DNA of 64,000 nt from contig NZ_KE384321.1 in the NCBI RefSeq assembly GCF_000425165.1, forward strand, positions 130,235 through 194,234, given 5' to 3'. This DNA comes from Photobacterium halotolerans DSM 18316 (GTDB lineage: Bacteria > Pseudomonadota > Gammaproteobacteria > Enterobacterales > Vibrionaceae). Position 1 is the first letter of the stretch; each line of letters starts with the position of its first letter. This document shows, piece after piece, positions 1 to 64,000 of this stretch. Below the pieces are notes generated by a model. That model was not told where the DNA came from. It ran no database searches and saw only the letters and a list, made by a program, of their open reading frames with translations. Both the position numbers and the translations under genes were made by a program.

Positions 1-699
1 CAGCTGGGTTTGCAGCTGATCACCGGCAGCTTGCAGAGTATCCTGAAGCTCACGCAGCGTACTGGAGGTTTCATTCAGCAGGCTTTCACAGTTGGTGATG
101 GCTGCACGCCAGTCCTGATTCAGCAGTTCAGCAATGTCTTCTTTCACCTGCTGCTGCTGCTCGTCCATGGTGCGCTGGTTCAGATCGATACGATCAAAAA
201 TCTCGGCCACTGAATATTTCAGTACCGCATAGACGTTGATCTTCCAGTGCTGTTCATTGCCGCCTTCATGGGCAGCGACCGCCGCTTTGGTCAGCTCATC
301 GGCCACCATAGCCAACTGAATCGACAACTTCATCGATGAGAATTCGCGATGACGGGCGTAGTAATCGGCAATACCCAGTGCCAACGGACTGAGCCGGTAA
401 ATACTGGCCCCTTCTGTCATCTCACTGGTAAAACGGGAAATCAGTCGCTGGCGCACCAGTTCGTTGATTGCGTTATTGGCGCGGAAAACCAGGGTGTCTT
501 TCGACTGGTCAAACATATCGCTCACGATTTTGAACGCATCGACCAGTTCACCTTCCCCCAGTTCCTCATCCAGACGCTCGCCGCTTAACACGGCAATCGC
601 CAATAAAAATGCCAGTCTTTCCGTTGGCAGGTTAAGGGCGAATTCATGTTGTTTCACCCAGGTCACCAGCTCAGGAACAGTCTGGGATTGGTCACTCAT
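1..699 (-). CDS. mukF: Chromosome partition protein MukF (N-terminal part)
   Basis: Kleisin subunit of the MukBEF condensin, which compacts and segregates the chromosome. The visible 233 residues start [12 protein letters not shown] and follow E. coli MukF closely through the N-terminal winged-helix dimerisation domain ([31 protein letters not shown]) into the helical middle domain ([27 protein letters not shown]). The gene runs off the left edge, so the C-terminal MukB-binding winged helix is not seen. The start ATG lies just after AAGGAC, a good ribosome-binding site. It follows cmoM on the same strand, the arrangement known from E. coli cmoM-mukF-mukE-mukB, so mukE and mukB should lie beyond the edge. 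Confidence 0.97.
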
Positions 700-749
700 C
701 CGTTGTCCTTATTTGTTAGATTTATTACTTGCAACCGGCTTTATGTTTC

Positions 750-1544
750 TTACTGCAACGGTTTCTGAGCGTATACATGGATATACCGCCCTAAAGATAA
801 ATACGGTTCCTGACGACAAAGACGCTGCTCCATCGCCAGTAATTGTTCAAGACTGTACTCGCCCACCCTGTCGGTACGCATGTAATCATGGAAAGTCCTT
901 ACTCCGGTTTTACCCAAAATGGTAAAACCGCCTTCCGTGAGCCATGCATACACCTCTTCCGGTGTCTGTGCCGACTGGGGCTGAAGCTTGAATCGTTTGC
1001 GGTGTGGCATCCCTTGTTCTACGTGGGTTAGATTACCGCAAATAAGGTTCTTAAACAGCAAGCCATTATGGTTATAAAACATGACGGACACTATCCCGCC
1101 CGGTTTCAGCTGCTTCATCAGGTGTTCGAGTGCTGCACGCGGATCGCTCAGCCATTCCATTACCGCATGGAACAAAATCAAATCGACCGGCTCATCCAGG
1201 TATTGATCAACCTGCTGCACCGGACAATGTATGAGTCGATATTGCTCAAGCAGGCCATTTTTGGCAATTTCCGCACCTGCCAGTTTCAGCATTTCTCCAG
1301 AAAGATCACATAAAGTGATTTTATGACCACGTTTCGCAATTAATTGCGACAACTGTCCCATTCCGCCGCCAGCATCCAGCACATGCAATACTGCGCCCTG
1401 CGGTGCTGATGTCGCGTCAAGGGTATGTAAAATCTGCTCCAAATCTTGCCATACGACAGTCTGACGGATCAGCCCTTTTGCTGTACCGTAGATGTTTTCT
1501 GAGAACTTTTGGGCTAAATCATCAAAATTTCGATCTCTGATCAC
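750..1544 (-). CDS. cmoM: tRNA 5-carboxymethoxyuridine methyltransferase CmoM
   Basis: SAM-dependent methyltransferase of 264 residues (E. coli CmoM about 261) that methylates cmo5U at the tRNA wobble position to mcmo5U. Visible features are the N-terminal RNFDDLAQKFSENIYGT typical of this family, the class I SAM motif VLDAGGGMGQLS, VDLILFHAVMEWLSDPR as motif IV, and GKTGVRTFHDYMR plus CRQEPYLSLGRYIHVYA near the C-terminus, all nearly identical to CmoM. The start is GTG; no ATG gives the family N-terminus. It lies 50 bases upstream of mukF on the same strand and is divergent from elyC, so a promoter must sit in the roughly 117-base gap between them. Confidence 0.95.
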   Translation of the reverse strand: MIRDRNFDDLAQKFSENIYGTAKGLIRQTVVWQDLEQILHTLDATSAPQGAVLHVLDAGGGMGQLSQLIAKRGHKITLCDLSGEMLKLAGAEIAKNGLLEQYRLIHCPVQQVDQYLDEPVDLILFHAVMEWLSDPRAALEHLMKQLKPGGIVSVMFYNHNGLLFKNLICGNLTHVEQGMPHRKRFKLQPQSAQTPEEVYAWLTEGGFTILGKTGVRTFHDYMRTDRVGEYSLEQLLAMEQRLCRQEPYLSLGRYIHVYAQKPLQ

Positions 1545-1661
1545 GTCAGTTTTCGTTATGATAGTGGCCTAGTCAGATGCTTATTGTGTCACAAGCTTTA
1601 GAGTAATAAAGACTTGGAGCGCGTATTCAAGCTCAATTGCTGAAATTTCGGACGACCTGAT

Positions 1662-2474
1662 ATGTTTGAACTGAAAAAAATCTTGTCAGCTTTTTTGATG
1701 CCCCTTCCTTTGCTGCTGATCGTGGGCATCACAGGGCTGATGATACTCTGGTTTACCCGCCGGCATAAGTTGGCCGGGTACATGCTGGCCGTCTCCTTAT
1801 TGGGTATTTTCCTGGTTGCCTTTCAGCCTGTCTCCAGCAGCCTGCTGACCCCTTTAGAACGCCAGTATAAAGGCTATATTCCGTCCGGGCAGCCAGTGGA
1901 TTACATCATGGTGTTAGGCAACAGCCATGTGGTCGACAAAGATCTGCCTATCACCTCTGAGCTGTCACGCGCCTCGCTGATGCGCCTTGCTGAAGCCATA
2001 CGTATCCATAATCTGTCACCCGGTTCCAAAATCATCCTGTCAGGTTATGACGGAGGCACTGAAATCAGTCAGGCCAGAATGATGGCAAAAGTGGCCATCG
2101 CATTAGGGGTGAATAAACTGGATATCCTTCTGCTGGAAACCGCAAAAGATACCTGGGAAGAAGCCTTTCAGGCCGCTTCTGTGGTCGGTAAACGCAACCT
2201 GGTGCTTGTGACCTCAGCCAGCCATATGCCGCGCGCCATCGCCGAATTCAGCCAGGCGGGCTTGAGCCCGATTCCTGCCCCGACGAATTATCTCGCCAGT
2301 GATGAAATCCACCAGCCCTGGCTGAAATACGCACCTAAAGCCCAGTATCTGGAACAAACAGAGCGATTCTGGCATGAAACGCTGGGCCAATGGTGGCAAA
2401 AACTTCGCGACATGGCCGACAGCGCCGCGCCTGTCAATGTGGTGCAGCCTGTCGCTGAAAATACCGCCGCCTGA
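1662..2474 (+). CDS. elyC: Envelope biogenesis factor ElyC (DUF218)
   Basis: Inner-membrane DUF218 protein of 270 residues (E. coli ElyC 259). In E. coli its loss disturbs use of the undecaprenyl-phosphate lipid carrier and blocks peptidoglycan synthesis at low temperature. Two hydrophobic segments at about residues 10-30 and 38-58 anchor it. The rest is the DUF218 domain, with VMVLGNSHVVD at its start and VLVTSASHMPRA carrying the conserved Ser/His region. It is transcribed away from cmoM, as in E. coli. A short hairpin follows the stop codon. Confidence 0.92.
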   Translation: MFELKKILSAFLMPLPLLLIVGITGLMILWFTRRHKLAGYMLAVSLLGIFLVAFQPVSSSLLTPLERQYKGYIPSGQPVDYIMVLGNSHVVDKDLPITSELSRASLMRLAEAIRIHNLSPGSKIILSGYDGGTEISQARMMAKVAIALGVNKLDILLLETAKDTWEEAFQAASVVGKRNLVLVTSASHMPRAIAEFSQAGLSPIPAPTNYLASDEIHQPWLKYAPKAQYLEQTERFWHETLGQWWQKLRDMADSAAPVNVVQPVAENTAA

Positions 2475-2488
2475 AACCCTTCAATACA

Positions 2489-2511
2489 ACAGCCAGCTCA
2501 TTGCTGGCTGT
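2489..2511 (+). terminator. Hairpin after elyC, weak terminator
   Basis: Eight-base perfect inverted repeat (ACAGCCAG / CTGGCTGT) with a seven-base loop 15 bases after the elyC stop. There is no U-tract, so it may be a transcript-end stabilising stem rather than a strong intrinsic terminator. Confidence 0.4.
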
Positions 2512-2654
2512 CACTGCACAATAAATATCCTTTAATAGGTTGCAGCTTAACCAATATTCCATTTGGTTTTAACATGTTCGATTTTTGAATAGTTAAAGTA
2601 ATTAGGAAACATTCCTTAAATTCCGCTTAATCCCTATGATGCTGAAAACATTTT

Positions 2655-2682
2655 TTGACAGCTCTGCGCAACATGTTATGCA
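2655..2682 (+). promoter_or_regulatory. Candidate sigma-70 promoter of tcyP
   Basis: A perfect -35 box TTGACA (2655-2660) is followed after 16 bases by TATGCA (2677-2682), preceded by TG at the extended -10 position. It lies about 30 bases before the tcyP start. The -10 match is only partial, so this is an inference from spacing and the strong -35. Confidence 0.45.
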
Positions 2683-2711
2683 GGCTGGATACCTTATGAA
2701 TAGAGAGAAGT

Positions 2712-4100
2712 ATGTTTCTAATCGTGAACCTGGCGGTATTTGCACTGCTGATTGCCTTTCTGGTGAAACAACAAAACAGTGATCAAACCCTGTCTAAGCG
2801 GGTATTTACCGGTCTGGGACTGGGTGTCATTTTTGGTGCGGCGCTGCAGTTTTTTTACGGTGCCGGGCATGAAGCCATTGCAAGCACGCTCAAGTACGTG
2901 GGTATTGTCGGTTCCGGCTACGTCAGCCTGTTAAAAATGGTTGTGATGCCTTTGATCATGGTGTCGATTATCGCCGCTATCGTCAAAGTCAAGAATGCCG
3001 GCTCACTGGGCAAAATTTCAGGCCTGAGCATTGGTATCCTGCTGGCAACCACAGCCGTGTCTGCACTGATAGGTATTCTGGTCAGCAATCTGTTTGGTCT
3101 GAGTGCTGAAGGCATTGTTCAGGGCGCGCGTGAAATTGCCCGTGGTGAAGCACTGCAGACCCGTCTGGCCTCGGTAGAGACCCTGTCTCTGGCTGACATG
3201 ATTATTTCTTTCTTCCCGGGTAATCCGTTTGCCGATTTGGCAGGCAGCCGTCCAACCTCAACCATTGCGGTGGTGATCTTCTCAGCCTTCATCGGTGTCG
3301 CCAGCCTGACTGTTATCCGCACTCAGCCAGAGCTGGGCAAGAGCCTGGAAACCTTTGTCAACGTAGCACAGGAAGTTGTTCGCACTCTGGTGCGCATGGT
3401 GCTGGCTCTGACACCGTATGGCGTACTGGCACTGATGACCAAAGTCGTTGCCGGTTCTAACTACAGCGATATTCTCAATCTGCTCAACTTCGTGGTGGCT
3501 TCCTACGTCGGCCTGGGGCTGATTCTGGTGATGCACCTGATTCTGGTATCTGGTGTCGGTGTCAACCCGGTTCGCTTCCTGAAAAAAATCCTGCCGGTAC
3601 TGACTTTCGCCTTCACCTCACGTTCCAGCGCAGGTACCCTGCCGCTGAACATTGAGACTCAGGTGAAAAAACTGGGTAACGGTGAAGCCGTGTCTAACTT
3701 CTCTGCCTCTTTCGGTGCCACTATGGGTCAGAACGGCTGTGCCGGTCTGTACCCGGCCATGCTGGCGGTGATGATTGCCCCGACCCTTGGCATTGATCCG
3801 CTGGATCCGGGCTTCATTATGACCCTGATTGCGATCGTCACTATCAGTTCCTTCGGTATTGCCGGCGTGGGTGGCGGGGCAACGTTTGCTGCGATTATCG
3901 TTCTGTCTGCGCTGGATATGCCTGTGGCACTGGCTGGCCTGCTGATTTCCATTGAGCCTCTGATTGATATGGGCCGTACTGCGGTCAATGTCAGCGGTTC
4001 GATGACTGCCGGTACAGTGACATCCCGGGTACTGGGACAAGCAGACAACAGCATTTTCGACAGCGATGAAGAAATCAGTGGCGAGCGGGCCAACGCCTGA
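2712..4100 (+). CDS. tcyP: L-cystine transporter TcyP
   Basis: Sodium/dicarboxylate-symporter-family importer for L-cystine (YdjN/TcyP), 462 residues against 463 in E. coli. It imports cystine across the inner membrane. Diagnostic stretches shared with TcyP are IVGSGYVSLLKMVVMPL, LTPYGVLALMTKVVAGSN, PVLTFAFTSRSSAGTLPLN, the ASFGATMGQNGCAGLYPAM hairpin region, and SIEPLIDMGRTAVNVSGSMTAG near the C-terminus. Multiple hydrophobic helices cover the whole length. The start ATG follows AGAGAAG closely. It is a single-gene unit between elyC and a bidirectional terminator. Cystine as substrate is inferred from family similarity. Confidence 0.93.
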   Translation: MFLIVNLAVFALLIAFLVKQQNSDQTLSKRVFTGLGLGVIFGAALQFFYGAGHEAIASTLKYVGIVGSGYVSLLKMVVMPLIMVSIIAAIVKVKNAGSLGKISGLSIGILLATTAVSALIGILVSNLFGLSAEGIVQGAREIARGEALQTRLASVETLSLADMIISFFPGNPFADLAGSRPTSTIAVVIFSAFIGVASLTVIRTQPELGKSLETFVNVAQEVVRTLVRMVLALTPYGVLALMTKVVAGSNYSDILNLLNFVVASYVGLGLILVMHLILVSGVGVNPVRFLKKILPVLTFAFTSRSSAGTLPLNIETQVKKLGNGEAVSNFSASFGATMGQNGCAGLYPAMLAVMIAPTLGIDPLDPGFIMTLIAIVTISSFGIAGVGGGATFAAIIVLSALDMPVALAGLLISIEPLIDMGRTAVNVSGSMTAGTVTSRVLGQADNSIFDSDEEISGERANA

Positions 4101-4125
4101 CGAATCTGAATATCGTTATTAATCC

Positions 4126-4155
4126 ACAGCCCGGTCATTGACCGGGCTGTTTGCT
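4126..4155. terminator. Bidirectional terminator between tcyP and the sigma-54 activator
   Basis: A GC-rich inverted repeat (stem ACAGCCCGG / CCGGGCTGT plus inner pairs) is followed by TTGCTTT on the plus strand. It sits between convergent genes and can serve both. Confidence 0.8.
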
Positions 4156-4173
4156 TTCAGGGCTGAGCCGCCT

Positions 4174-5958
4174 TTACGAAGCCATACCCATTTTTCGTAA
4201 GCGCCGGTACAAAGTATTGCGGCTGATCCCCAGCACTTTCGCGGTACGGGAAATATTGCCGTCGTTCGCGCGATAGGTATCCAGCAGGGTTTCTGAAATG
4301 GTGGCCTCAAGTTTACTGGCCGAACCTGAGGATTCATTCACCGTGGCGTCAGGTAATTGTGCCACCAGATGCTGAGGCAAATGCGCCTGTGTTAACTCGG
4401 CTTCGCCTTCTGCCAGCACCGCCGCGACTTTGAGCGTATTATCCAGCTCGCGAATGTTGCCGGGCCAATGGTAACTCGCCATCCGCGCTGCCAGTAACGG
4501 GCAGACAGACATAGCGGTGTCACAGTATTGCCGCAAAATGGCTTCCGTCAGTGCCGCTTTGTCCTGCCGCTCCCTTAAAGCCGGTAAGGTCAGAATCAGG
4601 CCATTGAGCCGATAGTACAAATCCTCGCGAAAATGGCCTTGTGCCACCGCTTCTGCCAGGTTTTTATGGGTTGCAGCTATGATGCGGATATCCACGCTTA
4701 CCGGCTGATTCGCACCGACCGGGATCACTTCTTTTTCCTGCAAAACATGCAGCAGACGGGTTTGTGCCGTTAAAGGCATGTCTGCGATTTCATCCAGAAA
4801 CAATATCCCTTTATCCGCTTGCCGTATGCGTCCTTGCTGTCCCTGGCGGCTTGCACCGGTAAAGGCACCCGGCACATACCCGAATAATTCAGATTCAATT
4901 AAAGAGGGCGGTAACGCACCGCAGTTAACGGCGACCAGTGGCGCATGCCGCCTTGAGCTGTGACGATGCAACTGTTTCACAAACTCGCCTTTACCTACCC
5001 CGGTTTCACCCAGCACCAATAAGCTGATGTCTTTCTCAATCAGCTTGCAGGCTTGCTGCCAGGCACGCTCTACCCTGTCATCACCATAGTGCAGCGGACA
5101 AGATGGCGACAAGGTATTGGCATGACGATAACCCGAAACTGAAGCCGGCATTATTCGGTGCTTCGCAAAAATCAGAGACTGAGCTTCGAACGCACCTTTC
5201 CGGGTATCGGCCATGATCTCATCCAGCTGGCGCCCCAATACTTGTGTCTGTCCCAACAGCCGCTCTGCCACCGTATTGTGAGCCAGTATCCGCCCCTCTT
5301 CATCCGCCACCAGGACTCCCTGCCAGCCTGTTTGCAGCAAGGCTTTGTCACAAGCTAAATCGATACGCATCATGGCATCAGGCAACTGACACAGCAGCGC
5401 ATTCTCGATCAGTTGCACCATATTCTGTACCAGCAGCCGGGTTTGTTCGGAATGCACCTGCTGTTCACTGGTAATATCCAGCACACCGATCAACTCGCCG
5501 GCAGCACTGAACACAGGCCCGGCCGAACAGCTGATAAAGCGGTGCTGGCGGATAAAATGCTGGTCGCCAACCACTGTGATAAATTGCTTCTCGGTCAATG
5601 CATTACCTATCGCATTGGTTCCTTTTACCCCTTCCTGCCAGCAGACTCCGGACTCCAGTGATATGGCGGTGAGGCGTTTTTCAAAACGGACCTGTCCCCA
5701 GGCTTTTATGATCACGCCTTCAGTATCACCCAGCAACAGACGGCTGTTGGTTCCGGCAAAGACCTGATTAAACAGCGGCACGGCAAACTGTTCGACAAGC
5801 TCAATCAGCTTACCAGCCTGCGCACGCCGCTCGTCCAGCTGTTCATTGTTCAGCCGGATATTTTCCGGTGTTTTGCTCTCATTCAAACCCGCTAACTGGC
5901 AACGACGCCAGGAGTCAGTCAGCCAGTCTACCTGTGAAGTACTTGCTTGAGTCGGCAT
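4174..5958 (-). CDS. AcoR-like sigma-54-dependent activator
   Basis: Enhancer-binding transcription activator, about 594 residues. From the chosen start: an AcoR-type N-terminus (SWRRCQLAGL), a GAF-like sensory domain at about 50-190, a PAS-like segment at about 210-255, an AAA+ domain with Walker A GETGVGKG (317-324), the sigma-54 contact loop GAFTGA (364-369) and Walker B GILFLDE (384-390), and a C-terminal Fis-type helix-turn-helix (NISRTAKVLGISRNTLYRRL). It is divergent from an aldehyde dehydrogenase that has a -24/-12 promoter, which makes that gene the likely target. The start is uncertain. The frame extends to a GTG at 5991 and an ATG at 5973, but those codons lie inside repeated GGAACAC operator-like boxes, so I prefer the ATG at 5958. 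The inducer is unknown; an aldehyde or its parent alcohol is plausible. Confidence 0.88.
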   Translation of the reverse strand: MPTQASTSQVDWLTDSWRRCQLAGLNESKTPENIRLNNEQLDERRAQAGKLIELVEQFAVPLFNQVFAGTNSRLLLGDTEGVIIKAWGQVRFEKRLTAISLESGVCWQEGVKGTNAIGNALTEKQFITVVGDQHFIRQHRFISCSAGPVFSAAGELIGVLDITSEQQVHSEQTRLLVQNMVQLIENALLCQLPDAMMRIDLACDKALLQTGWQGVLVADEEGRILAHNTVAERLLGQTQVLGRQLDEIMADTRKGAFEAQSLIFAKHRIMPASVSGYRHANTLSPSCPLHYGDDRVERAWQQACKLIEKDISLLVLGETGVGKGEFVKQLHRHSSRRHAPLVAVNCGALPPSLIESELFGYVPGAFTGASRQGQQGRIRQADKGILFLDEIADMPLTAQTRLLHVLQEKEVIPVGANQPVSVDIRIIAATHKNLAEAVAQGHFREDLYYRLNGLILTLPALRERQDKAALTEAILRQYCDTAMSVCPLLAARMASYHWPGNIRELDNTLKVAAVLAEGEAELTQAHLPQHLVAQLPDATVNESSGSASKLEATISETLLDTYRANDGNISRTAKVLGISRNTLYRRLRKMGMAS

Positions 5959-5963
5959 GTTCA

Positions 5964-6017
5964 AGTGTTCCATTTTGGTACAGTGTTCCACAGGTTACTG
6001 ATAAATAACGGAACACT
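5964..6017. promoter_or_regulatory. Candidate upstream activator sites for the AcoR-like regulator
   Basis: Three copies of GTGTTCC or its complement: 5965-5971 (+), 5983-5989 (+) and GGAACAC at 6010-6016. The last two form an inverted repeat AGTGTTCC / GGAACACT with a 20-base spacer. They lie roughly 100-150 bases upstream of the sigma-54 promoter, the usual distance for enhancer-binding proteins, and overlap the 5' end of the regulator frame. Binding is inferred. Confidence 0.6.
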
Positions 6018-6114
6018 GGCAGCGGTCAGACACAATGATGCCGATGACAGCATCAATATTGAAAAATTTTATTAATCATAGCTTTACATTTATTTAACAA
6101 CAAGTCTGCCCTGT

Positions 6115-6130
6115 TGGCCTGCAATTTGCC
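6115..6130 (+). promoter_or_regulatory. Sigma-54 (-24/-12) promoter of the aldehyde dehydrogenase gene
   Basis: The sequence TGGCCTGCAATTTGCC has the invariant GG (6116-6117), exactly ten bases, then GC (6128-6129), matching consensus TGGCAC-N5-TTGC well. It lies about 115 bases before the aldehyde dehydrogenase start and next to a gene for a sigma-54 activator. Confidence 0.82.
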
Positions 6131-6242
6131 CTGTCTGTCATGAAGGCAAACAGCCTGAGTCAGACTATCACCATGAAAATATGGATAAAAAAACGCACTC
6201 TGACTCGTTAGCTCATCACATCAACAGGAAAGGGATATTGCT

Positions 6243-7763
6243 ATGATCTACGCTCAACCAGGTTCCGCTGACGCTATCATCAATTTCAAGTCTCACTACG
6301 ACAATTACATTGGCGGCAAGTGGGTTAAGCCGGTTTCCGGACAATATCTGGCGAATGTCTCGCCGGTTAACGGCAAGGAATACTGTCAGGTCGCCCGTTC
6401 CGGCGAGGCTGATATTGAGCTGGCTCTGGATGCCGCGCATGAAGTTCGCGCCCAATGGGCCAGCACCAGTGTGACAGAACGTTCCAACATTCTGCTGAAA
6501 ATTGCCGATCGGATTGAAGCCAATCTGGAAATGCTGGCCGTGGCCGAATGCTGGGAAAATGGCAAGCCGGTGCGGGAAACCCTCGCCGCCGATCTGCCTC
6601 TGGTGGTGGATCACTTTCGCTATTTCGCCGGGTGTATCCGGGCGCAGGAAGGCTCAGCGGCAGAACTGGACGCCCATACTGCCAGCTACCATTTCCCTGA
6701 GCCTGTCGGTGTTGTCGGCCAGATCATTCCCTGGAATTTCCCTATGCTGATGGCCGCCTGGAAACTGGCGCCGGCCATGGCTGCTGGCTGCTGCGTGGTT
6801 CTGAAACCTGCAGAACAGACACCTACCTCCATTCTGGTGTTAATGGAAACCATAGGTGACCTGATCCCGGCTGGCGTGGTCAACGTTGTCAACGGCTATG
6901 GCAATGAAGCCGGTCAGGCGCTGGCCACCAGCAAGCGTATTGCCAAACTGGCCTTCACCGGCTCAACGGAAGTCGGTAATCACATTCTGAAATGTGCCGC
7001 CGATAATCTGATCCCTTCCACTGTTGAGCTGGGCGGCAAGTCACCCAATGTGTACTTTGAAGACATTTTCGATCACGAAGATGCCTATCTGGATAAATGT
7101 GTGGAAGGGTTACTGCTGGCATTCTTCAACCAAGGAGAAGTCTGCACCTGCCCGTCCCGCGTGCTGGTACAGGAGTCTGTCTATGATCAATTCATCGCTA
7201 AGGTCATAGAGCGGGCCAAGACCATTCAGCAAGGCAACCCACTCGACACTGAGACCCAAGTGGGCGCGCAGGTATCTCAGGAGCAATTCGATAAGATTCT
7301 GAGCTATCTCGAAATCGGGCGTCAGGAAGGGGCAGAAGTCCTGTTCGGTGGGGATATCGCCAGACAAAACGGAGAGCTTGCATCCGGTTATTACATTTCA
7401 CCTACCCTGCTGAAAGGCCACAACAAGATGCGTGTGTTCCAGGAAGAGATCTTTGGCCCTGTGATAGCCATTACCACCTTCAAAGATGAAGCCGAAGCGC
7501 TGGCGATCGCTAATGACACCGAATACGGTCTGGGTGCAGGAGTCTGGACCCGGGATGCCAACCGCGCCTACCGGATGGGGCGAAGCATTGAAGCAGGCCG
7601 GATCTGGGTGAACTGCTATCATGCCTATCCGGCTCACGCTGCTTTCGGGGGCTACAAAAAATCCGGGATCGGCCGCGAAACCCACAAGATGATGCTGGAT
7701 CATTACCAGAACACCAAAAACCTGCTGGTGAGCTATGATGTCAATCCGCTGGGTTTCTTCTGA
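6243..7763 (+). CDS. aldB: NAD(P)-dependent aldehyde dehydrogenase, AldB/ExaC type
   Basis: Soluble aldehyde dehydrogenase of 506 residues (E. coli AldB 512), oxidising acetaldehyde or a similar short aldehyde to the acid. Visible are the substrate/cofactor region [26 protein letters not shown] of the nucleotide fold, VELGGKSPN with general-base Glu262, and the catalytic Cys301 in [11 protein letters not shown]. The CTC doublet is typical of the AldB/acetaldehyde subgroup. EEIFGPV and the C-terminal [21 protein letters not shown] are also present. AGGAAAGGGA precedes the ATG. The gene is driven from a -24/-12 promoter and is divergent from the AcoR-like activator, so induction through that regulator is expected. 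The exact substrate is inferred. Confidence 0.93.
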
Positions 7764-7820
7764 TACACAACTTTGCCTGAAACCATACCACTACTAAAGA
7801 CGGTGGCTCAGGTGACAATA

Positions 7821-7850
7821 AAACAGCCGGCCTGGTGGCCGGCTGTTTTT
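7821..7850. terminator. Bidirectional terminator between aldB and kdsB
   Basis: A 12-base perfect stem (AAACAGCCGGCC / GGCCGGCTGTTT) with a TGGT loop and a run of T on the plus strand; A-rich on the other side. It separates convergent genes. Confidence 0.9.
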
Positions 7851-7867
7851 ATGTCGCCAGATCAATC

Positions 7868-8614
7868 TTACTTAATCAGCAAACGGACTTTTTCCAGATC
7901 TTCCGGGGTGTCTACCCCAGCCGGCGGTGGATCAATGGCAACATCAACGTGGATTTTTTCGCCGTGCCACAACACGCGCAGCTGCTCGAGCGACTCGATT
8001 TTCTCAAGCGTACTGGGCTCCCAGTTGATATAAGTATTGATAAAACCAGCCCGGTAGGCATAGATTCCGATATGACGCAGCAGGTTCTGATGGATCTCCT
8101 GCGGGCGCTTGGCAAAATTATCGCGATCCCACGGAATAGAGGCCCTGCTGAAATACAGCGCGTAACCGTTTTTATCCATCACCACTTTGACGGCATTCGG
8201 GTTAAACACTTCATCGGCATGGTCAATCTCAACCGCCAGGGTAGCCATAGGCGCGTCACTGCGGGCCAGATTATCCGCGACCTGACGAATGATGCTTGGC
8301 GGGATCATCGGCTCATCGCCCTGAACATTCACCACTATCTCGTCAGCAGCCAGTTGGTATTTCTCGACCACTTCCGCCAGACGTTCAGTGCCAGATTCAT
8401 GATCCGCGCGCGTAAGACACACCTCGCCACCAAAGCTTGTCACCGCATCCGCGATGCGCTGATCATCCGTCGCCACAATGACCTGCCTGGCACCGGCCTT
8501 GCTGGCCTGCTCGTACACCCACTGGATCATCGGTTTGCCGGCGATATCTGCCAGCGGTTTGCCGGGTAAACGGGAAGATTGATAACGGGCCGGAATAATG
8601 ACAGTGAATGCCAT
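7868..8614 (-). CDS. kdsB: CMP-3-deoxy-D-manno-octulosonate cytidylyltransferase
   Basis: Activates Kdo with CTP to CMP-Kdo for LPS inner-core synthesis in the cytoplasm. It has 248 residues, the normal length. The N-terminal [19 protein letters not shown] is the nucleotide-binding signature; [24 protein letters not shown] and [12 protein letters not shown] are further KdsB motifs. Its ATG overlaps the ycaR stop by one base (TAATG), indicating translational coupling. It is the last gene of the comEC-msbA-lpxK-ycaR-kdsB run. Confidence 0.97.
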
Positions 8615-8793
8615 TACATCACCTCATCGGCACTCAAAGTGCGCGCTTCCGGCTCCAGCAGAACTGGAATGCCGTCATTAATCGGATAAGCCAGGCGATC
8701 AAATTTACAAATCAGTTCATTATTGTCTTTATCAAAGTGCAGTTTGCCTTTGCATACCGGACAAGCAACGATCTCAAGCAGACGGTGATCCAT
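8614..8793 (-). CDS. ycaR: Trm112-like zinc-ribbon protein YcaR (UPF0434)
   Basis: Small protein of 59 residues that I translated directly: it begins [18 protein letters not shown] and ends [14 protein letters not shown]. The CPVC and a later single Cys ([12 protein letters not shown]) match the UPF0434/Trm112 family, and YPI-DGIP-LL is its most conserved part. Trm112 proteins in other domains activate methyltransferases; the bacterial role is not established. It overlaps the lpxK 3' end by 20 bases and the kdsB start by one base, the same order as E. coli lpxK-ycaR-kdsB (E. coli has ycaQ in between). Confidence 0.9.
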
Positions 8794-9787
8794 ATTCTTC
8801 CTTCACTTCTATAATTTTGTTCAGCAGTTCAATTGACTGAGGCTCTGAAAGTTTGGCATCAACAGGCAGATACCACCAATTTTGCCGGGCAAATGCCTGA
8901 CACTTCACCGCATCTTTTTCAGTCATCACCAGGTGTTCGCCTTGCTCTGCCAGCGCTGCCAGTTCACTGGCCTCAAAAGCCTGATGATCCGAAAAAGCCT
9001 GACAATGAACCGGGGTCACGCCCAGCGTGTTCAATGTGGCAAAAAAACGTGGCGGATGACCGATTCCAGCCATGGCCACGATATTTTGCAGGCTGTCTGG
9101 TGACCGGCGTTCGCCCGTCAGCAAATTCACCAGCTCACCGGGCTCAAGGCGCATGGCAATTTCGTTACGCCGGGCATCGCCACCATTGCAAATCAGAAAG
9201 TCGACCTCGTTCAATCGGTCGCAGCGCTCGCGCAGCGGCCCCATAGGGATCAACTGTGCATTACCGAAGCGACGATTACCATCGATGACGACAATTTCAA
9301 TGTCTCTGGCGAGCGCGTAATGCTGAAGGCCGTCATCGGTGATAATGACATCGACGTCCTTTTCCAGCACTTTCACCGCGTCCGCCCTGTTTGGTGCAAC
9401 TACAACAGGGGCACAGGTGCGACGGGCAATCAACACCGGCTCATCACCCGCTTCCGCCGTTGTTGTGCGCTCATTTAGGCGCAGCGGATAATGATCCGAT
9501 TTACCGCCATAACCCCGGGATACCACGCCCACTGTCAAACCTTGCGCCTGAAGTTGTTCCACCAGCCAGATCACGACCGGCGTTTTACCGTTCCCGCCAG
9601 CAGTAATATTACCGACTACGACCACAGGAACGCGGGCACGGTATGCCACTTTTTTACCGGATTGGAAAGCATGGCGACGACGGCGGCTAATCCAGCCAAA
9701 CAGCTTGCTTAATGGCCATAAGACAGGTGCCAGCGCCCACCCTGCCGGGTGGCGCTCAAACCAGATTTTTTCAATCAGATTTGCCAT
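8774..9787 (-). CDS. lpxK: Tetraacyldisaccharide 4'-kinase LpxK
   Basis: Membrane-associated kinase that phosphorylates the 4' position of the lipid A precursor. It has 337 residues, normal length. It has a hydrophobic N-terminal anchor ([17 protein letters not shown]), the P-loop [15 protein letters not shown] at about residues 57-71, [16 protein letters not shown] and [24 protein letters not shown], all family hallmarks. It lies 14 bases downstream of msbA, whose product exports the finished lipid A core, so the two are probably cotranscribed. Confidence 0.97.
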
Positions 9788-9801
9788 GAGACCCGCTCTG
9801 C

Positions 9802-11559
9802 TTATTCGCCAAACTGGATACGGTGCAGCTGCGCATAGGCACCGTCTTTTTCCAGCAGCGCGGCATGGACACCGCGTTCAATGATTTCACCTTCGTCCAC
9901 CACCAGAATTTCATCGGCATTTTCAATAGTCGACAGGCGGTGAGCAATCACCAGCACGGTTTTGTCTTTCTGCAACTCATCCAATGCCGCCTGAATCGCG
10001 CGCTCAGATTCAGTGTCCAGCGCCGATGTGGCTTCATCGAGGATCAGTACAGGTGCATCACGTAACAGGGCACGGGCAATCGCGATCCGCTGGCGCTGAC
10101 CACCGGATAAGCTGACGCCGTTTTCACCAATAATGGTATCCAGACCTTGGTCCATACCCTGAATAAAGTCCATGGCATAGGCCAGTTCAGCGGCTTTTTC
10201 TATATCTTTGCGGCTGTATTTATCACCACTGGCATAGGCGATATTGTTGGCGATGGTGTCGTTAAACAGGTGCACGTTCTGCGACACAATCGCCACCTGA
10301 TCGCGCAGGTTTGCCAGTTTGTAATCATGGATATCACGCCCATCTATAGTAATCAGGCCAGAATCTATGTCATAGAAACGGGTGAGCAGATTAGCAATCG
10401 TACTTTTGCCCGAGCCCGAGCGGCCAACCAGAGCCAGCGTTTTACCTGCCGGTAAGTCAAAACTGACATTGCGCAGTGCAGGAGTATCTTTGGTCGGATA
10501 GGTAAAGGTGACATCTTTAAAGGCCACATCCCCTTTCACGCGCTGGGTTTCGTAAGTGCCGTGATCTTTTTCGGTTTCCAGCTCCAGGATGCCAAAAAGC
10601 GTCTGGCACGCCGCCATACCACGCTGAAACTGAGAAGTGACATTGGTCAGCGCTTTGAGTGGTCGCATCATGCCGAACATGGCGCCAAAGATCAGAGCAA
10701 AAGTACCGGGAGTCAGTTCACTGCGCAGACTTTCGGTATTGGCCAGGATCAACACAGCCACCAGCGCCATTGACGCAATCAGCTGAATAACAGGGTTGGC
10801 AATGGCCTGAGCCGACACCAGTTTCATGGTCTGCTGACGCATGCGGTTGCTGACTTGCTCGAAACGGTTTTTCTCAACCTGCTGGCCGCCATAGCTCAAT
10901 ACCACTTTGTGCCCTTTCAGCATCTGCTCGGCCGATGAGGTCACAGAGCCCATGGTGTCCTGCATATTTTTAGAAATAAGGCGAAAACGCTTTGAGACCA
11001 CACGAATACTGACAGCCACCACCGGGGCAATCACCAGCAAAATGGCAGACAGCTGCCAGCTGTTCCAGAACATCATCCCCATCAGTGCGATAATGGTCGC
11101 GCCTTCCCGAACCAGGCTGACCAGCGCACCACTGGTTGCGGAGGCAACCTGCTCGGTGTCATAAGTAATTCTGGATAAGAGCGCGCCGGATGATTCTTTG
11201 TCAAAAAAACTGACCGGCATCGTCATGAAGTGGTTGAACACCTGCCGGCGCATATTCATTACAACATTGCCGGAGACCCAGGACAGGCAGTAAGTGGAAA
11301 CAAAGCCGCTCAAACCACGAACCAGCATCAACCCCAGAAGATAAAAAGGCATCTTGGCCAGAAAGTTGGAGTCCACACTGTTCAGACCGCCAAAACTTTC
11401 ATCCATCAGAGGTTTGATCATGGATAGCATTAATGCATCACTGGCTGCATTAATGATCAGCGCGATAACGGCAGCAATCAAACCCGCCTTATATAAGCTG
11501 ATTGACGGCCAGAGTCGTTTGAACGTATCCCAGGTGGATTGATCGTTAGCTTGTATCAT
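9802..11559 (-). CDS. msbA: Lipid A export ATP-binding/permease protein MsbA
   Basis: Homodimeric ABC flippase that moves lipid A-core across the inner membrane. It has 585 residues, the usual length. Six hydrophobic helices occupy roughly residues 20-320. The nucleotide-binding domain follows, with Walker [11 protein letters not shown]-loop [12 protein letters not shown], signature [16 protein letters not shown], Walker [13 protein letters not shown] and the H-loop in VIAHRLSTI. The start ATG gives the usual polar N-terminus before TM1. It is flanked by comEC upstream and lpxK downstream, the E. coli order. Confidence 0.97.
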
Positions 11560-11702
11560 GTAAAACCGATTGTTATCTGTTAGTGGCGGTTATTCTACTC
11601 GTTAACGACTCATGCACCAAGTAAGTTACAAGGCTCTCGTGCTTCTTAAATCCTGAAAAGCGATGCTTTTTTATCCGTTCACACTCAGTTTGAGAGGCTC
11701 AA

Positions 11703-14006
11703 TCACGGCCTGAAAAGCGGTTGATACCAATGTTGCCGGCTGTCTTTGCGATAACGGGTCACCGCCACTGCACCCTGTTCTATACGCATGCTGACCTGGC
11801 CGTCTTGTGCTGTATCCAGCCAGTGCAGCCCCTGCATCAGGTAACGATGCTTGACCTGCTCAGCCGGTAAAGCCCATGGGCTGTATTTCCCTGCAGAGAC
11901 TAAGGCGTATGTCGCCTGCAAGGAATCTAACCAGGTCTGAGTGGACGATGAGTTACTGCCGTGGTGGGGCACCAGCAAGATATCCGCTTTCAGATCCGGC
12001 TCCAGCCTGGCGAGCAGCAATTCCGAAATGGCATCAATGTCACCGGTTAACAACAGCGATGTCTCAGATTCCGGGTTTAACCGCTGATCACTCACCTGTA
12101 TCACGCAGGAATGCGGGTTGGCGGCTTTCGTTACCCTTTTCGGCGGCCAGAGCACCCTGAAGGTCAATCCCTGCCAGCGCCATAAGCGGCCGCGAACACA
12201 AGGCGCAAAGCCCTCGCGCTTGTCACTGCTGCGCAGCCAGGCCGGATTCAGACGTGCGATGACATCTGATGTCCCACCGGCATGATCGGCATCGGCATGA
12301 CTGAGAATGAAACCGTCCAGATGGCGAATGCCCTGCCGTCTCAGTACCGGCTCAATAACCGAGAGGGCCATGCTTCCTTCCGGCCAGCTATTTCCGGTAT
12401 CGTAAAGCACGGCTCGGCCCTGGCGCTGAATCAGTATCGCCAGCCCATGTCCGACATCCAGCATATCGACCTGCCAGCTGGCAGGATCAAGCGTTTGCGA
12501 CTTGCTCCAGTCACTGACTCCCCACAGCGCCAGCACCAGACTCAACTGCAGACACAGAAAACGTCGCCAGGGCAGAAGCCAGCACAGCACAATACCCGTC
12601 ACCATCGCCAGCAGGACGATAAACAGGCTTTCAGACAATGGCCACCAGGCCCCTTCCGCCAGACTTGCCAGGGCGATAACCGGATGCAGAGACCAGTCAG
12701 CTAACTGCCAGAACACACCTGAGAGGCCGGGCACTGTGATAGTGACCACGGCCAGCAGGACACAAGGTACAGTCACCAGACTGACCCAGGGCACTGCGAG
12801 CAGATTGATCAGCGGCGCCGCCAGCGAGATCCCGCCAAACCAGACCCACTGCAACGGCAGCATTAACCCCAGCAGTGCCAGTTGCAGCAGCACATAAACA
12901 CGGACTGTTTCGCGCCATGGCACTCGGGCCTGCTCAGCCTGCTTTCGTCGCCGGATACCGCCAGTATTGGCCAGATACAGAACCAGCACAGCACCAAATG
13001 ACAACCACATTCCGGCCGAGTAGGACGCCAGCGGGTTAAGTATCAGGCAACTGGTCAGTATCACAGACCATAATTGCAGTCCGCTCCACACCACACCGCA
13101 ACGAATCATCAGCAGACATAAGACCGATGTCAGTAAGGCGCGCTGAGTGGGAATACTGAATCCGGCCAGCCAGGCATAGCCATACGCCAGCAATAACGCC
13201 AGCCAGAAGGGCAGCCAGAGCCAATGTCCGGACTCAGGCAAGGCACCCCGCACCCGGCTTCCGATGTTCCATCCCATCACCACAACCAGTCCGATATGCA
13301 GACCGGATATCGCCATAAGGTGAGCCAGTCCGCTGTCGCGCAGTATCGACCAGTCATCCTGATCTAAACCGTCTCTTTCGCCAAAACCGAGCGCTAACAG
13401 ATAGGCCCGGTAGGTCAAACCCTCTGTTTGCCGCACCGCGCGATCAAACCAGCGCTGGCGCAAACTCATCGTGTCATTTTGCGATAACAACGTACCCGCA
13501 ATGACTGTCCCAGTACCATGGATCCCGTTCCCCACCGCGTAACGCTCGGCATCAAATCCTGCGGTATTTGCCCGTCCGCTGGGGCGACGAACCCGGATAT
13601 CCAGCTGATACCGTTGTCCTTGCTTGAGCTCCGTTACCGCCGGCCAGTCAAGCAATAAACGGAGTGCATCTTTTCGCACAAGATCGCGTTCCTTCACGCT
13701 CTCAGCAACAAAAATGAATCGCTTATCAAGAATATTATGATTAATTAGGCTGCGAACTTCGCCAACTATGGTAATATTCCCGCGCTCATGAGGAAGGCTA
13801 TTGACTGCCTGGCTATAGTCAACAGCAGTTACCCAAGCCCAGAGCCCACCTATTGCGATCGCAAGAAACAAGTTGATACGCAAACAGAAAAATATCGCTC
13901 CACCTATAATCATGGCTGTAATAAACCATTTGTAGTCTGGTAAGGATTGCCAGTAGTGAAGTGACAAAACGCCAATGGATAAACCGGCTGTCATCTGAAA
14001 CATCAT
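11703..14006 (-). CDS. comEC: DNA internalisation protein ComEC/Rec2
   Basis: Inner-membrane channel that carries single-stranded DNA into the cytoplasm during natural transformation. It has 767 residues, typical. N-terminal membrane helices and a DUF4131/OB-like periplasmic part are followed by the Competence domain (GLAHLMAISGLHIGLVVVMGW, then many helices to about residue 500) and a C-terminal metallo-beta-lactamase-like domain with HADADHAGG and LLTGDID / LLVPHHGS. The lactamase metal motif looks intact. Divergent from the DUF2062 gene only 41 bases away. Its presence fits a naturally competent Vibrionaceae host. Confidence 0.95.
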   Translation of the reverse strand: MMFQMTAGLSIGVLSLHYWQSLPDYKWFITAMIIGGAIFFCLRINLFLAIAIGGLWAWVTAVDYSQAVNSLPHERGNITIVGEVRSLINHNILDKRFIFVAESVKERDLVRKDALRLLLDWPAVTELKQGQRYQLDIRVRRPSGRANTAGFDAERYAVGNGIHGTGTVIAGTLLSQNDTMSLRQRWFDRAVRQTEGLTYRAYLLALGFGERDGLDQDDWSILRDSGLAHLMAISGLHIGLVVVMGWNIGSRVRGALPESGHWLWLPFWLALLLAYGYAWLAGFSIPTQRALLTSVLCLLMIRCGVVWSGLQLWSVILTSCLILNPLASYSAGMWLSFGAVLVLYLANTGGIRRRKQAEQARVPWRETVRVYVLLQLALLGLMLPLQWVWFGGISLAAPLINLLAVPWVSLVTVPCVLLAVVTITVPGLSGVFWQLADWSLHPVIALASLAEGAWWPLSESLFIVLLAMVTGIVLCWLLPWRRFLCLQLSLVLALWGVSDWSKSQTLDPASWQVDMLDVGHGLAILIQRQGRAVLYDTGNSWPEGSMALSVIEPVLRRQGIRHLDGFILSHADADHAGGTSDVIARLNPAWLRSSDKREGFAPCVRGRLWRWQGLTFRVLWPPKRVTKAANPHSCVIQVSDQRLNPESETSLLLTGDIDAISELLLARLEPDLKADILLVPHHGSNSSSTQTWLDSLQATYALVSAGKYSPWALPAEQVKHRYLMQGLHWLDTAQDGQVSMRIEQGAVAVTRYRKDSRQHWYQPLFRP

Positions 14007-14047
14007 GACAACCTGACGCTAACAGCCATTAAAAATAACGACCGACG

Positions 14048-14557
14048 ATGCCAAGACAACTGATAAAACGTTTCTTGCCCAGCCCAGAGATGATTAAAAA
14101 CCACAAGGCTTTGAAAGTTTTTGGTACTGTGCTGCATAACCCTAACCTGTGGTGTCTGAACCGCCGGTCCGCCTCTGGCGCCTTCGCGGTGGGACTGTTT
14201 ATGGCATACGTCCCCTTACCCAGCCAGATGATCATGGCTGCAGGGTTAGCTATTCTGTTTGGCGTCAATCTGCCGCTTTCCGTTTCTCTGGTGTGGATTA
14301 CCAATCCAATCACTATGCCAGTCATGTTCTACGCGGCCTACAAACTCGGGGCATGGCTGATGAACGTGCCCTACCAGCCTTTCCATTTCGAACTGTCCTG
14401 GGCCTTCCTTGAACAGCAGATGAGCCAGATTGGCCCGCCGTTTCTGCTGGGCTGTTTTGTCTGCGGGACGATTTGCGCATTGATTGGTTACTTCGGCATT
14501 CGCGGATTCTGGCGTTATTCTGTTGTCCGCAGCTGGAACCGCCGCCGCTTCCGCTAA
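14048..14557 (+). CDS. DUF2062 membrane protein
   Basis: Small inner-membrane protein of 169 residues of the DUF2062 family, whose function is not established. The family core is visible: RSASGAFAVGLFMAYVPLPSQMIMAAGLA with a Pro-Leu-Pro inside the first helix, then NLPLSVSLVWITNPITMPVMFYAAYKLG, and a last helix at about 130-155. The C-terminus is strongly basic (WNRRRFR). It is divergent from comEC with a very short shared promoter region and is followed by a strong terminator, so it is monocistronic. Confidence 0.85.
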   Translation: MPRQLIKRFLPSPEMIKNHKALKVFGTVLHNPNLWCLNRRSASGAFAVGLFMAYVPLPSQMIMAAGLAILFGVNLPLSVSLVWITNPITMPVMFYAAYKLGAWLMNVPYQPFHFELSWAFLEQQMSQIGPPFLLGCFVCGTICALIGYFGIRGFWRYSVVRSWNRRRFR

Positions 14558-14593
14558 TCAACAGGCTCGGAATAAGCACCAGGGATTAACCAT

Positions 14594-14623
14594 AAAAAAA
14601 CCTCGCCAATGCGAGGTTTTTTT
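14594..14623 (+). terminator. Intrinsic terminator after the DUF2062 gene
   Basis: Stem CCTCGC / GCGAGG with a CAAT loop and seven T residues. The A-run on the other side would extend the stem and allow bidirectional use with lolE. Confidence 0.92.
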
Positions 14624-14767
14624 ATAACGTATATTAATGGGATGCAGAAAAACACTGTCTGTTTGGAAGCCAGGTATTATCGATTACCGACTTTGCATCA
14701 TGGGCATCAATACTTTTTCGGCCTGATTCACAGTACTCCGCCAATATAAGCGCCAATTTACCGACAT

Positions 14768-16009
14768 TTATTTTGCACTTAATACCTGTGCGGGCTGAAG
14801 TGCACTCGCCCTGCGAGCCGGATACCAGGTTGCCAGCAGGCTCAGCACAATGGCTGTCACCATCACGATCACCACGTCATGCCATCTCAGCTCTGTAGGC
14901 AGGAAATTCACAAAGTAAATGTCACCTGATAAAAACGGATGACCAATCAGTTTTTCGACAAAACGCGCTATCGAAGTCAGGTTCAATGCGACCAATGCTC
15001 CAAGGCCTGCCCCGAGCAGGCTGCCAATCAGACCAGACAATAATCCATGCCAGACAAAGATCATTTTAACCAGACGATCACTAGCGCCCATGGTTCGCAA
15101 AATAGCGATATCTGCCGCTCTGTCTTTCACCGCCATCATCAGCGTTGAAACAATATTAAAGCAGGCTACCCCAATCACCAGTACCATCACCAGATACATG
15201 ATGGTGCGCACCAGCTGGATATCACGATAAAGATAACCATACTTCTGGGTCCAGCTTTTTAAGTAGACATACACAGGTAAGGTATATCCGACTTCTTTCA
15301 CTATGTTGGTGGCATCCAGCACCTGATCCACATTGATCGAAATACCTGAAACCCCTTCCCCCATGGCAAGGTAATCCTGGGCATCCTGCAGAGGTACCAA
15401 AGCAAAGTTATGGTCAATCTGACCGCCCAACGCCAGCACGCCGGCAACCTGCAGACGAATGCGCTTCGGCGCTTTGAGCTGATTTCCGCTATCACGGTTT
15501 GGCAACATGGCGGAGATCCAGTCACCCACCTGTATCCCGAGCAGATCCGCGACGCCCTGCCCAAGAATTATGTGTTTCTGACCTGCCTGAAAATCTTGCC
15601 ACGCACCGTCTTTGACATAACCCGGCAAGGCGCTGACCCGGGTTTCCTGGACAGGATCGACCCCTCTGACTTCAACCGCTTTGAGCTGTGTGCCCTTTTC
15701 AAGCAAGGCAGTAAATTGCACATAAGGCGCTGCCGCTTTGACTCTGGGGTGCTTTTCAACGGTTTCCAGAACAGGTTGCCAGTCGGTGAATGGCGGCTTC
15801 ACGGCTTCCAGCTCACCATGGGGGATCACCGCCAGTACCCGGTTTTGTAACTCACGCTCAAAACCATTCATTGCTGAGAGGCCAATCACAATAACCGCCA
15901 CGCCCACTGCGATACCGAGAATAGAAGAGATTGAGATGAAAGAAACCAGTCGGTTCCGCTGCCGGGCCCGGCTAAAGCGGCTGCCGATAAAAAGAGACAG
16001 TGGTCGCAT
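14768..16009 (-). CDS. lolE: Lipoprotein-releasing ABC transporter permease LolE
   Basis: One of the two membrane subunits of LolCDE, which extracts mature lipoproteins from the inner membrane for transfer to LolA. It has 413 residues. The N-terminal helix is followed by [26 protein letters not shown], the LolE version of the conserved MNGFE motif, then a large periplasmic domain (about 50-270) and three C-terminal helices (from [19 protein letters not shown]). The C-terminal [15 protein letters not shown] is the usual FtsX-family ending. Its ATG overlaps the lolD stop (TGATG). Confidence 0.95.
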
Positions 16010-16698
16010 CAGGCCACCTCAAAGGCCGCCAACTGGCCATCCTGCATATGCAGACAACGATCAAGTTTGCCAGCCAGTTCATTATCATGCGTGACAACCA
16101 GAAAAGCGGTGCCCGATTCCTGATTCAGTTTGCGCATCAGATCGTAAATTTCCAATGCGGTTTTATGATCCAGATTCCCTGTCGGCTCATCCGCCAGTAC
16201 CAGGGCCGGCTTATTCACCAGTGCCCGGGCAATAGCCACGCGCTGGCGCTCTCCGCCACTGAGCTCTGATGGCCTGTGGCTATATCGGTGGCTCAAGCCC
16301 ACCTGGTCCAGAATCTGTCTGGCCTGCTCTTTGGCTGCCGCAGCTGAGACACCGCCTATCATCAAGGGCATAGCGACATTTTCTTCCGCAGAGAAATCAG
16401 ACAGCAAATGGTGAAACTGATAGACAAAACCTATGTCCTGGTTGCGAACTCTGGCCTGTTTATTGGCACTCATGCCATTGAGTTTCTGGCCTTTGAAGTA
16501 CACATCACCGGCCGTCGGCGCATCCAGCGCCCCCAGCAAATGCAGCAGGGTACTTTTGCCCGATCCCGATGATCCCACGATCGCCACCAGTTCCCCGGCT
16601 TCGATTTGCAGGCTGATATCATTCAGTACCTGGGTTTCCAATTGGGCTTCACGGTACACCTTGCTCAGATGCTGGCATACCAATAACGAATCACTCAT
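16009..16698 (-). CDS. lolD: Lipoprotein-releasing ABC transporter ATPase LolD
   Basis: ATPase subunit of LolCDE, 229 residues, normal length. Walker A is GSSGSGKST (about residues 42-50), the Q-loop [15 protein letters not shown] is the LolD-type contact loop, the signature is [15 protein letters not shown], and Walker B is [13 protein letters not shown]. The switch His sits in VVTHDNELA. It overlaps lolC by eight bases and lolE by one, so lolCDE is one coupled operon. Confidence 0.97.
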
Positions 16699-17902
16699 AA
16701 CGCAAGGCCTCAGCAGGACGGACAGCCGCCGCCCGATAAGAAGGGAAAAGGGTCGCCAGTAAACTCAGACAAATCGCCCCGATAATCACGATGGCAACCT
16801 GGAATGGCTTCACATCAACAGGTAACGAACCGCCTAAGCTCGCCAGATCAACGCCCAGCAGCGACAAAATACTATTAATATTCAACGCCAGCAGGGTGCC
16901 CAGTATGCCGCCGGTCACAGCACCTATCACACCACTACTGGCTCCCTGCACAATAAAGGTCAGCAATACCTGCTGACTGGTCATTCCCTGTGTTTTCAAA
17001 ATAGCGACTTCAGCCTGTTTTTCCATCACCACCATGATCAGGGCCGAAATAATGTTAAAAGCCGCGACGCCAACCACCAGTCCCAGCATCAGCCCCATCA
17101 TGTTCTTTTCCATTTTCACGGCCTGAAACAGCTCGCCGCGCTGATCCCGCCAGTCCGACCAACGAAAGCTATCGGGCAGATCAGACTGAGCGAGCGCTGT
17201 GACGCTAAAGGGATCATCGAGAAACAAGCGCCAGCCGGTGAAGGCTTCGGGTTTATACCGTAACAGACGGCCTGCATCGGCGATGTTGGTTAACACCAGC
17301 GATTTATCGACATCAGACCCGGTGAAATAGATGCCAGAGACAATAAAATTGCGCTGACTGGGAATGCGCCCCAGAGGGGTATAGACGCTGACACTGGTCA
17401 CCATCAGGCGGACTTTATCCCCGACTTTGACCCCCAGTTGCTGCGCCATGCCATTACCAAGAATCACCCGATAACTGCCCGGTGTCAGATCAGCAACCTG
17501 CCCTTGCACCATGTGCGCAGCCAGCGGTTCATAGCCTTCCGGCTCTACACCCAGCATAGATCCGGCCGCCAGCGCACCTGCACTTTGCAATACCGCCTCA
17601 GCGCGGGTTAACGGCACCGCCCGGTTGACCTGAGGTAAAGCAGACAGCGCAGCAGGCGGCGCGTCAGGCTGAGTAAAGGGGCCATCCTGCTGGGTGATCA
17701 GTGCCTGCGGCAGCACTCCCAGAATGCGGTCTTTGAGCTGCTGCTCAAAACCATTCATCACAGAAATAACAATAATCAGCGCAAGCACACCTATGGTGAT
17801 GCCTGCGGTGGACATAGCAGAGACAAAGCGGCTGAAGCGGTCACCCGAACGGCCTTTCAGGTAGCGCAGCCCAATAAAAATAGGCAATGGATGAAACATC
17901 AT
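16691..17902 (-). CDS. lolC: Lipoprotein-releasing ABC transporter permease LolC
   Basis: Second membrane subunit of LolCDE, 403 residues. LolC is the subunit that binds the chaperone LolA through its periplasmic domain. The N-terminal [20 protein letters not shown] matches E. coli LolC rather than Lol[25 protein letters not shown] follows the first helix. Three C-terminal helices begin at [21 protein letters not shown], and the protein ends [16 protein letters not shown]. It is the first gene of lolCDE; the promoter should lie in the 185-base gap shared with the divergent PilZ-like gene. Confidence 0.95.
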
Positions 17903-18087
17903 TCAGTCTGGAACCATCCTGTTAACAGTGGTCAAAAGCATACCTGCTGCTGGCTGTGATTACCATGCAACTTGGTCAATCTCATGTAAAAAGAGTGGCT
18001 AGAAATCAACCTGTTGAGACCTCTGGCTTGCCCGTTAGCCGATGCTAAGTGATAATCGAAGAATAGTTAACAAATCACGAGTGTGAC

Positions 18088-18663
18088 ATGAATCAGGACG
18101 AGTACTTTTCAGTCCATGCCGGGCTTACCATTAATGTTGAACCTTTGGGGGAACATGCTGTGCTGCCCGATGACGCCGAATTTCTGCGGGAAATTCCACC
18201 TCTGTTTCGTGTTGCCAGTGAATGTAGCGAGCTGGAAGGCAGTGCAGAAAAAATGCTGCAACAGGATAATAAGACAATGAACCGGCCGCTGCTGGATTAT
18301 CTGGCGGCACAGAACAATAAAATAAACCTGCTGCTCTCTTTTGTGCTTTCACAGCAAGATGACCCAGCCCTGCGTCATACCACGCAAACCTTCGGGGCCA
18401 GCCAGCTGACTTACCTGGCAGAGCGGCCGCTCGAGATTGGTTGTCAGGCTCGTCTGAAACTGTTTCTTGATAATCCCCCTGCTGCCGTGTATTGCTATGC
18501 CAGTGTCAGTGAATGCCAGGCCAGGGAAGATAAGTTTGACATCACACTGCAGTACACCAGACTGCAGGAAGACGACAGGGATCTACTCATTCGTGCAGCT
18601 TTGCACATTCAACAAAAACTGCTGCGTCAACGTGCGCTGCAACGAAACGAAAGTCAATCATAG
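18088..18663 (+). CDS. PilZ-domain-like protein upstream of mfd
   Basis: Acidic protein of 191 residues matching in position and general sequence the Vibrio PilZ protein encoded just before mfd (PlzB of V. cholerae, from memory). PilZ proteins are cyclic-di-GMP effectors. I cannot find the canonical RxxxR and (D/N)xSxxG ligand motifs: the beta-rich part at about residues 110-165 (SQLTYLAERPLEIGCQARLKLFL, VYCYASVSECQAREDKFDITLQYTRL) has only scattered Arg. It may therefore not bind the nucleotide. The C-terminus is a basic helix (IQQKLLRQRALQR). It ends two bases before mfd and is surely cotranscribed with it. Function unknown. Confidence 0.75.
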   Translation: MNQDEYFSVHAGLTINVEPLGEHAVLPDDAEFLREIPPLFRVASECSELEGSAEKMLQQDNKTMNRPLLDYLAAQNNKINLLLSFVLSQQDDPALRHTTQTFGASQLTYLAERPLEIGCQARLKLFLDNPPAAVYCYASVSECQAREDKFDITLQYTRLQEDDRDLLIRAALHIQQKLLRQRALQRNESQS

Positions 18664-18665
18664 TC

Positions 18666-21600
18666 ATGACAACACACACGCTATTTTCTCTACCTTTGCC
18701 GAACAAAGCCGGCGACAAGCGCTTTGTGGGAAATGTCTCCGGCGCCGCCCTGGCGGTTGCCATTGCCGAACTGGCGAAAAGCCACACAGGCCCGGTGCTG
18801 GCTGTAGTGCCTGATACACAGACGGCATTGCGCTTACAGCCTGAAATCAGCCAGTTCTCTCAGGCTGAGGTCAATATTTTCCCCGACTGGGAAACCCTGC
18901 CTTATGACAGTTTTTCGCCGCATCAGGACATCATTTCTGATCGTCTGGCCCGTTTATATCAACTGCCGACTCAGCAGGATGGTGTGCTGCTGGTTCCTGT
19001 CAGTACTTTGTTACAGCGCCTGACACCGCGCAGCTTTATTCACCAGCACGCCCTGCTGGTCAGCAAAGGGGATCGCCTGTCGCTGGAGAAGTTACGTCTG
19101 CAACTTGAAGCCGCCGGTTACCGCCATGTCGATCAGGTGATGGAACACGGTGAGTACGCCAGCCGCGGCTCACTGCTTGATCTCTTCCCGATGGGAAACA
19201 ATGAGCCCTTCCGGATTGATTTCTTTGATGATGAAGTGGATTCGATTCGTCAGTTTGACCCGGAGTCGCAACTGTCGACCGGCGAGATCGACAATATTCA
19301 CCTGCTGCCCGCACACGAGTTTCCGACCGATGAAGTGGCCGTGGAAAACTTCCGTATGCGCTGGCGTGAGCAATTCGAAGCCCGCCGGGAGCCGGAGTCC
19401 ATCTATCAGCAGGTGAGCAAGCGCACCTGGCCGGCAGGGATTGAATACTGGCAGCCGCTGTTTTTCGATCACACCGATACCTTGTTTGATTATCTGCCTG
19501 ATAACACGCTGTTACTGACCATAGGCGATCTGGACAACGCGGCGGAGCATTTTCTGCACGATGCCGAATACCGCTTTCAAGAGCGCCGTGTCGACCCGCT
19601 GCGCCCGCTTCTTGAACCTAAAGCCCTGTGGCTGACCACCGCAGAAATGTTCAGCGGATTTAAAACCCTGCCGCAGGTCAAGCTGAACAAAGCTCCGGAA
19701 GAAGACAAAGCCGGCCGGTTCAACCCGGCCATTTCGCCGGTGCCGGCGCTGACCATCAATCATCAGCTGAAAGAACCCTTATCGGCACTGCGTCAGTTTC
19801 AGGAAAGCTTCACCGGAAAAATCATCTTTTCCGTTGCCAGTGAAGGCCGCCGCGAAGCCTTGCTGGACTTGCTGGCCCGGATAAAACTGCGCCCTATGGT
19901 CTGTCACAGCCTTGAAGAGGCCATGGCAGCCGCCAGTCAGTACACTCTGGTGATTGGCGCCGCAGAGCAGGGTTTTATCCTCGATGAACCGGCTCTGGCT
20001 TTCATCTGTGAAAGTGATCTGCTGGGTGAACGTGTTATTCAGCGTCGTCGCCGTGAGGATAAGCGCACTGTCAGCTCAGATACCATTATCCGAAATCTGG
20101 CAGAGCTGAAAATTGGCCAGCCTGTGGTCCACCTTAACCATGGCATAGGCCGCTATCAGGGCTTGCAGACCCTCGAAGCCGGCGGCATTACCACTGAATA
20201 CGTCACCCTGGAGTATCAGGGCGGGGCGAAACTCTATGTCCCCGTGGCATCCCTGCACCTTATCAGCCGCTATTCGGGAGGGGCTGAAGAAGCCGCCCCT
20301 ATCCATAAACTGGGCAGTGAAAGCTGGCAGAAAGCCCGCAACAAAGCGGCGGAAAAAGTCCGTGATGTCGCGGCAGAGCTCCTGGATGTTTACGCCAAGC
20401 GCGAGCTGAAACCGGGTTTCAAATTTAAGCTCGATCGCGAAGCCTATGCCGATTTCTGTACCGGCTTCCCGTTCGAAGAAACCCACGATCAGGCCATGGC
20501 CATCAATGCCGTGCTGTCGGATATGTGCCAGGCCAAAGCCATGGATCGTCTGGTGTGTGGTGATGTCGGTTTCGGTAAAACCGAAGTCGCAATGCGTGCG
20601 GCCTTTGTGGCTGTCGATAACAGCAAGCAAGTCACAGTGCTGGTACCAACCACTTTGCTCGCGCAGCAGCATTTTGAAAATTTCCGTGACCGCTTTGCCA
20701 ATACCCCGGTGCGTGTGGAAGTGCTGTCCCGCTTCAAAACAGCAAAAGAACAAAAAGCGATTATGGAAGATGTCGCTAAGGGAAAAATTGATATCCTGAT
20801 CGGCACGCACAAGCTGCTCAACGCCGAAGTGAAGTATCAGGATCTCGGCCTGCTGATTGTCGATGAGGAGCACCGCTTCGGCGTCCGCCAGAAAGAAAAA
20901 CTGAAATCGCTGCGCGCAGACGTCGACATTCTCACGCTCACCGCTACCCCGATTCCGCGTACGCTGAATATGGCCATGAGCGGCATGCGCGATCTGTCTA
21001 TTATCGCGACCCCGCCTGCCCGGCGTCTGGCGATCAAAACCTTCGTTCGCGAGCGTGAAGACCTGATCATCCGTGAAGCCGTATTGCGGGAAATTATGCG
21101 CGGCGGGCAAGTGTATTTCCTGCACAACGACGTAGAAAGCATCGAAAAAACGGCGCAGGATCTGGCCGTTCTGATCCCTGAAGCACGTATCACTACCGCC
21201 CATGGACAGATGCGCGAACGTGAGCTGGAAAGAGTCATGAGCGACTTTTACCATCAGCGTTTTAACCTGCTGGTCTGTACGACCATCATAGAAACCGGAA
21301 TTGACGTCCCGACAGCGAACACCATAGTGATCAACCGGGCTGATCATCTTGGCCTGGCCCAGTTGCATCAGCTGCGTGGTCGCGTTGGCCGTTCACACCA
21401 CCAGGCCTATGCGTATCTGCTGACCCCGCATCCCAAGCGGATGACCAAAGACGCCGTGAAGCGCCTGGAGGCCATCGCGTCACTGGAAGATCTGGGCGCT
21501 GGCTTTACGCTGGCGACACACGATCTCGAAATACGCGGCGCCGGCGAACTGCTGGGCGATGAGCAATCGGGCCAGATCCAGTCGGTAGGTTTTACGCTGT

Positions 21601-22121
21601 TCATGGAAATGCTGGAACAGGCCGTCGAAGCACTCAAGGCCGGCAAAGAGCCGTCGCTGGATGACCTGCTGCGCGAGCAGACTGAAGTTGAGCTGCGATT
21701 ACCGGCGCTGCTGCCGGAAGATTACATCCCGGATATCAATACGCGACTGTCCCTGTATAAACGTATTGCCAGTGCCGGCAATGAAGACGCCCTCGACGAG
21801 TTAAAAGTGGAGCTGATTGACCGCTTTGGCCTGTTACCGGACGCCGCCGCTAACCTGTTAACGCTCAATAAGCTGAAGCTGAAAGCGGCAAATCTGGGCC
21901 TTCGTCGCATAGAAGCCGGAGAAAAAGGCGGTTATTTTGAATTTACAGAAAATGCTGCCATTGACCCCGGTTTCCTGGTCGGTCTGTTACAATCACAGCC
22001 ACAGCGATTCCGAATGGATGGTCCGACTAAGCTGAAGGTCACGGCAACACTGACGGACCGCCGTGAACGCATCAAGTATGTTGACGGCTTCCTAACACAA
22101 TTAGCTGAAAACACCCTATAA
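18666..22121 (+). CDS. mfd: Transcription-repair coupling factor Mfd
   Basis: DNA translocase that removes RNA polymerase stalled at lesions and recruits UvrA, 1151 residues (E. coli 1148). The N-terminal UvrB-like module covers about 1-330. The RNA-polymerase-interacting region follows at about 480-550 (QPVVHLNHGIGRYQGL, EYQGGAKLYVPVASLHLISRY). The RecG-like motor has Walker A CGDVGFGKTEVA, the DEEHRFG box and TATPIPRTLNMAMSG. The C-terminal UvrA-masking domain ends at residue 1151. No truncation is visible. It follows the PilZ-like gene by two bases. Confidence 0.98.
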   Translation: MTTHTLFSLPLPNKAGDKRFVGNVSGAALAVAIAELAKSHTGPVLAVVPDTQTALRLQPEISQFSQAEVNIFPDWETLPYDSFSPHQDIISDRLARLYQLPTQQDGVLLVPVSTLLQRLTPRSFIHQHALLVSKGDRLSLEKLRLQLEAAGYRHVDQVMEHGEYASRGSLLDLFPMGNNEPFRIDFFDDEVDSIRQFDPESQLSTGEIDNIHLLPAHEFPTDEVAVENFRMRWREQFEARREPESIYQQVSKRTWPAGIEYWQPLFFDHTDTLFDYLPDNTLLLTIGDLDNAAEHFLHDAEYRFQERRVDPLRPLLEPKALWLTTAEMFSGFKTLPQVKLNKAPEEDKAGRFNPAISPVPALTINHQLKEPLSALRQFQESFTGKIIFSVASEGRREALLDLLARIKLRPMVCHSLEEAMAAASQYTLVIGAAEQGFILDEPALAFICESDLLGERVIQRRRREDKRTVSSDTIIRNLAELKIGQPVVHLNHGIGRYQGLQTLEAGGITTEYVTLEYQGGAKLYVPVASLHLISRYSGGAEEAAPIHKLGSESWQKARNKAAEKVRDVAAELLDVYAKRELKPGFKFKLDREAYADFCTGFPFEETHDQAMAINAVLSDMCQAKAMDRLVCGDVGFGKTEVAMRAAFVAVDNSKQVTVLVPTTLLAQQHFENFRDRFANTPVRVEVLSRFKTAKEQKAIMEDVAKGKIDILIGTHKLLNAEVKYQDLGLLIVDEEHRFGVRQKEKLKSLRADVDILTLTATPIPRTLNMAMSGMRDLSIIATPPARRLAIKTFVREREDLIIREAVLREIMRGGQVYFLHNDVESIEKTAQDLAVLIPEARITTAHGQMRERELERVMSDFYHQRFNLLVCTTIIETGIDVPTANTIVINRADHLGLAQLHQLRGRVGRSHHQAYAYLLTPHPKRMTKDAVKRLEAIASLEDLGAGFTLATHDLEIRGAGELLGDEQSGQIQSVGFTLFMEMLEQAVEALKAGKEPSLDDLLREQTEVELRLPALLPEDYIPDINTRLSLYKRIASAGNEDALDELKVELIDRFGLLPDAAANLLTLNKLKLKAANLGLRRIEAGEKGGYFEFTENAAIDPGFLVGLLQSQPQRFRMDGPTKLKVTATLTDRRERIKYVDGFLTQLAENTL

Positions 22122-22149
22122 TGGCTGCATACCAGTGCGGAGTATAACC

Positions 22150-22971
22150 TTGAAAAATCTGATTTATTTGCTGCTGCTTGTCATCAGCCTGCCAAGTTTC
22201 GCAGCGCGACAATTTGACATTGAAGTCATTATCTTCAAGCGAAATATTGATCCGGGACAAACGGCTGAATCCTGGCCGGATCAGGCAGAGCCTCTGAATT
22301 ACAGTGGCGCGGTGCGACTGAACAATATGGCGCAACTGGCAAACAGAGGCATTACGCCTATGCCGGCCAGCCGGTTTAAGCTGAGCGAACAGTATCAGCG
22401 CCTGAAGAGTCATGCCGGTTTCACCCCGCTTGCTCACTTTGGCTGGCGGCAGGGGGATCTCAGCAAAGCACAGGCACCGACTTTTCACTTCACCGCTGGC
22501 CGGGATTTCTCAGGTCAGTTTCTGCAAGACGGCACCTCGAAAGCCGAAGCGGCGCGCCGTGGCCTGAGCAGCAGTGAAATGACTGCACCACCCAGCTTTG
22601 ATCTTGCGTCCGGTGAGGTCACGCCAGCAGAGCCTTCTCCGGCAGCAAGTAAGCCGCTGTATGAGCTTGAAGGGAAAATTCAGGTCTATGTGAATCACTT
22701 TCTTTTCACCAATACCCAGCTGGATTTACGTGAGCCCGGCCGCCGTGAAGTGGTTGTCGGCACCGAGCCATTAGACAGTCTGGATCCCAACCAGAGCGGC
22801 ACGGTTCAGTACGGACAGCTGCAGGAAGTGAAAAAGAAAATAGAAGTTGAAGAATTCCTCAAAGCGTTCCGCTTTGACCAGCAGCGTAAAATGCGCAGCG
22901 GTGAAACCCATTATCTTGATCACCCGCTGATGGGGATGGTGGTACAAATCCGCCGCCTTGATTCAGAATAA
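22150..22971 (+). CDS. csiV: Periplasmic LpoA-partner protein CsiV (DUF2803)
   Basis: Secreted protein of about 273 residues. CsiV (cell shape integrity Vibrio) was described in V. cholerae as a periplasmic factor acting with LpoA and the PBP1A synthase. I choose the TTG at 22150: GGAG lies seven bases before it, and it gives a compact signal peptide MKNLIYLLLLVISLPSFAA followed by RQFDIEVIIFKR, the conserved family start. An in-frame GTG at 22135 has no ribosome-binding site. The rest is soluble, with YELEGKIQVYVNHFLFTNTQLDLR and the terminal HYLDHPLMGMVVQIRR typical of the family. It directly follows mfd, the arrangement known in Vibrio. Confidence 0.88.
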   Translation: MKNLIYLLLLVISLPSFAARQFDIEVIIFKRNIDPGQTAESWPDQAEPLNYSGAVRLNNMAQLANRGITPMPASRFKLSEQYQRLKSHAGFTPLAHFGWRQGDLSKAQAPTFHFTAGRDFSGQFLQDGTSKAEAARRGLSSSEMTAPPSFDLASGEVTPAEPSPAASKPLYELEGKIQVYVNHFLFTNTQLDLREPGRREVVVGTEPLDSLDPNQSGTVQYGQLQEVKKKIEVEEFLKAFRFDQQRKMRSGETHYLDHPLMGMVVQIRRLDSE

Positions 22972-22982
22972 CAACATTTGCG

Positions 22983-23004
22983 AGGGGCCATCTGGCCCCT
23001 TTTT
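22983..23004 (+). terminator. Intrinsic terminator after csiV
   Basis: Stem AGGGGCC / GGCCCCT with a small loop and TTTTT, about 12 bases after the csiV stop. It ends the PilZ-mfd-csiV unit. Confidence 0.88.
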
Positions 23005-23030
23005 CCGGTTACTGTCTGCAGGAATCACCG

Positions 23031-23603
23031 ATGAAGCTGGACTTCATGCTCACCACTCCCCGCCTTTACCTGCGCCCCTACAAAATTGCGGATGTCGATG
23101 ACAACCTGTCCGCGGTACTGGAATCGCAGCCGGATTTATCGCCCTGGGTCGAGTGGTGTCATGATGGCTATGACCAACAGGATGCACACGCCTGGCTGTC
23201 GGCTTCTCAGATGAACTGGAAAATCGACAATGGCTATGAGCTGGCTATTTTTACCCGCCGTGACGACAAATTTTTAGGCACTGTGTGTCTGAATAATCTG
23301 TCTCAGCTCACCAATTCTGCTGAATTGGGCTATTGGATCCGAAGCAGTTGCCACCGTCAGGGTTATGCGACAGAAGCGATTGTCGCTCTGGCGCGTTTTG
23401 CGTTTGATACACTGGCACTGACCCGACTGGAAATCGTGGTCCACATCACTAATACCCCCAGCCAGAAAACCGCTGAACGCACAGGCGCCCTGTTCGAATC
23501 TCTGAGCCGTAACCGAATTTACACCCATGGCAAAGCCTGCGATGGCATGGTCTACGCACTGATCCCGCAGGACTTGGCACCTAAACGCCACCGGATAAGC
23601 TAA
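23031..23603 (+). CDS. GNAT-family N-acetyltransferase, RimJ/RimL type
   Basis: Acetyl-CoA-dependent N-acyltransferase of 190 residues resembling ribosomal-protein acetyltransferases (RimJ/RimL, Acetyltransf_3). The N-terminal TPRLYLRPYKIAD is the usual entry strand of this group. FLGTVCLNNLSQLTNSAELGYWI and HRQGYATEAIVALARFAFDTLALTRLEIVV hold the acetyl-CoA pyrophosphate loop (RQGYAT) and the beta-bulge. The substrate cannot be told from sequence; it need not be a ribosomal protein. It starts 27 bases after the csiV terminator and ends 69 bases before the FKBP gene. Confidence 0.85.
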   Translation: MKLDFMLTTPRLYLRPYKIADVDDNLSAVLESQPDLSPWVEWCHDGYDQQDAHAWLSASQMNWKIDNGYELAIFTRRDDKFLGTVCLNNLSQLTNSAELGYWIRSSCHRQGYATEAIVALARFAFDTLALTRLEIVVHITNTPSQKTAERTGALFESLSRNRIYTHGKACDGMVYALIPQDLAPKRHRIS

Positions 23604-23672
23604 GATAGCCAAATAATCCTGGGATACTTGGCTATATTCATCAAAGACAAGACAAAAAAGGTAGGAATATCA

Positions 23673-24146
23673 GTGTTTAAAATTATTATCGCGATCATTA
23701 TTATCGGCTTGGTAATTTTCTTCTTTCAACGCAGCCAGAACAATAAGCAGTTGGCGGTTCAAAATGCAGAAGAAGGCAAAGCCTTCCTTGAAGCCAATAA
23801 AAACCAGGAAGGTGTTAAAATCACAGCCTCCGGCTTGCAATATACTGTGCTGAAATCAGGCACGGGTACGGCACACCCCAAGCCATCAGACAAGGTAACT
23901 GTCCACTACCACGGCACCCTGATTGACGGCACTGTGTTTGATAGCTCTGTTGAGCGTGGCGAGCCGATCGCTTTCAACCTCAATCAGGTGATCAAAGGCT
24001 GGACCGAAGGGCTTCAACTGATGGTTGAAGGGGAAAAGGTGCGTTTGTTTATCCCGGCCGAACTGGCGTATGGTAACCGCTCTATGGGTAAAATCGGTCC
24101 CGGATCGGTGCTGATTTTCGATGTCGAATTATTAAAAATTAATTGA
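23673..24146 (+). CDS. Membrane-anchored FKBP-type peptidyl-prolyl isomerase
   Basis: Prolyl cis-trans isomerase, about 157 residues. I choose the GTG at 23673, six bases after AGGA, giving MFKIIIAIIIIGLVIFFFQRSQNNKQ: an N-terminal membrane anchor with the catalytic domain expected in the periplasm. An in-frame TTG at 23628 adds 15 residues without a better ribosome-binding site. The FKBP fold is clear: GLQYTVLKSGTG, DKVTVHYHGTLIDGTVFDSSVERGEPIAFNLNQVIKGWTEGLQLM, KVRLFIPAELAYGN and SVLIFDVELLKI. Active-site Tyr, Phe, Asp and Trp positions of FKBPs appear present. A strong terminator follows. Confidence 0.88.
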   Translation: MFKIIIAIIIIGLVIFFFQRSQNNKQLAVQNAEEGKAFLEANKNQEGVKITASGLQYTVLKSGTGTAHPKPSDKVTVHYHGTLIDGTVFDSSVERGEPIAFNLNQVIKGWTEGLQLMVEGEKVRLFIPAELAYGNRSMGKIGPGSVLIFDVELLKIN

Positions 24147-24190
24147 TCCCCAAACCACCACCACCGCTGGGTACTGGCTTAGAGACAACA

Positions 24191-24218
24191 AAAAAACCGC
24201 CGTTGCAGGCGGTTTTTT
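24191..24218. terminator. Bidirectional terminator between the FKBP gene and ndh
   Basis: Perfect stem AAAAAACCGCC / GGCGGTTTTTT with a six-base loop GTTGCA, between convergent genes. Confidence 0.92.
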
Positions 24219-24261
24219 ATTGGGCGCCAGATCCAGGTGTCAGACACCTGGCACTGTCGCC

Positions 24262-25551
24262 TTAATGAAGTTTAAGGTTAGGACGCAACACGCGGTTAAT
24301 CCGCCCAACCAGCATCATCAGACTGGTCTTAAAGAAACCGTGCAGCGCAATATGGTGCATCCGGTACAGTGAAATATACATCACGCGGGCAATGCGGCCT
24401 TCAATCATCATCGACCCTTTGGTCAGGTTACCCATCAGGCTCCCGACGGTAGAAAAACGGCTCAGGGAAACCAGCGAGCCATGATCCACAAAGACATAAG
24501 GCTTCTGCGCACGGTCTGTCAGCTTAGCGACAATATTTGAGAAGCAGCGACTGGCCATCTGATGCGCCGACTGTGCACGAGGCGGAACCAGGGTGCCGTC
24601 CTTTTGCGTACAGGCAGCCAGATCCCCAATCACATAAATATCATCGTCACGGGTAGTCTGCAGCGTGTCTTTCACCACCAGCTGGTTGATACGGTTGGTT
24701 TCCAGACCCGCAATATCTTTGATGAAATCCGGGGCTTTAATGCCCGCCGCCCAGACCATGAGTTTGGCCGGAATGTGCTGACCGTCTTTGGTTGTCAGAC
24801 CGGTTTCATCTGCTTTAATCACCATGGTTGCTGTGTGCACTTTTACGCCCAGCTTAGTCAGCTCAGTGTGCGCGGCAGCTGAAATACGGGGCGGCAATGC
24901 AGGCAGAATGCGCTCACCGGCTTCAATCAGGTTGACATTCAGTCGTGAGCTGTCCAGATCACCAAAGCCGTACAAACGCAGTTCTTTCACGGCATTATGC
25001 AGCTCTGCAGACAGTTCCACCCCGGTAGCACCCGCACCGACAATGGCAATATCCACCGTTTTCTGCTCTTTGTGGGCATGCAGCTTCAGGAACTGATTAT
25101 TCATTTCCGTTCTGAATTTATGTGCCTGCGCCGGATTGTCCAGGAAAATACAATGCTCTCGCACCCCGGGTGTATTGAAATCGTTACATTTCGAACCGAT
25201 AGCCAGAACCAGGATGTCGTATTCAATCTCGCGCTCAGGGATCAGCAGTTCATCGTGCTCATCGTAAAGCGGGTGCAATGTGATGCTTTTGCGGTCGCGG
25301 TCAATGTCTTTCAGCGCGCCCAATTGAAAATCGAAATGATGGTTTTTGGCATGTGCGCGGTAGCTCAATGCGTCAACGCCTTCATCCAGCGAGCCGGTCG
25401 CCACTTCATGTAACAATGGTTTCCACAGATGACTGCTGTTCTTATCTACCAGGGTAACGTTTGCTTTTCGTTTACGGCCTAAGGTTCGCCCTAGTTTGGT
25501 GGCCAATTCCAGGCCTCCGGCACCGCCTCCAACTACGATAATTCTCGTCAC
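24262..25551 (-). CDS. ndh: NADH:quinone oxidoreductase type II
   Basis: Single-subunit, non-proton-pumping NADH dehydrogenase at the inner face of the cytoplasmic membrane, 429 residues. FAD-binding Rossmann motif [16 protein letters not shown] at the N-terminus; NADH-binding [19 protein letters not shown] at about 165-185; the second FAD motif [32 protein letters not shown]. The C-terminal part after residue 360 carries the amphipathic membrane-attachment helices ([35 protein letters not shown]). It sits downstream of ycfP on the same strand, as in E. coli. Confidence 0.96.
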
Positions 25552-25590
25552 AGTCTTTTTCCTCTAGTTTTTATAAATCTTGCACAAACC

Positions 25591-25610
25591 GGCAGGGACT
25601 TTGCCCTGCC
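25591..25610 (-). terminator. Hairpin between ycfP and ndh
   Basis: Stem GGCAGGG / CCCTGCC with a six-base loop in the 133-base gap. On the minus strand it follows ycfP but has only a weak U-rich tail, so it may attenuate rather than end transcription. Confidence 0.4.
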
Positions 25611-25684
25611 AGGTAAAAATTCTGACTGACGTAGAGTTGGGCAGAGGATTGTTTCAATCCGTCTGCGGAGGGAGAGGCATATAC

Positions 25685-26227
25685 TCAATTGGTTGCTTTA
25701 AATTGCTTTATTGCTTGTAAGTGCTGGGAGATTTTCTTGAATTTATGCGTTTGTGTATCGTCCCAGATCACTTGGTAATATGCGTCCAATGTTCTATTTA
25801 TGGATCGATTATCTAACACTTCATCATTAGTTGAAAGTATACAGAGGCACTTCCCGGTATTTTTTTCTCTGAAATCAGACACGCATTTTGTTGCTATATC
25901 TTCGTACTCTTCAGGTCGGTCTATTTTCCCCTGCATATTTGTTTCAGGATGTAAATTCGGGTTAATGATTGCTTGCTTGATACCACAGAGAAAACCGATA
26001 CGCTCAGCCCAGTAACCCCCTAACCCTACGCCACATATCAACGGATGCGCATCATCACTGGCAGCAATGAGCTTATCCACTTCTTTCAGCAAGTGTTGCA
26101 TATCGTGTTTGGGATGAAATGTACTATAAGTCACTGCGCGAACATCGGGATCGATAAATTGCAGCTGAAGCACTTTTTCGTGGTTACCAGGGCTGGTGGA
26201 ATCAAAACCATGCAGATAAATGATCAT
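25685..26227 (-). CDS. ycfP: YcfP family esterase-like protein
   Basis: UPF0227 alpha/beta-hydrolase-like protein of 180 residues, exactly the E. coli length when begun at the ATG at 26227 ([22 protein letters not shown]). A longer frame from 26266 adds 13 basic residues not known in the family; CAGGAG precedes the chosen ATG. Family hallmarks: [45 protein letters not shown] (nucleophile-elbow-like GVGLGG, where Ser is replaced by Gly) and [17 protein letters not shown]. The biochemical function is unknown. It lies between a lipoprotein gene and ndh on one strand. Confidence 0.92.
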
Positions 26228-26328
26228 AGTAAAGCGGCTCCTGAAAAATGTCCGTATTAAGGTCAATAACTATACGGCATTCGCCTTTTACCCACAAAAA
26301 TAAAGTGGTTAATCAGGCCGCTGGGCGG

Positions 26329-27183
26329 TTACTGTTGGATCAAGACGGCTATCTCTTTGCGCGTTTCGGTTAATTTATTCATCAGATACTGGCGCTGAGA
26401 AGCAGACAAACTCTGATTCAGCTGTGCCATTAAGGCAAACCGGCGCTGAAGGTATTGATCTAATTGAGACTGTACCGGTGCATAGCGAAGACCGACAATA
26501 TCTTTTAATAACTTCTCGAGCCTGACATCAAATTCCGGACGGTGACGCTGCGACAATAACGCCAGCCATTGCTGATAAAGCCCGCTACGCGCAGAAAAAA
26601 AGACAGGTTCAATATCCAACTGGTGCTTTGCCAGTTGCTCAATAATGGTTTGCTGCTCATCCGTCAGTGAACCAATCCATTCCTTGCTGAATTTTTCAAA
26701 CCTGGCGGTATAACGCTGAAGTTTCTCTTCCTGGCTTAACTTCTCTCTTTTGGTCCGAAGCTCATCCAAATCCTTGGTGATCTTACTGTTAATCTGGTCA
26801 ATCTGGATATTACTCAGGTATCGCAGCAGGTTGGCCGCCGGCGGGGTAAAAACTGAAACACTCTGCTCTGCCAGTGCCGTAAAGCTATAGTGGTAGCTTT
26901 TTATCTGTTCTGAGGTCAGCGGGCGTTGCAGATCCTGCTGAAAATCAAGAATATGCTGATGCAGTTTTGGCAACTCCTGACGGCGGTGCACAGCCTGGGC
27001 CTGTAACAGCTCGCTTTCAAACCGGGATTCCTGCGTCGGAGTCAGGCTGACATAATCATCCAGATACCAGAAAATCCAATAGTTCATGGTGTTATAGGCA
27101 AGACGGGCGGCACATCCCGAGAGTAAAACCAACACACACAACAACAGTAACGGACGATGCCAACGAGCACAGGCTAAACTCAC
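26329..27183 (-). CDS. DUF6279-type lipoprotein
   Basis: Predicted lipoprotein of 284 residues. A basic start and hydrophobic stretch lead to the lipobox LLSGC, so the mature protein begins CAARLAYNTMNYWIFWYLDDYVSLTPTQESRFESEL. This match to DUF6279 proteins, especially the WYLDDYVSLT segment, is recalled rather than searched. The remainder is almost entirely helical and charged, with Gln-rich heptads, suggesting a helical bundle in the periplasm. It occupies the place of nagZ in the E. coli order thiK-nagZ-ycfP. Function unknown. Confidence 0.75.
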   Translation of the reverse strand: MSLACARWHRPLLLLCVLVLLSGCAARLAYNTMNYWIFWYLDDYVSLTPTQESRFESELLQAQAVHRRQELPKLHQHILDFQQDLQRPLTSEQIKSYHYSFTALAEQSVSVFTPPAANLLRYLSNIQIDQINSKITKDLDELRTKREKLSQEEKLQRYTARFEKFSKEWIGSLTDEQQTIIEQLAKHQLDIEPVFFSARSGLYQQWLALLSQRHRPEFDVRLEKLLKDIVGLRYAPVQSQLDQYLQRRFALMAQLNQSLSASQRQYLMNKLTETRKEIAVLIQQ

Positions 27184-27231
27184 ACGTACTTCCTCCGGAA
27201 ACTGGCTGACAGGTTTACCCGACGATAGCTA

Positions 27232-28077
27232 TCAGGCAGCAATCAATTTCGCTAACAATGCTTTTGCCTCAATACGATAGGTGTCATCCTGCCACAAATT
27301 TGCGCCAGCATAATACCAAAGCATAGCCAAGAAATCGCACCAGGGTAGCCACTGCTGCACTGCTTGTGAGACAAGATCCGGGTCGCCCCCCTGATAACGG
27401 CAGTAGTGCTGTGCGGTTGCCGCAACATCAAGATGGTTGGCCTGAACTGTCAGCGCCAGATCCAGCATAGGGTCACCGGCCGCCGCATACTCCCAGTCAA
27501 TCACGGCCAGCTCTCCGCCCGGACGCTGAATAAGATTGTAAAACCCCAGATCATGATGGCAGCAGGTGTCAGGAAACCCACTTTGAGGGATATGACTGAA
27601 AAAATGTGCACATACCGATGCCAGTTCTTCCCCTTTATCCGCTGGTGAGATGGCAGCAAGATACTGTTCAGCCCGCTGACGCACGGCTAACCGCCAGCCG
27701 GGCAAAGGTAATCGGTGAATCCTGGTCTGCAAGGCCATCAGCACGGCTGGCGATGGGGAATGGGTACAGACATTCCCTTCTATCCATTCAACGAGTATAC
27801 CAGCCGGCGTTTGTGCAATCGGATTCGGGGCAAACGGGCAAGACTGAATCGCTGATAACAGCTGATATTCATGATGACGGTTAACGCCGAATGCCTGACT
27901 GGCCGGGCTGACAGGACGCCAGACCGCTTGCACATCAGACGATGAAGAGGATTGCAGGACAAGCTGCCAGCACCGGTTGCTGAGCCCGCCTCCTACAGGG
28001 CGGGCATTCAGCACATCAAAACCAGCAATGCGGGAGAATGGCCATTCATCCGGCTGAAGAAACGATGAGCCAGGCAC
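27232..28077 (-). CDS. thiK: Thiamine kinase ThiK
   Basis: Aminoglycoside-phosphotransferase/choline-kinase-fold enzyme of 281 residues (E. coli ThiK 274), phosphorylating salvaged thiamine. The N-lobe carries GGLSNRCWQLVL as glycine-rich loop; the catalytic loop is CCHHDLGFYNLI and the metal-binding loop AVIDWEYAAAGDPMLDLAL. The start is GTG, immediately abutting the lpoB stop (TAAGTG), so translation is coupled. Sequence similarity outside the kinase motifs is modest; context (lpoB-thiK-ycfP-ndh as in E. coli) is the main reason for choosing ThiK over another small-molecule kinase. Confidence 0.85.
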   Translation of the reverse strand: MPGSSFLQPDEWPFSRIAGFDVLNARPVGGGLSNRCWQLVLQSSSSSDVQAVWRPVSPASQAFGVNRHHEYQLLSAIQSCPFAPNPIAQTPAGILVEWIEGNVCTHSPSPAVLMALQTRIHRLPLPGWRLAVRQRAEQYLAAISPADKGEELASVCAHFFSHIPQSGFPDTCCHHDLGFYNLIQRPGGELAVIDWEYAAAGDPMLDLALTVQANHLDVAATAQHYCRYQGGDPDLVSQAVQQWLPWCDFLAMLWYYAGANLWQDDTYRIEAKALLAKLIAA

Positions 28078-28668
28078 TTACCAGCCCAGCAAGCGTTTGG
28101 CTTCCTGCTTACGGATTTCAGTTTCATCCGCCCACTCAATCAGGCCGGTTTCCAGATCCATCAGGCGCATAGTCATTTTGTAATACACGTCTTTATCGCT
28201 GCCTGACTGCTTCACGATACTGGCAAGATTGCCGTACATCATGTATTCCGCGCCAACCATCTTGCCAAACTGAATCGCCGTGCTTTGATTAACCAGTTCA
28301 TCGTTGTTCTGGAAGTTCAGTTGCTTACGAACAGCTTCCACACGTGTCATATCGACAAAACGGAACTTGCCTGAGTTGAGCATTCGCGTGCTGATTGAAT
28401 CGGTAATAGATTCTGTATCAATGTGCTCGCTGGTTTTATTTTTGATGCTGTCCACCACTATGATTGGACGCTTACCGGCAGTGATCGCGCCCACTGAGCC
28501 AGATGCCAGCATGCTGTCTGTCATGTTTTCCGCAATCTTTTGCAGGTCAGTCGAGCCGAATTCAGAGGTCGTGGTTTCTACCCCCTGAGCATCTCCATAA
28601 GTTACCTGTTTTGCACAACCACCCATCAGGGCAGCAATTCCCACTAAAGCTATGGCGCGTTTCTTCAT
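28078..28668 (-). CDS. lpoB: Penicillin-binding protein activator LpoB
   Basis: Outer-membrane lipoprotein of 196 residues that in E. coli reaches through peptidoglycan to activate PBP1B. Signal peptide with lipobox MGGC at residues 15-18. The globular domain is well matched: GKRPIIVVDSIKNKTSEHIDTESITDSISTRMLNSGKFRFVDMTRVE, AIQFGKMVGAEYMMYGNL, and the end LMDLETGLIEWADETEIRKQ. The flexible linker between lipid and domain is short (about 35 residues) compared with E. coli. It lies between ycfL and thiK, the E. coli order. Confidence 0.93.
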   Translation of the reverse strand: MKKRAIALVGIAALMGGCAKQVTYGDAQGVETTTSEFGSTDLQKIAENMTDSMLASGSVGAITAGKRPIIVVDSIKNKTSEHIDTESITDSISTRMLNSGKFRFVDMTRVEAVRKQLNFQNNDELVNQSTAIQFGKMVGAEYMMYGNLASIVKQSGSDKDVYYKMTMRLMDLETGLIEWADETEIRKQEAKRLLGW

Positions 28669-28737
28669 TTCTAACCCTTAATCGGTTTTATCATTCTTGG
28701 AATACTGGGGTGATTTCAGTCAGCCCGCTACATTTGC

Positions 28738-29133
28738 TTACCAGGTACTGGTCGCTTCACGGATATAAATACGGTAATTGGTGACATCCGCGCTCTTCGC
28801 CATGGCTTTGATTGTCATGGTGTCTTTACCGTGCAGTACGAACTGCCGCCACGGGCTTTCACTGCCACTGACTTCCAGACCTTTGGCATCGTACCAGTAA
28901 AAACGGTACTGCAGCTTAATATCAGTATCTGACTTGCTGTTTACCGGTACACCGGCCTGAAGCAAACCATTCTGACGCGAGACAATGGCTTTTTCTATCC
29001 CAATCTGGTTAGCCAGAGAAGGGTTAGCAATGACCACATACTGGTTACTGCTATCAATACTGATACCAGAGGTTGTGGTATCCGCACAGGCTGCCATCAT
29101 CACAGTTAACAGTATTGCCGCAAAATATTTCAT
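28738..29133 (-). CDS. ycfL: YcfL family lipoprotein
   Basis: Lipoprotein of 131 residues with signal peptide MKYFAAILLTVMMAAC. The mature domain is beta-rich (IKLQYRFYWYDAKGLEVSGSESPWRQFVLHGKDTMTIKAMAKSADVTNYRIYIRE), matching DUF1425/YcfL. YcfL has no firmly assigned role, but the gene always travels with lpoB, which suggests a shared envelope function. It overlaps the upstream COG3014 gene by one base and lies 69 bases ahead of lpoB. Confidence 0.88.
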   Translation of the reverse strand: MKYFAAILLTVMMAACADTTTSGISIDSSNQYVVIANPSLANQIGIEKAIVSRQNGLLQAGVPVNSKSDTDIKLQYRFYWYDAKGLEVSGSESPWRQFVLHGKDTMTIKAMAKSADVTNYRIYIREATSTW

Positions 29134-30530
29134 CAGTTTCCTCCTAATAACACCGACCAGCCACTCATTGACTGGCCCTGTCGGGAAATCCAGACCATAG
29201 TGGTACGGCCTGGTTTAACCTCAGCATCCACCGACCTGCCCTGCCATTGAATCTGATGGCTGCCGGGAGGCAGGTCTTCCTGGTACAAAGCAACCTGAGC
29301 AGGCAGCGTCTGCCAGCTTCTTGTATCCGGTTGCTCTGTTAATGTATTGAATATATTAGCCAAAACATTACCGACTTCATCACCGTTCCGCGCCGCCGAC
29401 TGCCTGACCTGCTCTTTGGCAATCACTCGCAGGCTCTGGCGCAATACCCGTACTGGCAGGGTTTCGTTCAGGTTCTGTTTCGCCATCTGATCGACATTGA
29501 CCAAAGGCGGTACAGTCAGTAACCGGTTGTTAAGGCTGAGTTTACCCGGCAATACTGCCGGACGCGGCGGATAATGCGGCAGTGCCAGATTGTAAAGCAC
29601 ACTCTGACCCTGGCTGTTATAGAGCCAAAGCGGCAAACGCCAGCCTTCGGGAGCCTGTACCACACCCTGTTCATCTAAAATAATCAGGCGACCAGTTCCG
29701 GACTGAGGTGATTGCCAGGGGCCATACTTTTTGGCCAACAACTGCTGATCATCTGTCATGCTCAGTCGCTCAGCCAATCTTTGCACCGCCTCTGCCACAT
29801 AAGGATTATCAGGAGCGACCGCTAACGCCCGTTTGAAATCAATATAAGCATCATTCAGATTGCCGTCCGCTTCATACAGCATGCCTGACAGATAGAACAA
29901 ATAGCCGTTCTGCACCGCTGCCAGCGTCTGCCCGGCATTGGGGTAACGCGCGAGCACCGAGCCGATATTGTCTGCCAGCCCCTCTTTTCGCAGCTGACTT
30001 TCTACCGAAGCTAACTCAGATTCACGCTGCTGTCTGGCCGCTTCCTGCACCTGATTCGCTCTGCGCATTTCAACCAGCGCACCATTCAGGTCCCGATTAT
30101 GAATGTAGTTCAGCGCAAGATATAAATGCAAAAATCCCAGTTCATAATCAGAGGCTTGGTAGCTGATCATATTGTCATTGGTGAACAATGCCCCAGCCTG
30201 ATTCAACCCTTCAGACACCTGAATCCGGGCAGCGTTTTGCTGCTCTTTAACCGCGTTGTCCGATTTCTGCAGCGCAGCAAAGCTGGCCGTGTAATCGCCT
30301 GCCAGCAACGTCAGCCTGCCCCGCTCCATGCCGTCGAGAATCGCCCCTGCCGGCTCATCAGGCAAGCTGTCTAATGCGCCCTGAATCTGGCCTTGATACA
30401 AAGCCTGTCTGCTCGATTTGATGCTGGCACTGTAATGGCTGAACAGACTGTGCCCGGATAAATTGGCACAGCCTGAGAGAATAAACGCGCAAAAAAAGAC
30501 AAGAGTGATATGCCGGAAATGTTTTTTCAT
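29133..30530 (-). CDS. COG3014 family lipoprotein
   Basis: Lipoprotein of about 465 residues. I start at the ATG at 30530, four bases after AGGA, because it yields a standard signal peptide (MKKHFRHITLVFFCAFILSGC). The frame continues upstream to 30584 with 18 arginine-rich residues that do not look like a signal peptide. The mature N-terminal half is helical and TPR-like (FLHLYLALNYIHNRDLNGALVEMRRANQVQEAAR; LNDAYIDFKRALAVAPDNPYVAEAVQRL), the C-terminal half is beta-rich. It lies between hinT and ycfL. E. coli lacks it here. Function unknown; genomic linkage suggests a role in peptidoglycan synthase control. Confidence 0.82.
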   Translation of the reverse strand: MKKHFRHITLVFFCAFILSGCANLSGHSLFSHYSASIKSSRQALYQGQIQGALDSLPDEPAGAILDGMERGRLTLLAGDYTASFAALQKSDNAVKEQQNAARIQVSEGLNQAGALFTNDNMISYQASDYELGFLHLYLALNYIHNRDLNGALVEMRRANQVQEAARQQRESELASVESQLRKEGLADNIGSVLARYPNAGQTLAAVQNGYLFYLSGMLYEADGNLNDAYIDFKRALAVAPDNPYVAEAVQRLAERLSMTDDQQLLAKKYGPWQSPQSGTGRLIILDEQGVVQAPEGWRLPLWLYNSQGQSVLYNLALPHYPPRPAVLPGKLSLNNRLLTVPPLVNVDQMAKQNLNETLPVRVLRQSLRVIAKEQVRQSAARNGDEVGNVLANIFNTLTEQPDTRSWQTLPAQVALYQEDLPPGSHQIQWQGRSVDAEVKPGRTTMVWISRQGQSMSGWSVLLGGN

Positions 30531-30598
30531 TCGATCCTGTTTGTCATCTGGCCGTCGACAAAATCTCTGCTGCCGACAAACCATGAAGATTAACCGTC

Positions 30599-30949
30599 TT
30601 AACCAACCAGCATCGGGCCGAGCGGTCGTCCACCCAACAGGTGCATATGAACGTGATACACTTCCTGTCCACCATGAGGATTACAGTTCACAATCAGGCG
30701 ATAACCGTCTTCTGCAATCCCTTCTGCTTCTGCCAGTTTGCGGGCAACGGTAAACAAACGCCCCATCATCGCTTCATCTTCCGCTTCCACATGGTTCACA
30801 GTAGGAACCAGCTTGTTAGGAATGATCAGGATATGGCTTGGTGCACGGGGGTTAATATCGCGAAATGCAGTAACCAGATCATCCTGATACACCACATCAG
30901 CCGGGATTTCCTTACGGATTATTTTGCTGAAGATCGTTTCTTCTGCCAT
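30599..30949 (-). CDS. hinT: HIT family purine nucleoside phosphoramidase HinT
   Basis: Hydrolyses adenosine and guanosine 5'-phosphoramidates. It has 116 residues from [24 protein letters not shown], nearly the E. coli protein. The catalytic HIT triad is intact in [21 protein letters not shown]. Start chosen at 30949, preceded by GGAGA; a frame-internal ATG four codons upstream is less well placed. It is the first gene of the minus-strand block running to ndh. Confidence 0.96.
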
Positions 30950-31310
30950 GACTTTCTCCATCTTTTGATTTTCACTATTGCCGAGTATGCGTGAGTCGCG
31001 TAATCAGAGCAATATTGAACGTCGTTTTAAACCTGTTTTCCAGCGATTATTTCACTGCAGGATCTTCATTTTGTTACACCTGCCAAAGTATGTGCAGAGA
31101 GTATCCGGTTATCCTCACAAATTCGCCTGCCTAGCAAATTACGGTGATATTTTGATGACACGGTCACGGCTTGGAGAACACTTATTTTACGTCGTGAAGC
31201 AAACGCGGTATGAGTAACTAAATAATAACACTCATAATAAAAACCACACTGGCAAGCAAGGAAATACTCGGGCTGTGTCCGGCCCGGGATGTTTTAGGGA
31301 CGATAGTGCA
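30950..31310. other. Intergenic region between divergent hinT and a chemoreceptor gene
   Basis: 361 bases without a convincing gene. It must hold the hinT promoter (minus) and the chemoreceptor promoter (plus). An A/T-rich patch at about 31217-31250 is the likeliest promoter area. I see no clear sigma-28 (TAAA-N15-GCCGATAA) box and no repeat. Confidence 0.6.
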
Positions 31311-33308
31311 ATGAAAAAACAGACTTCTGTCATCCGGCGTATGTACGCGGGTTTCGCCGTGATGATCGGCCTCTTCGCGACCACCAGCACACTGACGCTG
31401 ATGGAAACCAAAACCATCTATGGGCAATTAGAGTCGGTAAACACCGAGTCCGTTCCGTTAGTCACCATTTCCAGTCAGGCCAATGTGGAACTTCTGGTCG
31501 CCGACAAAGTGTTTAAAGATTTTCTGACCACCAATGATCAGAACCGAATGCAGCAATATGAAAGTCAGTTTACTGAGTCTTACGATCATTTCAGGCAAAC
31601 CCTGGCAACGCTTATCGATACCGCGAAAGATTACCCTTCGCTGAGCAGCCAGCTGGAAGCCTTGAAAGCATTAGAAGACAGATACTTTACCCAGGCCCAG
31701 GTTGCCATGAGCAACTACCGTGACCAGCTAGCTGCCAATGAAGCTCGTCAGCAATCCATTCGCCGCTTTCAGCAGTTGCATCGCGACCTCAATGTGCGGA
31801 TGAAAGATGTCATTGCCGATCGCAGCCGGGTGTCTGAGCTGATGCTGGCGAAAAGTTACTTCGACAAACTCGGTCAGACAGAAGCCATCACTTCTGATGC
31901 TCTGGCGTCCAGTGATGTTGAAAAAATTAATGACGCGATAAAAAACAATAAACGCCTGGTTAACCATCTCAGTAATTCTTACCGCACACTGACCTCAATG
32001 ATCCCCGATCTCAAGCGGACTTTTGACTCGTCGATTGGGCAATACAATCAGGATATAGGTCAGCCAGGCGGTGTGCTGGATGTGCATTTTAACTATATTC
32101 AGGCTCAGGAACGCCTCTATACCAGTATCAGTAATCTGGCGGCAGAAATTAACAATGCTAATTCTTTGCTTGAAAGCTTCCGCAGCCAGGCAAGAGGTGA
32201 CATGAATACGGCCATCGCTCAGGCAGATGAGTCTTACCAGACAGGTGTGAGAAATACCGTTCTGTTGGGCAGCCTGGCCGCGTTTCTGGCCGTCGTTATC
32301 GGCTGGTTCCTGGCACGTAATGTCAGACAACCGCTGGCTTCCACCCTGACCACACTGGAAGCACTGACAGCAGGCGATATGACAAAGCGCATTACAGACA
32401 ACACATTCGCTGAGTTCGGGCAATTGAGCCACCACATCAATACGCTGGCTGACCATCTGCAGCAACTGCTGAGCCAGTTGAGCGATGCCTCTGCCGAGCT
32501 GACGGAAGTCGCGACCCAGAACCAGACCACCACAGCCGACGCCAAAGATCGCCTGAACGAACAGCGCCAGCAAACCGCATCCGTCGCGACAGCAATGACA
32601 GAAATGGAGCATTCTGTGGCTCAGGTGACACAAAGTGCCCAGCACACTCTGGATAAAGTGAAAAATGTCGAATCAGCCGCGGCAATAGGCCGCGGTGTGA
32701 TGGGCCGTAATATTTCCACCACCCATCAATTGTCTGAGCAGTTGGATCAGTCCGTGCAAGCGGTGAACCAGCTTCAGCAAATGAGCAGTAATATCGGCAG
32801 TATCCTGGATGTGATCCGCACTATTGCCGATCAGACCAACCTGCTGGCACTGAATGCGGCTATTGAGGCCGCCCGCGCCGGTGAGCAAGGCCGGGGTTTT
32901 GCGGTCGTTGCTGATGAAGTGCGCATTCTTGCTCAGAGAACCACAGACTCCACAGGCGAGATTGAATCCATGATTCAAGAGCTGCAGTCCAGCTCGAGCC
33001 AGGCGGTTCAGGTGATTGAAAGCTGTGTTAACGAAATGGAAGACAGCGTCAACCAGACGTCGGAAGCCAGCAGCGCGATGGAAGAAATTGAAGCCATCAT
33101 TATTGAAATCAGCGATATGAGCAGCCAGATAGTCCAGGCTACCGAAGAGCAGCGCAGCACCACGGCCAGTATTGCCCGTAGCCTGGAAGACATCAGTGAA
33201 ATTGCCGATGCCAACCTTGCAGCGATGGAAAGCGTCACCAGTGCCAGCCTGAAACTGGATCATCAGGCCAAAGAGCAAAACGCCCTGGTTCAGCGATTTA
33301 CCCTCTGA
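31311..33308 (+). CDS. Methyl-accepting chemotaxis protein with large helical sensor
   Basis: Chemoreceptor of 665 residues from [20 protein letters not shown]; the frame extends 12 codons upstream but the inner ATG gives a proper membrane start. TM1 about 12-30; an all-helical periplasmic domain of roughly 280 residues, large enough for a helical bimodular (HBM) type sensor; TM2 about 316-334; HAMP about 336-390; then the cytoplasmic signalling coiled coil with the invariant hairpin tip [31 protein letters not shown]. The methylation helices are rich in Gln/Glu pairs. No C-terminal CheR-docking pentapeptide is seen. The ligand is unknown; HBM receptors studied elsewhere sense organic acids. 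Monocistronic, ended by a strong terminator. Confidence 0.92.
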
Positions 33309-33329
33309 TCAATACAATCACGCTCAAAC

Positions 33330-33355
33330 GGCCAGAACGCGTTTCTGGCCTTTTT
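33330..33355 (+). terminator. Intrinsic terminator after the chemoreceptor gene
   Basis: Stem GGCCAGAA / TTCTGGCC with loop CGCGT, followed by TTTTT, 20 bases past the stop. Confidence 0.92.
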
Positions 33356-33358
33356 ATA

Positions 33359-33395
33359 GTGTCTGTCCCGTCACACAACCATGTCTGTCCCGTCA
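33359..33395 (+). repeat. Two tandem TGTCTGTCCCGTCA repeats
   Basis: GTGTCTGTCCCGTCA at 33359-33373 and ATGTCTGTCCCGTCA at 33381-33395, direct repeats with a 22-base period, immediately after the terminator. They resemble the GTGTCTGTCCTT repeats that flank the transposase-like gene near 35 kb, differing in the CCC-G core. Probably a sister subfamily of the same extragenic repeat. Confidence 0.75.
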
Positions 33396-33502
33396 TAACC
33401 AGCGACAAGCACAGTTACTGATACTTTTATCTGCTTCGCAATTGCGGCAGATTGGTTTACTATGCGCCACCCAAAAATTTCAGCGCAGTCTACCAGGCAA
33501 CT

Positions 33503-34246
33503 ATGTCCGCCAACGCCCTATATACAGACCTTTCAGGCTATTACGACTTAATGTGTGTCGACATCGATTATCAGGCCCAAAGCCACTGTATTCGCCGGCT
33601 CCATCAATTGTTCGGTAACAACGGAAAGACCCATCTTGATCTGGCCTGCGGAACAGGACCGCATGTTCGGCATTTCATTGATTATGGCTATCAGAGCAGC
33701 GGACTGGATATCAATCAGCCGATGCTGAATATTGCCGCCACACGCTGCCCGGAAGCACAGTTCACTCGACAAAACATGAGTGATTTCAATATCACTTCCC
33801 CGGTCGACTTGATCACCTGTTTCCTGTATTCCATTCATTACAGCGATGGCATTGAAAAGTTGAAAGACTGTATCGCCCGCGTGCACAGTGCATTAAGCGA
33901 TCAGGGGATGTTCTGCTTTAACGTGGTCGACAAAGATAAAATCAATAACGATTTATTTGTCAGGCACACTGCCCAGCACGACGGCAGCCAGTTCACTTTC
34001 CACTCTGGCTGGCATTATTGCGGCGACGGCGAAAAACAGTCGTTAAAGCTCAGCATCGAAAAAAGCACGGCTGAAGAAACCCACAAGTGGCATGACGAAC
34101 ACCCCATGGTCGCTGTCACTATCAATGAATTAAAAGACATACTGCAGCCCTACTTTGATGTGCATGTCTTTGAACATGACTATGAGAAAATCATCCCTTG
34201 GGATAACAGCTCAGGCAATGCCCTTTTCGCTTGCGTGAAAATCTGA
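33503..34246 (+). CDS. Class I SAM-dependent methyltransferase
   Basis: Protein of 247 residues starting MSANALYTDLSGYYDLMC; the longer frame begins at a TTG with no ribosome-binding site, while CCAGG precedes this ATG. SAM motif I is HLDLACGTGPHVRHFIDYG (about residues 45-60), motif II GLDINQPMLNIA, motif IV VDLITCFLYSIHY. The C-terminal half is beta-rich (QFTFHSGWHYCGDGEKQSLKLSIEKS), resembling small-molecule methyltransferases. The substrate is not evident and the gene has no operon partner. Confidence 0.85.
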   Translation: MSANALYTDLSGYYDLMCVDIDYQAQSHCIRRLHQLFGNNGKTHLDLACGTGPHVRHFIDYGYQSSGLDINQPMLNIAATRCPEAQFTRQNMSDFNITSPVDLITCFLYSIHYSDGIEKLKDCIARVHSALSDQGMFCFNVVDKDKINNDLFVRHTAQHDGSQFTFHSGWHYCGDGEKQSLKLSIEKSTAEETHKWHDEHPMVAVTINELKDILQPYFDVHVFEHDYEKIIPWDNSSGNALFACVKI

Positions 34247-34336
34247 CTCTGATGGGCATCATTCACGTTGATTGTGAGTGATGTTCATTTGATTGGCTTA
34301 TTGGCAGCAACTATAAAACCGCTTCATTACCCCAGA

Positions 34337-34368
34337 GGCCAACTTGGTGTCCAAAACCCATGTTGGCC
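34337..34368 (+). repeat. Nested inverted repeat downstream of the methyltransferase gene
   Basis: Outer arms GGCCAAC (34337-34343) and GTTGGCC (34362-34368) enclose a second small inverted repeat TTGG-TGT-CCAA. No T-tract follows. It lies between two convergent genes and may act as a weak terminator or a transcript-end structure. Confidence 0.45.
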
Positions 34369-34475
34369 CCGCTTTAAAGGCGTCTATTTACCTCGTTCTA
34401 TACTGTATCTGACTTGTCCGTAGGCGCTTTAGACATACAGACTCTGTTCTTCTGAGCCTGATTTATTCCCAATAA

Positions 34476-34766
34476 TTATACTAAATCTGCTCTTTCATCC
34501 CGACATTCGTATGAGCCCATTTCGAATTCCCGGCAAATCCAAGGCCGGTTTTCATAGATGGTACACATAAAAGTTTCCCGGTTTAGCGCCGAACACCAAC
34601 CGTCGGCCAGACGCAACATGGTTTCACCGCCCCATTCATCAGTGGCAATGTGCTGTTCTGGAACGCCAGTATCAGTAATGATCATAACTTCTAAGCGGCA
34701 ACAGCAAGCCTGACAAGTAGAGCAAGAAACTTCAGGAACAGCGATGTTTTTTATTGGAATGGTCAT
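34476..34766 (-). CDS. YkgJ family cysteine-cluster protein
   Basis: Small protein of 96 residues from the ATG at 34766 (MTIPIKNIAVPEVSCSTCQACCC); the frame extends ten residues further but GAAGA lies just before this ATG. The family Cys pattern is visible: CxxCxxCC near residue 14-21, then WCSALNRETFMCTIYENRPWICREFEMGSYEC. These are the residues thought to bind metal or an Fe-S cluster in the UPF0153/YkgJ family. The role is unknown. It points toward the methyltransferase gene and away from the repeat-flanked transposase-like gene. Confidence 0.82.
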   Translation of the reverse strand: MTIPIKNIAVPEVSCSTCQACCCRLEVMIITDTGVPEQHIATDEWGGETMLRLADGWCSALNRETFMCTIYENRPWICREFEMGSYECRDERADLV

Positions 34767-34875
34767 GAATATCTTCAGCAAATACAGTAACGGCATAATA
34801 CGCTAATTCGCACCGTTTTACCGAAATAGATGGCCAGGCGACAATAAGGACCATTTTGGGATGTACCAGCGATGT

Positions 34876-34966
34876 ACCGGGACAGACACGTCAACAGTCG
34901 TACCAGAACCAGTCGTACAAGGACAGGCACATGAGATTTTGACATCAGTTCTACAAGGACAGACAC
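34876..34966 (-). repeat. Left cluster of three GTGYCTGTCC repeats (minus orientation)
   Basis: ACCGGGACAGACAC (34876-34889), ACAAGGACAGGCAC (34917-34930) and ACAAGGACAGACAC (34953-34966). Their complement is GTGYCTGTCCTTGT, the same unit that appears in plus orientation after the transposase-like gene. Each is preceded by a related short motif (AGCGATGT, AGTCGT, AGTTCT then AC). Spacing between copies is about 36-41 bases. Confidence 0.8.
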
Positions 34967-35060
34967 CTGAAGAAAAAAACAACGTCATCAATTTCATGAG
35001 ATTCTGACCCAGATCCCCACTTCGTGATTTGCTCCTTTTTTCGGCCAGCACAGACATATA

Positions 35061-35076
35061 CTGTATATTCATCCAG
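35061..35076 (+). promoter_or_regulatory. LexA-like box before the RAYT gene
   Basis: CTGTATATTCATCCAG fits the gammaproteobacterial SOS box CTGT-N8-ACAG with one mismatch (CCAG for ACAG) and has the usual TA before it and an AT-rich core. It ends 20 bases before the ATG, a normal operator position. Repression by LexA is inferred. Confidence 0.62.
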
Positions 35077-35096
35077 CTCAATTGTTGTGACTCCCA

Positions 35097-36053
35097 ATGA
35101 CGACAGCACGCAGCCAACTTATCAGTATAGAAGCTACGCCCTACTACCATTGTGTTTCCCGCTGTGTTCGCCGCTCCTTTCTTTGCGGCTACGATGAACT
35201 GACCAAGACCAGCTATGAACACCGGCGGGGGTGGGTTGAGAAACGCTTGAAACGGATTGCCAGTGTCTTTTGTGTGGATGTTTGCGCCTACGCCATTATG
35301 AGCAATCACTACCATGTCGTTCTGCATATCAACAAGGATCAGGCCCACCGCCTCTCGAACCATGAAGTTATAGAGCGCTGGCTCACCTTACATCGCGCCC
35401 CTGTGCTGATTCAGCGGTTTTTAAAGCACGAAGCCTTATCCGAGGCCGAACAGTCTGCTTGCTTAACCATCATCAAAACCTGGCGCGAGCGGCTTTGTTC
35501 CATCAGCTGGTTCATGCGCCTGCTCAATCAGTACATCGCCAGCAAAGCCAATCAGGAAGACGACTGCACTGGCCACTTTTGGGAAGGTCGCTTCAAAAGC
35601 CAGGCATTGCTGGATGACAATGCTTTAGCTGCCGCCATGGCGTACGTCGATTTAAACCCGATCCGGGCCGGTATCGCGGAGACACCGGAAACCTCCTCCT
35701 ACACTTCCGTAAAAGCGCGCATTAAATCGCGTCAAAAGAACGAAACAACGGCGCCCAATCTGTTTCCCTTTGCAGGCACCTCGCGTAACAACATGCCTGA
35801 AGGACTGCCTTTTCACCTATTCGATTATATTGAACTGGTTGAGTGGACCGGACAGCAAATCAGGGAAGGAAAACATCACCATATCCGCTCTACGCAGCAT
35901 CCCATCCTTGAACGGCTCGGTTTACACTCTGATGTGTGGCTGAATATCTGCACCAAAATAGAAACAGGCATCCTCATTGGCACAGCCTCATCAATTCAAG
36001 CCGTTTTGCCGAAATTGAACCGGCAACGACGAACGGGTTTACAGATCCCTTAA
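35097..36053 (+). CDS. REP-associated tyrosine transposase (RAYT, Y1/IS200-like)
   Basis: HUH-family single-strand DNA nuclease of 318 residues. The Y1_Tnp domain covers about 8-175: N-terminal TPYYHCVSRCVRRSFLCG, the metal-binding HUH motif in MSNHYHVVLH (His71, His73), a candidate catalytic Tyr146 in FMRLLNQYIASKANQED, and GHFWEGRFKSQALLDDNALAAAMAYVDLNPIRAGI typical of RAYTs. About 125 residues follow that are absent from IS200 transposases and are basic at the end (LNRQRRTGL). RAYTs are domesticated relatives of IS200/IS605 that act on short extragenic repeats. Here the gene is flanked by inverted copies of one repeat and has a LexA-like box. No frameshift. No passenger gene or IS ends were identified. 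Confidence 0.88.
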   Translation: MTTARSQLISIEATPYYHCVSRCVRRSFLCGYDELTKTSYEHRRGWVEKRLKRIASVFCVDVCAYAIMSNHYHVVLHINKDQAHRLSNHEVIERWLTLHRAPVLIQRFLKHEALSEAEQSACLTIIKTWRERLCSISWFMRLLNQYIASKANQEDDCTGHFWEGRFKSQALLDDNALAAAMAYVDLNPIRAGIAETPETSSYTSVKARIKSRQKNETTAPNLFPFAGTSRNNMPEGLPFHLFDYIELVEWTGQQIREGKHHHIRSTQHPILERLGLHSDVWLNICTKIETGILIGTASSIQAVLPKLNRQRRTGLQIP

Positions 36054-36190
36054 CCCATTCACAGCAAACAGATCCTCAACAGCGATACATTCGTATGCTG
36101 CTGCTCGCCTGGAAATCATGCCAGAGGCATACAATCTGACTTTGCATTCCAACACGCTGTAAATCAATACTTTTAACGGACTTTAAAAAC

Positions 36191-36212
36191 CCTTCACCGA
36201 ACTCAGTGAAGG
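36191..36212 (+). terminator. Possible terminator of the RAYT gene
   Basis: Seven-base stem CCTTCAC / GTGAAGG with an eight-base loop. The tail is only moderately T-rich (GGCTTTATCTTTT, some bases away), so strength is uncertain. Confidence 0.45.
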
Positions 36213-36234
36213 ATCTGCTGGCTTTATCTTTTGC

Positions 36235-36350
36235 ATGACTGTCCTTAGTTGCATTTTTTAATGTGTCTGTCCTTGTAAATCGATTAACGTGACCAGATTA
36301 ATGTGCCTGTCCTTATAATTCACCCCAAGCATTAACGTGACTGTCCTTCT
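36235..36350 (+). repeat. Right cluster of four GTGNCTGTCCTT repeats (plus orientation)
   Basis: ATGACTGTCCTTA (36235-36247), GTGTCTGTCCTTGT (36263-36276), GTGCCTGTCCTTAT (36303-36316) and GTGACTGTCCTTCT (36337-36350). Copies 3 and 4 share a preceding ATTAAYGTG and a following TAAAT-like tail. Orientation is opposite to the left cluster, so the RAYT gene sits inside an inverted arrangement. Confidence 0.82.
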
Positions 36351-36357
36351 AAATCAG

Positions 36358-37110
36358 TTAATCGACAAACAGCTCATCAAGCATGGGTTGGGGGTTATTC
36401 AGAAACGCTTTCGTAATCGCGTAGTGTTCCGTCTCTTCATATCTCACCGGGTGAATACCGGACGGGCCAATCTGATAAATCAGAGCGCCGGGATACGCCA
36501 TGATCATGGGTGAATGGGTAGCAATAATGAATTGTGATTGATCCTGAACCAGCTGATGCATTCGACTGAGCACCGACAGTTGGCGCATAGGGGATAAAGC
36601 AGCTTCAGGCTCGTCCAGTATATATAAGCCCTTACCGCCAAACCGCTCGACCATTAATGACAGAAATGACTCACCATGCGACTGGTGATGAAGGGATACG
36701 CCACCGTATGAATCAATCACAGGCGGCCCGAAACCTGGCGCTTCGTCCAGTTCATCAATATGGGTCGAGACATTGTAAAAACTTTCAGCCCGGAGAAAAA
36801 AGCCGTCCTTATAACGCCTGAACGACTTGTTGTAGCGGATAGACTTATACAATTCAGAATGCGTACTTCGGGTCGAGAAATTGAAATTCTTCGTTCCCCC
36901 TTCTGCGTTGAACCCCATACCGACAGCAATGGCTTCCAGCAAGGTTGATTTGCCGCTGCCATTTTCACCGACAAAAATTGTGACCTCCGGGCTGAAGTCG
37001 ATTTTATCCAGGCCTTTTACTGCCGGAATACAAAACGGATAATGACCAAAAGAGTCAATTTTCTCTCGTTTCAGCTGAATATCTCTTAAGTACGGTAAAG
37101 GTTCCATCAT
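36358..37110 (-). CDS. AAA family ATPase (COG3910-like)
   Basis: Soluble ABC-type/SMC-like ATPase of 250 residues. Walker A VGENGSGKST (about 47-56), a signature-like loop HGESFLSLMVERFGGKG (about 145-160), Walker B GLYILDEPEAALSP, and the switch His in FIIATHSPMIMAYPG. There is no coiled-coil insert and no nuclease (TOPRIM) domain, so it is not an OLD or RecF protein. The target is unknown; such lone ATPases sometimes belong to defence or stress modules, but I see no partner gene here. It is transcribed toward the RAYT repeats, and its stop codon lies ten bases from the last copy. Confidence 0.85.
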   Translation of the reverse strand: MMEPLPYLRDIQLKREKIDSFGHYPFCIPAVKGLDKIDFSPEVTIFVGENGSGKSTLLEAIAVGMGFNAEGGTKNFNFSTRSTHSELYKSIRYNKSFRRYKDGFFLRAESFYNVSTHIDELDEAPGFGPPVIDSYGGVSLHHQSHGESFLSLMVERFGGKGLYILDEPEAALSPMRQLSVLSRMHQLVQDQSQFIIATHSPMIMAYPGALIYQIGPSGIHPVRYEETEHYAITKAFLNNPQPMLDELFVD

Positions 37111-37247
37111 CTGAATCTAGTGTCGAAATAATCTGAATTGAGCCGTATAAACTCTCCAAATTCAAGGAAAATCACCTGATGTGATGGTATTGATGCGAAA
37201 ACGCTGCAGTTGCACAGCACCACGCCTGGAGTCCATTTCGGTAACAG

Positions 37248-38534
37248 TCATGAGTTGGCTATCCTGTTCTCAGAAGATGAGCTGGCTGTAACTGAATAAG
37301 CTGCATCAGCCTTTTCGCCTTTATCGTGCAAAAAACGCTGGTACAGAAATGGGCTGATATCCACACTGGTTGGTTCGCCGCGTACCAGTTCATTCAATAA
37401 TTTACCTGTAATCGCAGAAGTCAGCATACCGGTTCTGAAGTGACCGCAAGCCGTCAGATAACCCGCAATACCGGGCACTGGCCCCAGAATTGGCAACTCG
37501 TCCGGGGAGCCGGGACGTAATCCGGCCCAGCAGCGTTTAATGTTCATGTCGCGCAATTGAGGAATCGTCTTCATCGCGCCCCGGGCCAAGGATTTAAGCT
37601 GGTTCAAATCTGTGCGGGTGTCGTAACCACACTCTTCTGTGGTTGAGCCAATCAGGATCTCGCCATTGTCTTTCTGCGCAATATAGCAGTCGCTGGTGGT
37701 AATACAGCTATTGAGTATTTTGGGCAATCTTTCAGACACCAGCACCTGTCCTTTGACCGGGAAAACCGGCATCTGCATGCCCGTCGCCCACAGATTGATC
37801 TGCTCAGCCCATGCCCCGGCTGCATTGATGACCATACCGGCGCTTAATTTACCCCGGGACGTCTGCACGCCCGTCACCCGATGACCTTGTCGCTCAATCG
37901 CTGTGATCGAGGTATTGAGGTACAAATCCACACCGTTCTGGCGCGCGGCTTCCACATAGGCATCATTCAGCCGATAAGGGTTGATCTGGTGGTCGGTATC
38001 GAACTCCATCGCGCCAATGGCGTCCGGCGCTATATTCGGCTCTTCTGCCAGCAGCGTGGCTTTATCTAGCCAGCGAATGTGTTGCTGACGGTCTGGCACA
38101 GCAGCGGCAATATGTTCAGCGTAAATACGATCATATTGATCAAACAATACAAACTTCAGCCCTGTTTTTTCAAATTTCATATCGACACCGTGTTTCTCCA
38201 GCAGCTCCTGATTTAAAGCCGGATACATCGCATTTGACATCATCGCCAGGTCAAAAAAAGGCTTAGGCATGATATGTGGCTTCATGGCTGAAGCATCCGA
38301 TACATCTGCCCCTTGCCGGAGTTGTTTTGACAGCGTTTTAAACAGAATGACTCCACAGCCCAAACCCGTTGATTCACCCATTGCCCACAACCCGCCGGCA
38401 GAAGCACGGGACGCGTTGCCCGGTTTCTTGAAATCGACCAGCGCAATATTCAGATCCCGGTTGCGGCTTAACGCAAAGGCCACCGCTCCGCCAATCACCC
38501 CACCGCCGCAAATCACAACATCATAGTGCTTCAT
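37248..38534 (-). CDS. FAD-dependent amine/amino-acid dehydrogenase, HcnC-like subunit
   Basis: DAO-family flavoprotein of 428 residues. FAD-binding motif DVVICGGGVIGGAVAFALSR at the start; GNASRASAGGLWA; the second half contains GMVINAAGAWAEQI and AGLRPGSPDELPILGPVPG with HFRTGMLTSAITGKLLNELV, as in glycine/D-amino-acid oxidases and the catalytic subunit of HcnABC, opine and D-hydroxyproline dehydrogenases. It follows its FAD/NAD partner with a TAATG overlap, so it is one operon with the two upstream genes. Cyanide formation from glycine is possible in principle but not supported by anything specific here; an imino acid or D-amino acid is equally likely. Confidence 0.82.
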   Translation of the reverse strand: MKHYDVVICGGGVIGGAVAFALSRNRDLNIALVDFKKPGNASRASAGGLWAMGESTGLGCGVILFKTLSKQLRQGADVSDASAMKPHIMPKPFFDLAMMSNAMYPALNQELLEKHGVDMKFEKTGLKFVLFDQYDRIYAEHIAAAVPDRQQHIRWLDKATLLAEEPNIAPDAIGAMEFDTDHQINPYRLNDAYVEAARQNGVDLYLNTSITAIERQGHRVTGVQTSRGKLSAGMVINAAGAWAEQINLWATGMQMPVFPVKGQVLVSERLPKILNSCITTSDCYIAQKDNGEILIGSTTEECGYDTRTDLNQLKSLARGAMKTIPQLRDMNIKRCWAGLRPGSPDELPILGPVPGIAGYLTACGHFRTGMLTSAITGKLLNELVRGEPTSVDISPFLYQRFLHDKGEKADAAYSVTASSSSENRIANS

Positions 38535-39922
38535 TATTCGTTCTCCATGGCAGCAAAGGGAATGGGATCTAATGGGAATCTGACTCTGAACTGACCCTGT
38601 TCGCGGTGAAAGCCTTCACTCGCTAACCTGTCATGGCAATAATGACTGCAGGTTTTTCCCTGACAGTCTCCCATAGTGACACGGGTCCGCATTTTCAGGC
38701 TCACGCTATCCCGGCAGCCTTCGGCAATCGCTTTGTCTATGGCAGAACGCTTTACCTGTTCGCAGCGACAGATCACAGTCTCGGCGTCGGGCAGGTTCAA
38801 CAGCCCTTTTTTACGCTGATTAGCACGGTCAAAAGCACCGCGGAAACGGTACAAACGCTTGAGCGTCTTCTGCAGTTCAGAGAGACGTTCTGCTACGTCT
38901 GCCGCCTTGTCCGGATACAGCTCTGCCACCAACGCCAGGGCCGCGATCTGACCTTCCACAATGGCGACATCCGCCCCGGCGAAACGGGCAGAGTCACCGG
39001 CACAGAAAATATTCGTGCGGCTACTGCGCTGATAGGCATCTGTTACCGGAATCAGTCCGCTGAATTCATCCATTCTGACCTCAAGATCCATTAGCTGAGC
39101 CAGCTGGGACCGGGATACAAAGCCGTAACCCACGCCCAGTAAATCGGCCTCTATCCACTGTATTTTCTGCTGATCGGCTTCCCAGTTGCTGTTATAGGGT
39201 GCAACGGCCACACGCTCCAGACTGACACTGCCTTTCGCTTTCACTATCCCCCAGCCATAGTTCACCGGTACTTGATGCAGCCTGAGATAGGCCAGCAGCG
39301 ACAGACCTTCCAGCGCCATCTGCGGGCGATTAAGCAGCGCTATCACCTCCTTACTCATCGCACTGAAAGATGTGGCGTCATAGACACCTTTCACTTCAAC
39401 TCCTGAGCGGAGCAGCTGACAGGCAAGCAATATCAATAACGGGCCTGTCCCGGTTAATACCGCCTGCCTGCCAGGGCGCACTAATCCGCTTTTGAGCTGC
39501 AGCTGGATGCCACCAGCCAGCATCACTCCCGGTAACTGCCAGCCCGGAAAAGGAATGCTCCGTTCCTGACAGCCCGTTGCCAGAAAAAGATAATCAAAGT
39601 CCTGAGCAGAAAGCCTGTCATGGCGGGACAGCAGCAGTTGACTGCCGGCTAACGGGCCAAGCACCCGCGTCTCGGTCAGAAGTTCGATATTGTGCTGGTG
39701 CTCCGCCACCAGGGCCTGCTGCAAAGCGATGTTCTTTTGCAGGCTTTCATCCAGATGCGGCATGGTTTGTGTTGCCCGCCAGGGGCCGCGATAGATAACA
39801 CCGCCGGCTTTGGGCGATTCGTCAATGACCGTTGATCGTATGCCAAATGCCGACAAAGTGGATGCTATCGACATGCCTGCAGGACCGGCACCGACAATCA
39901 CGATATTCTCAGGCATGCTCAC
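38534..39922 (-). CDS. FAD/[2Fe-2S] oxidoreductase, HcnB/OoxA-like subunit
   Basis: Protein of 462 residues. N-terminal FAD motif IVIVGAGPAGMSIASTLS; a central pyridine-nucleotide-disulfide-reductase fold (QAVLTGTGPLLILLACQLLRSG); NIFCAGDSARFAGADVAIVEGQIAAL as the second FAD motif; and a C-terminal BFD-like [2Fe-2S] domain with Cys ligands in VICRCEQV and GDCQGKTCSHYC. This is the architecture of HcnB, opine oxidase subunit A and heteromeric D-hydroxyproline dehydrogenases. It overlaps the small ferredoxin-like gene by 14 bases and the HcnC-like gene by one. Confidence 0.85.
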   Translation of the reverse strand: MSMPENIVIVGAGPAGMSIASTLSAFGIRSTVIDESPKAGGVIYRGPWRATQTMPHLDESLQKNIALQQALVAEHQHNIELLTETRVLGPLAGSQLLLSRHDRLSAQDFDYLFLATGCQERSIPFPGWQLPGVMLAGGIQLQLKSGLVRPGRQAVLTGTGPLLILLACQLLRSGVEVKGVYDATSFSAMSKEVIALLNRPQMALEGLSLLAYLRLHQVPVNYGWGIVKAKGSVSLERVAVAPYNSNWEADQQKIQWIEADLLGVGYGFVSRSQLAQLMDLEVRMDEFSGLIPVTDAYQRSSRTNIFCAGDSARFAGADVAIVEGQIAALALVAELYPDKAADVAERLSELQKTLKRLYRFRGAFDRANQRKKGLLNLPDAETVICRCEQVKRSAIDKAIAEGCRDSVSLKMRTRVTMGDCQGKTCSHYCHDRLASEGFHREQGQFRVRFPLDPIPFAAMENE

Positions 39923-40229
39923 TGTCCCCTTCGATAACCCGATTGCGACAGGTGCGGATTTTCATGCTGGGCTGGACCAGTGTCTGGCAGGCACGCTGCT
40001 TATGACGGCCATTAATTTCAACCAGGCAGCAATGGCAAACGCCCATACCGCAAAAAGCCCCTGAAGATGCGCCAAAATCATTTTTCATCAAACGCCTGAA
40101 CTCACTGGCTAATAATGTGCTCAAGACACTTTCACCGGGTACCGCTTTCACCTCAATATCATTCACTGACACACAAAACGTGTTGTCTTTGAGCGGCGTA
40201 ATATCTTGTGTTCTGGTTATAGATGCCAT
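39909..40229 (-). CDS. (2Fe-2S)-binding protein, HcnA-like subunit
   Basis: Small electron-transfer subunit, about 106 residues when begun at the ATG at 40229 (MASITRTQDI). A longer frame to 40304 adds 25 residues with no family counterpart. The plant-type ferredoxin pattern is present: GAFCGMGVCHCCLVEINGRHKQRACQT supplies the four Cys ligands. An extra Cys (CHCC) beside the usual third position is slightly unusual. It is the first gene of the three-gene operon with HcnB-like and HcnC-like subunits. Confidence 0.82.
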   Translation of the reverse strand: MASITRTQDITPLKDNTFCVSVNDIEVKAVPGESVLSTLLASEFRRLMKNDFGASSGAFCGMGVCHCCLVEINGRHKQRACQTLVQPSMKIRTCRNRVIEGDSEHA

Positions 40230-40407
40230 TTTATACTCTGTCTCTTGTAGGTAAGGTAAGAACTGCCACTGCTTTGCACTTAATTTTAGTGAAACCATGG
40301 GCATATATTTACGTTACCACTTCGCCAGATTATGCGATTGTTTTCGATCAATGTTTGGTGTGATCAGGCGATGCTTAACCGCAACACCAGCGCAGACAGG
40401 GCAATGA

Positions 40408-40423
40408 ATGCAAACGATTGCGG
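40408..40423 (+). promoter_or_regulatory. PurR operator upstream of pyrC
   Basis: ATGCAAACGATTGCGG matches the PurR consensus ANGCAANCGNTTNCNT at all but the last fixed position. It lies about 85 bases before pyrC; E. coli pyrC is a known PurR target. Confidence 0.78.
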
Positions 40424-40506
40424 TTTGAGAGGGTAAATAGGCAATACGGCTTTACTTAGTCACGCCATACTTTTAGAATCGGGCGAATTTTCTGGAGGGA
40501 GCTACT

Positions 40507-41538
40507 ATGACGTCGATCACTATCACACGTCCGGACGACTGGCACGTACACCTGCGCGATGGCGATGTACTGAAGGATACGGTTCGGGACATCAGCCGTT
40601 ATATGGGACGGGCTATCATCATGCCTAACCTTGTTCCTCCCGTAACTGATACCTCTGCCGCTCTTGCTTACCGTGATCGCATTCTGGCTGCTCAGCCAAG
40701 TGAAACCTTCTCTCCTTTGATGGTGCTATACCTCACCGATAACACAACACCTGACGAGATTCGCAAAGCCAAGGCCAGTGGTCATGTGTACGCGGCAAAG
40801 CTCTATCCTGCCGGGGCAACCACTAACTCTGATTCAGGCGTCACCGACATCAACAAACTGCTGCCCACCATGGAAGCCATGCAGGAACTGGGTATGCCGC
40901 TGCTGATTCATGGCGAAGTAACCAAGCACGATGTGGACATTTTTGACCGTGAAAAAGTCTTTCTCGACACTGTGCTGGCGCCTATCGTCGCTGCCATGCC
41001 AAACCTGAAAGTGGTGCTTGAACACATTACCACCAAAGATGCCGTCGACTTCGTCAACAATGCCGGGCCGAACGTGGGCGCAACAATTACCGCTCACCAT
41101 TTGCTGTATAACCGCAACCATATGCTGGCTGGCGGCATCCGTCCGCACTTTTACTGCCTGCCTATTTTAAAGCGCAACACCCATCAGGAAGCGCTGATTG
41201 CAGCAGCTACCAGCGGCAGCAAAAAATTCTTCCTGGGCACAGATTCAGCGCCGCATGCGAAGGGCAAAAAAGAAGCCGCCTGTGGCTGTGCCGGCTCTTA
41301 TACGGCCCATGCTGCCATTGAGCTGTACGCAGAAGTTTTCGAGCTGGCAGGCGCACTCGACAAGCTGGAAGGGTTTGCCAGCCATAATGGCCCTGACTTC
41401 TACGGCCTGCCTCGCAACCATGACACTATCACCCTGACCAAACAAAGCTGGGCGGTGCCGGACACCATGGAATTCGGTGCCGATCAGGTGGTGCCTATCC
41501 GGGCCGGCGAACAAATCGGCTGGCAAGTAGCACAGTAA
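40507..41538 (+). CDS. pyrC: Dihydroorotase PyrC
   Basis: Zinc amidohydrolase of pyrimidine synthesis, closing carbamoyl-aspartate to dihydroorotate. It has 343 residues (E. coli 348). Metal-binding [11 protein letters not shown] at the N-terminus, the carboxylated Lys in [50 protein letters not shown], and the catalytic Asp in [23 protein letters not shown] strong GGAGGGA ribosome-binding site precedes the ATG. A PurR box upstream suggests purine-linked repression. Monocistronic with its own terminator. Confidence 0.98.
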
Positions 41539-41554
41539 TCTGCTTTGCCCTGGT

Positions 41555-41582
41555 AAAAAGGCTCCTGCGTCGGAGCCTTTTT
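41555..41582 (+). terminator. Intrinsic terminator after pyrC
   Basis: Stem AAAAAGGCTCC / GGAGCCTTTTT with a six-base loop TGCGTC. Confidence 0.92.
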
Positions 41583-41676
41583 CTCATCCAATCTGTTCTC
41601 ACTGCAAACAATCCGCTTGCTTCATCCCCCAACACGATTAGAGTATAAAAAACAATCACTTTTTGGAGAGGTGTCT

Positions 41677-42912
41677 GTGACTGGTTATGAATCTATCCCC
41701 TCGCTTGTCATCTTCGCCGTACTGGGCTGGGTCGCCCTGAACGCCATCTTTTTCTTTTCTCACCGCTGGCGGCTGTTTTCAGACATTACCTGGATCCTCC
41801 TGCTGGGACTGATCTACGGCGCGGTTTCCGCAATGCCAGGTTCCAACTTGCCGGACCTGGTATTGGAGCCGCATGTTGTGCTGTATCTTTTCGTGCCGTT
41901 GCTGGTGTTTTCATCTACCCAGTGTATTTGTCTGTTTCATTTCAGGCAGGTGCTGATCCCCGCGTCACTGGCCGGCTCCTTAGGTATATTGATCAGCATG
42001 TTGGTGATTGCGGCCGCTATACACTGGCTGCTCGGGGTACCCTTGATGCCTGCGTTGTTGTTCGGGGTTATCATTTCTGCCACCGATCCTTTGGCAATCA
42101 GCGCCTTATTCAAAGATAACCAAAGCGTGACCGAAAACCAGAAACTGCTGATTGAAGGGGAATCCATACTGAACGACGGTTTTGTGGTCACTGTGGCCAG
42201 TATTCTTTCCTTAGTGATTTTCAGTGGGACTGAATTTGATTTGACAAGCAGCAGCCTGAGTTTAGTGTCGCATGTGGTGGGGGCTTTGGCGGTCGGTGTA
42301 GTGCTCGGGCGCGGGGCTCGCTGGCTGCTGACATTACTCCATGAGCGGCATTACACCTTAACAACCAATATCACGCTGGCATTGGCATATGGCAGTTTTG
42401 TGCTGGCTGAAGAAATGCATTTTTCCGGAATTCTGGCCGTGTTTGCCGCGGCACTGGCTTACGGTTACAAGCCTTATCAGGATGATGCCAATCATCTTGC
42501 CCATCAGGAGATCTGGGAGTACCTGGATTATGTCGCCAACGCGCTGCTTTTCTTCCTGCTCGGTTCCAGCGTGTTTACTCTGCTGTCTCCCGATGTCTTG
42601 TCCGCCGTTATCATACTGTTATCCATAGTGCTGCTTTTTTCGGCACGGTTTATTTCGCTTTGGCTGATGCTGCCTGTCCTGCGTATAGATTCGAAAAAAC
42701 TGTCGCGGCTTGATTTCTGGCTGCTGAATTTCTCAGGTGCACGTGGTGCGGTATCCATTGCCCTGATCCTGATGCTGCCGGCAGACTTCAGCTACAAACC
42801 TTTGTTTCTGACGATGGCGATCAGCATGATTCTGTTTTCTCTGATTGTTTATCCGGTGATTACCAAGCGTATGCTGGCCCAAAGCAGCGCCATCCGTGAG
42901 TCGGCGTCATAA
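41677..42912 (+). CDS. CPA1-type cation/proton antiporter
   Basis: Integral membrane antiporter of about 411 residues, NhaP/CPA1 type, exchanging Na+ or K+ for H+. I start at the GTG at 41677, eight bases after GGAG; a TTG at 41617 would add 20 polar residues. About 12 hydrophobic helices. The ion-binding core is visible as GVIISATDPLAISALFKD and LLIEGESILNDGFVVTVASI, and the terminal FSGARGAVSIALILMLP is the conserved Arg-containing helix. The cytoplasmic tail after the last helix is short (about 20 residues), unlike NhaP2 with regulatory domains. The ion is not determinable from the sequence. Confidence 0.88.
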   Translation: MTGYESIPSLVIFAVLGWVALNAIFFFSHRWRLFSDITWILLLGLIYGAVSAMPGSNLPDLVLEPHVVLYLFVPLLVFSSTQCICLFHFRQVLIPASLAGSLGILISMLVIAAAIHWLLGVPLMPALLFGVIISATDPLAISALFKDNQSVTENQKLLIEGESILNDGFVVTVASILSLVIFSGTEFDLTSSSLSLVSHVVGALAVGVVLGRGARWLLTLLHERHYTLTTNITLALAYGSFVLAEEMHFSGILAVFAAALAYGYKPYQDDANHLAHQEIWEYLDYVANALLFFLLGSSVFTLLSPDVLSAVIILLSIVLLFSARFISLWLMLPVLRIDSKKLSRLDFWLLNFSGARGAVSIALILMLPADFSYKPLFLTMAISMILFSLIVYPVITKRMLAQSSAIRESAS

Positions 42913-42926
42913 CACCTCGTTAATCA

Positions 42927-43009
42927 CCGTCCGCCCCGCGAGAAACGGGGAGGACGGCAGATAATGATGTTTGAAGAATCAGCATGAAAATACTGACCAG
43001 GCTGATTCT
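42927..43009. repeat. Two long hairpins between convergent genes
   Basis: First: CCGTCC-G-CCCCG (42927-42938) pairs with CGGGG-A-GGACGG (42946-42957). Second: AGAATCAGC (42975-42983) pairs with GCTGATTCT (43001-43009). Neither is followed by a T-tract. They lie between the antiporter gene and the convergent RND operon and may limit read-through both ways. Confidence 0.5.
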
Positions 43010-43021
43010 CTGAGCTCAGGG

Positions 43022-46000
43022 TTACCCCTCACGGCCCGGCAACGGGACGCTGTGGAATAACCGGTACAGCACAGGCACCACGATCAGGGTCAGTATGGTC
43101 GCAAAACCCAGGCCGAACATGATGGTCACTGCCATCGGCTTAAAGAACACATCCGGCAAGAGTGGAATCATACCCAGAATAGTAGTGATCGCTGCCATGC
43201 AGACCGGGCGAACCCGGCTGACAGCGGCCTCCACCACCGCCTGGTATTTGTCTTTACCGCTGCTGATTTCGATCTCGATCTGATCCAACAGCACGATACC
43301 GTTTTTCACCAGCATGCCTGACAAACTCAAAAAGCCCAGCAGCGCCATAAAACCAAACGGGGTGTTCAGTAACAGCAGGCCAGAGGCCACCCCAATCACC
43401 GCCAGAGGCACAGTCGCCCACACAATCAGCGCCTCCTTCACCTTGTTAAACAGGAAGATAGTGATCAGGAACATCATCAGATAACCCATTGGCATCGAGC
43501 TGAACAACGAGGCTTTCGCATCGCCGGAGGACTCGTACTCGCCGCCCCACTCCAGCGCATAGCCCGGTGGCAGGTTCAGTGCTTCAATCGCTGGCTGGAT
43601 CCGCTTTTGCACCGTCGCGGCCGTTTCATCGCCGAGCGGATCGGGGTCAGCCATGACTGTCAGTACCCGCTTTCTGTCTTTACGTGCAATGAGCGGATCT
43701 TCCCAGCGCAGATTCACAGCCGAGACCACTTGCTGCAAGGGCACATAGCCCTGCACCGCCGGACTCCAGATTTTCATCCCCTCAATGGTACTGATATCAA
43801 CACGCTCCTGCTCCGGCAACCGGGCAACAATCGGCATCAGGGTGGTGCCCTCGCGGTAGATACCTACCGACAGGCCGGAAAATGCCATTTGCAGCAGATC
43901 ATCGACATCTTTCTTGGTGATACCGTAGCGGCGGGCCTGGCTTTCGTTGAAAACCGGCTCAAGCACTTTGGTGCGCTCTCGCCAGTCATGACGTATGTTG
44001 GCGGTGCCTGCGTCGGCCTGCATGATGTCAGTAACCTCTTTGGCCAGGCCGCGGAGCACAGTCGGATCCGGGCCGATCAGACGGGCTTCAATTTTCGCGC
44101 CCGAAGACGGGCCAAGCATGATTTGCTTGAGCTTGTATTCGACATCCGGGAAGCCCTTGCCAATGATCGTCTGGACCTGAGACATAGCCGGCAGCACATC
44201 ATCAAACTGCTTCACCCGGATAATCAGCTCACCGTATGCGGCATAACTTTTCTCGGGTGAATAGGTCAGCATAAAGCGCTGTGAGCCTTTGCCCGCACTG
44301 GTACTGACGTAATCAATGCTGTCATCTTGCTCAATTTTCTGCTGCAACTGTTTCAGCACATCATTCGTCGCCCGGATGTCTGTCCCTTCTGGCAACCAGA
44401 TATCCACCATGAACATAGGTGACGTTGACGCGGGGAAGAAAGATTGCTTAATCAGTGTGAAGCCGTACAGGCTCACCCCCAGCATGACCACCAGCGATAT
44501 CACCGTCAGCCAGGCGCGTCGCATACACAGCTCAAGAAACTGCCGGTACCAGACAAAAAACCTGCCTTTGTAGGGATCATCCTCTTCGCCTTCGACAGCC
44601 ACTTTTTGCGATTTAAAAAACAGATCGGCGAAAAAAGGCGTCAGAGAGATAGCGGTGAACCAGCTCAGCATCAGAGAAATAAGCAGCACGGTAAACAAAG
44701 TACGGGTGTATTCACCGGTCGAGTCCTGCGATAAGCCGATAGGCGCAAACGCCATGACGGCAATCACGGTCGCACCCAGAAGCGGCCATTTGGTTTGTGT
44801 GACTATGTCAGACGCCGCCTGCAGTCGGGTTCGCCCTTTCTGCAAACCAATCAGTATGCCTTCAACCACCACAATGGCATTATCGACCAGCATCCCCAGG
44901 GCAATGACCAGTGCTCCCAGTGAAATGCGCTGTAAGTCGATAGCCATCCATTTCATAAACACAAAAGTGGCAAGCACGGTTAACAGCAAAATCAGCCCGA
45001 TAAGAAGACCGGATCGCAATCCCATGAAGAACAGCAGGACCACAATGACAATCACCACGGCCTGGCCCAGGCTCACCACAAAACCGCTGACCGATTTATC
45101 CACTTCTGTCGGCTGGCTGTACACCACGCCGATATCTATGCCCACCGGCTGCTGCACTTTCAGTTCAGCAAGACGGCTCATCACTCGCTTGCCGCCTTCG
45201 ACCACATTTATACCGGAAACAAAAGCGATCCCCAGGTTCAGGGCTTGCTTGCCGTTATAGCTGACCAGGTTATCCGGAACTTCCTTGAATCCGCGTTCAA
45301 TCGTGGCGACATCTCTGAGGTAAATCAGCCCCTGAGAGCCGGAGTCTTTGATGATCAGATCGCCCAGCGCCTCCGTATTCCGGAATTCACCTGTGGTCTG
45401 CACTCGGATATATTCATCCCCGACGCGAATGGCACCGGCACTGGTCACCAGATTCTGCTGCTGCAAGGTGCCATAAATCGTCTGCGGTGAGATCCCCAGA
45501 TTACTGAGCCGCTGCATGGAGATTTCAATAAACACCTGCTCCTGCTGCGTGCCCGTGACCTGTACTTTACCCACACCATCAACCAGTTCCAGCTCCCGGC
45601 GAAGGTAATCCACATAATCGTTTAACTCACGATAGCTATAACCCTCCCCGGTCACCGCCAGCAGAATGCCGTACACATCACCAAAATCATCCACCACTTT
45701 GGGTGTGCCGACACCGGGTGGCAGGCTGGGTTTCAGATCATTGACCTTACGTCGCAGTTCATCCCAGATCTGCGGCAGATCGTCCGGACCATAATTATTT
45801 TTCATGGTCACTGTGATCTGAGACAAATCCCGGCTTGAGATAGAGTTCACTTCATCCACGTAAGGTAGCTGACCGATGGCTTTCTCTATCGGATAAGTCA
45901 CCTCTTCCTCAACCTGCTGCGCGGTCGCACCAGGATAAAAGGTCACCACCATGGCATCTTTTATCGTAAATTCAGGATCTTCCAGCCGGCCCAGTTCAAG

Positions 46001-46096
46001 AAATGCCATTGTGCCACCGATCAGAAAGATCAGGGTCAGCATCCAGCTGATGACTTTGTTTTTAATAAAGTATGTAGCGATATCCTGTTTCATCAC
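43022..46096 (-). CDS. RND efflux pump inner-membrane transporter (VexK-like)
   Basis: Proton-driven efflux transporter of 1024 residues, the standard RND size with two repeats of six helices and large periplasmic loops. Visible: N-terminal FIKNKVISWMLTLIFLIGGTMAFLELGRLEDPEF, the helix-4 proton-relay segment LGMLVDNAIVVVEGI (one Asp where AcrB has two), and SLSGMLVKNGIVLLDQIEIE in helix 10. It is closest in memory to the VexK/VmeV group with two adaptor genes. AGGAGG is spaced seven bases from a GTG at 46096 and ten from the ATG at 46093; both overlap the adaptor stop. An outer-membrane TolC partner is not in the window. Confidence 0.92.
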   Translation of the reverse strand: MMKQDIATYFIKNKVISWMLTLIFLIGGTMAFLELGRLEDPEFTIKDAMVVTFYPGATAQQVEEEVTYPIEKAIGQLPYVDEVNSISSRDLSQITVTMKNNYGPDDLPQIWDELRRKVNDLKPSLPPGVGTPKVVDDFGDVYGILLAVTGEGYSYRELNDYVDYLRRELELVDGVGKVQVTGTQQEQVFIEISMQRLSNLGISPQTIYGTLQQQNLVTSAGAIRVGDEYIRVQTTGEFRNTEALGDLIIKDSGSQGLIYLRDVATIERGFKEVPDNLVSYNGKQALNLGIAFVSGINVVEGGKRVMSRLAELKVQQPVGIDIGVVYSQPTEVDKSVSGFVVSLGQAVVIVIVVLLFFMGLRSGLLIGLILLLTVLATFVFMKWMAIDLQRISLGALVIALGMLVDNAIVVVEGILIGLQKGRTRLQAASDIVTQTKWPLLGATVIAVMAFAPIGLSQDSTGEYTRTLFTVLLISLMLSWFTAISLTPFFADLFFKSQKVAVEGEEDDPYKGRFFVWYRQFLELCMRRAWLTVISLVVMLGVSLYGFTLIKQSFFPASTSPMFMVDIWLPEGTDIRATNDVLKQLQQKIEQDDSIDYVSTSAGKGSQRFMLTYSPEKSYAAYGELIIRVKQFDDVLPAMSQVQTIIGKGFPDVEYKLKQIMLGPSSGAKIEARLIGPDPTVLRGLAKEVTDIMQADAGTANIRHDWRERTKVLEPVFNESQARRYGITKKDVDDLLQMAFSGLSVGIYREGTTLMPIVARLPEQERVDISTIEGMKIWSPAVQGYVPLQQVVSAVNLRWEDPLIARKDRKRVLTVMADPDPLGDETAATVQKRIQPAIEALNLPPGYALEWGGEYESSGDAKASLFSSMPMGYLMMFLITIFLFNKVKEALIVWATVPLAVIGVASGLLLLNTPFGFMALLGFLSLSGMLVKNGIVLLDQIEIEISSGKDKYQAVVEAAVSRVRPVCMAAITTILGMIPLLPDVFFKPMAVTIMFGLGFATILTLIVVPVLYRLFHSVPLPGREG

Positions 46097-47181
46097 TTCA
46101 CTGCCTCCTGACCGACAACAGTCACATGCTGACCATCACGGAGGCGGTTGACGCCTTCAGTCACAATCACGTCGCCTTCCTGTAATCCGGACACAATACG
46201 CACACCATCCGGGACAACTTTATCTGTTACAACCTGGCGCTTTGTCACTGTATTACCGTCATTCACTACCCACACAAATTTGTTGGCCGGGTTGATAGCA
46301 TCGCCGTCTTGATTGAACACGGCACTGAGCGGAATCACCGCTTCATCCGAGCGATAAACCTGTATTTTCTGTCCGTCCACTTTTACCTCGACCGAAGTGC
46401 CATCGAGAATGAATTGCGCTTCCGGCATTGGCATGGTGAGCGTGACCTTGAAAGAGCCCAGTTCAGGATCCGGCTCTGTCGTAAACTCTTTCAGATACGC
46501 GGTATATTCTGTTCCGTCATCCAGTATCACTTTGGTGCCCGGCCGCTTATTTTGTACCTGCCTGGCGGTGCTTTTTGAATAAATCATGTCCGGGGCCTGG
46601 ATCAGGATATCCACGTCAGTCGCGCTATGGATATTCATGACAGCCTCGCCCACCTGGACGTTTTCAAACTGCTCAACAGGTACACGAGAGATCACCCCGC
46701 TGAAAGGGGCGTGCAATGCGGTGAAGGTCAGCCGTAACTTGGCCAGATTCAGCCTTGCCAGCGCGATTTGCCTTTGTGCAGCCAATTCATCGAACTGCGA
46801 CTGGGCCAGATATCCTTGCCTGACCAGTGTGGCCGACCGGCGATATTGACTGTCCGCCAGACTGAATTTCGCCTGCGCATCATTGACTGTCAGCTGGTAA
46901 TCGGTCGGATCAAGTTGCGCCAGCAACTGGCCTTTTTTCACAAACTCGCCAGGCTTGACGTTGACTTTGATCACTTCACCGGAGAGACGAAAAGACAGCA
47001 CAGATTTATCTGCAGCCGCCGCGACGGCCGGGAAAGAGACAATCGGTGAACTTTGCTCCAGCCCCACCTGATAGACGCTCACAGATGGTGAAGCCTTAGG
47101 CTCGGGCTGCGGCGCCTGACCACAGCCAACAAGCAACCACGGCAATAGCCAGAAAGCTGAACGTAATAAGGTACTTTTCAT
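46093..47181 (-). CDS. RND periplasmic adaptor, second of two
   Basis: Membrane-fusion protein, about 362 residues from MKSTLLRSAFWLLPWLLVGC (lipobox LVGC). The frame extends ten codons upstream into the preceding gene, but this ATG lies one base after that stop (TGAGATG), the normal coupled position. Biotinyl-lipoyl halves VLSFRLSGEVIKVNVKPGEFVKKGQLLAQLD and LHAPFSGVISRVPVEQFENVQVGE flank an alpha-hairpin; beta-barrel and membrane-proximal domains follow (AVIPLSAVFNQDG, VVSGLQEGDVIVTEGVNRLRDGQ-like end). It bridges the transporter and the outer-membrane channel. Confidence 0.9.
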   Translation of the reverse strand: MKSTLLRSAFWLLPWLLVGCGQAPQPEPKASPSVSVYQVGLEQSSPIVSFPAVAAAADKSVLSFRLSGEVIKVNVKPGEFVKKGQLLAQLDPTDYQLTVNDAQAKFSLADSQYRRSATLVRQGYLAQSQFDELAAQRQIALARLNLAKLRLTFTALHAPFSGVISRVPVEQFENVQVGEAVMNIHSATDVDILIQAPDMIYSKSTARQVQNKRPGTKVILDDGTEYTAYLKEFTTEPDPELGSFKVTLTMPMPEAQFILDGTSVEVKVDGQKIQVYRSDEAVIPLSAVFNQDGDAINPANKFVWVVNDGNTVTKRQVVTDKVVPDGVRIVSGLQEGDVIVTEGVNRLRDGQHVTVVGQEAVK

Positions 47182-47182
47182 C

Positions 47183-48217
47183 TCAGAGACCCCGCTCCTT
47201 GACCCATTCACGTACGATCTGGCCTTCTTTCAGCTCAGTCACGCCAGACGCTGCAATAACCGCACCGTCTTCTAATCCGCTGACCACGCGGGATTGTTCA
47301 TCCAGCACCACTTCAACTTTGCTGACTTTGCCATCATCAGCCACCCGCCACACATAAGTGCTGCCGTTTTCCCGCACAATCGCCCGTGCGGGCAATGAAC
47401 CTGCCCCGGTTTGCGGTAACGCAATTTTCACTTGCGCTGCCATACCGGGAAGCAGGTTTTGATCAACCGGTTTTTCCATGGTCAGTGTGACCTGGTAACT
47501 GGAGGTTTTAGTGTCGGCTTCGGTGTCAATTTCCTTCAGGTTGGCCTGGAACACCTGATCCGGGATGGTATCGAAGATCACCTGGGCAGATCGCTCGTCA
47601 CCGGATCGCATACGGTTAAGCAGTTGCTGAGGTAACTGGAAACTGACATTAAGCAGCCCTTCGCTCTGAATATGCATCACCGGCTGTTTCGCCGAAACAT
47701 ATTCATAATTGTTGGCCATGGAAATAGAGACTACCCCATCGTAAGGCGCCATCAGGGTAGCGTATTTCAGGTTGGCTTCCTGTTTATCCAACTCTGCTCT
47801 GGCCTGATTTCGGGCTGCCGTTGACTGGTCAAAGTCCAGTTCGGACACCACATTGGTTTTCAGCAATTCAGCATTTCGCTGGTACTGAACCTGAGCCAGG
47901 TTGTAATTGGCTTTGGCCTGTTCAACCAGCAAGGTCAGCTCATCGGTTTTCAGCTTCGCCAGACGCTGGCCTTTTTTCACCTCTTGGCCATCGCGCACAT
48001 CCACACTTTCCAATACCCCCGATACCCTGAATGCCAGCACCGCTTTATCACCGGCTTCCACCTGGGCGGGAAATGTCCGGTAACCCTGGCTGTCACCGAC
48101 ATCAACAGTTAACAACTTAACCGGTCGGGATACGGGTTCGGGCACAGATTTTGTTTCCTCACTGCAAGCGGTGAGCATGCTCACCGACAGAGTCAGGGCC
48201 AGCAGAGTGAGCCTCAT
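47183..48217 (-). CDS. RND periplasmic adaptor, first of two
   Basis: Membrane-fusion lipoprotein of 344 residues with signal peptide MRLTLLALTLSVSMLTAC. Lipoyl halves: VLAFRVSGVLESVDVRDGQEVKKGQRLAKL and LMAPYDGVVSISMANNYEYVSAKQPV; hairpin helices between them (AKANYNLAQVQYQRNAELL, ARAELDKQEANL). The C-terminal VSGLEDGAVIAASGVTELKEGQ is typical. Two different adaptor genes before one transporter is the layout of V. cholerae vexIJK and V. parahaemolyticus vmeTUV. No TetR-type repressor gene is adjacent. Confidence 0.9.
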   Translation of the reverse strand: MRLTLLALTLSVSMLTACSEETKSVPEPVSRPVKLLTVDVGDSQGYRTFPAQVEAGDKAVLAFRVSGVLESVDVRDGQEVKKGQRLAKLKTDELTLLVEQAKANYNLAQVQYQRNAELLKTNVVSELDFDQSTAARNQARAELDKQEANLKYATLMAPYDGVVSISMANNYEYVSAKQPVMHIQSEGLLNVSFQLPQQLLNRMRSGDERSAQVIFDTIPDQVFQANLKEIDTEADTKTSSYQVTLTMEKPVDQNLLPGMAAQVKIALPQTGAGSLPARAIVRENGSTYVWRVADDGKVSKVEVVLDEQSRVVSGLEDGAVIAASGVTELKEGQIVREWVKERGL

Positions 48218-48342
48218 TCAATGCCTCTCCAATTCAATAGGTCCGATTTATTCAACATTTTGTTGTTAGCCACGGGTCAACATAGCAAAAAAATGCCATT
48301 TTATTGTTTGCTTCCTTAATCAAAGGTTAAACCAGTGCAAAA

Positions 48343-48368
48343 AAAAAGGAGCCAAACGGCTCCTTTTT
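48343..48368. terminator. Terminator after the fumarase gene
   Basis: Stem AAAAAGGAGCC / GGCTCCTTTTT with an AAAC loop. It lies 38 bases past the fumarase stop on the minus strand and also precedes the RND operon, so the two units are separate. Confidence 0.9.
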
Positions 48369-48405
48369 ATTTCAAAATATTTCAGCAGATAACACTGCAG
48401 GCGTG

Positions 48406-49920
48406 TTACACATCCATTTCAGCGATTTTGACTTTCCAGATGTCAGGACCGGTCTGGTGCGCATTCACACCGTCTGAATCGACGGCGACCGTGACAGGCA
48501 TATCCTGCACTTCAAATTCATAGATAGCTTCCATGCCCAGGTCTTCAAAAGCCACAACGCGCGATTTCTTGATAGCTTTCGCCACCAGGTACGCCGCGCC
48601 GCCCACTGCCATTAAATACACGGCCTTGTGATTTTTAATTGACTCAATCGCCACAGGGCCACGCTCTGCTTTACCTATCATGCCAATCAGACCGGTTTCA
48701 GCCAGCATCATGTCGGTGAATTTATCCATGCGCGTCGACGTTGTCGGACCGGCAGGCCCCACGGCTTCGTCGCCCACTGCATCCACAGGGCCGACGTAAT
48801 AAATGAAGCGGTTGTTGAAATCCACACCGTCTGGCAGGCCCTGTCCGCTGTTCAGCATTTCCTGAATACGCTTATGGGCAGCATCACGGCCAGTCAGGAT
48901 TTTACCGGACAGCAGCACGGTTTCGCCGGACTTCCATTGCTGAATTTCCTCTTTGGTGATGTTGTCGACATTAACACGACGCACATTCTGGCCCACTTCC
49001 CAGGTCACTTCAGGCCAGTCTTCCAGCTTAGGCGGCGTCAGCTCTGCCGGACCGCTGCCGTCCAGGGTGAAATGCACATGGCGGGTGGCCGCACAGTTCG
49101 GGATCATGCAAACCGGCTTTGAAGCCGCATGCGTTGGTGCTGTCTTGATTTTGATATCCAGCACGGTCGTCATGCCGCCAAGGCCCTGGGCACCGATACC
49201 CAGCTTGTTGACGCGATCATAGATATCCAGACGCAGCTTCTCTTCGGCATTTTGCGGGCCGCGCTCTATCAGCTCATGAATATCAACCGCTTCCATCAGC
49301 GACTCTTTCGCCAGTACCGCGGCTTTTTCAGCCGTGCCGCCGATACCTATGCCCAGCATACCTGGCGGACACCAACCCGCGCCCATCAATGGCACCGTTT
49401 TTTCCACCCACTCGGCAATATCATCCGACGGGTTGAGCATCACCATTTTGGTTTTGTTCTCTGAGCCGCCGCCCTTGGCCGCCAGCTGAATTTCCACTTG
49501 GTTACCCGGTACCATGTCAATATGGACAACCGCAGGGGCATTGTCTTTGGTATTGATACGCGCTCCGGCAGGATCCGCAACAACCGATGCCCGCAAAGGG
49601 TTGATCGGGTTGTTGTACGCCTGACGCACACCTTCGTCGATCATTTCCTGAACGGTCAGATCGCTGTCCCACTGCACGTTCATACCAATTTTCACGAAAC
49701 AGGTCACAATACCTGTGTCCTGGCAAATCGGACGATGGCCTTCGGCGGACATACGAGAGTTAATCAGAATCTGTGCCATGGCATCTTTCGCGGCCTGGCT
49801 CTGCTCTTTGTGGTAAGCTTTTTCAAGCGCCTGCACAAAATCCAGCGGATGATAGTAGGAAATGTATTGCAGCGCGTCTGCCACACTGCTGATAACATCT
49901 TCTTTACGGATGACGGTCAT
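48406..49920 (-). CDS. fumA: Fumarate hydratase class I
   Basis: [4Fe-4S]-dependent fumarase of the TCA cycle converting fumarate to L-malate, 504 residues (E. coli FumA/FumB 548; the shorter form is usual in Vibrio). N-terminal alpha domain with ICQDTGIVTCFV holding one cluster Cys, NTKDNAPAVVHIDMVPG, GGGSENKTKMVMLNPSD, MGAGWCPPGMLGIGIGG and KPVCMIPNCAATRHVHF. The C-terminal beta domain has GPAGPTTSTRMDKFTD and a HQTGPDIW-containing end. Monocistronic, divergent from pabB. Whether it works aerobically (FumA role) or anaerobically (FumB role) cannot be read off. Confidence 0.95.
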   Translation of the reverse strand: MTVIRKEDVISSVADALQYISYYHPLDFVQALEKAYHKEQSQAAKDAMAQILINSRMSAEGHRPICQDTGIVTCFVKIGMNVQWDSDLTVQEMIDEGVRQAYNNPINPLRASVVADPAGARINTKDNAPAVVHIDMVPGNQVEIQLAAKGGGSENKTKMVMLNPSDDIAEWVEKTVPLMGAGWCPPGMLGIGIGGTAEKAAVLAKESLMEAVDIHELIERGPQNAEEKLRLDIYDRVNKLGIGAQGLGGMTTVLDIKIKTAPTHAASKPVCMIPNCAATRHVHFTLDGSGPAELTPPKLEDWPEVTWEVGQNVRRVNVDNITKEEIQQWKSGETVLLSGKILTGRDAAHKRIQEMLNSGQGLPDGVDFNNRFIYYVGPVDAVGDEAVGPAGPTTSTRMDKFTDMMLAETGLIGMIGKAERGPVAIESIKNHKAVYLMAVGGAAYLVAKAIKKSRVVAFEDLGMEAIYEFEVQDMPVTVAVDSDGVNAHQTGPDIWKVKIAEMDV

Positions 49921-50138
49921 AGTTGCCCTCGTTGCTTATTGACGTATACGCGCCTGCAAATTGACGGGCCTGACCCGGACCTTATGCATGGTAGGGTGTC
50001 AGAGGCAGACCGAAATCTTGAGCTGAATCATCAATGCACAGGATAAAGCCGCGATGCAGACGTCGTATTTGTTTCTATGATACTCTTGCCCGCAATCTCG
50101 CGCTATGCGCCAATCGAACACCTGTCACAAAAAAGAAA

Positions 50139-51515
50139 ATGAAATATTCTGCTGCCTCTCAACTTCAGATCATGCATCTGGACTATAGCCAGGATGCTGT
50201 TCTGGACTGGTTCGAACCTCTTTCTGCCTCCCCTTGGGCTATGCTGCTGCGTTCAGCGGCACAAGGCCACCCTGACAATCGTTATGACATTCTGGTTGCC
50301 GGCCCGCTGGCGACCATAGAAACCCGCGACGGTGTCAGTGTGATCACCCATGCAAGCGGCCAGCAACACAGCTCAGATCAAGATCCGTTTTCATTATTAC
50401 ACGCGCTGCAGTCGGAATTATTACCGGCCTGTCCGGCCATCGGCGATCTGCCTTTTACCGGCGGCGCTGTGGGGTATTTTGCTTACGATCTGGGCCGGCA
50501 GGTGGAAAAGATACCGGCCCTGGCCATTCAGGATATCAAGGCGCCGGATATGGCGGTGGGCTTATATGACTGGGCGTTAATTGCTGACCACCATACCCAG
50601 CAGCTCTCGCTGGTGGCGCCGGATACCTCAGCGCGGCTGCAGTGGCTGAAAGCACAGCAGTCAGCTGAGTCTGACCAGAGAGATGCCTTTCGGCTGACCT
50701 CCGACTGGCAGGCCAATATGACGCTCGACAGCTATATCGGGAAATTTAATCAGGTACAGGATTATTTGAACGCGGGTGACTGCTATCAGATTAACCTGGC
50801 ACAGCGTTTCAGCGCGGGTTATCAGGGCGATGAATGGCAGGCTTACCGGAAACTGGAAGGCCATAATGGCGCGCCCTTTTCGGCCTTTATTCGACTTGAG
50901 CAGGCCGCGGTGTTGTCTGTGTCACCGGAGCGTTTTCTGAAGCTCAAAGATAACAAAATTGAAACCAAGCCGATTAAAGGCACCCGCCCGCGCTCTGCCG
51001 ATCCTGTCACCGATCAGGCCAATGCCGATGATCTGAAACACGCCAGCAAAGACAGGGCGGAAAATTTGATGATAGTCGATTTGCTGCGCAATGATATCGG
51101 CCGGGTGGCATCACCGGGCACGGTGCGTGTCCCCAGCCTGTTTGCCATTGAAAGCTTCCCGGCCGTGCATCACTTGGTCAGCACGGTCACGGCCGACATG
51201 GATCCTGCTCACTATTGTGCAACGGATCTGCTGAAAGCTTGTTTTCCTGGCGGTTCTATCACGGGGGCACCGAAAGTCCGCGCCATGGAAATTATCGAAG
51301 AACTGGAGCCGCACAGACGCAGCGTGTACTGCGGCAGTATAGGTTACATCAGCCGCTGCGGTCAGATGGATACCAGCATCACGATCCGAACCCTGATTGC
51401 GGTCAACAAGCAGATTTATGCCTGGGCCGGCGGCGGTGTGGTGGCCGACAGCGACGCTCAGAGCGAATACCAGGAAACGCTGGACAAGCTGAGCAAAATT
51501 CTGCCAATCTTATAA
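50139..51515 (+). CDS. pabB: Aminodeoxychorismate synthase component I
   Basis: Forms 4-amino-4-deoxychorismate from chorismate and ammonia with PabA, for folate. It has 458 residues (E. coli 453) when begun at the ATG at 50139 (MKYSAASQLQIMHLDYS); the frame upstream encodes 35 Arg/Cys-rich residues with no counterpart. The ribosome-binding site is weak (AAGAAA). The N-terminal region LSASPWAMLLRS and the chorismate-binding domain GDCYQINLAQRF, ETKPIKGTRPRS, HLVSTVTADM, FPGGSITGAPKVRAMEIIEELEPHRR and AGGGVVADSDAQSEYQET are diagnostic. PabA is not in the window. It is followed by nudL as in E. coli. Confidence 0.95.
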   Translation: MKYSAASQLQIMHLDYSQDAVLDWFEPLSASPWAMLLRSAAQGHPDNRYDILVAGPLATIETRDGVSVITHASGQQHSSDQDPFSLLHALQSELLPACPAIGDLPFTGGAVGYFAYDLGRQVEKIPALAIQDIKAPDMAVGLYDWALIADHHTQQLSLVAPDTSARLQWLKAQQSAESDQRDAFRLTSDWQANMTLDSYIGKFNQVQDYLNAGDCYQINLAQRFSAGYQGDEWQAYRKLEGHNGAPFSAFIRLEQAAVLSVSPERFLKLKDNKIETKPIKGTRPRSADPVTDQANADDLKHASKDRAENLMIVDLLRNDIGRVASPGTVRVPSLFAIESFPAVHHLVSTVTADMDPAHYCATDLLKACFPGGSITGAPKVRAMEIIEELEPHRRSVYCGSIGYISRCGQMDTSITIRTLIAVNKQIYAWAGGGVVADSDAQSEYQETLDKLSKILPIL

Positions 51516-51562
51516 CAGACCCTCAACAAACTGCCGGGAGGGGGCGCTACCGGGAATACCAT

Positions 51563-52171
51563 ATGATAGTCCAGCATCACATGCTCAGCCGCTTCCTGCT
51601 TGCGCAGCCGGGCCAGTATGATCGCAGTCATCAGAGACGTATCAAACAATTGCTGCCCAACAGCAGCCGCTTCAAACCCGCGGCAGTAATGATCCCTCTG
51701 GTAGCAAGGCCTGATGGCTACCATGTGATACTGACCCGGCGGGCAAACCATCTGAAACACCATCCTGGCCAAGTGGCCTTTCCGGGCGGCCGCTTTGAAA
51801 GCGAAGACGGCGAACTCATCAATACTGCCATCCGGGAAACCCAGGAAGAGATCGGCATTCTGTGTGATAAAAAAGACATTCTGGGCAAATTGCCCGCCCT
51901 CCCGACACTCAGCGGTTATATGGTCACACCGTTTTTAGCGACTGTTGCCGCCAGCTACCGGCCCGTGCTCGATCCCAACGAAGTCGACAGCATTTTCGAA
52001 GTCCCCGTTACCTTCTTGCTCAACCCCCGCAATATGCGCACCCAGCGTTTTACCTTCAAAGGTAAGGAACACACCATTTATGCCATCCCGTATCAGGAAT
52101 ATTCCATTTGGGGCGCAACGGCTCAGATAGTCAAAGCCCTGTCACATCAAATCTGGGTCGACAATCGCTGA
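51563..52171 (+). CDS. nudL: CoA pyrophosphatase NudL (Nudix)
   Basis: Nudix hydrolase of about 202 residues (E. coli NudL 192). The UPF0035 sub-signature HPGQVAFPGG and the Nudix box GRFESEDGELINTAIRETQEEIGIL are intact, the hallmark of enzymes hydrolysing CoA and its derivatives to 3',5'-ADP and phosphopantetheine. I start at the ATG at 51563 after GGGA; the open frame continues back to 51215 but that part overlaps pabB in another phase. It starts 47 bases after pabB and is likely cotranscribed; pabB-nudL-sdaA is also the E. coli order. Confidence 0.92.
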   Translation: MIVQHHMLSRFLLAQPGQYDRSHQRRIKQLLPNSSRFKPAAVMIPLVARPDGYHVILTRRANHLKHHPGQVAFPGGRFESEDGELINTAIRETQEEIGILCDKKDILGKLPALPTLSGYMVTPFLATVAASYRPVLDPNEVDSIFEVPVTFLLNPRNMRTQRFTFKGKEHTIYAIPYQEYSIWGATAQIVKALSHQIWVDNR

Positions 52172-52208
52172 AGCTTTCACCACCTGTGACACAAATGACC
52201 ATTCCTTT

Positions 52209-52224
52209 GGTGATCAAACTCTCA
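52209..52224 (+). promoter_or_regulatory. CRP-like site upstream of sdaC
   Basis: GGTGATCAAACTCTCA: half-sites GGTGA and TCTCA, six bases apart, each with one mismatch to TGTGA-N6-TCACA. E. coli sdaC is CRP-activated. It lies about 115 bases before the start codon. Moderate match only. Confidence 0.42.
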
Positions 52225-52339
52225 TTTCCTTGCAACAAATGTTAAATAGTGAGCGAGTTTTTTCACAGATCATTTTTTCATGCCTTAAATAAGCGAAAAT
52301 ACCCCGGTTCCTGTTCCCTATTAAATATTGGACTAACTT

Positions 52340-53620
52340 ATGCAAACGAAAACTGCATCTGTATCTGCTGCATCCGCTGCTGCCAAAAGCCGCTGGACAG
52401 CACAAGATACGACCTGGGTGCTTTCCCTTTTTGGTACGGCCGTTGGTGCCGGAATTCTGTTCCTGCCAATTAATGCGGGTATGAGCGGTTTCTGGCCACT
52501 GCTGGCGATGACACTGCTGATTGGCCCGATGACGTACTTCGCACACCGCGGTCTGGCGCGTTTTGTCCTGTCTTCCGCGAAACCCGGCAGTGACATTACT
52601 GAAGTGGTGGAAGAACATTTTGGCGCCAGTGCCGGTAAATTAATCACCCTGCTCTACTTCTTTGCTATTTACCCGATTGTGCTGATTTATGGTGTCGGTA
52701 TCACCAATACTGTCGATTCTTTCCTGGTCAACCAGCTTGGCATGGCATCCATGCCACGCGCTTTACTGTCCATCATTTTGATCCTGGGTATGATGTCCGT
52801 GATGATTGCCGGTGAAAAACTGATGCTGAAAGTTACTCAGTTTCTGGTTTACCCGCTGGTGGGTATTTTGCTGTTTATGTCGGTATATCTGATCCCCGAG
52901 TGGAATCTGTCTTCCGTCAGCCTGAGCACTATGCCTTCACTGGGTGATTTTGCGATCACCTTGTGGATTACCATCCCTGTCCTGGTATTTTCGTTTAACC
53001 ACAGCCCTATTATCTCGGCTTTTTCGCAGGCACAAGCGCGCGAACACGGCGAACAGGCTGAAGAGAAAGCATCCCGTATTCTGGCGCGATCTGCCGTTAT
53101 GCTGCTGGGCTTTGTGATGTTCTTCGTGTTCTCGTGCGTACTGAGCCTGAGCCCGCAGGATCTGGCACAGGCGAAAGCGGAAAACCTGGCTATTCTGTCT
53201 TACCTGGCCAACAAACACGACAGTCCATTTATTTCATATCTGGGCCCGGTTGTAGCATTTGTGGCTATCGTTTCCTCTTTCTTCGGCCATTATCTGGGCG
53301 CGCGGGAAGGTCTGAATGGTCTAGTTTCTAAACAATTAAAGTCGGCTGGTAAGCAAGTTAACGAAAAGAATATTGACAAATTTACCGTTGTCTTCATGAT
53401 TGCTACTATCTGGTTGGTCGCGACAGTTAATCCTAGTATTCTTGGGATGATTGAAACATTAGGCGGCCCGATTATTGCGACAATCTTGTTCCTGATGCCT
53501 ATGTATGCCGTACATAAAGTACCGGCAATGCAGAAGTACAAGGGCGCGGTAAGCAACGTATTTGTCACACTCATGGGTCTGATTGCGATTTCAGCCATTA
53601 TGTACGGGCTATTTTTCTAA
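52340..53620 (+). CDS. sdaC: Serine transporter SdaC
   Basis: Proton-coupled serine importer of the HAAAP family, 426 residues (E. coli 429). Eleven or so membrane helices. Very similar to E. coli SdaC through [95 protein letters not shown] and [37 protein letters not shown]. It is followed by sdaA, its degradative partner, but a terminator sits between them, so the two can be expressed separately. Confidence 0.96.
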
Positions 53621-53671
53621 CGTTTCGCCTGTACAGCATTACTGACAAAATACGTAAAAGAACCGATACTT

Positions 53672-53709
53672 AAGAGCAGGGGAGCTTTCAGCACCTGCTC
53701 TTTTGTTTT
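53672..53709 (+). terminator. Terminator between sdaC and sdaA
   Basis: Stem AAGAGCAGG / CCTGCTCTT with a 13-base loop, followed by TTGTTTT. Confidence 0.85.
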
Positions 53710-53800
53710 GACTATACTCGCCAAGGAAGGGGCGGGAGTTCATAAAAAGATAACAGTCCCGGGCCGAAGCAAGATCGCTTCCCCGACTGAGGTACTACGC

Positions 53801-55162
53801 ATGATCAGTATTTTTGATATCTTCAAAATTGGTGTGGGTCCTTCCAGTTCGCACACTGTAGGTCCGATGAAAGCAGGTAAAGAGTTTGTCGATAACCTGC
53901 GTGAAATGGGCAAAATCAATGATGTGACAAAAGTCACCGTTGATGTGTATGGCTCTCTGTCTCTGACAGGTAAAGGCCACCACACAGACATTGCCATTAT
54001 CATGGGCCTGGCTGGCAACAGCCCTGAAACTGTTGATATCGACAGCATCCCCGGGTTTATCGCCAGCGTTGGTGAAACCGAGCGTCTTCCAATTGCAGGT
54101 AATAGTCACACCGTTGATTTCCCACGTGATGGCGGAATGAATTTCCATAACACCAATCTTTCCCTGCATGAGAATGGCATGAGTATTCATGCATGGGCTG
54201 GCGAAGACAAAATTTACAGCAAGACCTATTACTCTATCGGTGGCGGCTTCATTGTTGATGAAGAAAACTTCGGTAAAGAAGAAGAGTCTGAAATCAAAGT
54301 CCCGTACCCGTTTACCTCGGCACAAGAGCTGGTTCAGCACTGTAAAGAAAGCGGTCGCTCCATGAGCTCTATCGTCATGGCAAACCAACGTGCCATGAAC
54401 ACTGAAGACGAAATTAAAGATTACTTCGCCAAAATCTGGAAAACCATGCAAGACTGTATGGACCGTGGCATGAACGAAGAAGGCATTCTCCCTGGTCCAC
54501 TGCGTGTGCCTCGCCGTGCTGCCGCCCTTCGCCAGCAGCTCATTACTTCAGAGCGTACCAACACCGACCCGATGACAGTGGTTGACTGGGTGAACATGTA
54601 CGCTTTTGCAGTGAATGAAGAAAACGCAGCAGGCGGCCGGGTAGTCACTGCGCCGACTAACGGTGCTTGCGGTATTATCCCTGCAGTACTGGCTTACTAT
54701 GATAAATTCATTCAGCCGGTCAGCGAAAAAGAATATATCCGTTACTTTGCCGCGTCTGGCGCAATCGGCGGTCTGTATAAGCGTAATGCTTCTATCTCTG
54801 GTGCTGAAGTAGGCTGTCAGGGTGAAGTGGGTGTTGCCTGCTCAATGGCGGCTGCCGGTCTGGCAGAGCTGATGGGCGCAAGCCCTGAGCAGGTGTGTAT
54901 GGCCGCGGAAATCGCCATGGAGCATAACCTGGGTCTGACATGCGACCCGGTTGCCGGCCAGGTGCAGGTACCTTGTATCGAACGAAACGGTATCGCAGCG
55001 GTTAAATCCATCAATGCTTCACGTATGGCGTTACGTCGTGCTTCCGAGCCTCGGGTATCGCTGGATAAAGTGATCGAGACCATGCTGGAAACCGGTAAAG
55101 ACATGAATGCCAAGTATCGCGAAACCTCTCAGGGCGGATTAGCGATCAAAGTGATCTGCTGA
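53801..55162 (+). CDS. sdaA: L-serine dehydratase (deaminase)
   Basis: [4Fe-4S] L-serine ammonia-lyase giving pyruvate and ammonia, 453 residues (E. coli SdaA 454). Start chosen at the ATG at 53801 (MISIFDIFKIGVGPSSSHTVGPMKAG) with GAGGT upstream; the frame extends 31 codons back without family similarity. Cluster Cys are in CSMAAAGLAEL, VGCQGEVGVAC and LTCDPVAGQVQVPCIERN; VTAPTNGACGIIPAVL is another hallmark. With SdaC it forms a serine catabolic pair feeding pyruvate. Confidence 0.97.
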   Translation: MISIFDIFKIGVGPSSSHTVGPMKAGKEFVDNLREMGKINDVTKVTVDVYGSLSLTGKGHHTDIAIIMGLAGNSPETVDIDSIPGFIASVGETERLPIAGNSHTVDFPRDGGMNFHNTNLSLHENGMSIHAWAGEDKIYSKTYYSIGGGFIVDEENFGKEEESEIKVPYPFTSAQELVQHCKESGRSMSSIVMANQRAMNTEDEIKDYFAKIWKTMQDCMDRGMNEEGILPGPLRVPRRAAALRQQLITSERTNTDPMTVVDWVNMYAFAVNEENAAGGRVVTAPTNGACGIIPAVLAYYDKFIQPVSEKEYIRYFAASGAIGGLYKRNASISGAEVGCQGEVGVACSMAAAGLAELMGASPEQVCMAAEIAMEHNLGLTCDPVAGQVQVPCIERNGIAAVKSINASRMALRRASEPRVSLDKVIETMLETGKDMNAKYRETSQGGLAIKVIC

Positions 55163-55190
55163 TCCAAAGAGCAATCTGATTGATACGTTA

Positions 55191-55217
55191 AAGGAGGCTT
55201 AAGCCTCCTTTTTTTAT
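55191..55217 (+). terminator. Intrinsic terminator after sdaA
   Basis: Palindrome AAGGAGGCTTAAGCCTCCTT followed by TTTTT. Confidence 0.92.
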
Positions 55218-55362
55218 TCCCTGTATTCTCGGTCTCAGCCAGCCCGCTACCCTGCCTTTTTTGCTTACAACGTGCTAAACCCGCCATTATTTCGCCTGCA
55301 GCCGGGCTCTAACAGCGTCCAGCTTTCTTCACCGCCATACCGAACCTGCCAGCAACCGGCAT

Positions 55363-55390
55363 AAAAAAACCCCGTACCGACGGCACGGGG
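55363..55390 (-). terminator. Intrinsic terminator after satP
   Basis: Stem CCCCGT / ACGGGG with a nine-base loop; on the minus strand it ends in a run of seven T, 28 bases past the satP stop. Confidence 0.9.
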
Positions 55391-55417
55391 TAAGCAGTAA
55401 ATACAGAATTGAAAAAG

Positions 55418-56011
55418 TTATGCTGCAGCTTTCAGAGGCTCCACAGCAGCCACTTTACGCTCACCGATGGGCAGAACAGTACGGCCGAACTCATTGTTCA
55501 GTACCTGGGCCATCGCAAAGTAAATCGCACTCGCACCACAGATGATGCCTTCAAAGCCCGCAATGGTGCCAATCAGGGCGCTGCCAGTGAAATCACGTGC
55601 TGCCAGCAGGAAGAACAACACGGTTAAAGACGCAAAGACAAATTGTTTGGCGCGTGGGTAATTGAGTGAACCAACAAACATAAAGGCAGTAAAGACGCCC
55701 CACAGCAGCAGATACCATGCCATAAACTCTGCAGGTGCTGCAGGCAGCCCCATGTACGGCATCACAATCAGGCCAACCAGTGTCAGCCAGAACAGACCGT
55801 AAGAGGTGAAAGAGGTGGTACCGAATGTATCACCACGCTTAAAACACATCATGCCGACAAGGATTTGAGCCAGACCGCCATAAAAAATCCCCATAGCCAG
55901 AATCATAGAGTTCAATGGGAAAAAGCCTGCATTGTGGATGTTCAGCAAAATGGTGGTCATACCAAAGCCCATCAATCCCAAAGGTGCTGGATTTGCAAAA
56001 TTCGTAGACAT
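55418..56011 (-). CDS. satP: Acetate/succinate transporter SatP (YaaH family)
   Basis: Six-helix inner-membrane importer for acetate and succinate of the GPR1/FUN34/YaaH family, 197 residues (E. coli SatP 188). The family signature [23 protein letters not shown] is at the N-terminus; [35 protein letters not shown] is the second conserved block. A polar C-terminal tail ([15 protein letters not shown]) follows helix six. Monocistronic with its own terminator. Confidence 0.94.
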
Positions 56012-56440
56012 TTTATTCCCCTACAGGAAAATTTAAATAAAAGTGGCATTAATTAAAATAATTGCGCAATCTAGCGCGGCGCGAATTCTAATCTATGTCC
56101 TGAGGGAAAACAATGTCTCAGCCGTACAAAAACCAACCATCAGACAAAAAAGCATAATTAACCAGAAAAAAGTAAACACAAAAAATATATCAAAATCCAT
56201 GAAAGATGTAACAAAATGCATCACAAGCCATCAAACCCCTGTAATTACGGCAACAAAAACAGCAAATTCATTATAAATTACACACTAATGAGGCAGCATA
56301 AATCCCTGCTTTTATGGCTTGCTACAGATAGCCAGGAAAAGAGACTCAGGGTGATATCAAACAATCAACGGGGAAATTGTGTACAAAAAACCGCTGCCAG
56401 GGCAGCGGTTTTTCTCACTGAATCAGCACACAACGTTTGG
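56012..56440. other. A-rich intergenic region between satP and a lipoprotein gene
   Basis: 429 bases. The first about 270 are unusually A-rich on the plus strand and must contain the satP promoter; open frames there (77 and 109 codons) have low-complexity Lys/Thr/Asn composition and no ribosome-binding site. The terminator of the lipoprotein gene occupies 56385-56413. I see no repeat or RNA motif that I can name. Confidence 0.6.
56385..56413. terminator. Terminator after the coiled-coil lipoprotein gene
   Basis: Stem AAAAACCGCTGCC / GGCAGCGGTTTTT with an AG loop; works on either strand, serving the minus-strand gene ending at 56441. Confidence 0.9.
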
Positions 56441-57658
56441 CTAACGGACGACGGCCGGCCCGGATTCAGCGCTATCATTCTGTGGCTCAATGAATGTGGC
56501 ACTGGTGTCTGGTGCTTCCCCACCCGACTCCGGCACAGACATTGAAGACGGTGCTTCAGCATCCGCAGACAGCTTAGACTGCAGCAAGCTTATCTGACGC
56601 TGCTGGCTCATAACCAATGCATTGAGATCGCGGATGTACTTGTCTTTATCTTTCAGCACCTCGTCTTCCGGTTGGTTACGGGCTATTGCCCCTTTGGAAT
56701 TGACACCTGCAATAATTAATCTGGCCTGCTCCTGAATGGGCTGATCACGCAAATCGTCTTCTTTTAACGCCTTGGAAATTCTCAGTAGTTTATTTTCAAA
56801 ATCCAGAATATAAGACTCATATTCATCTTTACTTAAATCGCGTAAGCGCTGCACTTCCAGCGAAATATGCTGAGCATGCGCAAGCTCAAACTGCACTGCA
56901 CTTGCCGCTTGCTGTATGGCATCAAAATCGCGGGGGGTACGATCTATTAGCGCCTTACCGGCTTCTATACTCAGTTCAATCTGCGCGTAGCTGTTTGGCG
57001 CATAATCCCTGACATCCTGACGGCGCAGCTCAATCATCATAGCTTCCAGCGGCGCAATGTAGATTTTTTTGATCGTCTTGACTTCCAGGCTGTGGCTGCG
57101 CGAAAGAAACTCATCCTGCTCCTCTCTCGCGTCACTCAACTCATCATCTTCTACCAAAGCAAACAAGCTGGCATACAGGCGATGCAAGCGTGTGTACTCA
57201 CTTCGGTAGTACTGCCTGGCATCCAGAGAATCCAGATATTGCATCTGAGTGATTGCCGGTGACAGAACATTATCGGCGACCTTCTGCAACTGCTTCAATT
57301 GATTAAAAGAAGCCTCAACCTGACCCAGTTCTAACTGTATCTGCTGCAAATACGTGGTAGAGGAAAACAAGGAGTAGCTTTTATAAGCCGTCGACGGCGT
57401 GGCGGTGATCTCTTGATAAATGTTTTCTGCATTTTCCCAGCTGGCTACCATGCGCTGATAAGTATCCGGAGAATAAATGGCCAGTGCGCTGGTTTGTTGC
57501 ATCGACTGCTGCCAGTGCCGGTAAGCAGACAATACCCGCTGAAATTCTCCCTGTTCAGAGATAGCAGTATCCGACTCACTCATTTCAGGTGTGCTTGAGC
57601 AAGCACCCAATAACACGGCAAAAAATACCATCAGGGCTGAAAGGCCCGTTCTTTTCAT
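56441..57658 (-). CDS. Predicted coiled-coil lipoprotein
   Basis: Lipoprotein of 405 residues with signal peptide MKRTGLSALMVFFAVLLGAC (lipobox LGAC). The mature part is almost wholly helical with long charged and Gln-rich stretches (YLQQIQLELGQVEASFNQLKQLQKVAD; FENKLLRISKALKEDDLRDQPIQEQARLIIAG; KDKYIRDLNALVMSQQRQISLLQSKLSADAE), consistent with coiled coils, and ends in a disordered Ser/Glu/Pro-rich tail of about 40 residues. I do not recognise a characterised family. It is monocistronic between satP and nfsA. Function unknown; an envelope structural role is only a guess. Confidence 0.8.
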   Translation of the reverse strand: MKRTGLSALMVFFAVLLGACSSTPEMSESDTAISEQGEFQRVLSAYRHWQQSMQQTSALAIYSPDTYQRMVASWENAENIYQEITATPSTAYKSYSLFSSTTYLQQIQLELGQVEASFNQLKQLQKVADNVLSPAITQMQYLDSLDARQYYRSEYTRLHRLYASLFALVEDDELSDAREEQDEFLSRSHSLEVKTIKKIYIAPLEAMMIELRRQDVRDYAPNSYAQIELSIEAGKALIDRTPRDFDAIQQAASAVQFELAHAQHISLEVQRLRDLSKDEYESYILDFENKLLRISKALKEDDLRDQPIQEQARLIIAGVNSKGAIARNQPEDEVLKDKDKYIRDLNALVMSQQRQISLLQSKLSADAEAPSSMSVPESGGEAPDTSATFIEPQNDSAESGPAVVR

Positions 57659-57879
57659 AAAAAATTCCGTAATAATTTGATTTTACAGTCAATCCACTCA
57701 CAAATATGGAAAGCTATGTCTGTAAAGCGGCAGAAGTCCTACCAGTATGAAATAACAACCCCCTTTCTGCATCAGCATGATAATTGGCCACTTTCTTCGT
57801 CAATTACAAGCAGAAAGTGACCATTTATACAAATCGGCAAGACAAAAATGAGTGAATACTCAAATAGTTTAACTGATGC

Positions 57880-58605
57880 CTACCGGGTACTAAAGCCTTT
57901 GCTGGTAAGGAAATCCTTCATGAATGGCCGGGCTTCTTTAGTTAAGGTCGCGGTAATCTGTTCAGACCAACTCATATCTTTATTTCCGCCAGTGCGCGAC
58001 TGGTAATACTGGCGCACTTTTTCGTCGTATTCTTCCAGCTGATGGCGATCCAACTCCTGCTGATAACTGTTTTGGTGAATCACCAAGGACTGCGGCAGGC
58101 GCGGCTTAGATTCAGGATTTTGATCCGGATAGCCCAGGCACAGGCCAAAAACGGGCATGACATGCTTAGGCATATCAAGCAATGCAGCCACCTCTGCCGG
58201 ATTATTTCTGATCCCGCCAATATAGACCCCACCCAACCCCAAAGATTCAGCCGCTAACAAACAATTTTGTGCCATGAGCGCAGCATCGACGGCACCAATC
58301 AGCGTCTGCTCAGTAAAACCAAGCTGTGCTTCAGGATGAATTTGCAAATGGCGGTGGAAATCCACACAGAACACTAAAAACTCTGCCGCTGAAGCCACAT
58401 AAGGTTGATCACCAGCCAGATGGGCCAACTGAGTGCGTTTGTCTGTATCAACCACCCGTATCACGCTCACGCATTGGATAAAGCTGGAAGACGAGGCTGC
58501 AATTGCACAGTCAAGCAGGGTCGAGAGTACATCCGCCTGAATAGGCTCAGAGGTAAAGCGTCGTATAGAACGGTGTGCCAGTATCGTATCAATTGTCTGA
58601 TTCAT
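57880..58605 (-). CDS. nfsA: Oxygen-insensitive NADPH nitroreductase NfsA
   Basis: FMN enzyme reducing nitroaromatics, quinones and chromate with NADPH, 241 residues (E. coli 240). Start at the ATG at 58605 (MNQTIDTILAHRSIRRFTSEPI) preceded by GAAGAGA; four more codons upstream are possible. HRSIRRFT and AASSSSFIQCVSVIRV bind FMN; ESLGLGGVYIGGIRNNPAEV, GLCLGYPDQNPESKPRLPQSLVIHQNSYQ are NfsA-specific. In E. coli nfsA lies near grxA, as it does here, but a porin gene is inserted. Confidence 0.94.
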   Translation of the reverse strand: MNQTIDTILAHRSIRRFTSEPIQADVLSTLLDCAIAASSSSFIQCVSVIRVVDTDKRTQLAHLAGDQPYVASAAEFLVFCVDFHRHLQIHPEAQLGFTEQTLIGAVDAALMAQNCLLAAESLGLGGVYIGGIRNNPAEVAALLDMPKHVMPVFGLCLGYPDQNPESKPRLPQSLVIHQNSYQQELDRHQLEEYDEKVRQYYQSRTGGNKDMSWSEQITATLTKEARPFMKDFLTSKGFSTR

Positions 58606-58889
58606 TATTCTCTTCATCCTGCTGTTCAGCTTGAAAACACCATTATTCGCTTGCCAATAACAAAGATTATCCGGGGCAATTTATGCACTCTATCATAAAC
58701 AACCAGATGATCCAGATTGCACACTATGACTGGCCGGCAAGCGTGAAAAAGGAGTAATTCATTGATAAATAATGTTTCGTTTTCATCAAAGTGACTTTTG
58801 AACAACATTTTTTTGTCATATTCACCTTCTATCCTGCAGCCCATCAAAACAGCAATGAAGCACTTGATACCTACTTAGGGGAAAAAGAA

Positions 58890-59870
58890 ATGAAAAAAAC
58901 TGTTTTAGCATCGGCACTGATTACTGCTTTTGTTTCTGGCTCAGCTGCTGCTGCAAACGTTTATGACAAGGATGGGGCAACCGTTGACTTATATGGCCGC
59001 GCAGTCGGTATGTACTACAGCTCGGATGATAACAGCGAAAAAGGCGATCAAAGCTACTTCCGCTTTGGTGCCAAAGCGAAGTCTGAGATAAACAGCAACC
59101 TGTACGGTGTCGGCGTATACGAAACCGAAGTGAACGCCTCTTCTAAAGACGAAGGTCTTGAAACACGTAAAGCTTATGCCGGTCTGGGCGGTAACTTCGG
59201 TGAAGCCACCTACGGTCGTCAGGAAGGGTCATTTACCCTGATTTCTGATTACACAGATACCCTGGAAGAGTTCGGTGCCGATGCCAGTGGTACAGGTACC
59301 GACCGTTTCGGTACAGGTAAAACCAGTTCAGTGCTGAAATATGCCGGTGAGTTCAGCGGCCTGACTGTTGAAGCAAGCTACCAGTTGGACAACAACGCCG
59401 TCGAGCAAGTTGATGGCGACACATCAACCTCTTACGGTATTGCCGCTTCTTATGCACTGCCTGTGGGCGTGAACTTTGGTGCCGGTTATAACTCAGGTGA
59501 AGGCCTGGATGGCACTGATGATGCAGAAGTGACTGCACTGTCTGTTGCCTACGATGCCAACAACATCTATGCCGCTTTGCTGTACAGCATGGGTGAAAAC
59601 TGGAAAGACAAATCGGGCGCAGAAACCGGCACTGACTACGACGGCTACGAAGCTGTTGTGGGCTACAATTTTGGTAATGGCTTCTCTGCCCAGGCTGTCT
59701 ACAACTATCTGGAAGCCGATACAGGCACCACATCAGATGTTGAAGACTATTTTGTGCTTGGCGCCTACTACAAGTTCAATAAAAACCTGCGTACCTACGC
59801 TGAGTACAAAGCCGATCAAATCGACGGCAACGAAGACGTTCTGGCGATGGCTATCCGCTACGACTTCTAA
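58890..59870 (+). CDS. General porin (OmpC/OmpU type)
   Basis: Outer-membrane trimeric porin, 326 residues. Start at ATG 58890 after GGGGAAAAAGAA; signal peptide MKKTVLASALITAFVSGSAAA then ANVYDKDGATVDLYGRAVGMYY, the classic first strand. Sixteen-strand-like alternation, an acidic loop 3 region (TLEEFGADASGTGTDRFGTGKTSSVLKYAG) and a terminal strand ending AMAIRYDF, with the C-terminal Phe needed for BAM assembly. The frame open upstream to 58791 is not coding. It is of the Vibrio OmpU-like class by composition, but exact orthology is unclear. Monocistronic and divergent from nfsA. Confidence 0.92.
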   Translation: MKKTVLASALITAFVSGSAAAANVYDKDGATVDLYGRAVGMYYSSDDNSEKGDQSYFRFGAKAKSEINSNLYGVGVYETEVNASSKDEGLETRKAYAGLGGNFGEATYGRQEGSFTLISDYTDTLEEFGADASGTGTDRFGTGKTSSVLKYAGEFSGLTVEASYQLDNNAVEQVDGDTSTSYGIAASYALPVGVNFGAGYNSGEGLDGTDDAEVTALSVAYDANNIYAALLYSMGENWKDKSGAETGTDYDGYEAVVGYNFGNGFSAQAVYNYLEADTGTTSDVEDYFVLGAYYKFNKNLRTYAEYKADQIDGNEDVLAMAIRYDF

Positions 59871-59891
59871 ATTCTTGCTCCACTGCCATCC

Positions 59892-59920
59892 AAAGCCAGG
59901 CCTGTCCAGCCTGGCTTTTT
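59892..59920 (+). terminator. Intrinsic terminator after the porin gene
   Basis: Stem AAAGCCAGGC / GCCTGGCTTT with a seven-base loop CTGTCCA and a T-run. Confidence 0.92.
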
Positions 59921-60068
59921 CATTGCATCCGCCTCAGACATAACAGGTTTGCCGCTGATGTAAATAGCGCTAACCATCGAAATTTTCTATTGATGCTACT
60001 GATAATTCCGACTTTCACCGCCGACAGACTCACGTTATAGTAGCCCCACAAGACAAAGGAGAAGCTCT

Positions 60069-60332
60069 ATGTTCGTAGTAATTTTTGGTCGCCCTGGCTG
60101 CCCTTTCTGTGTTCGTGCAAAAGACTTGGCTGACAAGCTGAAAGAAGAACGTGATGATTTCAACTATCGTTACGTGGATATTCACGCAGAAGGCATTTCC
60201 AAGGCTGATCTGGAAAAAACCGTGGGCAAGCCCGTTGAAACGGTCCCACAAATCTTCGTTGATCAACAGCATATCGGTGGCTGCACAGACTTCGAAGCCT
60301 ACGCAAAAGACAACCTTGGACTGTTTCAATAA
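60069..60332 (+). CDS. grxA: Glutaredoxin 1 (GrxA)
   Basis: Glutathione-dependent thiol oxidoreductase of 87 residues (E. coli GrxA 85). Dithiol active site GCPFC at residues 10-14 (Cys11, Cys14); the glutathione-binding TVPQIFVDQQHIGGCTDFEAY is intact. A GrxA-type feature is DFNYRYVDIHAEGISKADLEKTVGKP. Strong AAAGGAGAAG ribosome-binding site. A terminator separates it from ybjL, which follows on the same strand; ybjL and grxA are also neighbours in E. coli. Confidence 0.96.
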   Translation: MFVVIFGRPGCPFCVRAKDLADKLKEERDDFNYRYVDIHAEGISKADLEKTVGKPVETVPQIFVDQQHIGGCTDFEAYAKDNLGLFQ

Positions 60333-60366
60333 TCACAGTTCAATTGCGCAAATGTGACTCGTTGAC

Positions 60367-60394
60367 AAAAAGGCTGTTTAATCAGCCTTTTTTT
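60367..60394 (+). terminator. Intrinsic terminator after grxA
   Basis: Stem AAAAAGGCTG / CAGCCTTTTT with a six-base loop and seven T. Confidence 0.9.
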
Positions 60395-60494
60395 GTGTCG
60401 CGCACCTCGAATATCGGTATCGCACAGCAGTAGATTAAGATAAAATTCCGCCTCATACCTTTAGTATATTGCGCTGACTTCGGAAAAATTTGTT

Positions 60495-62177
60495 GTGAAC
60501 ATCGACGTTGCTGACCTGCTTCGCCAGAATGATATTCTGCTCCTCTTTGTAGTTCTCGCTGTGGGTCTTACGGTCGGAAAACTTCGTATCGCCAAGTTGC
60601 AGATTGGTAATTCCATTGGCGTACTCCTGACTGCTCTTATCTTCGGTAACGCCGGTTTTACCTTTGATGCGGAAGCCCTCAATATTGGCTTCATGCTATT
60701 CATCTTCTGTGTGGGCATTCAGGCCGGGCCAAACTTCTTCGGAATTTTTTTCCGGGACGGTAAGCATTATTTACTGCTGGCTTTAGTAGTGCTGCTATCG
60801 GCCATCACTATCACACTGACCATGTCGCACTACCTCAATCTGGATCTGGGTCTGGCGACCGGCCTCATGGCTGGTTCGCTTACCGCTACCCCGGTTCTGG
60901 TCGGTGCCAAAGATGCATTGAGTGGCGGCTTATCCAACCTCTCAGATCCCCTGATTGTTCAGGACCTGATTGACAGCCTGAGTGTCGGATATGCCATGTC
61001 TTACCTGATTGGCCTGATCAGCCTGATACTGCTGGCCAAGCTGATGCCCAAGCTGCAAAAGCAAGATCTTGCTGAATCCTCGCAGCAGATTGCAAAAGAG
61101 CGTGGAATAGGCAGCGTTTCACAACGCAAAGTCTACTTACCTATCATACGTGCCTACCGTGTCGGACCAGAGCTGATTGACTGGATCGATGGCCGCAACC
61201 TGCGTGAACTGGGCATCTATCGCCAGACGGGCTGCTACATTGAGCGTATCCGGCGCCATGGTATTCTTGCCAGCCCGGATGGTGATGCCATCCTGCAGGA
61301 AGGCGACGAGATTGCCTTAGTGGGTTACCCGGACAGCCACGCGCGTCTTGATCCCAGCTTCCGCAACGGAAAAGAAGTGTTTGACCGTGATTTACTCGAC
61401 CTGCGCATTGTAGAAGAAGAGATCGTGGTCAAGAACGACAACATTGCCGGTAAGCGCTTATCCGAGCTGAACCTGGCGGAATACGGCTGCTTCCTCAACC
61501 GTGTAGTCCGTGCGCAGATTGAAATGCCGATGGACCACAGTACCCTGCTCAATAAAGGTGACATCCTCCAGGTCAGCGGTGAGAAAAGCCGGGTACTGGG
61601 GCTGGCCGAGCGCATTGGCTTTATCTCTATCCACAGTCAGATTGCTGATCTTCTGGCCTTTTGCTGCTTCTTTATTATGGGGCTGCTGTTCGGCTCCATT
61701 ACCATGACCTTCGGCCAGATCACCTTTGGTCTGGGTAATGCCGCGGGTCTGTTGCTCGCCGGGATTTCCCTGGGTTTCCTGCGGGCCAATCACCCGACGT
61801 TCGGCTATGTTCCTCAGGGCGCACTCAATATGGCCAAGGATCTCGGTTTGATGGTGTTTATGGTCGGTATTGGCCTGAGTGCCGGTTCTAACCTGTTTGA
61901 ATCGATTACGCAAATTGGTCCGAGCGTCTTTTTAGTCAGCATGATGGTGAGCGTGATTCCCGTGATGCTCGCCTACCTTTTCGGCGCTTACGTACTGGAT
62001 ATGAACCGCGCACTGCTGTTTGGTGCCATTATCGGCGCTCGTACCTGCGCCCCGGCGATGGACATGATCAATGAGCATGCCCGCAGTACTATTCCGGCTC
62101 TGGGCTATGCGGGCACCTACGCCATCGCTAACGTTCTGCTCACAATAGCAGGTACGCTGATTATTATTCTCAGCTAG
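60495..62177 (+). CDS. ybjL: AspT/YidE-type transporter YbjL
   Basis: Inner-membrane protein of 560 residues (E. coli YbjL 561) of the aspartate:alanine antiporter family. Two hydrophobic halves of about five helices (residues 10-190 and 380-555) flank two cytoplasmic TrkA-C (RCK-C) domains, the first around [46 protein letters not shown] and the second around [43 protein letters not shown] and [18 protein letters not shown] are the pore-type repeats. Start is GTG (MNIDVADLL), matching MNINVAELL in E. coli. The substrate is unknown, possibly a dicarboxylate or amino acid. Confidence 0.93.
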
Positions 62178-62189
62178 CACCTCCCCACA

Positions 62190-62221
62190 CGGCTGACACT
62201 GGCATTTGGCAGAGTCAGCCG
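62190..62221 (+). terminator. Hairpin after ybjL
   Basis: Stem CGGCTGAC / GTCAGCCG with a 16-base loop, followed by TTATT. Moderate terminator. Confidence 0.55.
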
Positions 62222-62240
62222 TTATTCAGATGATAGGTGG

Positions 62241-62246
62241 TATAAT
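62241..62246 (+). promoter_or_regulatory. -10 box of the phoPQ promoter
   Basis: A perfect TATAAT about 105 bases before phoP. No recognisable -35 at 16-18 bases upstream, which would fit an activator-dependent promoter such as autoregulation by the response regulator; no clear PhoP box was found. Confidence 0.45.
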
Positions 62247-62350
62247 CTCTCACAATTAACCGGTGAAAATTGTACCCGCCAGCCCCCTTTGCTATAAAGC
62301 GTGCTTTCTGGTATTCGCAACTCTATTCCACAGTTTCAGGTAACTTTATT

Positions 62351-63028
62351 ATGATGCGCATCCTGATAGTCGAAGACGATCCGATCCTGTGCCACCATCT
62401 GAAAACTCAGCTCAGTGAGCTGGGTAATCAAGTTCAGTGTGCCAATACGGCCGAAGAAGGCCTGTTTTATGCTGATAACTACCCCAATGATGTCGCTATC
62501 GTCGATATAGGTCTGCCCGACCGTGACGGTATCAGTCTGATTCGTGAAATCCGTGATAAAGGCTTACGACTGCCGATCCTGATCCTGACAGCACGCTCTA
62601 ACTGGCAGGATAAAGTCACGGGACTGGAAGCCGGTGCCGATGATTATCTGGTGAAACCTTTCCAGAGAGAAGAGCTGGTTGCCCGGCTGAGTGCGCTGGT
62701 CCGGCGCAGTGCAGGATTCATCAAACCCGAGATGACCGCCGGAGAAATCCGTGTCGACCTGCTGGCGAAACAGGTTTTTGTCAGCGAAAGCCTGCTTGAC
62801 CTCACCGCTTTTGAGTACGAACTGCTGGAATACCTGATGCGCCACAGCCGCCAGGTGGTTTCCAAGCAGCGACTGCTGGACGTGTTGTATGAAGATCAGG
62901 AAGGCGATCCTAATACCATCGAAGTCATGATCAGCCGTCTGCGCAAAAAAATCAGCCAGACCGGACAGGACAACCCCATTTCGACCATTCGCGGTCAGGG
63001 ATACATCTTCGAGCTTACCGCGCAATGA
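62351..63028 (+). CDS. phoP: PhoP-like response regulator
   Basis: OmpR-family response regulator of 225 residues. Start chosen at the ATG at 62351, nine bases after AGGT (MMRILIVEDDP); the frame upstream to 62270 is not supported. Receiver domain with acidic pocket EDD, phosphoacceptor Asp52 in VAIVDIGLPDRDG, Thr in LILTARSNWQDKV and Lys in DDYLVKPF. C-terminal winged helix LTAFEYELLEYLMRHSRQVVSKQRLLDVLYED, ending TIRGQGYIFEL. Closest in memory to enterobacterial PhoP, especially around SNWQDKV. It overlaps phoQ by four bases (ATGA). Confidence 0.88.
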   Translation: MMRILIVEDDPILCHHLKTQLSELGNQVQCANTAEEGLFYADNYPNDVAIVDIGLPDRDGISLIREIRDKGLRLPILILTARSNWQDKVTGLEAGADDYLVKPFQREELVARLSALVRRSAGFIKPEMTAGEIRVDLLAKQVFVSESLLDLTAFEYELLEYLMRHSRQVVSKQRLLDVLYEDQEGDPNTIEVMISRLRKKISQTGQDNPISTIRGQGYIFELTAQ

Positions 63029-64000
63029 ATCTGGCTATTCTCCCGCGGTTGCGCCATCGGGTAATGATCACATCCATTGCGATCATTGCCCTGATTACAT
63101 CGGCCCTGGCCTGGGTGATCAATGAGCTCTACAGCCAGAGTTACATGGCTGCCTATTCAACCGATCTTGTTGCACAAATGCCTTTGGTCGTTGCCCAGCT
63201 TAACCGGGCAGGATTGATCAAAGACGTTGATAAGTGGATTGACTCTTTGGATCCATCCGCGACGGATTACATGTCGGTACTTTGTGATCGCAATGATAAT
63301 ACAATGTGGTTGTCAGATGAGGCCAAAGCCGCGGGACTGATCAGTATTTGCAGCAGCCTGCCGGATGCGATGCAAACCCCCACCCTGGTCAAGGCTGATA
63401 ACACAAAGAGTTATATCGCTTACGATATCAGCCGTGACCGCGAGAATGGCAATGCTTACCAGCTGGTTGTCCTGCGCTCAGGCACAGCCTATGAACAGTC
63501 TCTGAGCCGGCTTCACAACCGGACCGCCCTCTATCTCGGCTTGTTTGTATTGATCGCCGTTGCCTTTCTCATCGCCGCATTTCACTGGAGCTTTCAGCCG
63601 TTGCGAAAACTGGCGACTCAGCTCAATCAGGTCACGGACGCCAAACGCGAGCAACTGGACAGTGATTTTCCTACCGAGTTGCAAGACGTGACACAGTCAC
63701 TTAATCGTCTCATCCGGATCAGTAATGACAAGACCGCCCGCTACCGCCACGCGATGGACGATCTGGCGCATAGCCTGAAAACCCGCCTGGCTGCCGCCAA
63801 TGCCTTGCTGGATGATCATTCCCTGCCCCGCTGCGATCTCAATCAGCGTATGCTGGAACAAATCAGTCAGATGGACGATCTGGTTCAGTATCAGTTAAAG
63901 CGCGCTTTGATGGGACAACAAGGTCTGCAGAAAGATAAAACCCTGCTCAACCCTGTCGTGGAAAGCTTTGAGCGGATGCTGAAGAAGATTTACAACACCA
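63025..64000 (+). CDS. phoQ: PhoQ-like sensor histidine kinase (N-terminal part)
   Basis: Inner-membrane sensor kinase, 325 residues visible; the ATPase domain is beyond the window end. I translated it directly. TM1 about 13-32, a periplasmic domain of about 135 residues, TM2 about 168-188, then a HAMP-like segment and the phosphoacceptor helix AMDDLAHSLKTRLAAANALL with His249. The usual Pro after the HxxxT segment (HSLKTP in E. coli PhoQ) is Arg here. The periplasmic domain has two Cys (87 and 109) and fewer acidic clusters than E. coli PhoQ, so the stimulus may differ. Translationally coupled to phoP. Confidence 0.85.
   Translation, partial: MNLAILPRLRHRVMITSIAIIALITSALAWVINELYSQSYMAAYSTDLVAQMPLVVAQLNRAGLIKDVDKWIDSLDPSATDYMSVLCDRNDNTMWLSDEAKAAGLISICSSLPDAMQTPTLVKADNTKSYIAYDISRDRENGNAYQLVVLRSGTAYEQSLSRLHNRTALYLGLFVLIAVAFLIAAFHWSFQPLRKLATQLNQVTDAKREQLDSDFPTELQDVTQSLNRLIRISNDKTARYRHAMDDLAHSLKTRLAAANALLDDHSLPRCDLNQRMLEQISQMDDLVQYQLKRALMGQQGLQKDKTLLNPVVESFERMLKKIYNT

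Follow-up and report, generated by a model that had tools for sequence, protein, structure and literature searches.

We interpret the locus described here as a small autonomous mobile element, in which the nick that the transposase would make directly after a 9-nt end repeat also primes local copying that builds arrays of that repeat; we give this reading a probability of roughly 0.6. The locus lies in a window of 64,000 nucleotides from Photobacterium halotolerans DSM 18316 (the whole stretch of DNA analysed). It holds a gene for a Y1 HUH transposase and seven copies of the 9-nt core TGNCTGTCC, three to the left and four to the right of the gene, and all seven read outward from it, the left copies on the minus strand and the right copies on the plus strand. 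In window coordinates, its features are as follows.

34880..34888, minus strand: left array core TGTCTGTCC, outermost, by sequence match
34921..34929, minus strand: left array core TGCCTGTCC, by sequence match
34957..34965, minus strand: left end core TGTCTGTCC, innermost, by sequence match
34957..36244, no strand: probable minimal mobile element, about 1.29 kb from one innermost core to the other, placed from paralog boundaries and by comparison with 22 TGGCTGTCC loci
35097..36053, plus strand: Y1 HUH transposase gene, 318 aa, by motifs, profile and predicted-fold comparison
36236..36244, plus strand: right end core TGACTGTCC, innermost, by sequence match
36264..36272, plus strand: right array core TGTCTGTCC, by sequence match
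36304..36312, plus strand: right array core TGCCTGTCC, by sequence match
36338..36346, plus strand: right array core TGACTGTCC, outermost, by sequence match

The original prediction for this DNA had placed three copies of a 14-base repeat on the left of the gene and four on the right, in opposite orientation, and the seven outward cores are found on just those sides. The repeat is present, though not every copy has exactly those 14 letters: the leftmost copy ends in CCCG rather than CCTT, and the first right copy begins with ATGA. Allowing at most one mismatch, GTGNCTGTCCTT matches seven times in the window, six of them at the locus, where 0.95 matches are expected and 100 shuffles gave at most 4. 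Across the whole window there are 16 matches to the 9-base core (order-1 Markov mean 2.2, maximum 7 in 200 sequences), and nine of these 16 are at the locus or in a lone pair at 33360-33390. The right array is adjoined by an AAA ATPase gene (Pfam AAA_15, AAA_21) at 36358-37110.

The transposase carries the HuH motif NHYH at residues 70-73, FWE at 161-163 and YVDLNP at 183-188, with Tyr183 of the last motif the presumed catalytic residue; N70, H71, H73, W162, Y183, N187 and P188 are invariant across 42 proteins. The HuH-to-Tyr spacing is 113 residues, compared with about 61, counted by eye, in a subclass-2.1-like protein. Four gene copies are present in the source genome (4.69 Mb, 53 contigs), encoding proteins 100, 98, 83 and 61% identical to that of the window. 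Because it combines NHYH, WE and YVDLNP with a length near 325 aa, an extra stretch between HuH and Tyr, and several diverged copies per genome, traits that it shares with TnpA-Y1 subclass 2.3 in the portions consulted of the paper that defined the subclass (Quentin et al., 2018; PMC6006769), the window transposase fits that subclass by motifs, length and copy number. The solved structure nearest to its predicted fold is E. coli TnpA-REP. A sequence-profile search of the PDB returned no match up to E 10, PHROGs returned none up to E 0.1, and no match was found among phage records. The gene had been called a RAYT; in the strict, REP-associated sense the name does not hold, given the subclass 2.3 motifs and a score against the NCBIfam model REP_Tyr_transpos (NF047646) of 40.8 bits, below the cut-off of 80.

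The repeat and the gene belong together well beyond this locus. All four gene copies of the source genome have outward cores on both sides, with a few nearby cores facing inward. Among 60 genomes (the source genome and 59 relatives) the gene was found in 23, with up to 37 matches in one of them, G057, and partial gene matches are common. A motif-free screen for outward-biased 8-mers in the 600-bp flanks of the gene recovered CTGTCCTT in the source genome (13 outward, 0 inward), TGGCTGTC in G001 and G011 (22 versus 0 and 21 versus 0) and GCCTGGCA in G057 (21 versus 3), along with other outward-biased 8-mers in further genomes; in seven genomes, each with one or two loci, no motif stood out clearly. 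The validation set comprised 66 of 78 loci, from Vibrionaceae, Saccharospirillaceae and others, with 11 Photobacterium loci (L152-L157, L162, L182, L186, L189, L229) and the truncated L181 excluded before counting. Here a generic core pattern matched 194 times outward and 37 times inward, and a strict pattern 152 and 12 times, on both sides of the gene in 40 of the 66 loci. The remaining 26, some of them near contig ends, have no recognisable core on at least one side, which counts against our reading. The core varies among relatives as TGN[C/G]TG[T/G]CN, the core in the window being of the TGNSTGTCC type.

On a tree of 93 proteins, of a quick kind with long branches and used for the shuffle comparison alone, the core letters change fewer times than in every shuffle. 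The core letters track the protein tree, as expected if the protein recognises the core. Within G057, 19 of the 20 loci L102-L121 have a usable reading frame (L114 does not) and the protein groups, among them a TGCCTGGCA group and a TGGGTGGCG group, mostly have their own core variant. The earlier suggestion that the layout is that of a protein recognising its own flanking repeats agrees with the four source-genome copies, the outward bias in the 66 loci and the tracking of the tree. Contigs of P. arenosum (G031; L144, L145, L149) stop inside copies of the element, and draft genomes therefore probably understate how many copies there are.

In the TGGCTGTCC clade, 21 of 22 loci on each side have the core at an almost fixed distance from the gene, and the 22 loci are conserved inside the core, with mostly unrelated DNA after it. 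The outward polarity, the almost fixed distance and the unrelated DNA beyond the core give the innermost repeats the appearance of mobile-element ends rather than hairpin REPs. Close paralogs give a similar picture on the left, where the boundary of homology falls 0-11 nt outside a core in eight of the 11 pairs inspected (of 28). Several observations at the boundaries weigh against so simple a picture. On the right the boundary lies 0-11 nt outside the core in five of the 11 pairs and inside the element in the other six; the window copy is homologous to its 97% paralog only over 34941-36166, so that the right homology stops about 70 bp before the right core. Some pairs have 5-19 nt beyond the core in common, and several Enterovibrio copies share a CCGCTTT stretch there; because of these shared letters, the cut may lie further out than the core, or some flank may travel along.

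No target-site duplication above the mispaired expectation was found in four sets of end pairs (21, 15, 13 and 39 pairs). Places without the element were found for L065 (a Photobacterium locus whose flanks are about 77% identical in most relatives), for the Enterovibrio loci L168 and L245, where several elements are stacked and one left junction is readable, and for Pseudoalteromonas CF6-2, and at none of them could both sides be read to the base; for a V. penaeicida pair, the joined flanks were not found in the one other genome searched. In E. norvegicus L245 (1400-1540) the start of an element interrupts a stretch that E. baiacu L168 (960-1120) has without it.

The same ends bear on two further explanations. 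If the locus were a classical RAYT with palindromic REPs, as the proximity of its fold to TnpA-REP might suggest, a hairpin would be expected at the core. None was seen: the mean fold z was -0.02 to -0.37 over 214 copies in four sets (57, 60, 37 and 60 folded, of 57, 75, 37 and 143). AT-rich arms flank the core and give the average composition a weakly palindromic look, and arm pairing exceeded that of shuffled partners by at most 0.034 in three sets; G057 alone showed a clear excess (0.446 versus 0.378, or +0.068). No GTAG foot next to the core was present among the top outward k-mers of the motif-free flank screen. The near-zero fold z and the NCBIfam score below cut-off contradict the classical RAYT, which we regard as scarcely credible, and the fold result is consistent with the original remark that the repeat does not look like the classic palindromic REP. 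The cores might alternatively be operator sites for the transposase or another protein, kept for regulation, in keeping with the left cores upstream of the gene and with the cores found between other genes; since cores also lie downstream, face outward on both sides and are positioned at the ends of homology, this is very improbable.

A further property of these ends directs attention to what happens just outside them. Tandem repetition of the flank directly after the core is frequent; the period is mostly 7-20 and reaches 54, and the duplications begin at the last base of the core. In many cases the final letters of the end belong to the duplicated unit, and these letters are lineage-specific (TCC, or GCG or TCT where the core ends so). 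Such core-start duplications were present at 32 of 122 ends in the discovery set, against 48 of 2580 control positions. The discovery ends come from the 14 of 21 genomes to which a core pattern was assigned after the 8-mer screen, and this set is accordingly not independent; the remaining seven are the genomes in which that screen had shown no clear motif. In the validation set, where one generic pattern defined 99 ends, there were duplications at 31, against 67 of 3598 random positions and 39 of 2328 controls placed after TCC. The combined count, in which a slightly looser pattern gave 102 validation ends, is 63 of 224 ends against 83 of 4977 control positions. The 161 of 224 ends that have no such duplication count against our reading. 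Two cases, absent from the original prediction as is the lone pair at 33360-33390, are found in the left array of the window, and comparison with P. arenosum shows both as extra tandem copies right after cores.

34860..34878, minus strand: tandem duplication outside the core at 34880-34888, GGTACATC twice with a period of 11; P. arenosum has one similar copy, GGTATATC
34895..34918, minus strand: tandem duplication outside the core at 34921-34929, GTACGACTG twice with a period of 15; P. arenosum has one copy

Duplications of this kind also occur beside subclass-2.1-like relatives, whose core is a different one. In 28 loci the core CTG[AT]CCC is found 58 times outward and 5 times inward, and duplications follow 10 of 34 such ends against 16 of 1020 controls; a first look at 19 other Y1 loci, which partly overlap the 28 (usable frames in 19 of 30 and 28 of 30), gave 5 of 13 ends against 11 of 680. 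One subclass-2.1-like gene (L262, G125:C12) has four outward CTGACCC copies on each side, and those displayed lie within a longer near-identical repeat, GAAACAATTGTTCTCTGACCCG.

We suggest the following model for how an end could give rise to an array. The enzyme encoded between the two inverted cores would recognise the core and nick one strand immediately 3' of it, so that ...TCC would end in a 3'-OH and the 5' flank would be tyrosine-linked. In PMC8266576, TnpA-REP is reported to cut single-stranded DNA, for the most part at C|T; the products are a tyrosine-linked 5' end and a 3'-OH, which may be transferred or may serve as a primer for replication. The nick would serve transposition and would sometimes misfire, in which case the 3' end would be extended a short way into the flank, slip back to the end sequence, be extended again and be rejoined. 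Each misfire would add a tandem copy made of flank and part of the end, and a nick at ...TCC| followed by these steps would yield units such as those observed. A unit that held the whole core would create a further outward core, and many of the extra core copies resemble tandem duplicates made on the spot more than REPs that were inserted one by one. The same process would build arrays beside the gene and, in trans, at lone cores elsewhere.

Comparison of relatives shows that arrays change where they stand. P. salinisoli, G062 and P. arenosum carry the element at the site that it occupies in the window (in P. arenosum it is divided between two contigs, each ending within it); each has two cores on the left and three on the right, compared with three and four in the window. 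In G062 a core is followed by TCTTGATG(C/T) five times over. Two records, both named P. shioyasakiensis and 89% identical across the stretch, are distinguished in the left array by a tandem copy of about 120 bp that one has and the other lacks. Head-to-tail core arrays also occur between genes with no transposase gene beside them, and the window has one such pair, between a chemotaxis receptor gene and a methyltransferase gene.

33360..33390, plus strand: lone pair of head-to-tail TGTCTGTCC cores (33360-33368 and 33382-33390), no transposase gene beside it

At this place P. salinisoli and G062 have one core, and P. arenosum has a second, altered copy; as the stretch is nearer to P. arenosum (92% identity) than to the other two relatives (84 and 88%), the single core is probably the older state. 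Arrays could in principle be scars of serial insertion, left where elements targeted sites beside cores and later lost their gene while the stacked ends remained. Stacks of elements and fragments do exist, with several in a row in E. norvegicus L245, partial gene matches are common, and the array spacers of L249 and L252 have no clear mutual likeness, while those in L250 and in L253 are alike. In the duplications counted, however, the spacer repeats local flank sequence, tblastn with the transposase on 11 array stretches gave nothing convincing (best E 0.05), and at 33360-33390 the two relatives with one core show no element. We therefore regard serial insertion as improbable.

We searched 52 congeners for the pair pattern CTGTCCN{10,40}TGNCTGTCC, with the reversed pattern as control. 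In the 18 genomes with a gene match there were 207 pairs against 30 in the control, and in the 34 without one 33 against 23; a one-sided rank test gave p 2.4e-4, a value that serves as a guide alone since the genomes are related. Six genomes with the window-type core hold 171 of the 207 pairs (controls 24), the other 12 holding 36 against 6. Four genomes with the gene (G029, G030, G034, G060) have no pair of the searched pattern, which counts against our reading. The source genome has 32 pairs against 7 in the control, 13 within 1 kb of a gene copy and 19 farther away, so part of the link between pairs and gene is automatic. Single GTGNCTGTCCYT sites are hardly enriched there (27 versus 19 for the reversed pattern), and a longer single-site pattern gave 2 versus 2. 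The correlation of repeat number with gene presence that the original prediction proposed as a check is seen for pairs. As for the proposed self-maintaining unit of repeat and transposase, the association stands, in that pairs exceed the control mainly in gene-bearing congeners, and maintenance by the protein we infer.

The main rival to enzyme-primed copying is ordinary replication slippage between short repeats, with the repeats serving as recognition ends and the enzyme taking no direct part in making the arrays. Duplicated units often start and finish in the same few letters, and some arrays have long homologous units, such as the P. shioyasakiensis unit of about 120 bp and the five cores with an exact 44-bp period in L250 (G018:C45, 1376-1560; no transposase match in the 3.5-kb stretch), all of which count in favour of slippage. 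It accounts less well for duplications that start from the last base of the core far above the rate elsewhere in the same flanks, or for pairs that are little above control in congeners without the gene, and we consider it unlikely, though less so than the other rivals.

The copying model admits a broader form, which we hold tentatively and at somewhat below even odds: that Y1 HUH transposases of two subclasses, whose cores differ, build arrays locally in trans, nicking any copy of their core and priming short-range copying there, so that arrays grow without transposition. If so, REP-like families could originate at chance sites, and genomes would record in these duplications where the enzyme nicks. 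The origin and spread of REP-like families are poorly understood, and the roles of many TnpA-REP relatives little known. A subclass reported without REP-like repeats has end repeats that co-vary with the protein, and core-start duplications predict a nick position and can be counted in any genome.

The window element shares the Y1 fold with IS200/IS605 (IS608, ISDra2). IS200/IS605 elements have subterminal hairpins at both ends; folding of the window type at its cores showed no hairpin, and its ends are inverted copies. IS608 follows a same-strand scheme, which the inverted ends of the window element do not match, a point against our reading.

The REPtrons, as presented in the portions consulted of PMC6006769 and PMC8266576, resemble the window type in pairing an HUH Y1 enzyme with its own flanking family, with dispersed copies and with co-variation of repeat and protein; the window type differs in lacking a hairpin and in that its dispersed copies are mostly head to tail. 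For subclass 2.3 itself, the consulted part of PMC6006769 reports that automatic and manual searches did not find REP-like sequences, nor for subclass 2.1, whereas the window type has inverted end cores, arrays and junction duplications.

The TIRYT/TIRtron of Di Nocera et al. (2013; PMC3733652) resembles the window locus in that inverted repeats with no relation to GTAG REPs, many of them in dimers or clusters, lie on both sides of a Y1 gene. The motif GGGGWSAS shared by some TIRs (STSWCCCC on the other strand) fits CTGACCCC beside subclass-2.1-like genes; the window core TGNSTGTCC (GGACAGNCA on the other strand) does not fit it. The 26 TIRYT examples in the part consulted of PMC6006769 belong to subclasses 2.1, 2.2 and 2.5, with none in 2.3, and junction duplications are not mentioned for TIRYT in the consulted text of PMC3733652. 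Literature searches on TIRYT, on REPtron, TIRtron and subclass 2.3, and on HUH with tandem duplication reported no such footprint among the matches listed, and searches with the repeat letters returned unrelated titles alone among the matches listed. Y1 genes with inverted repeats (TIRtrons) and the pairing of a repeat with a protein (REPtrons) are kinds already known; so far as the literature covered shows, the novelty lies in the end repeats of subclass 2.3 and in the junction duplications, which two subclasses display.
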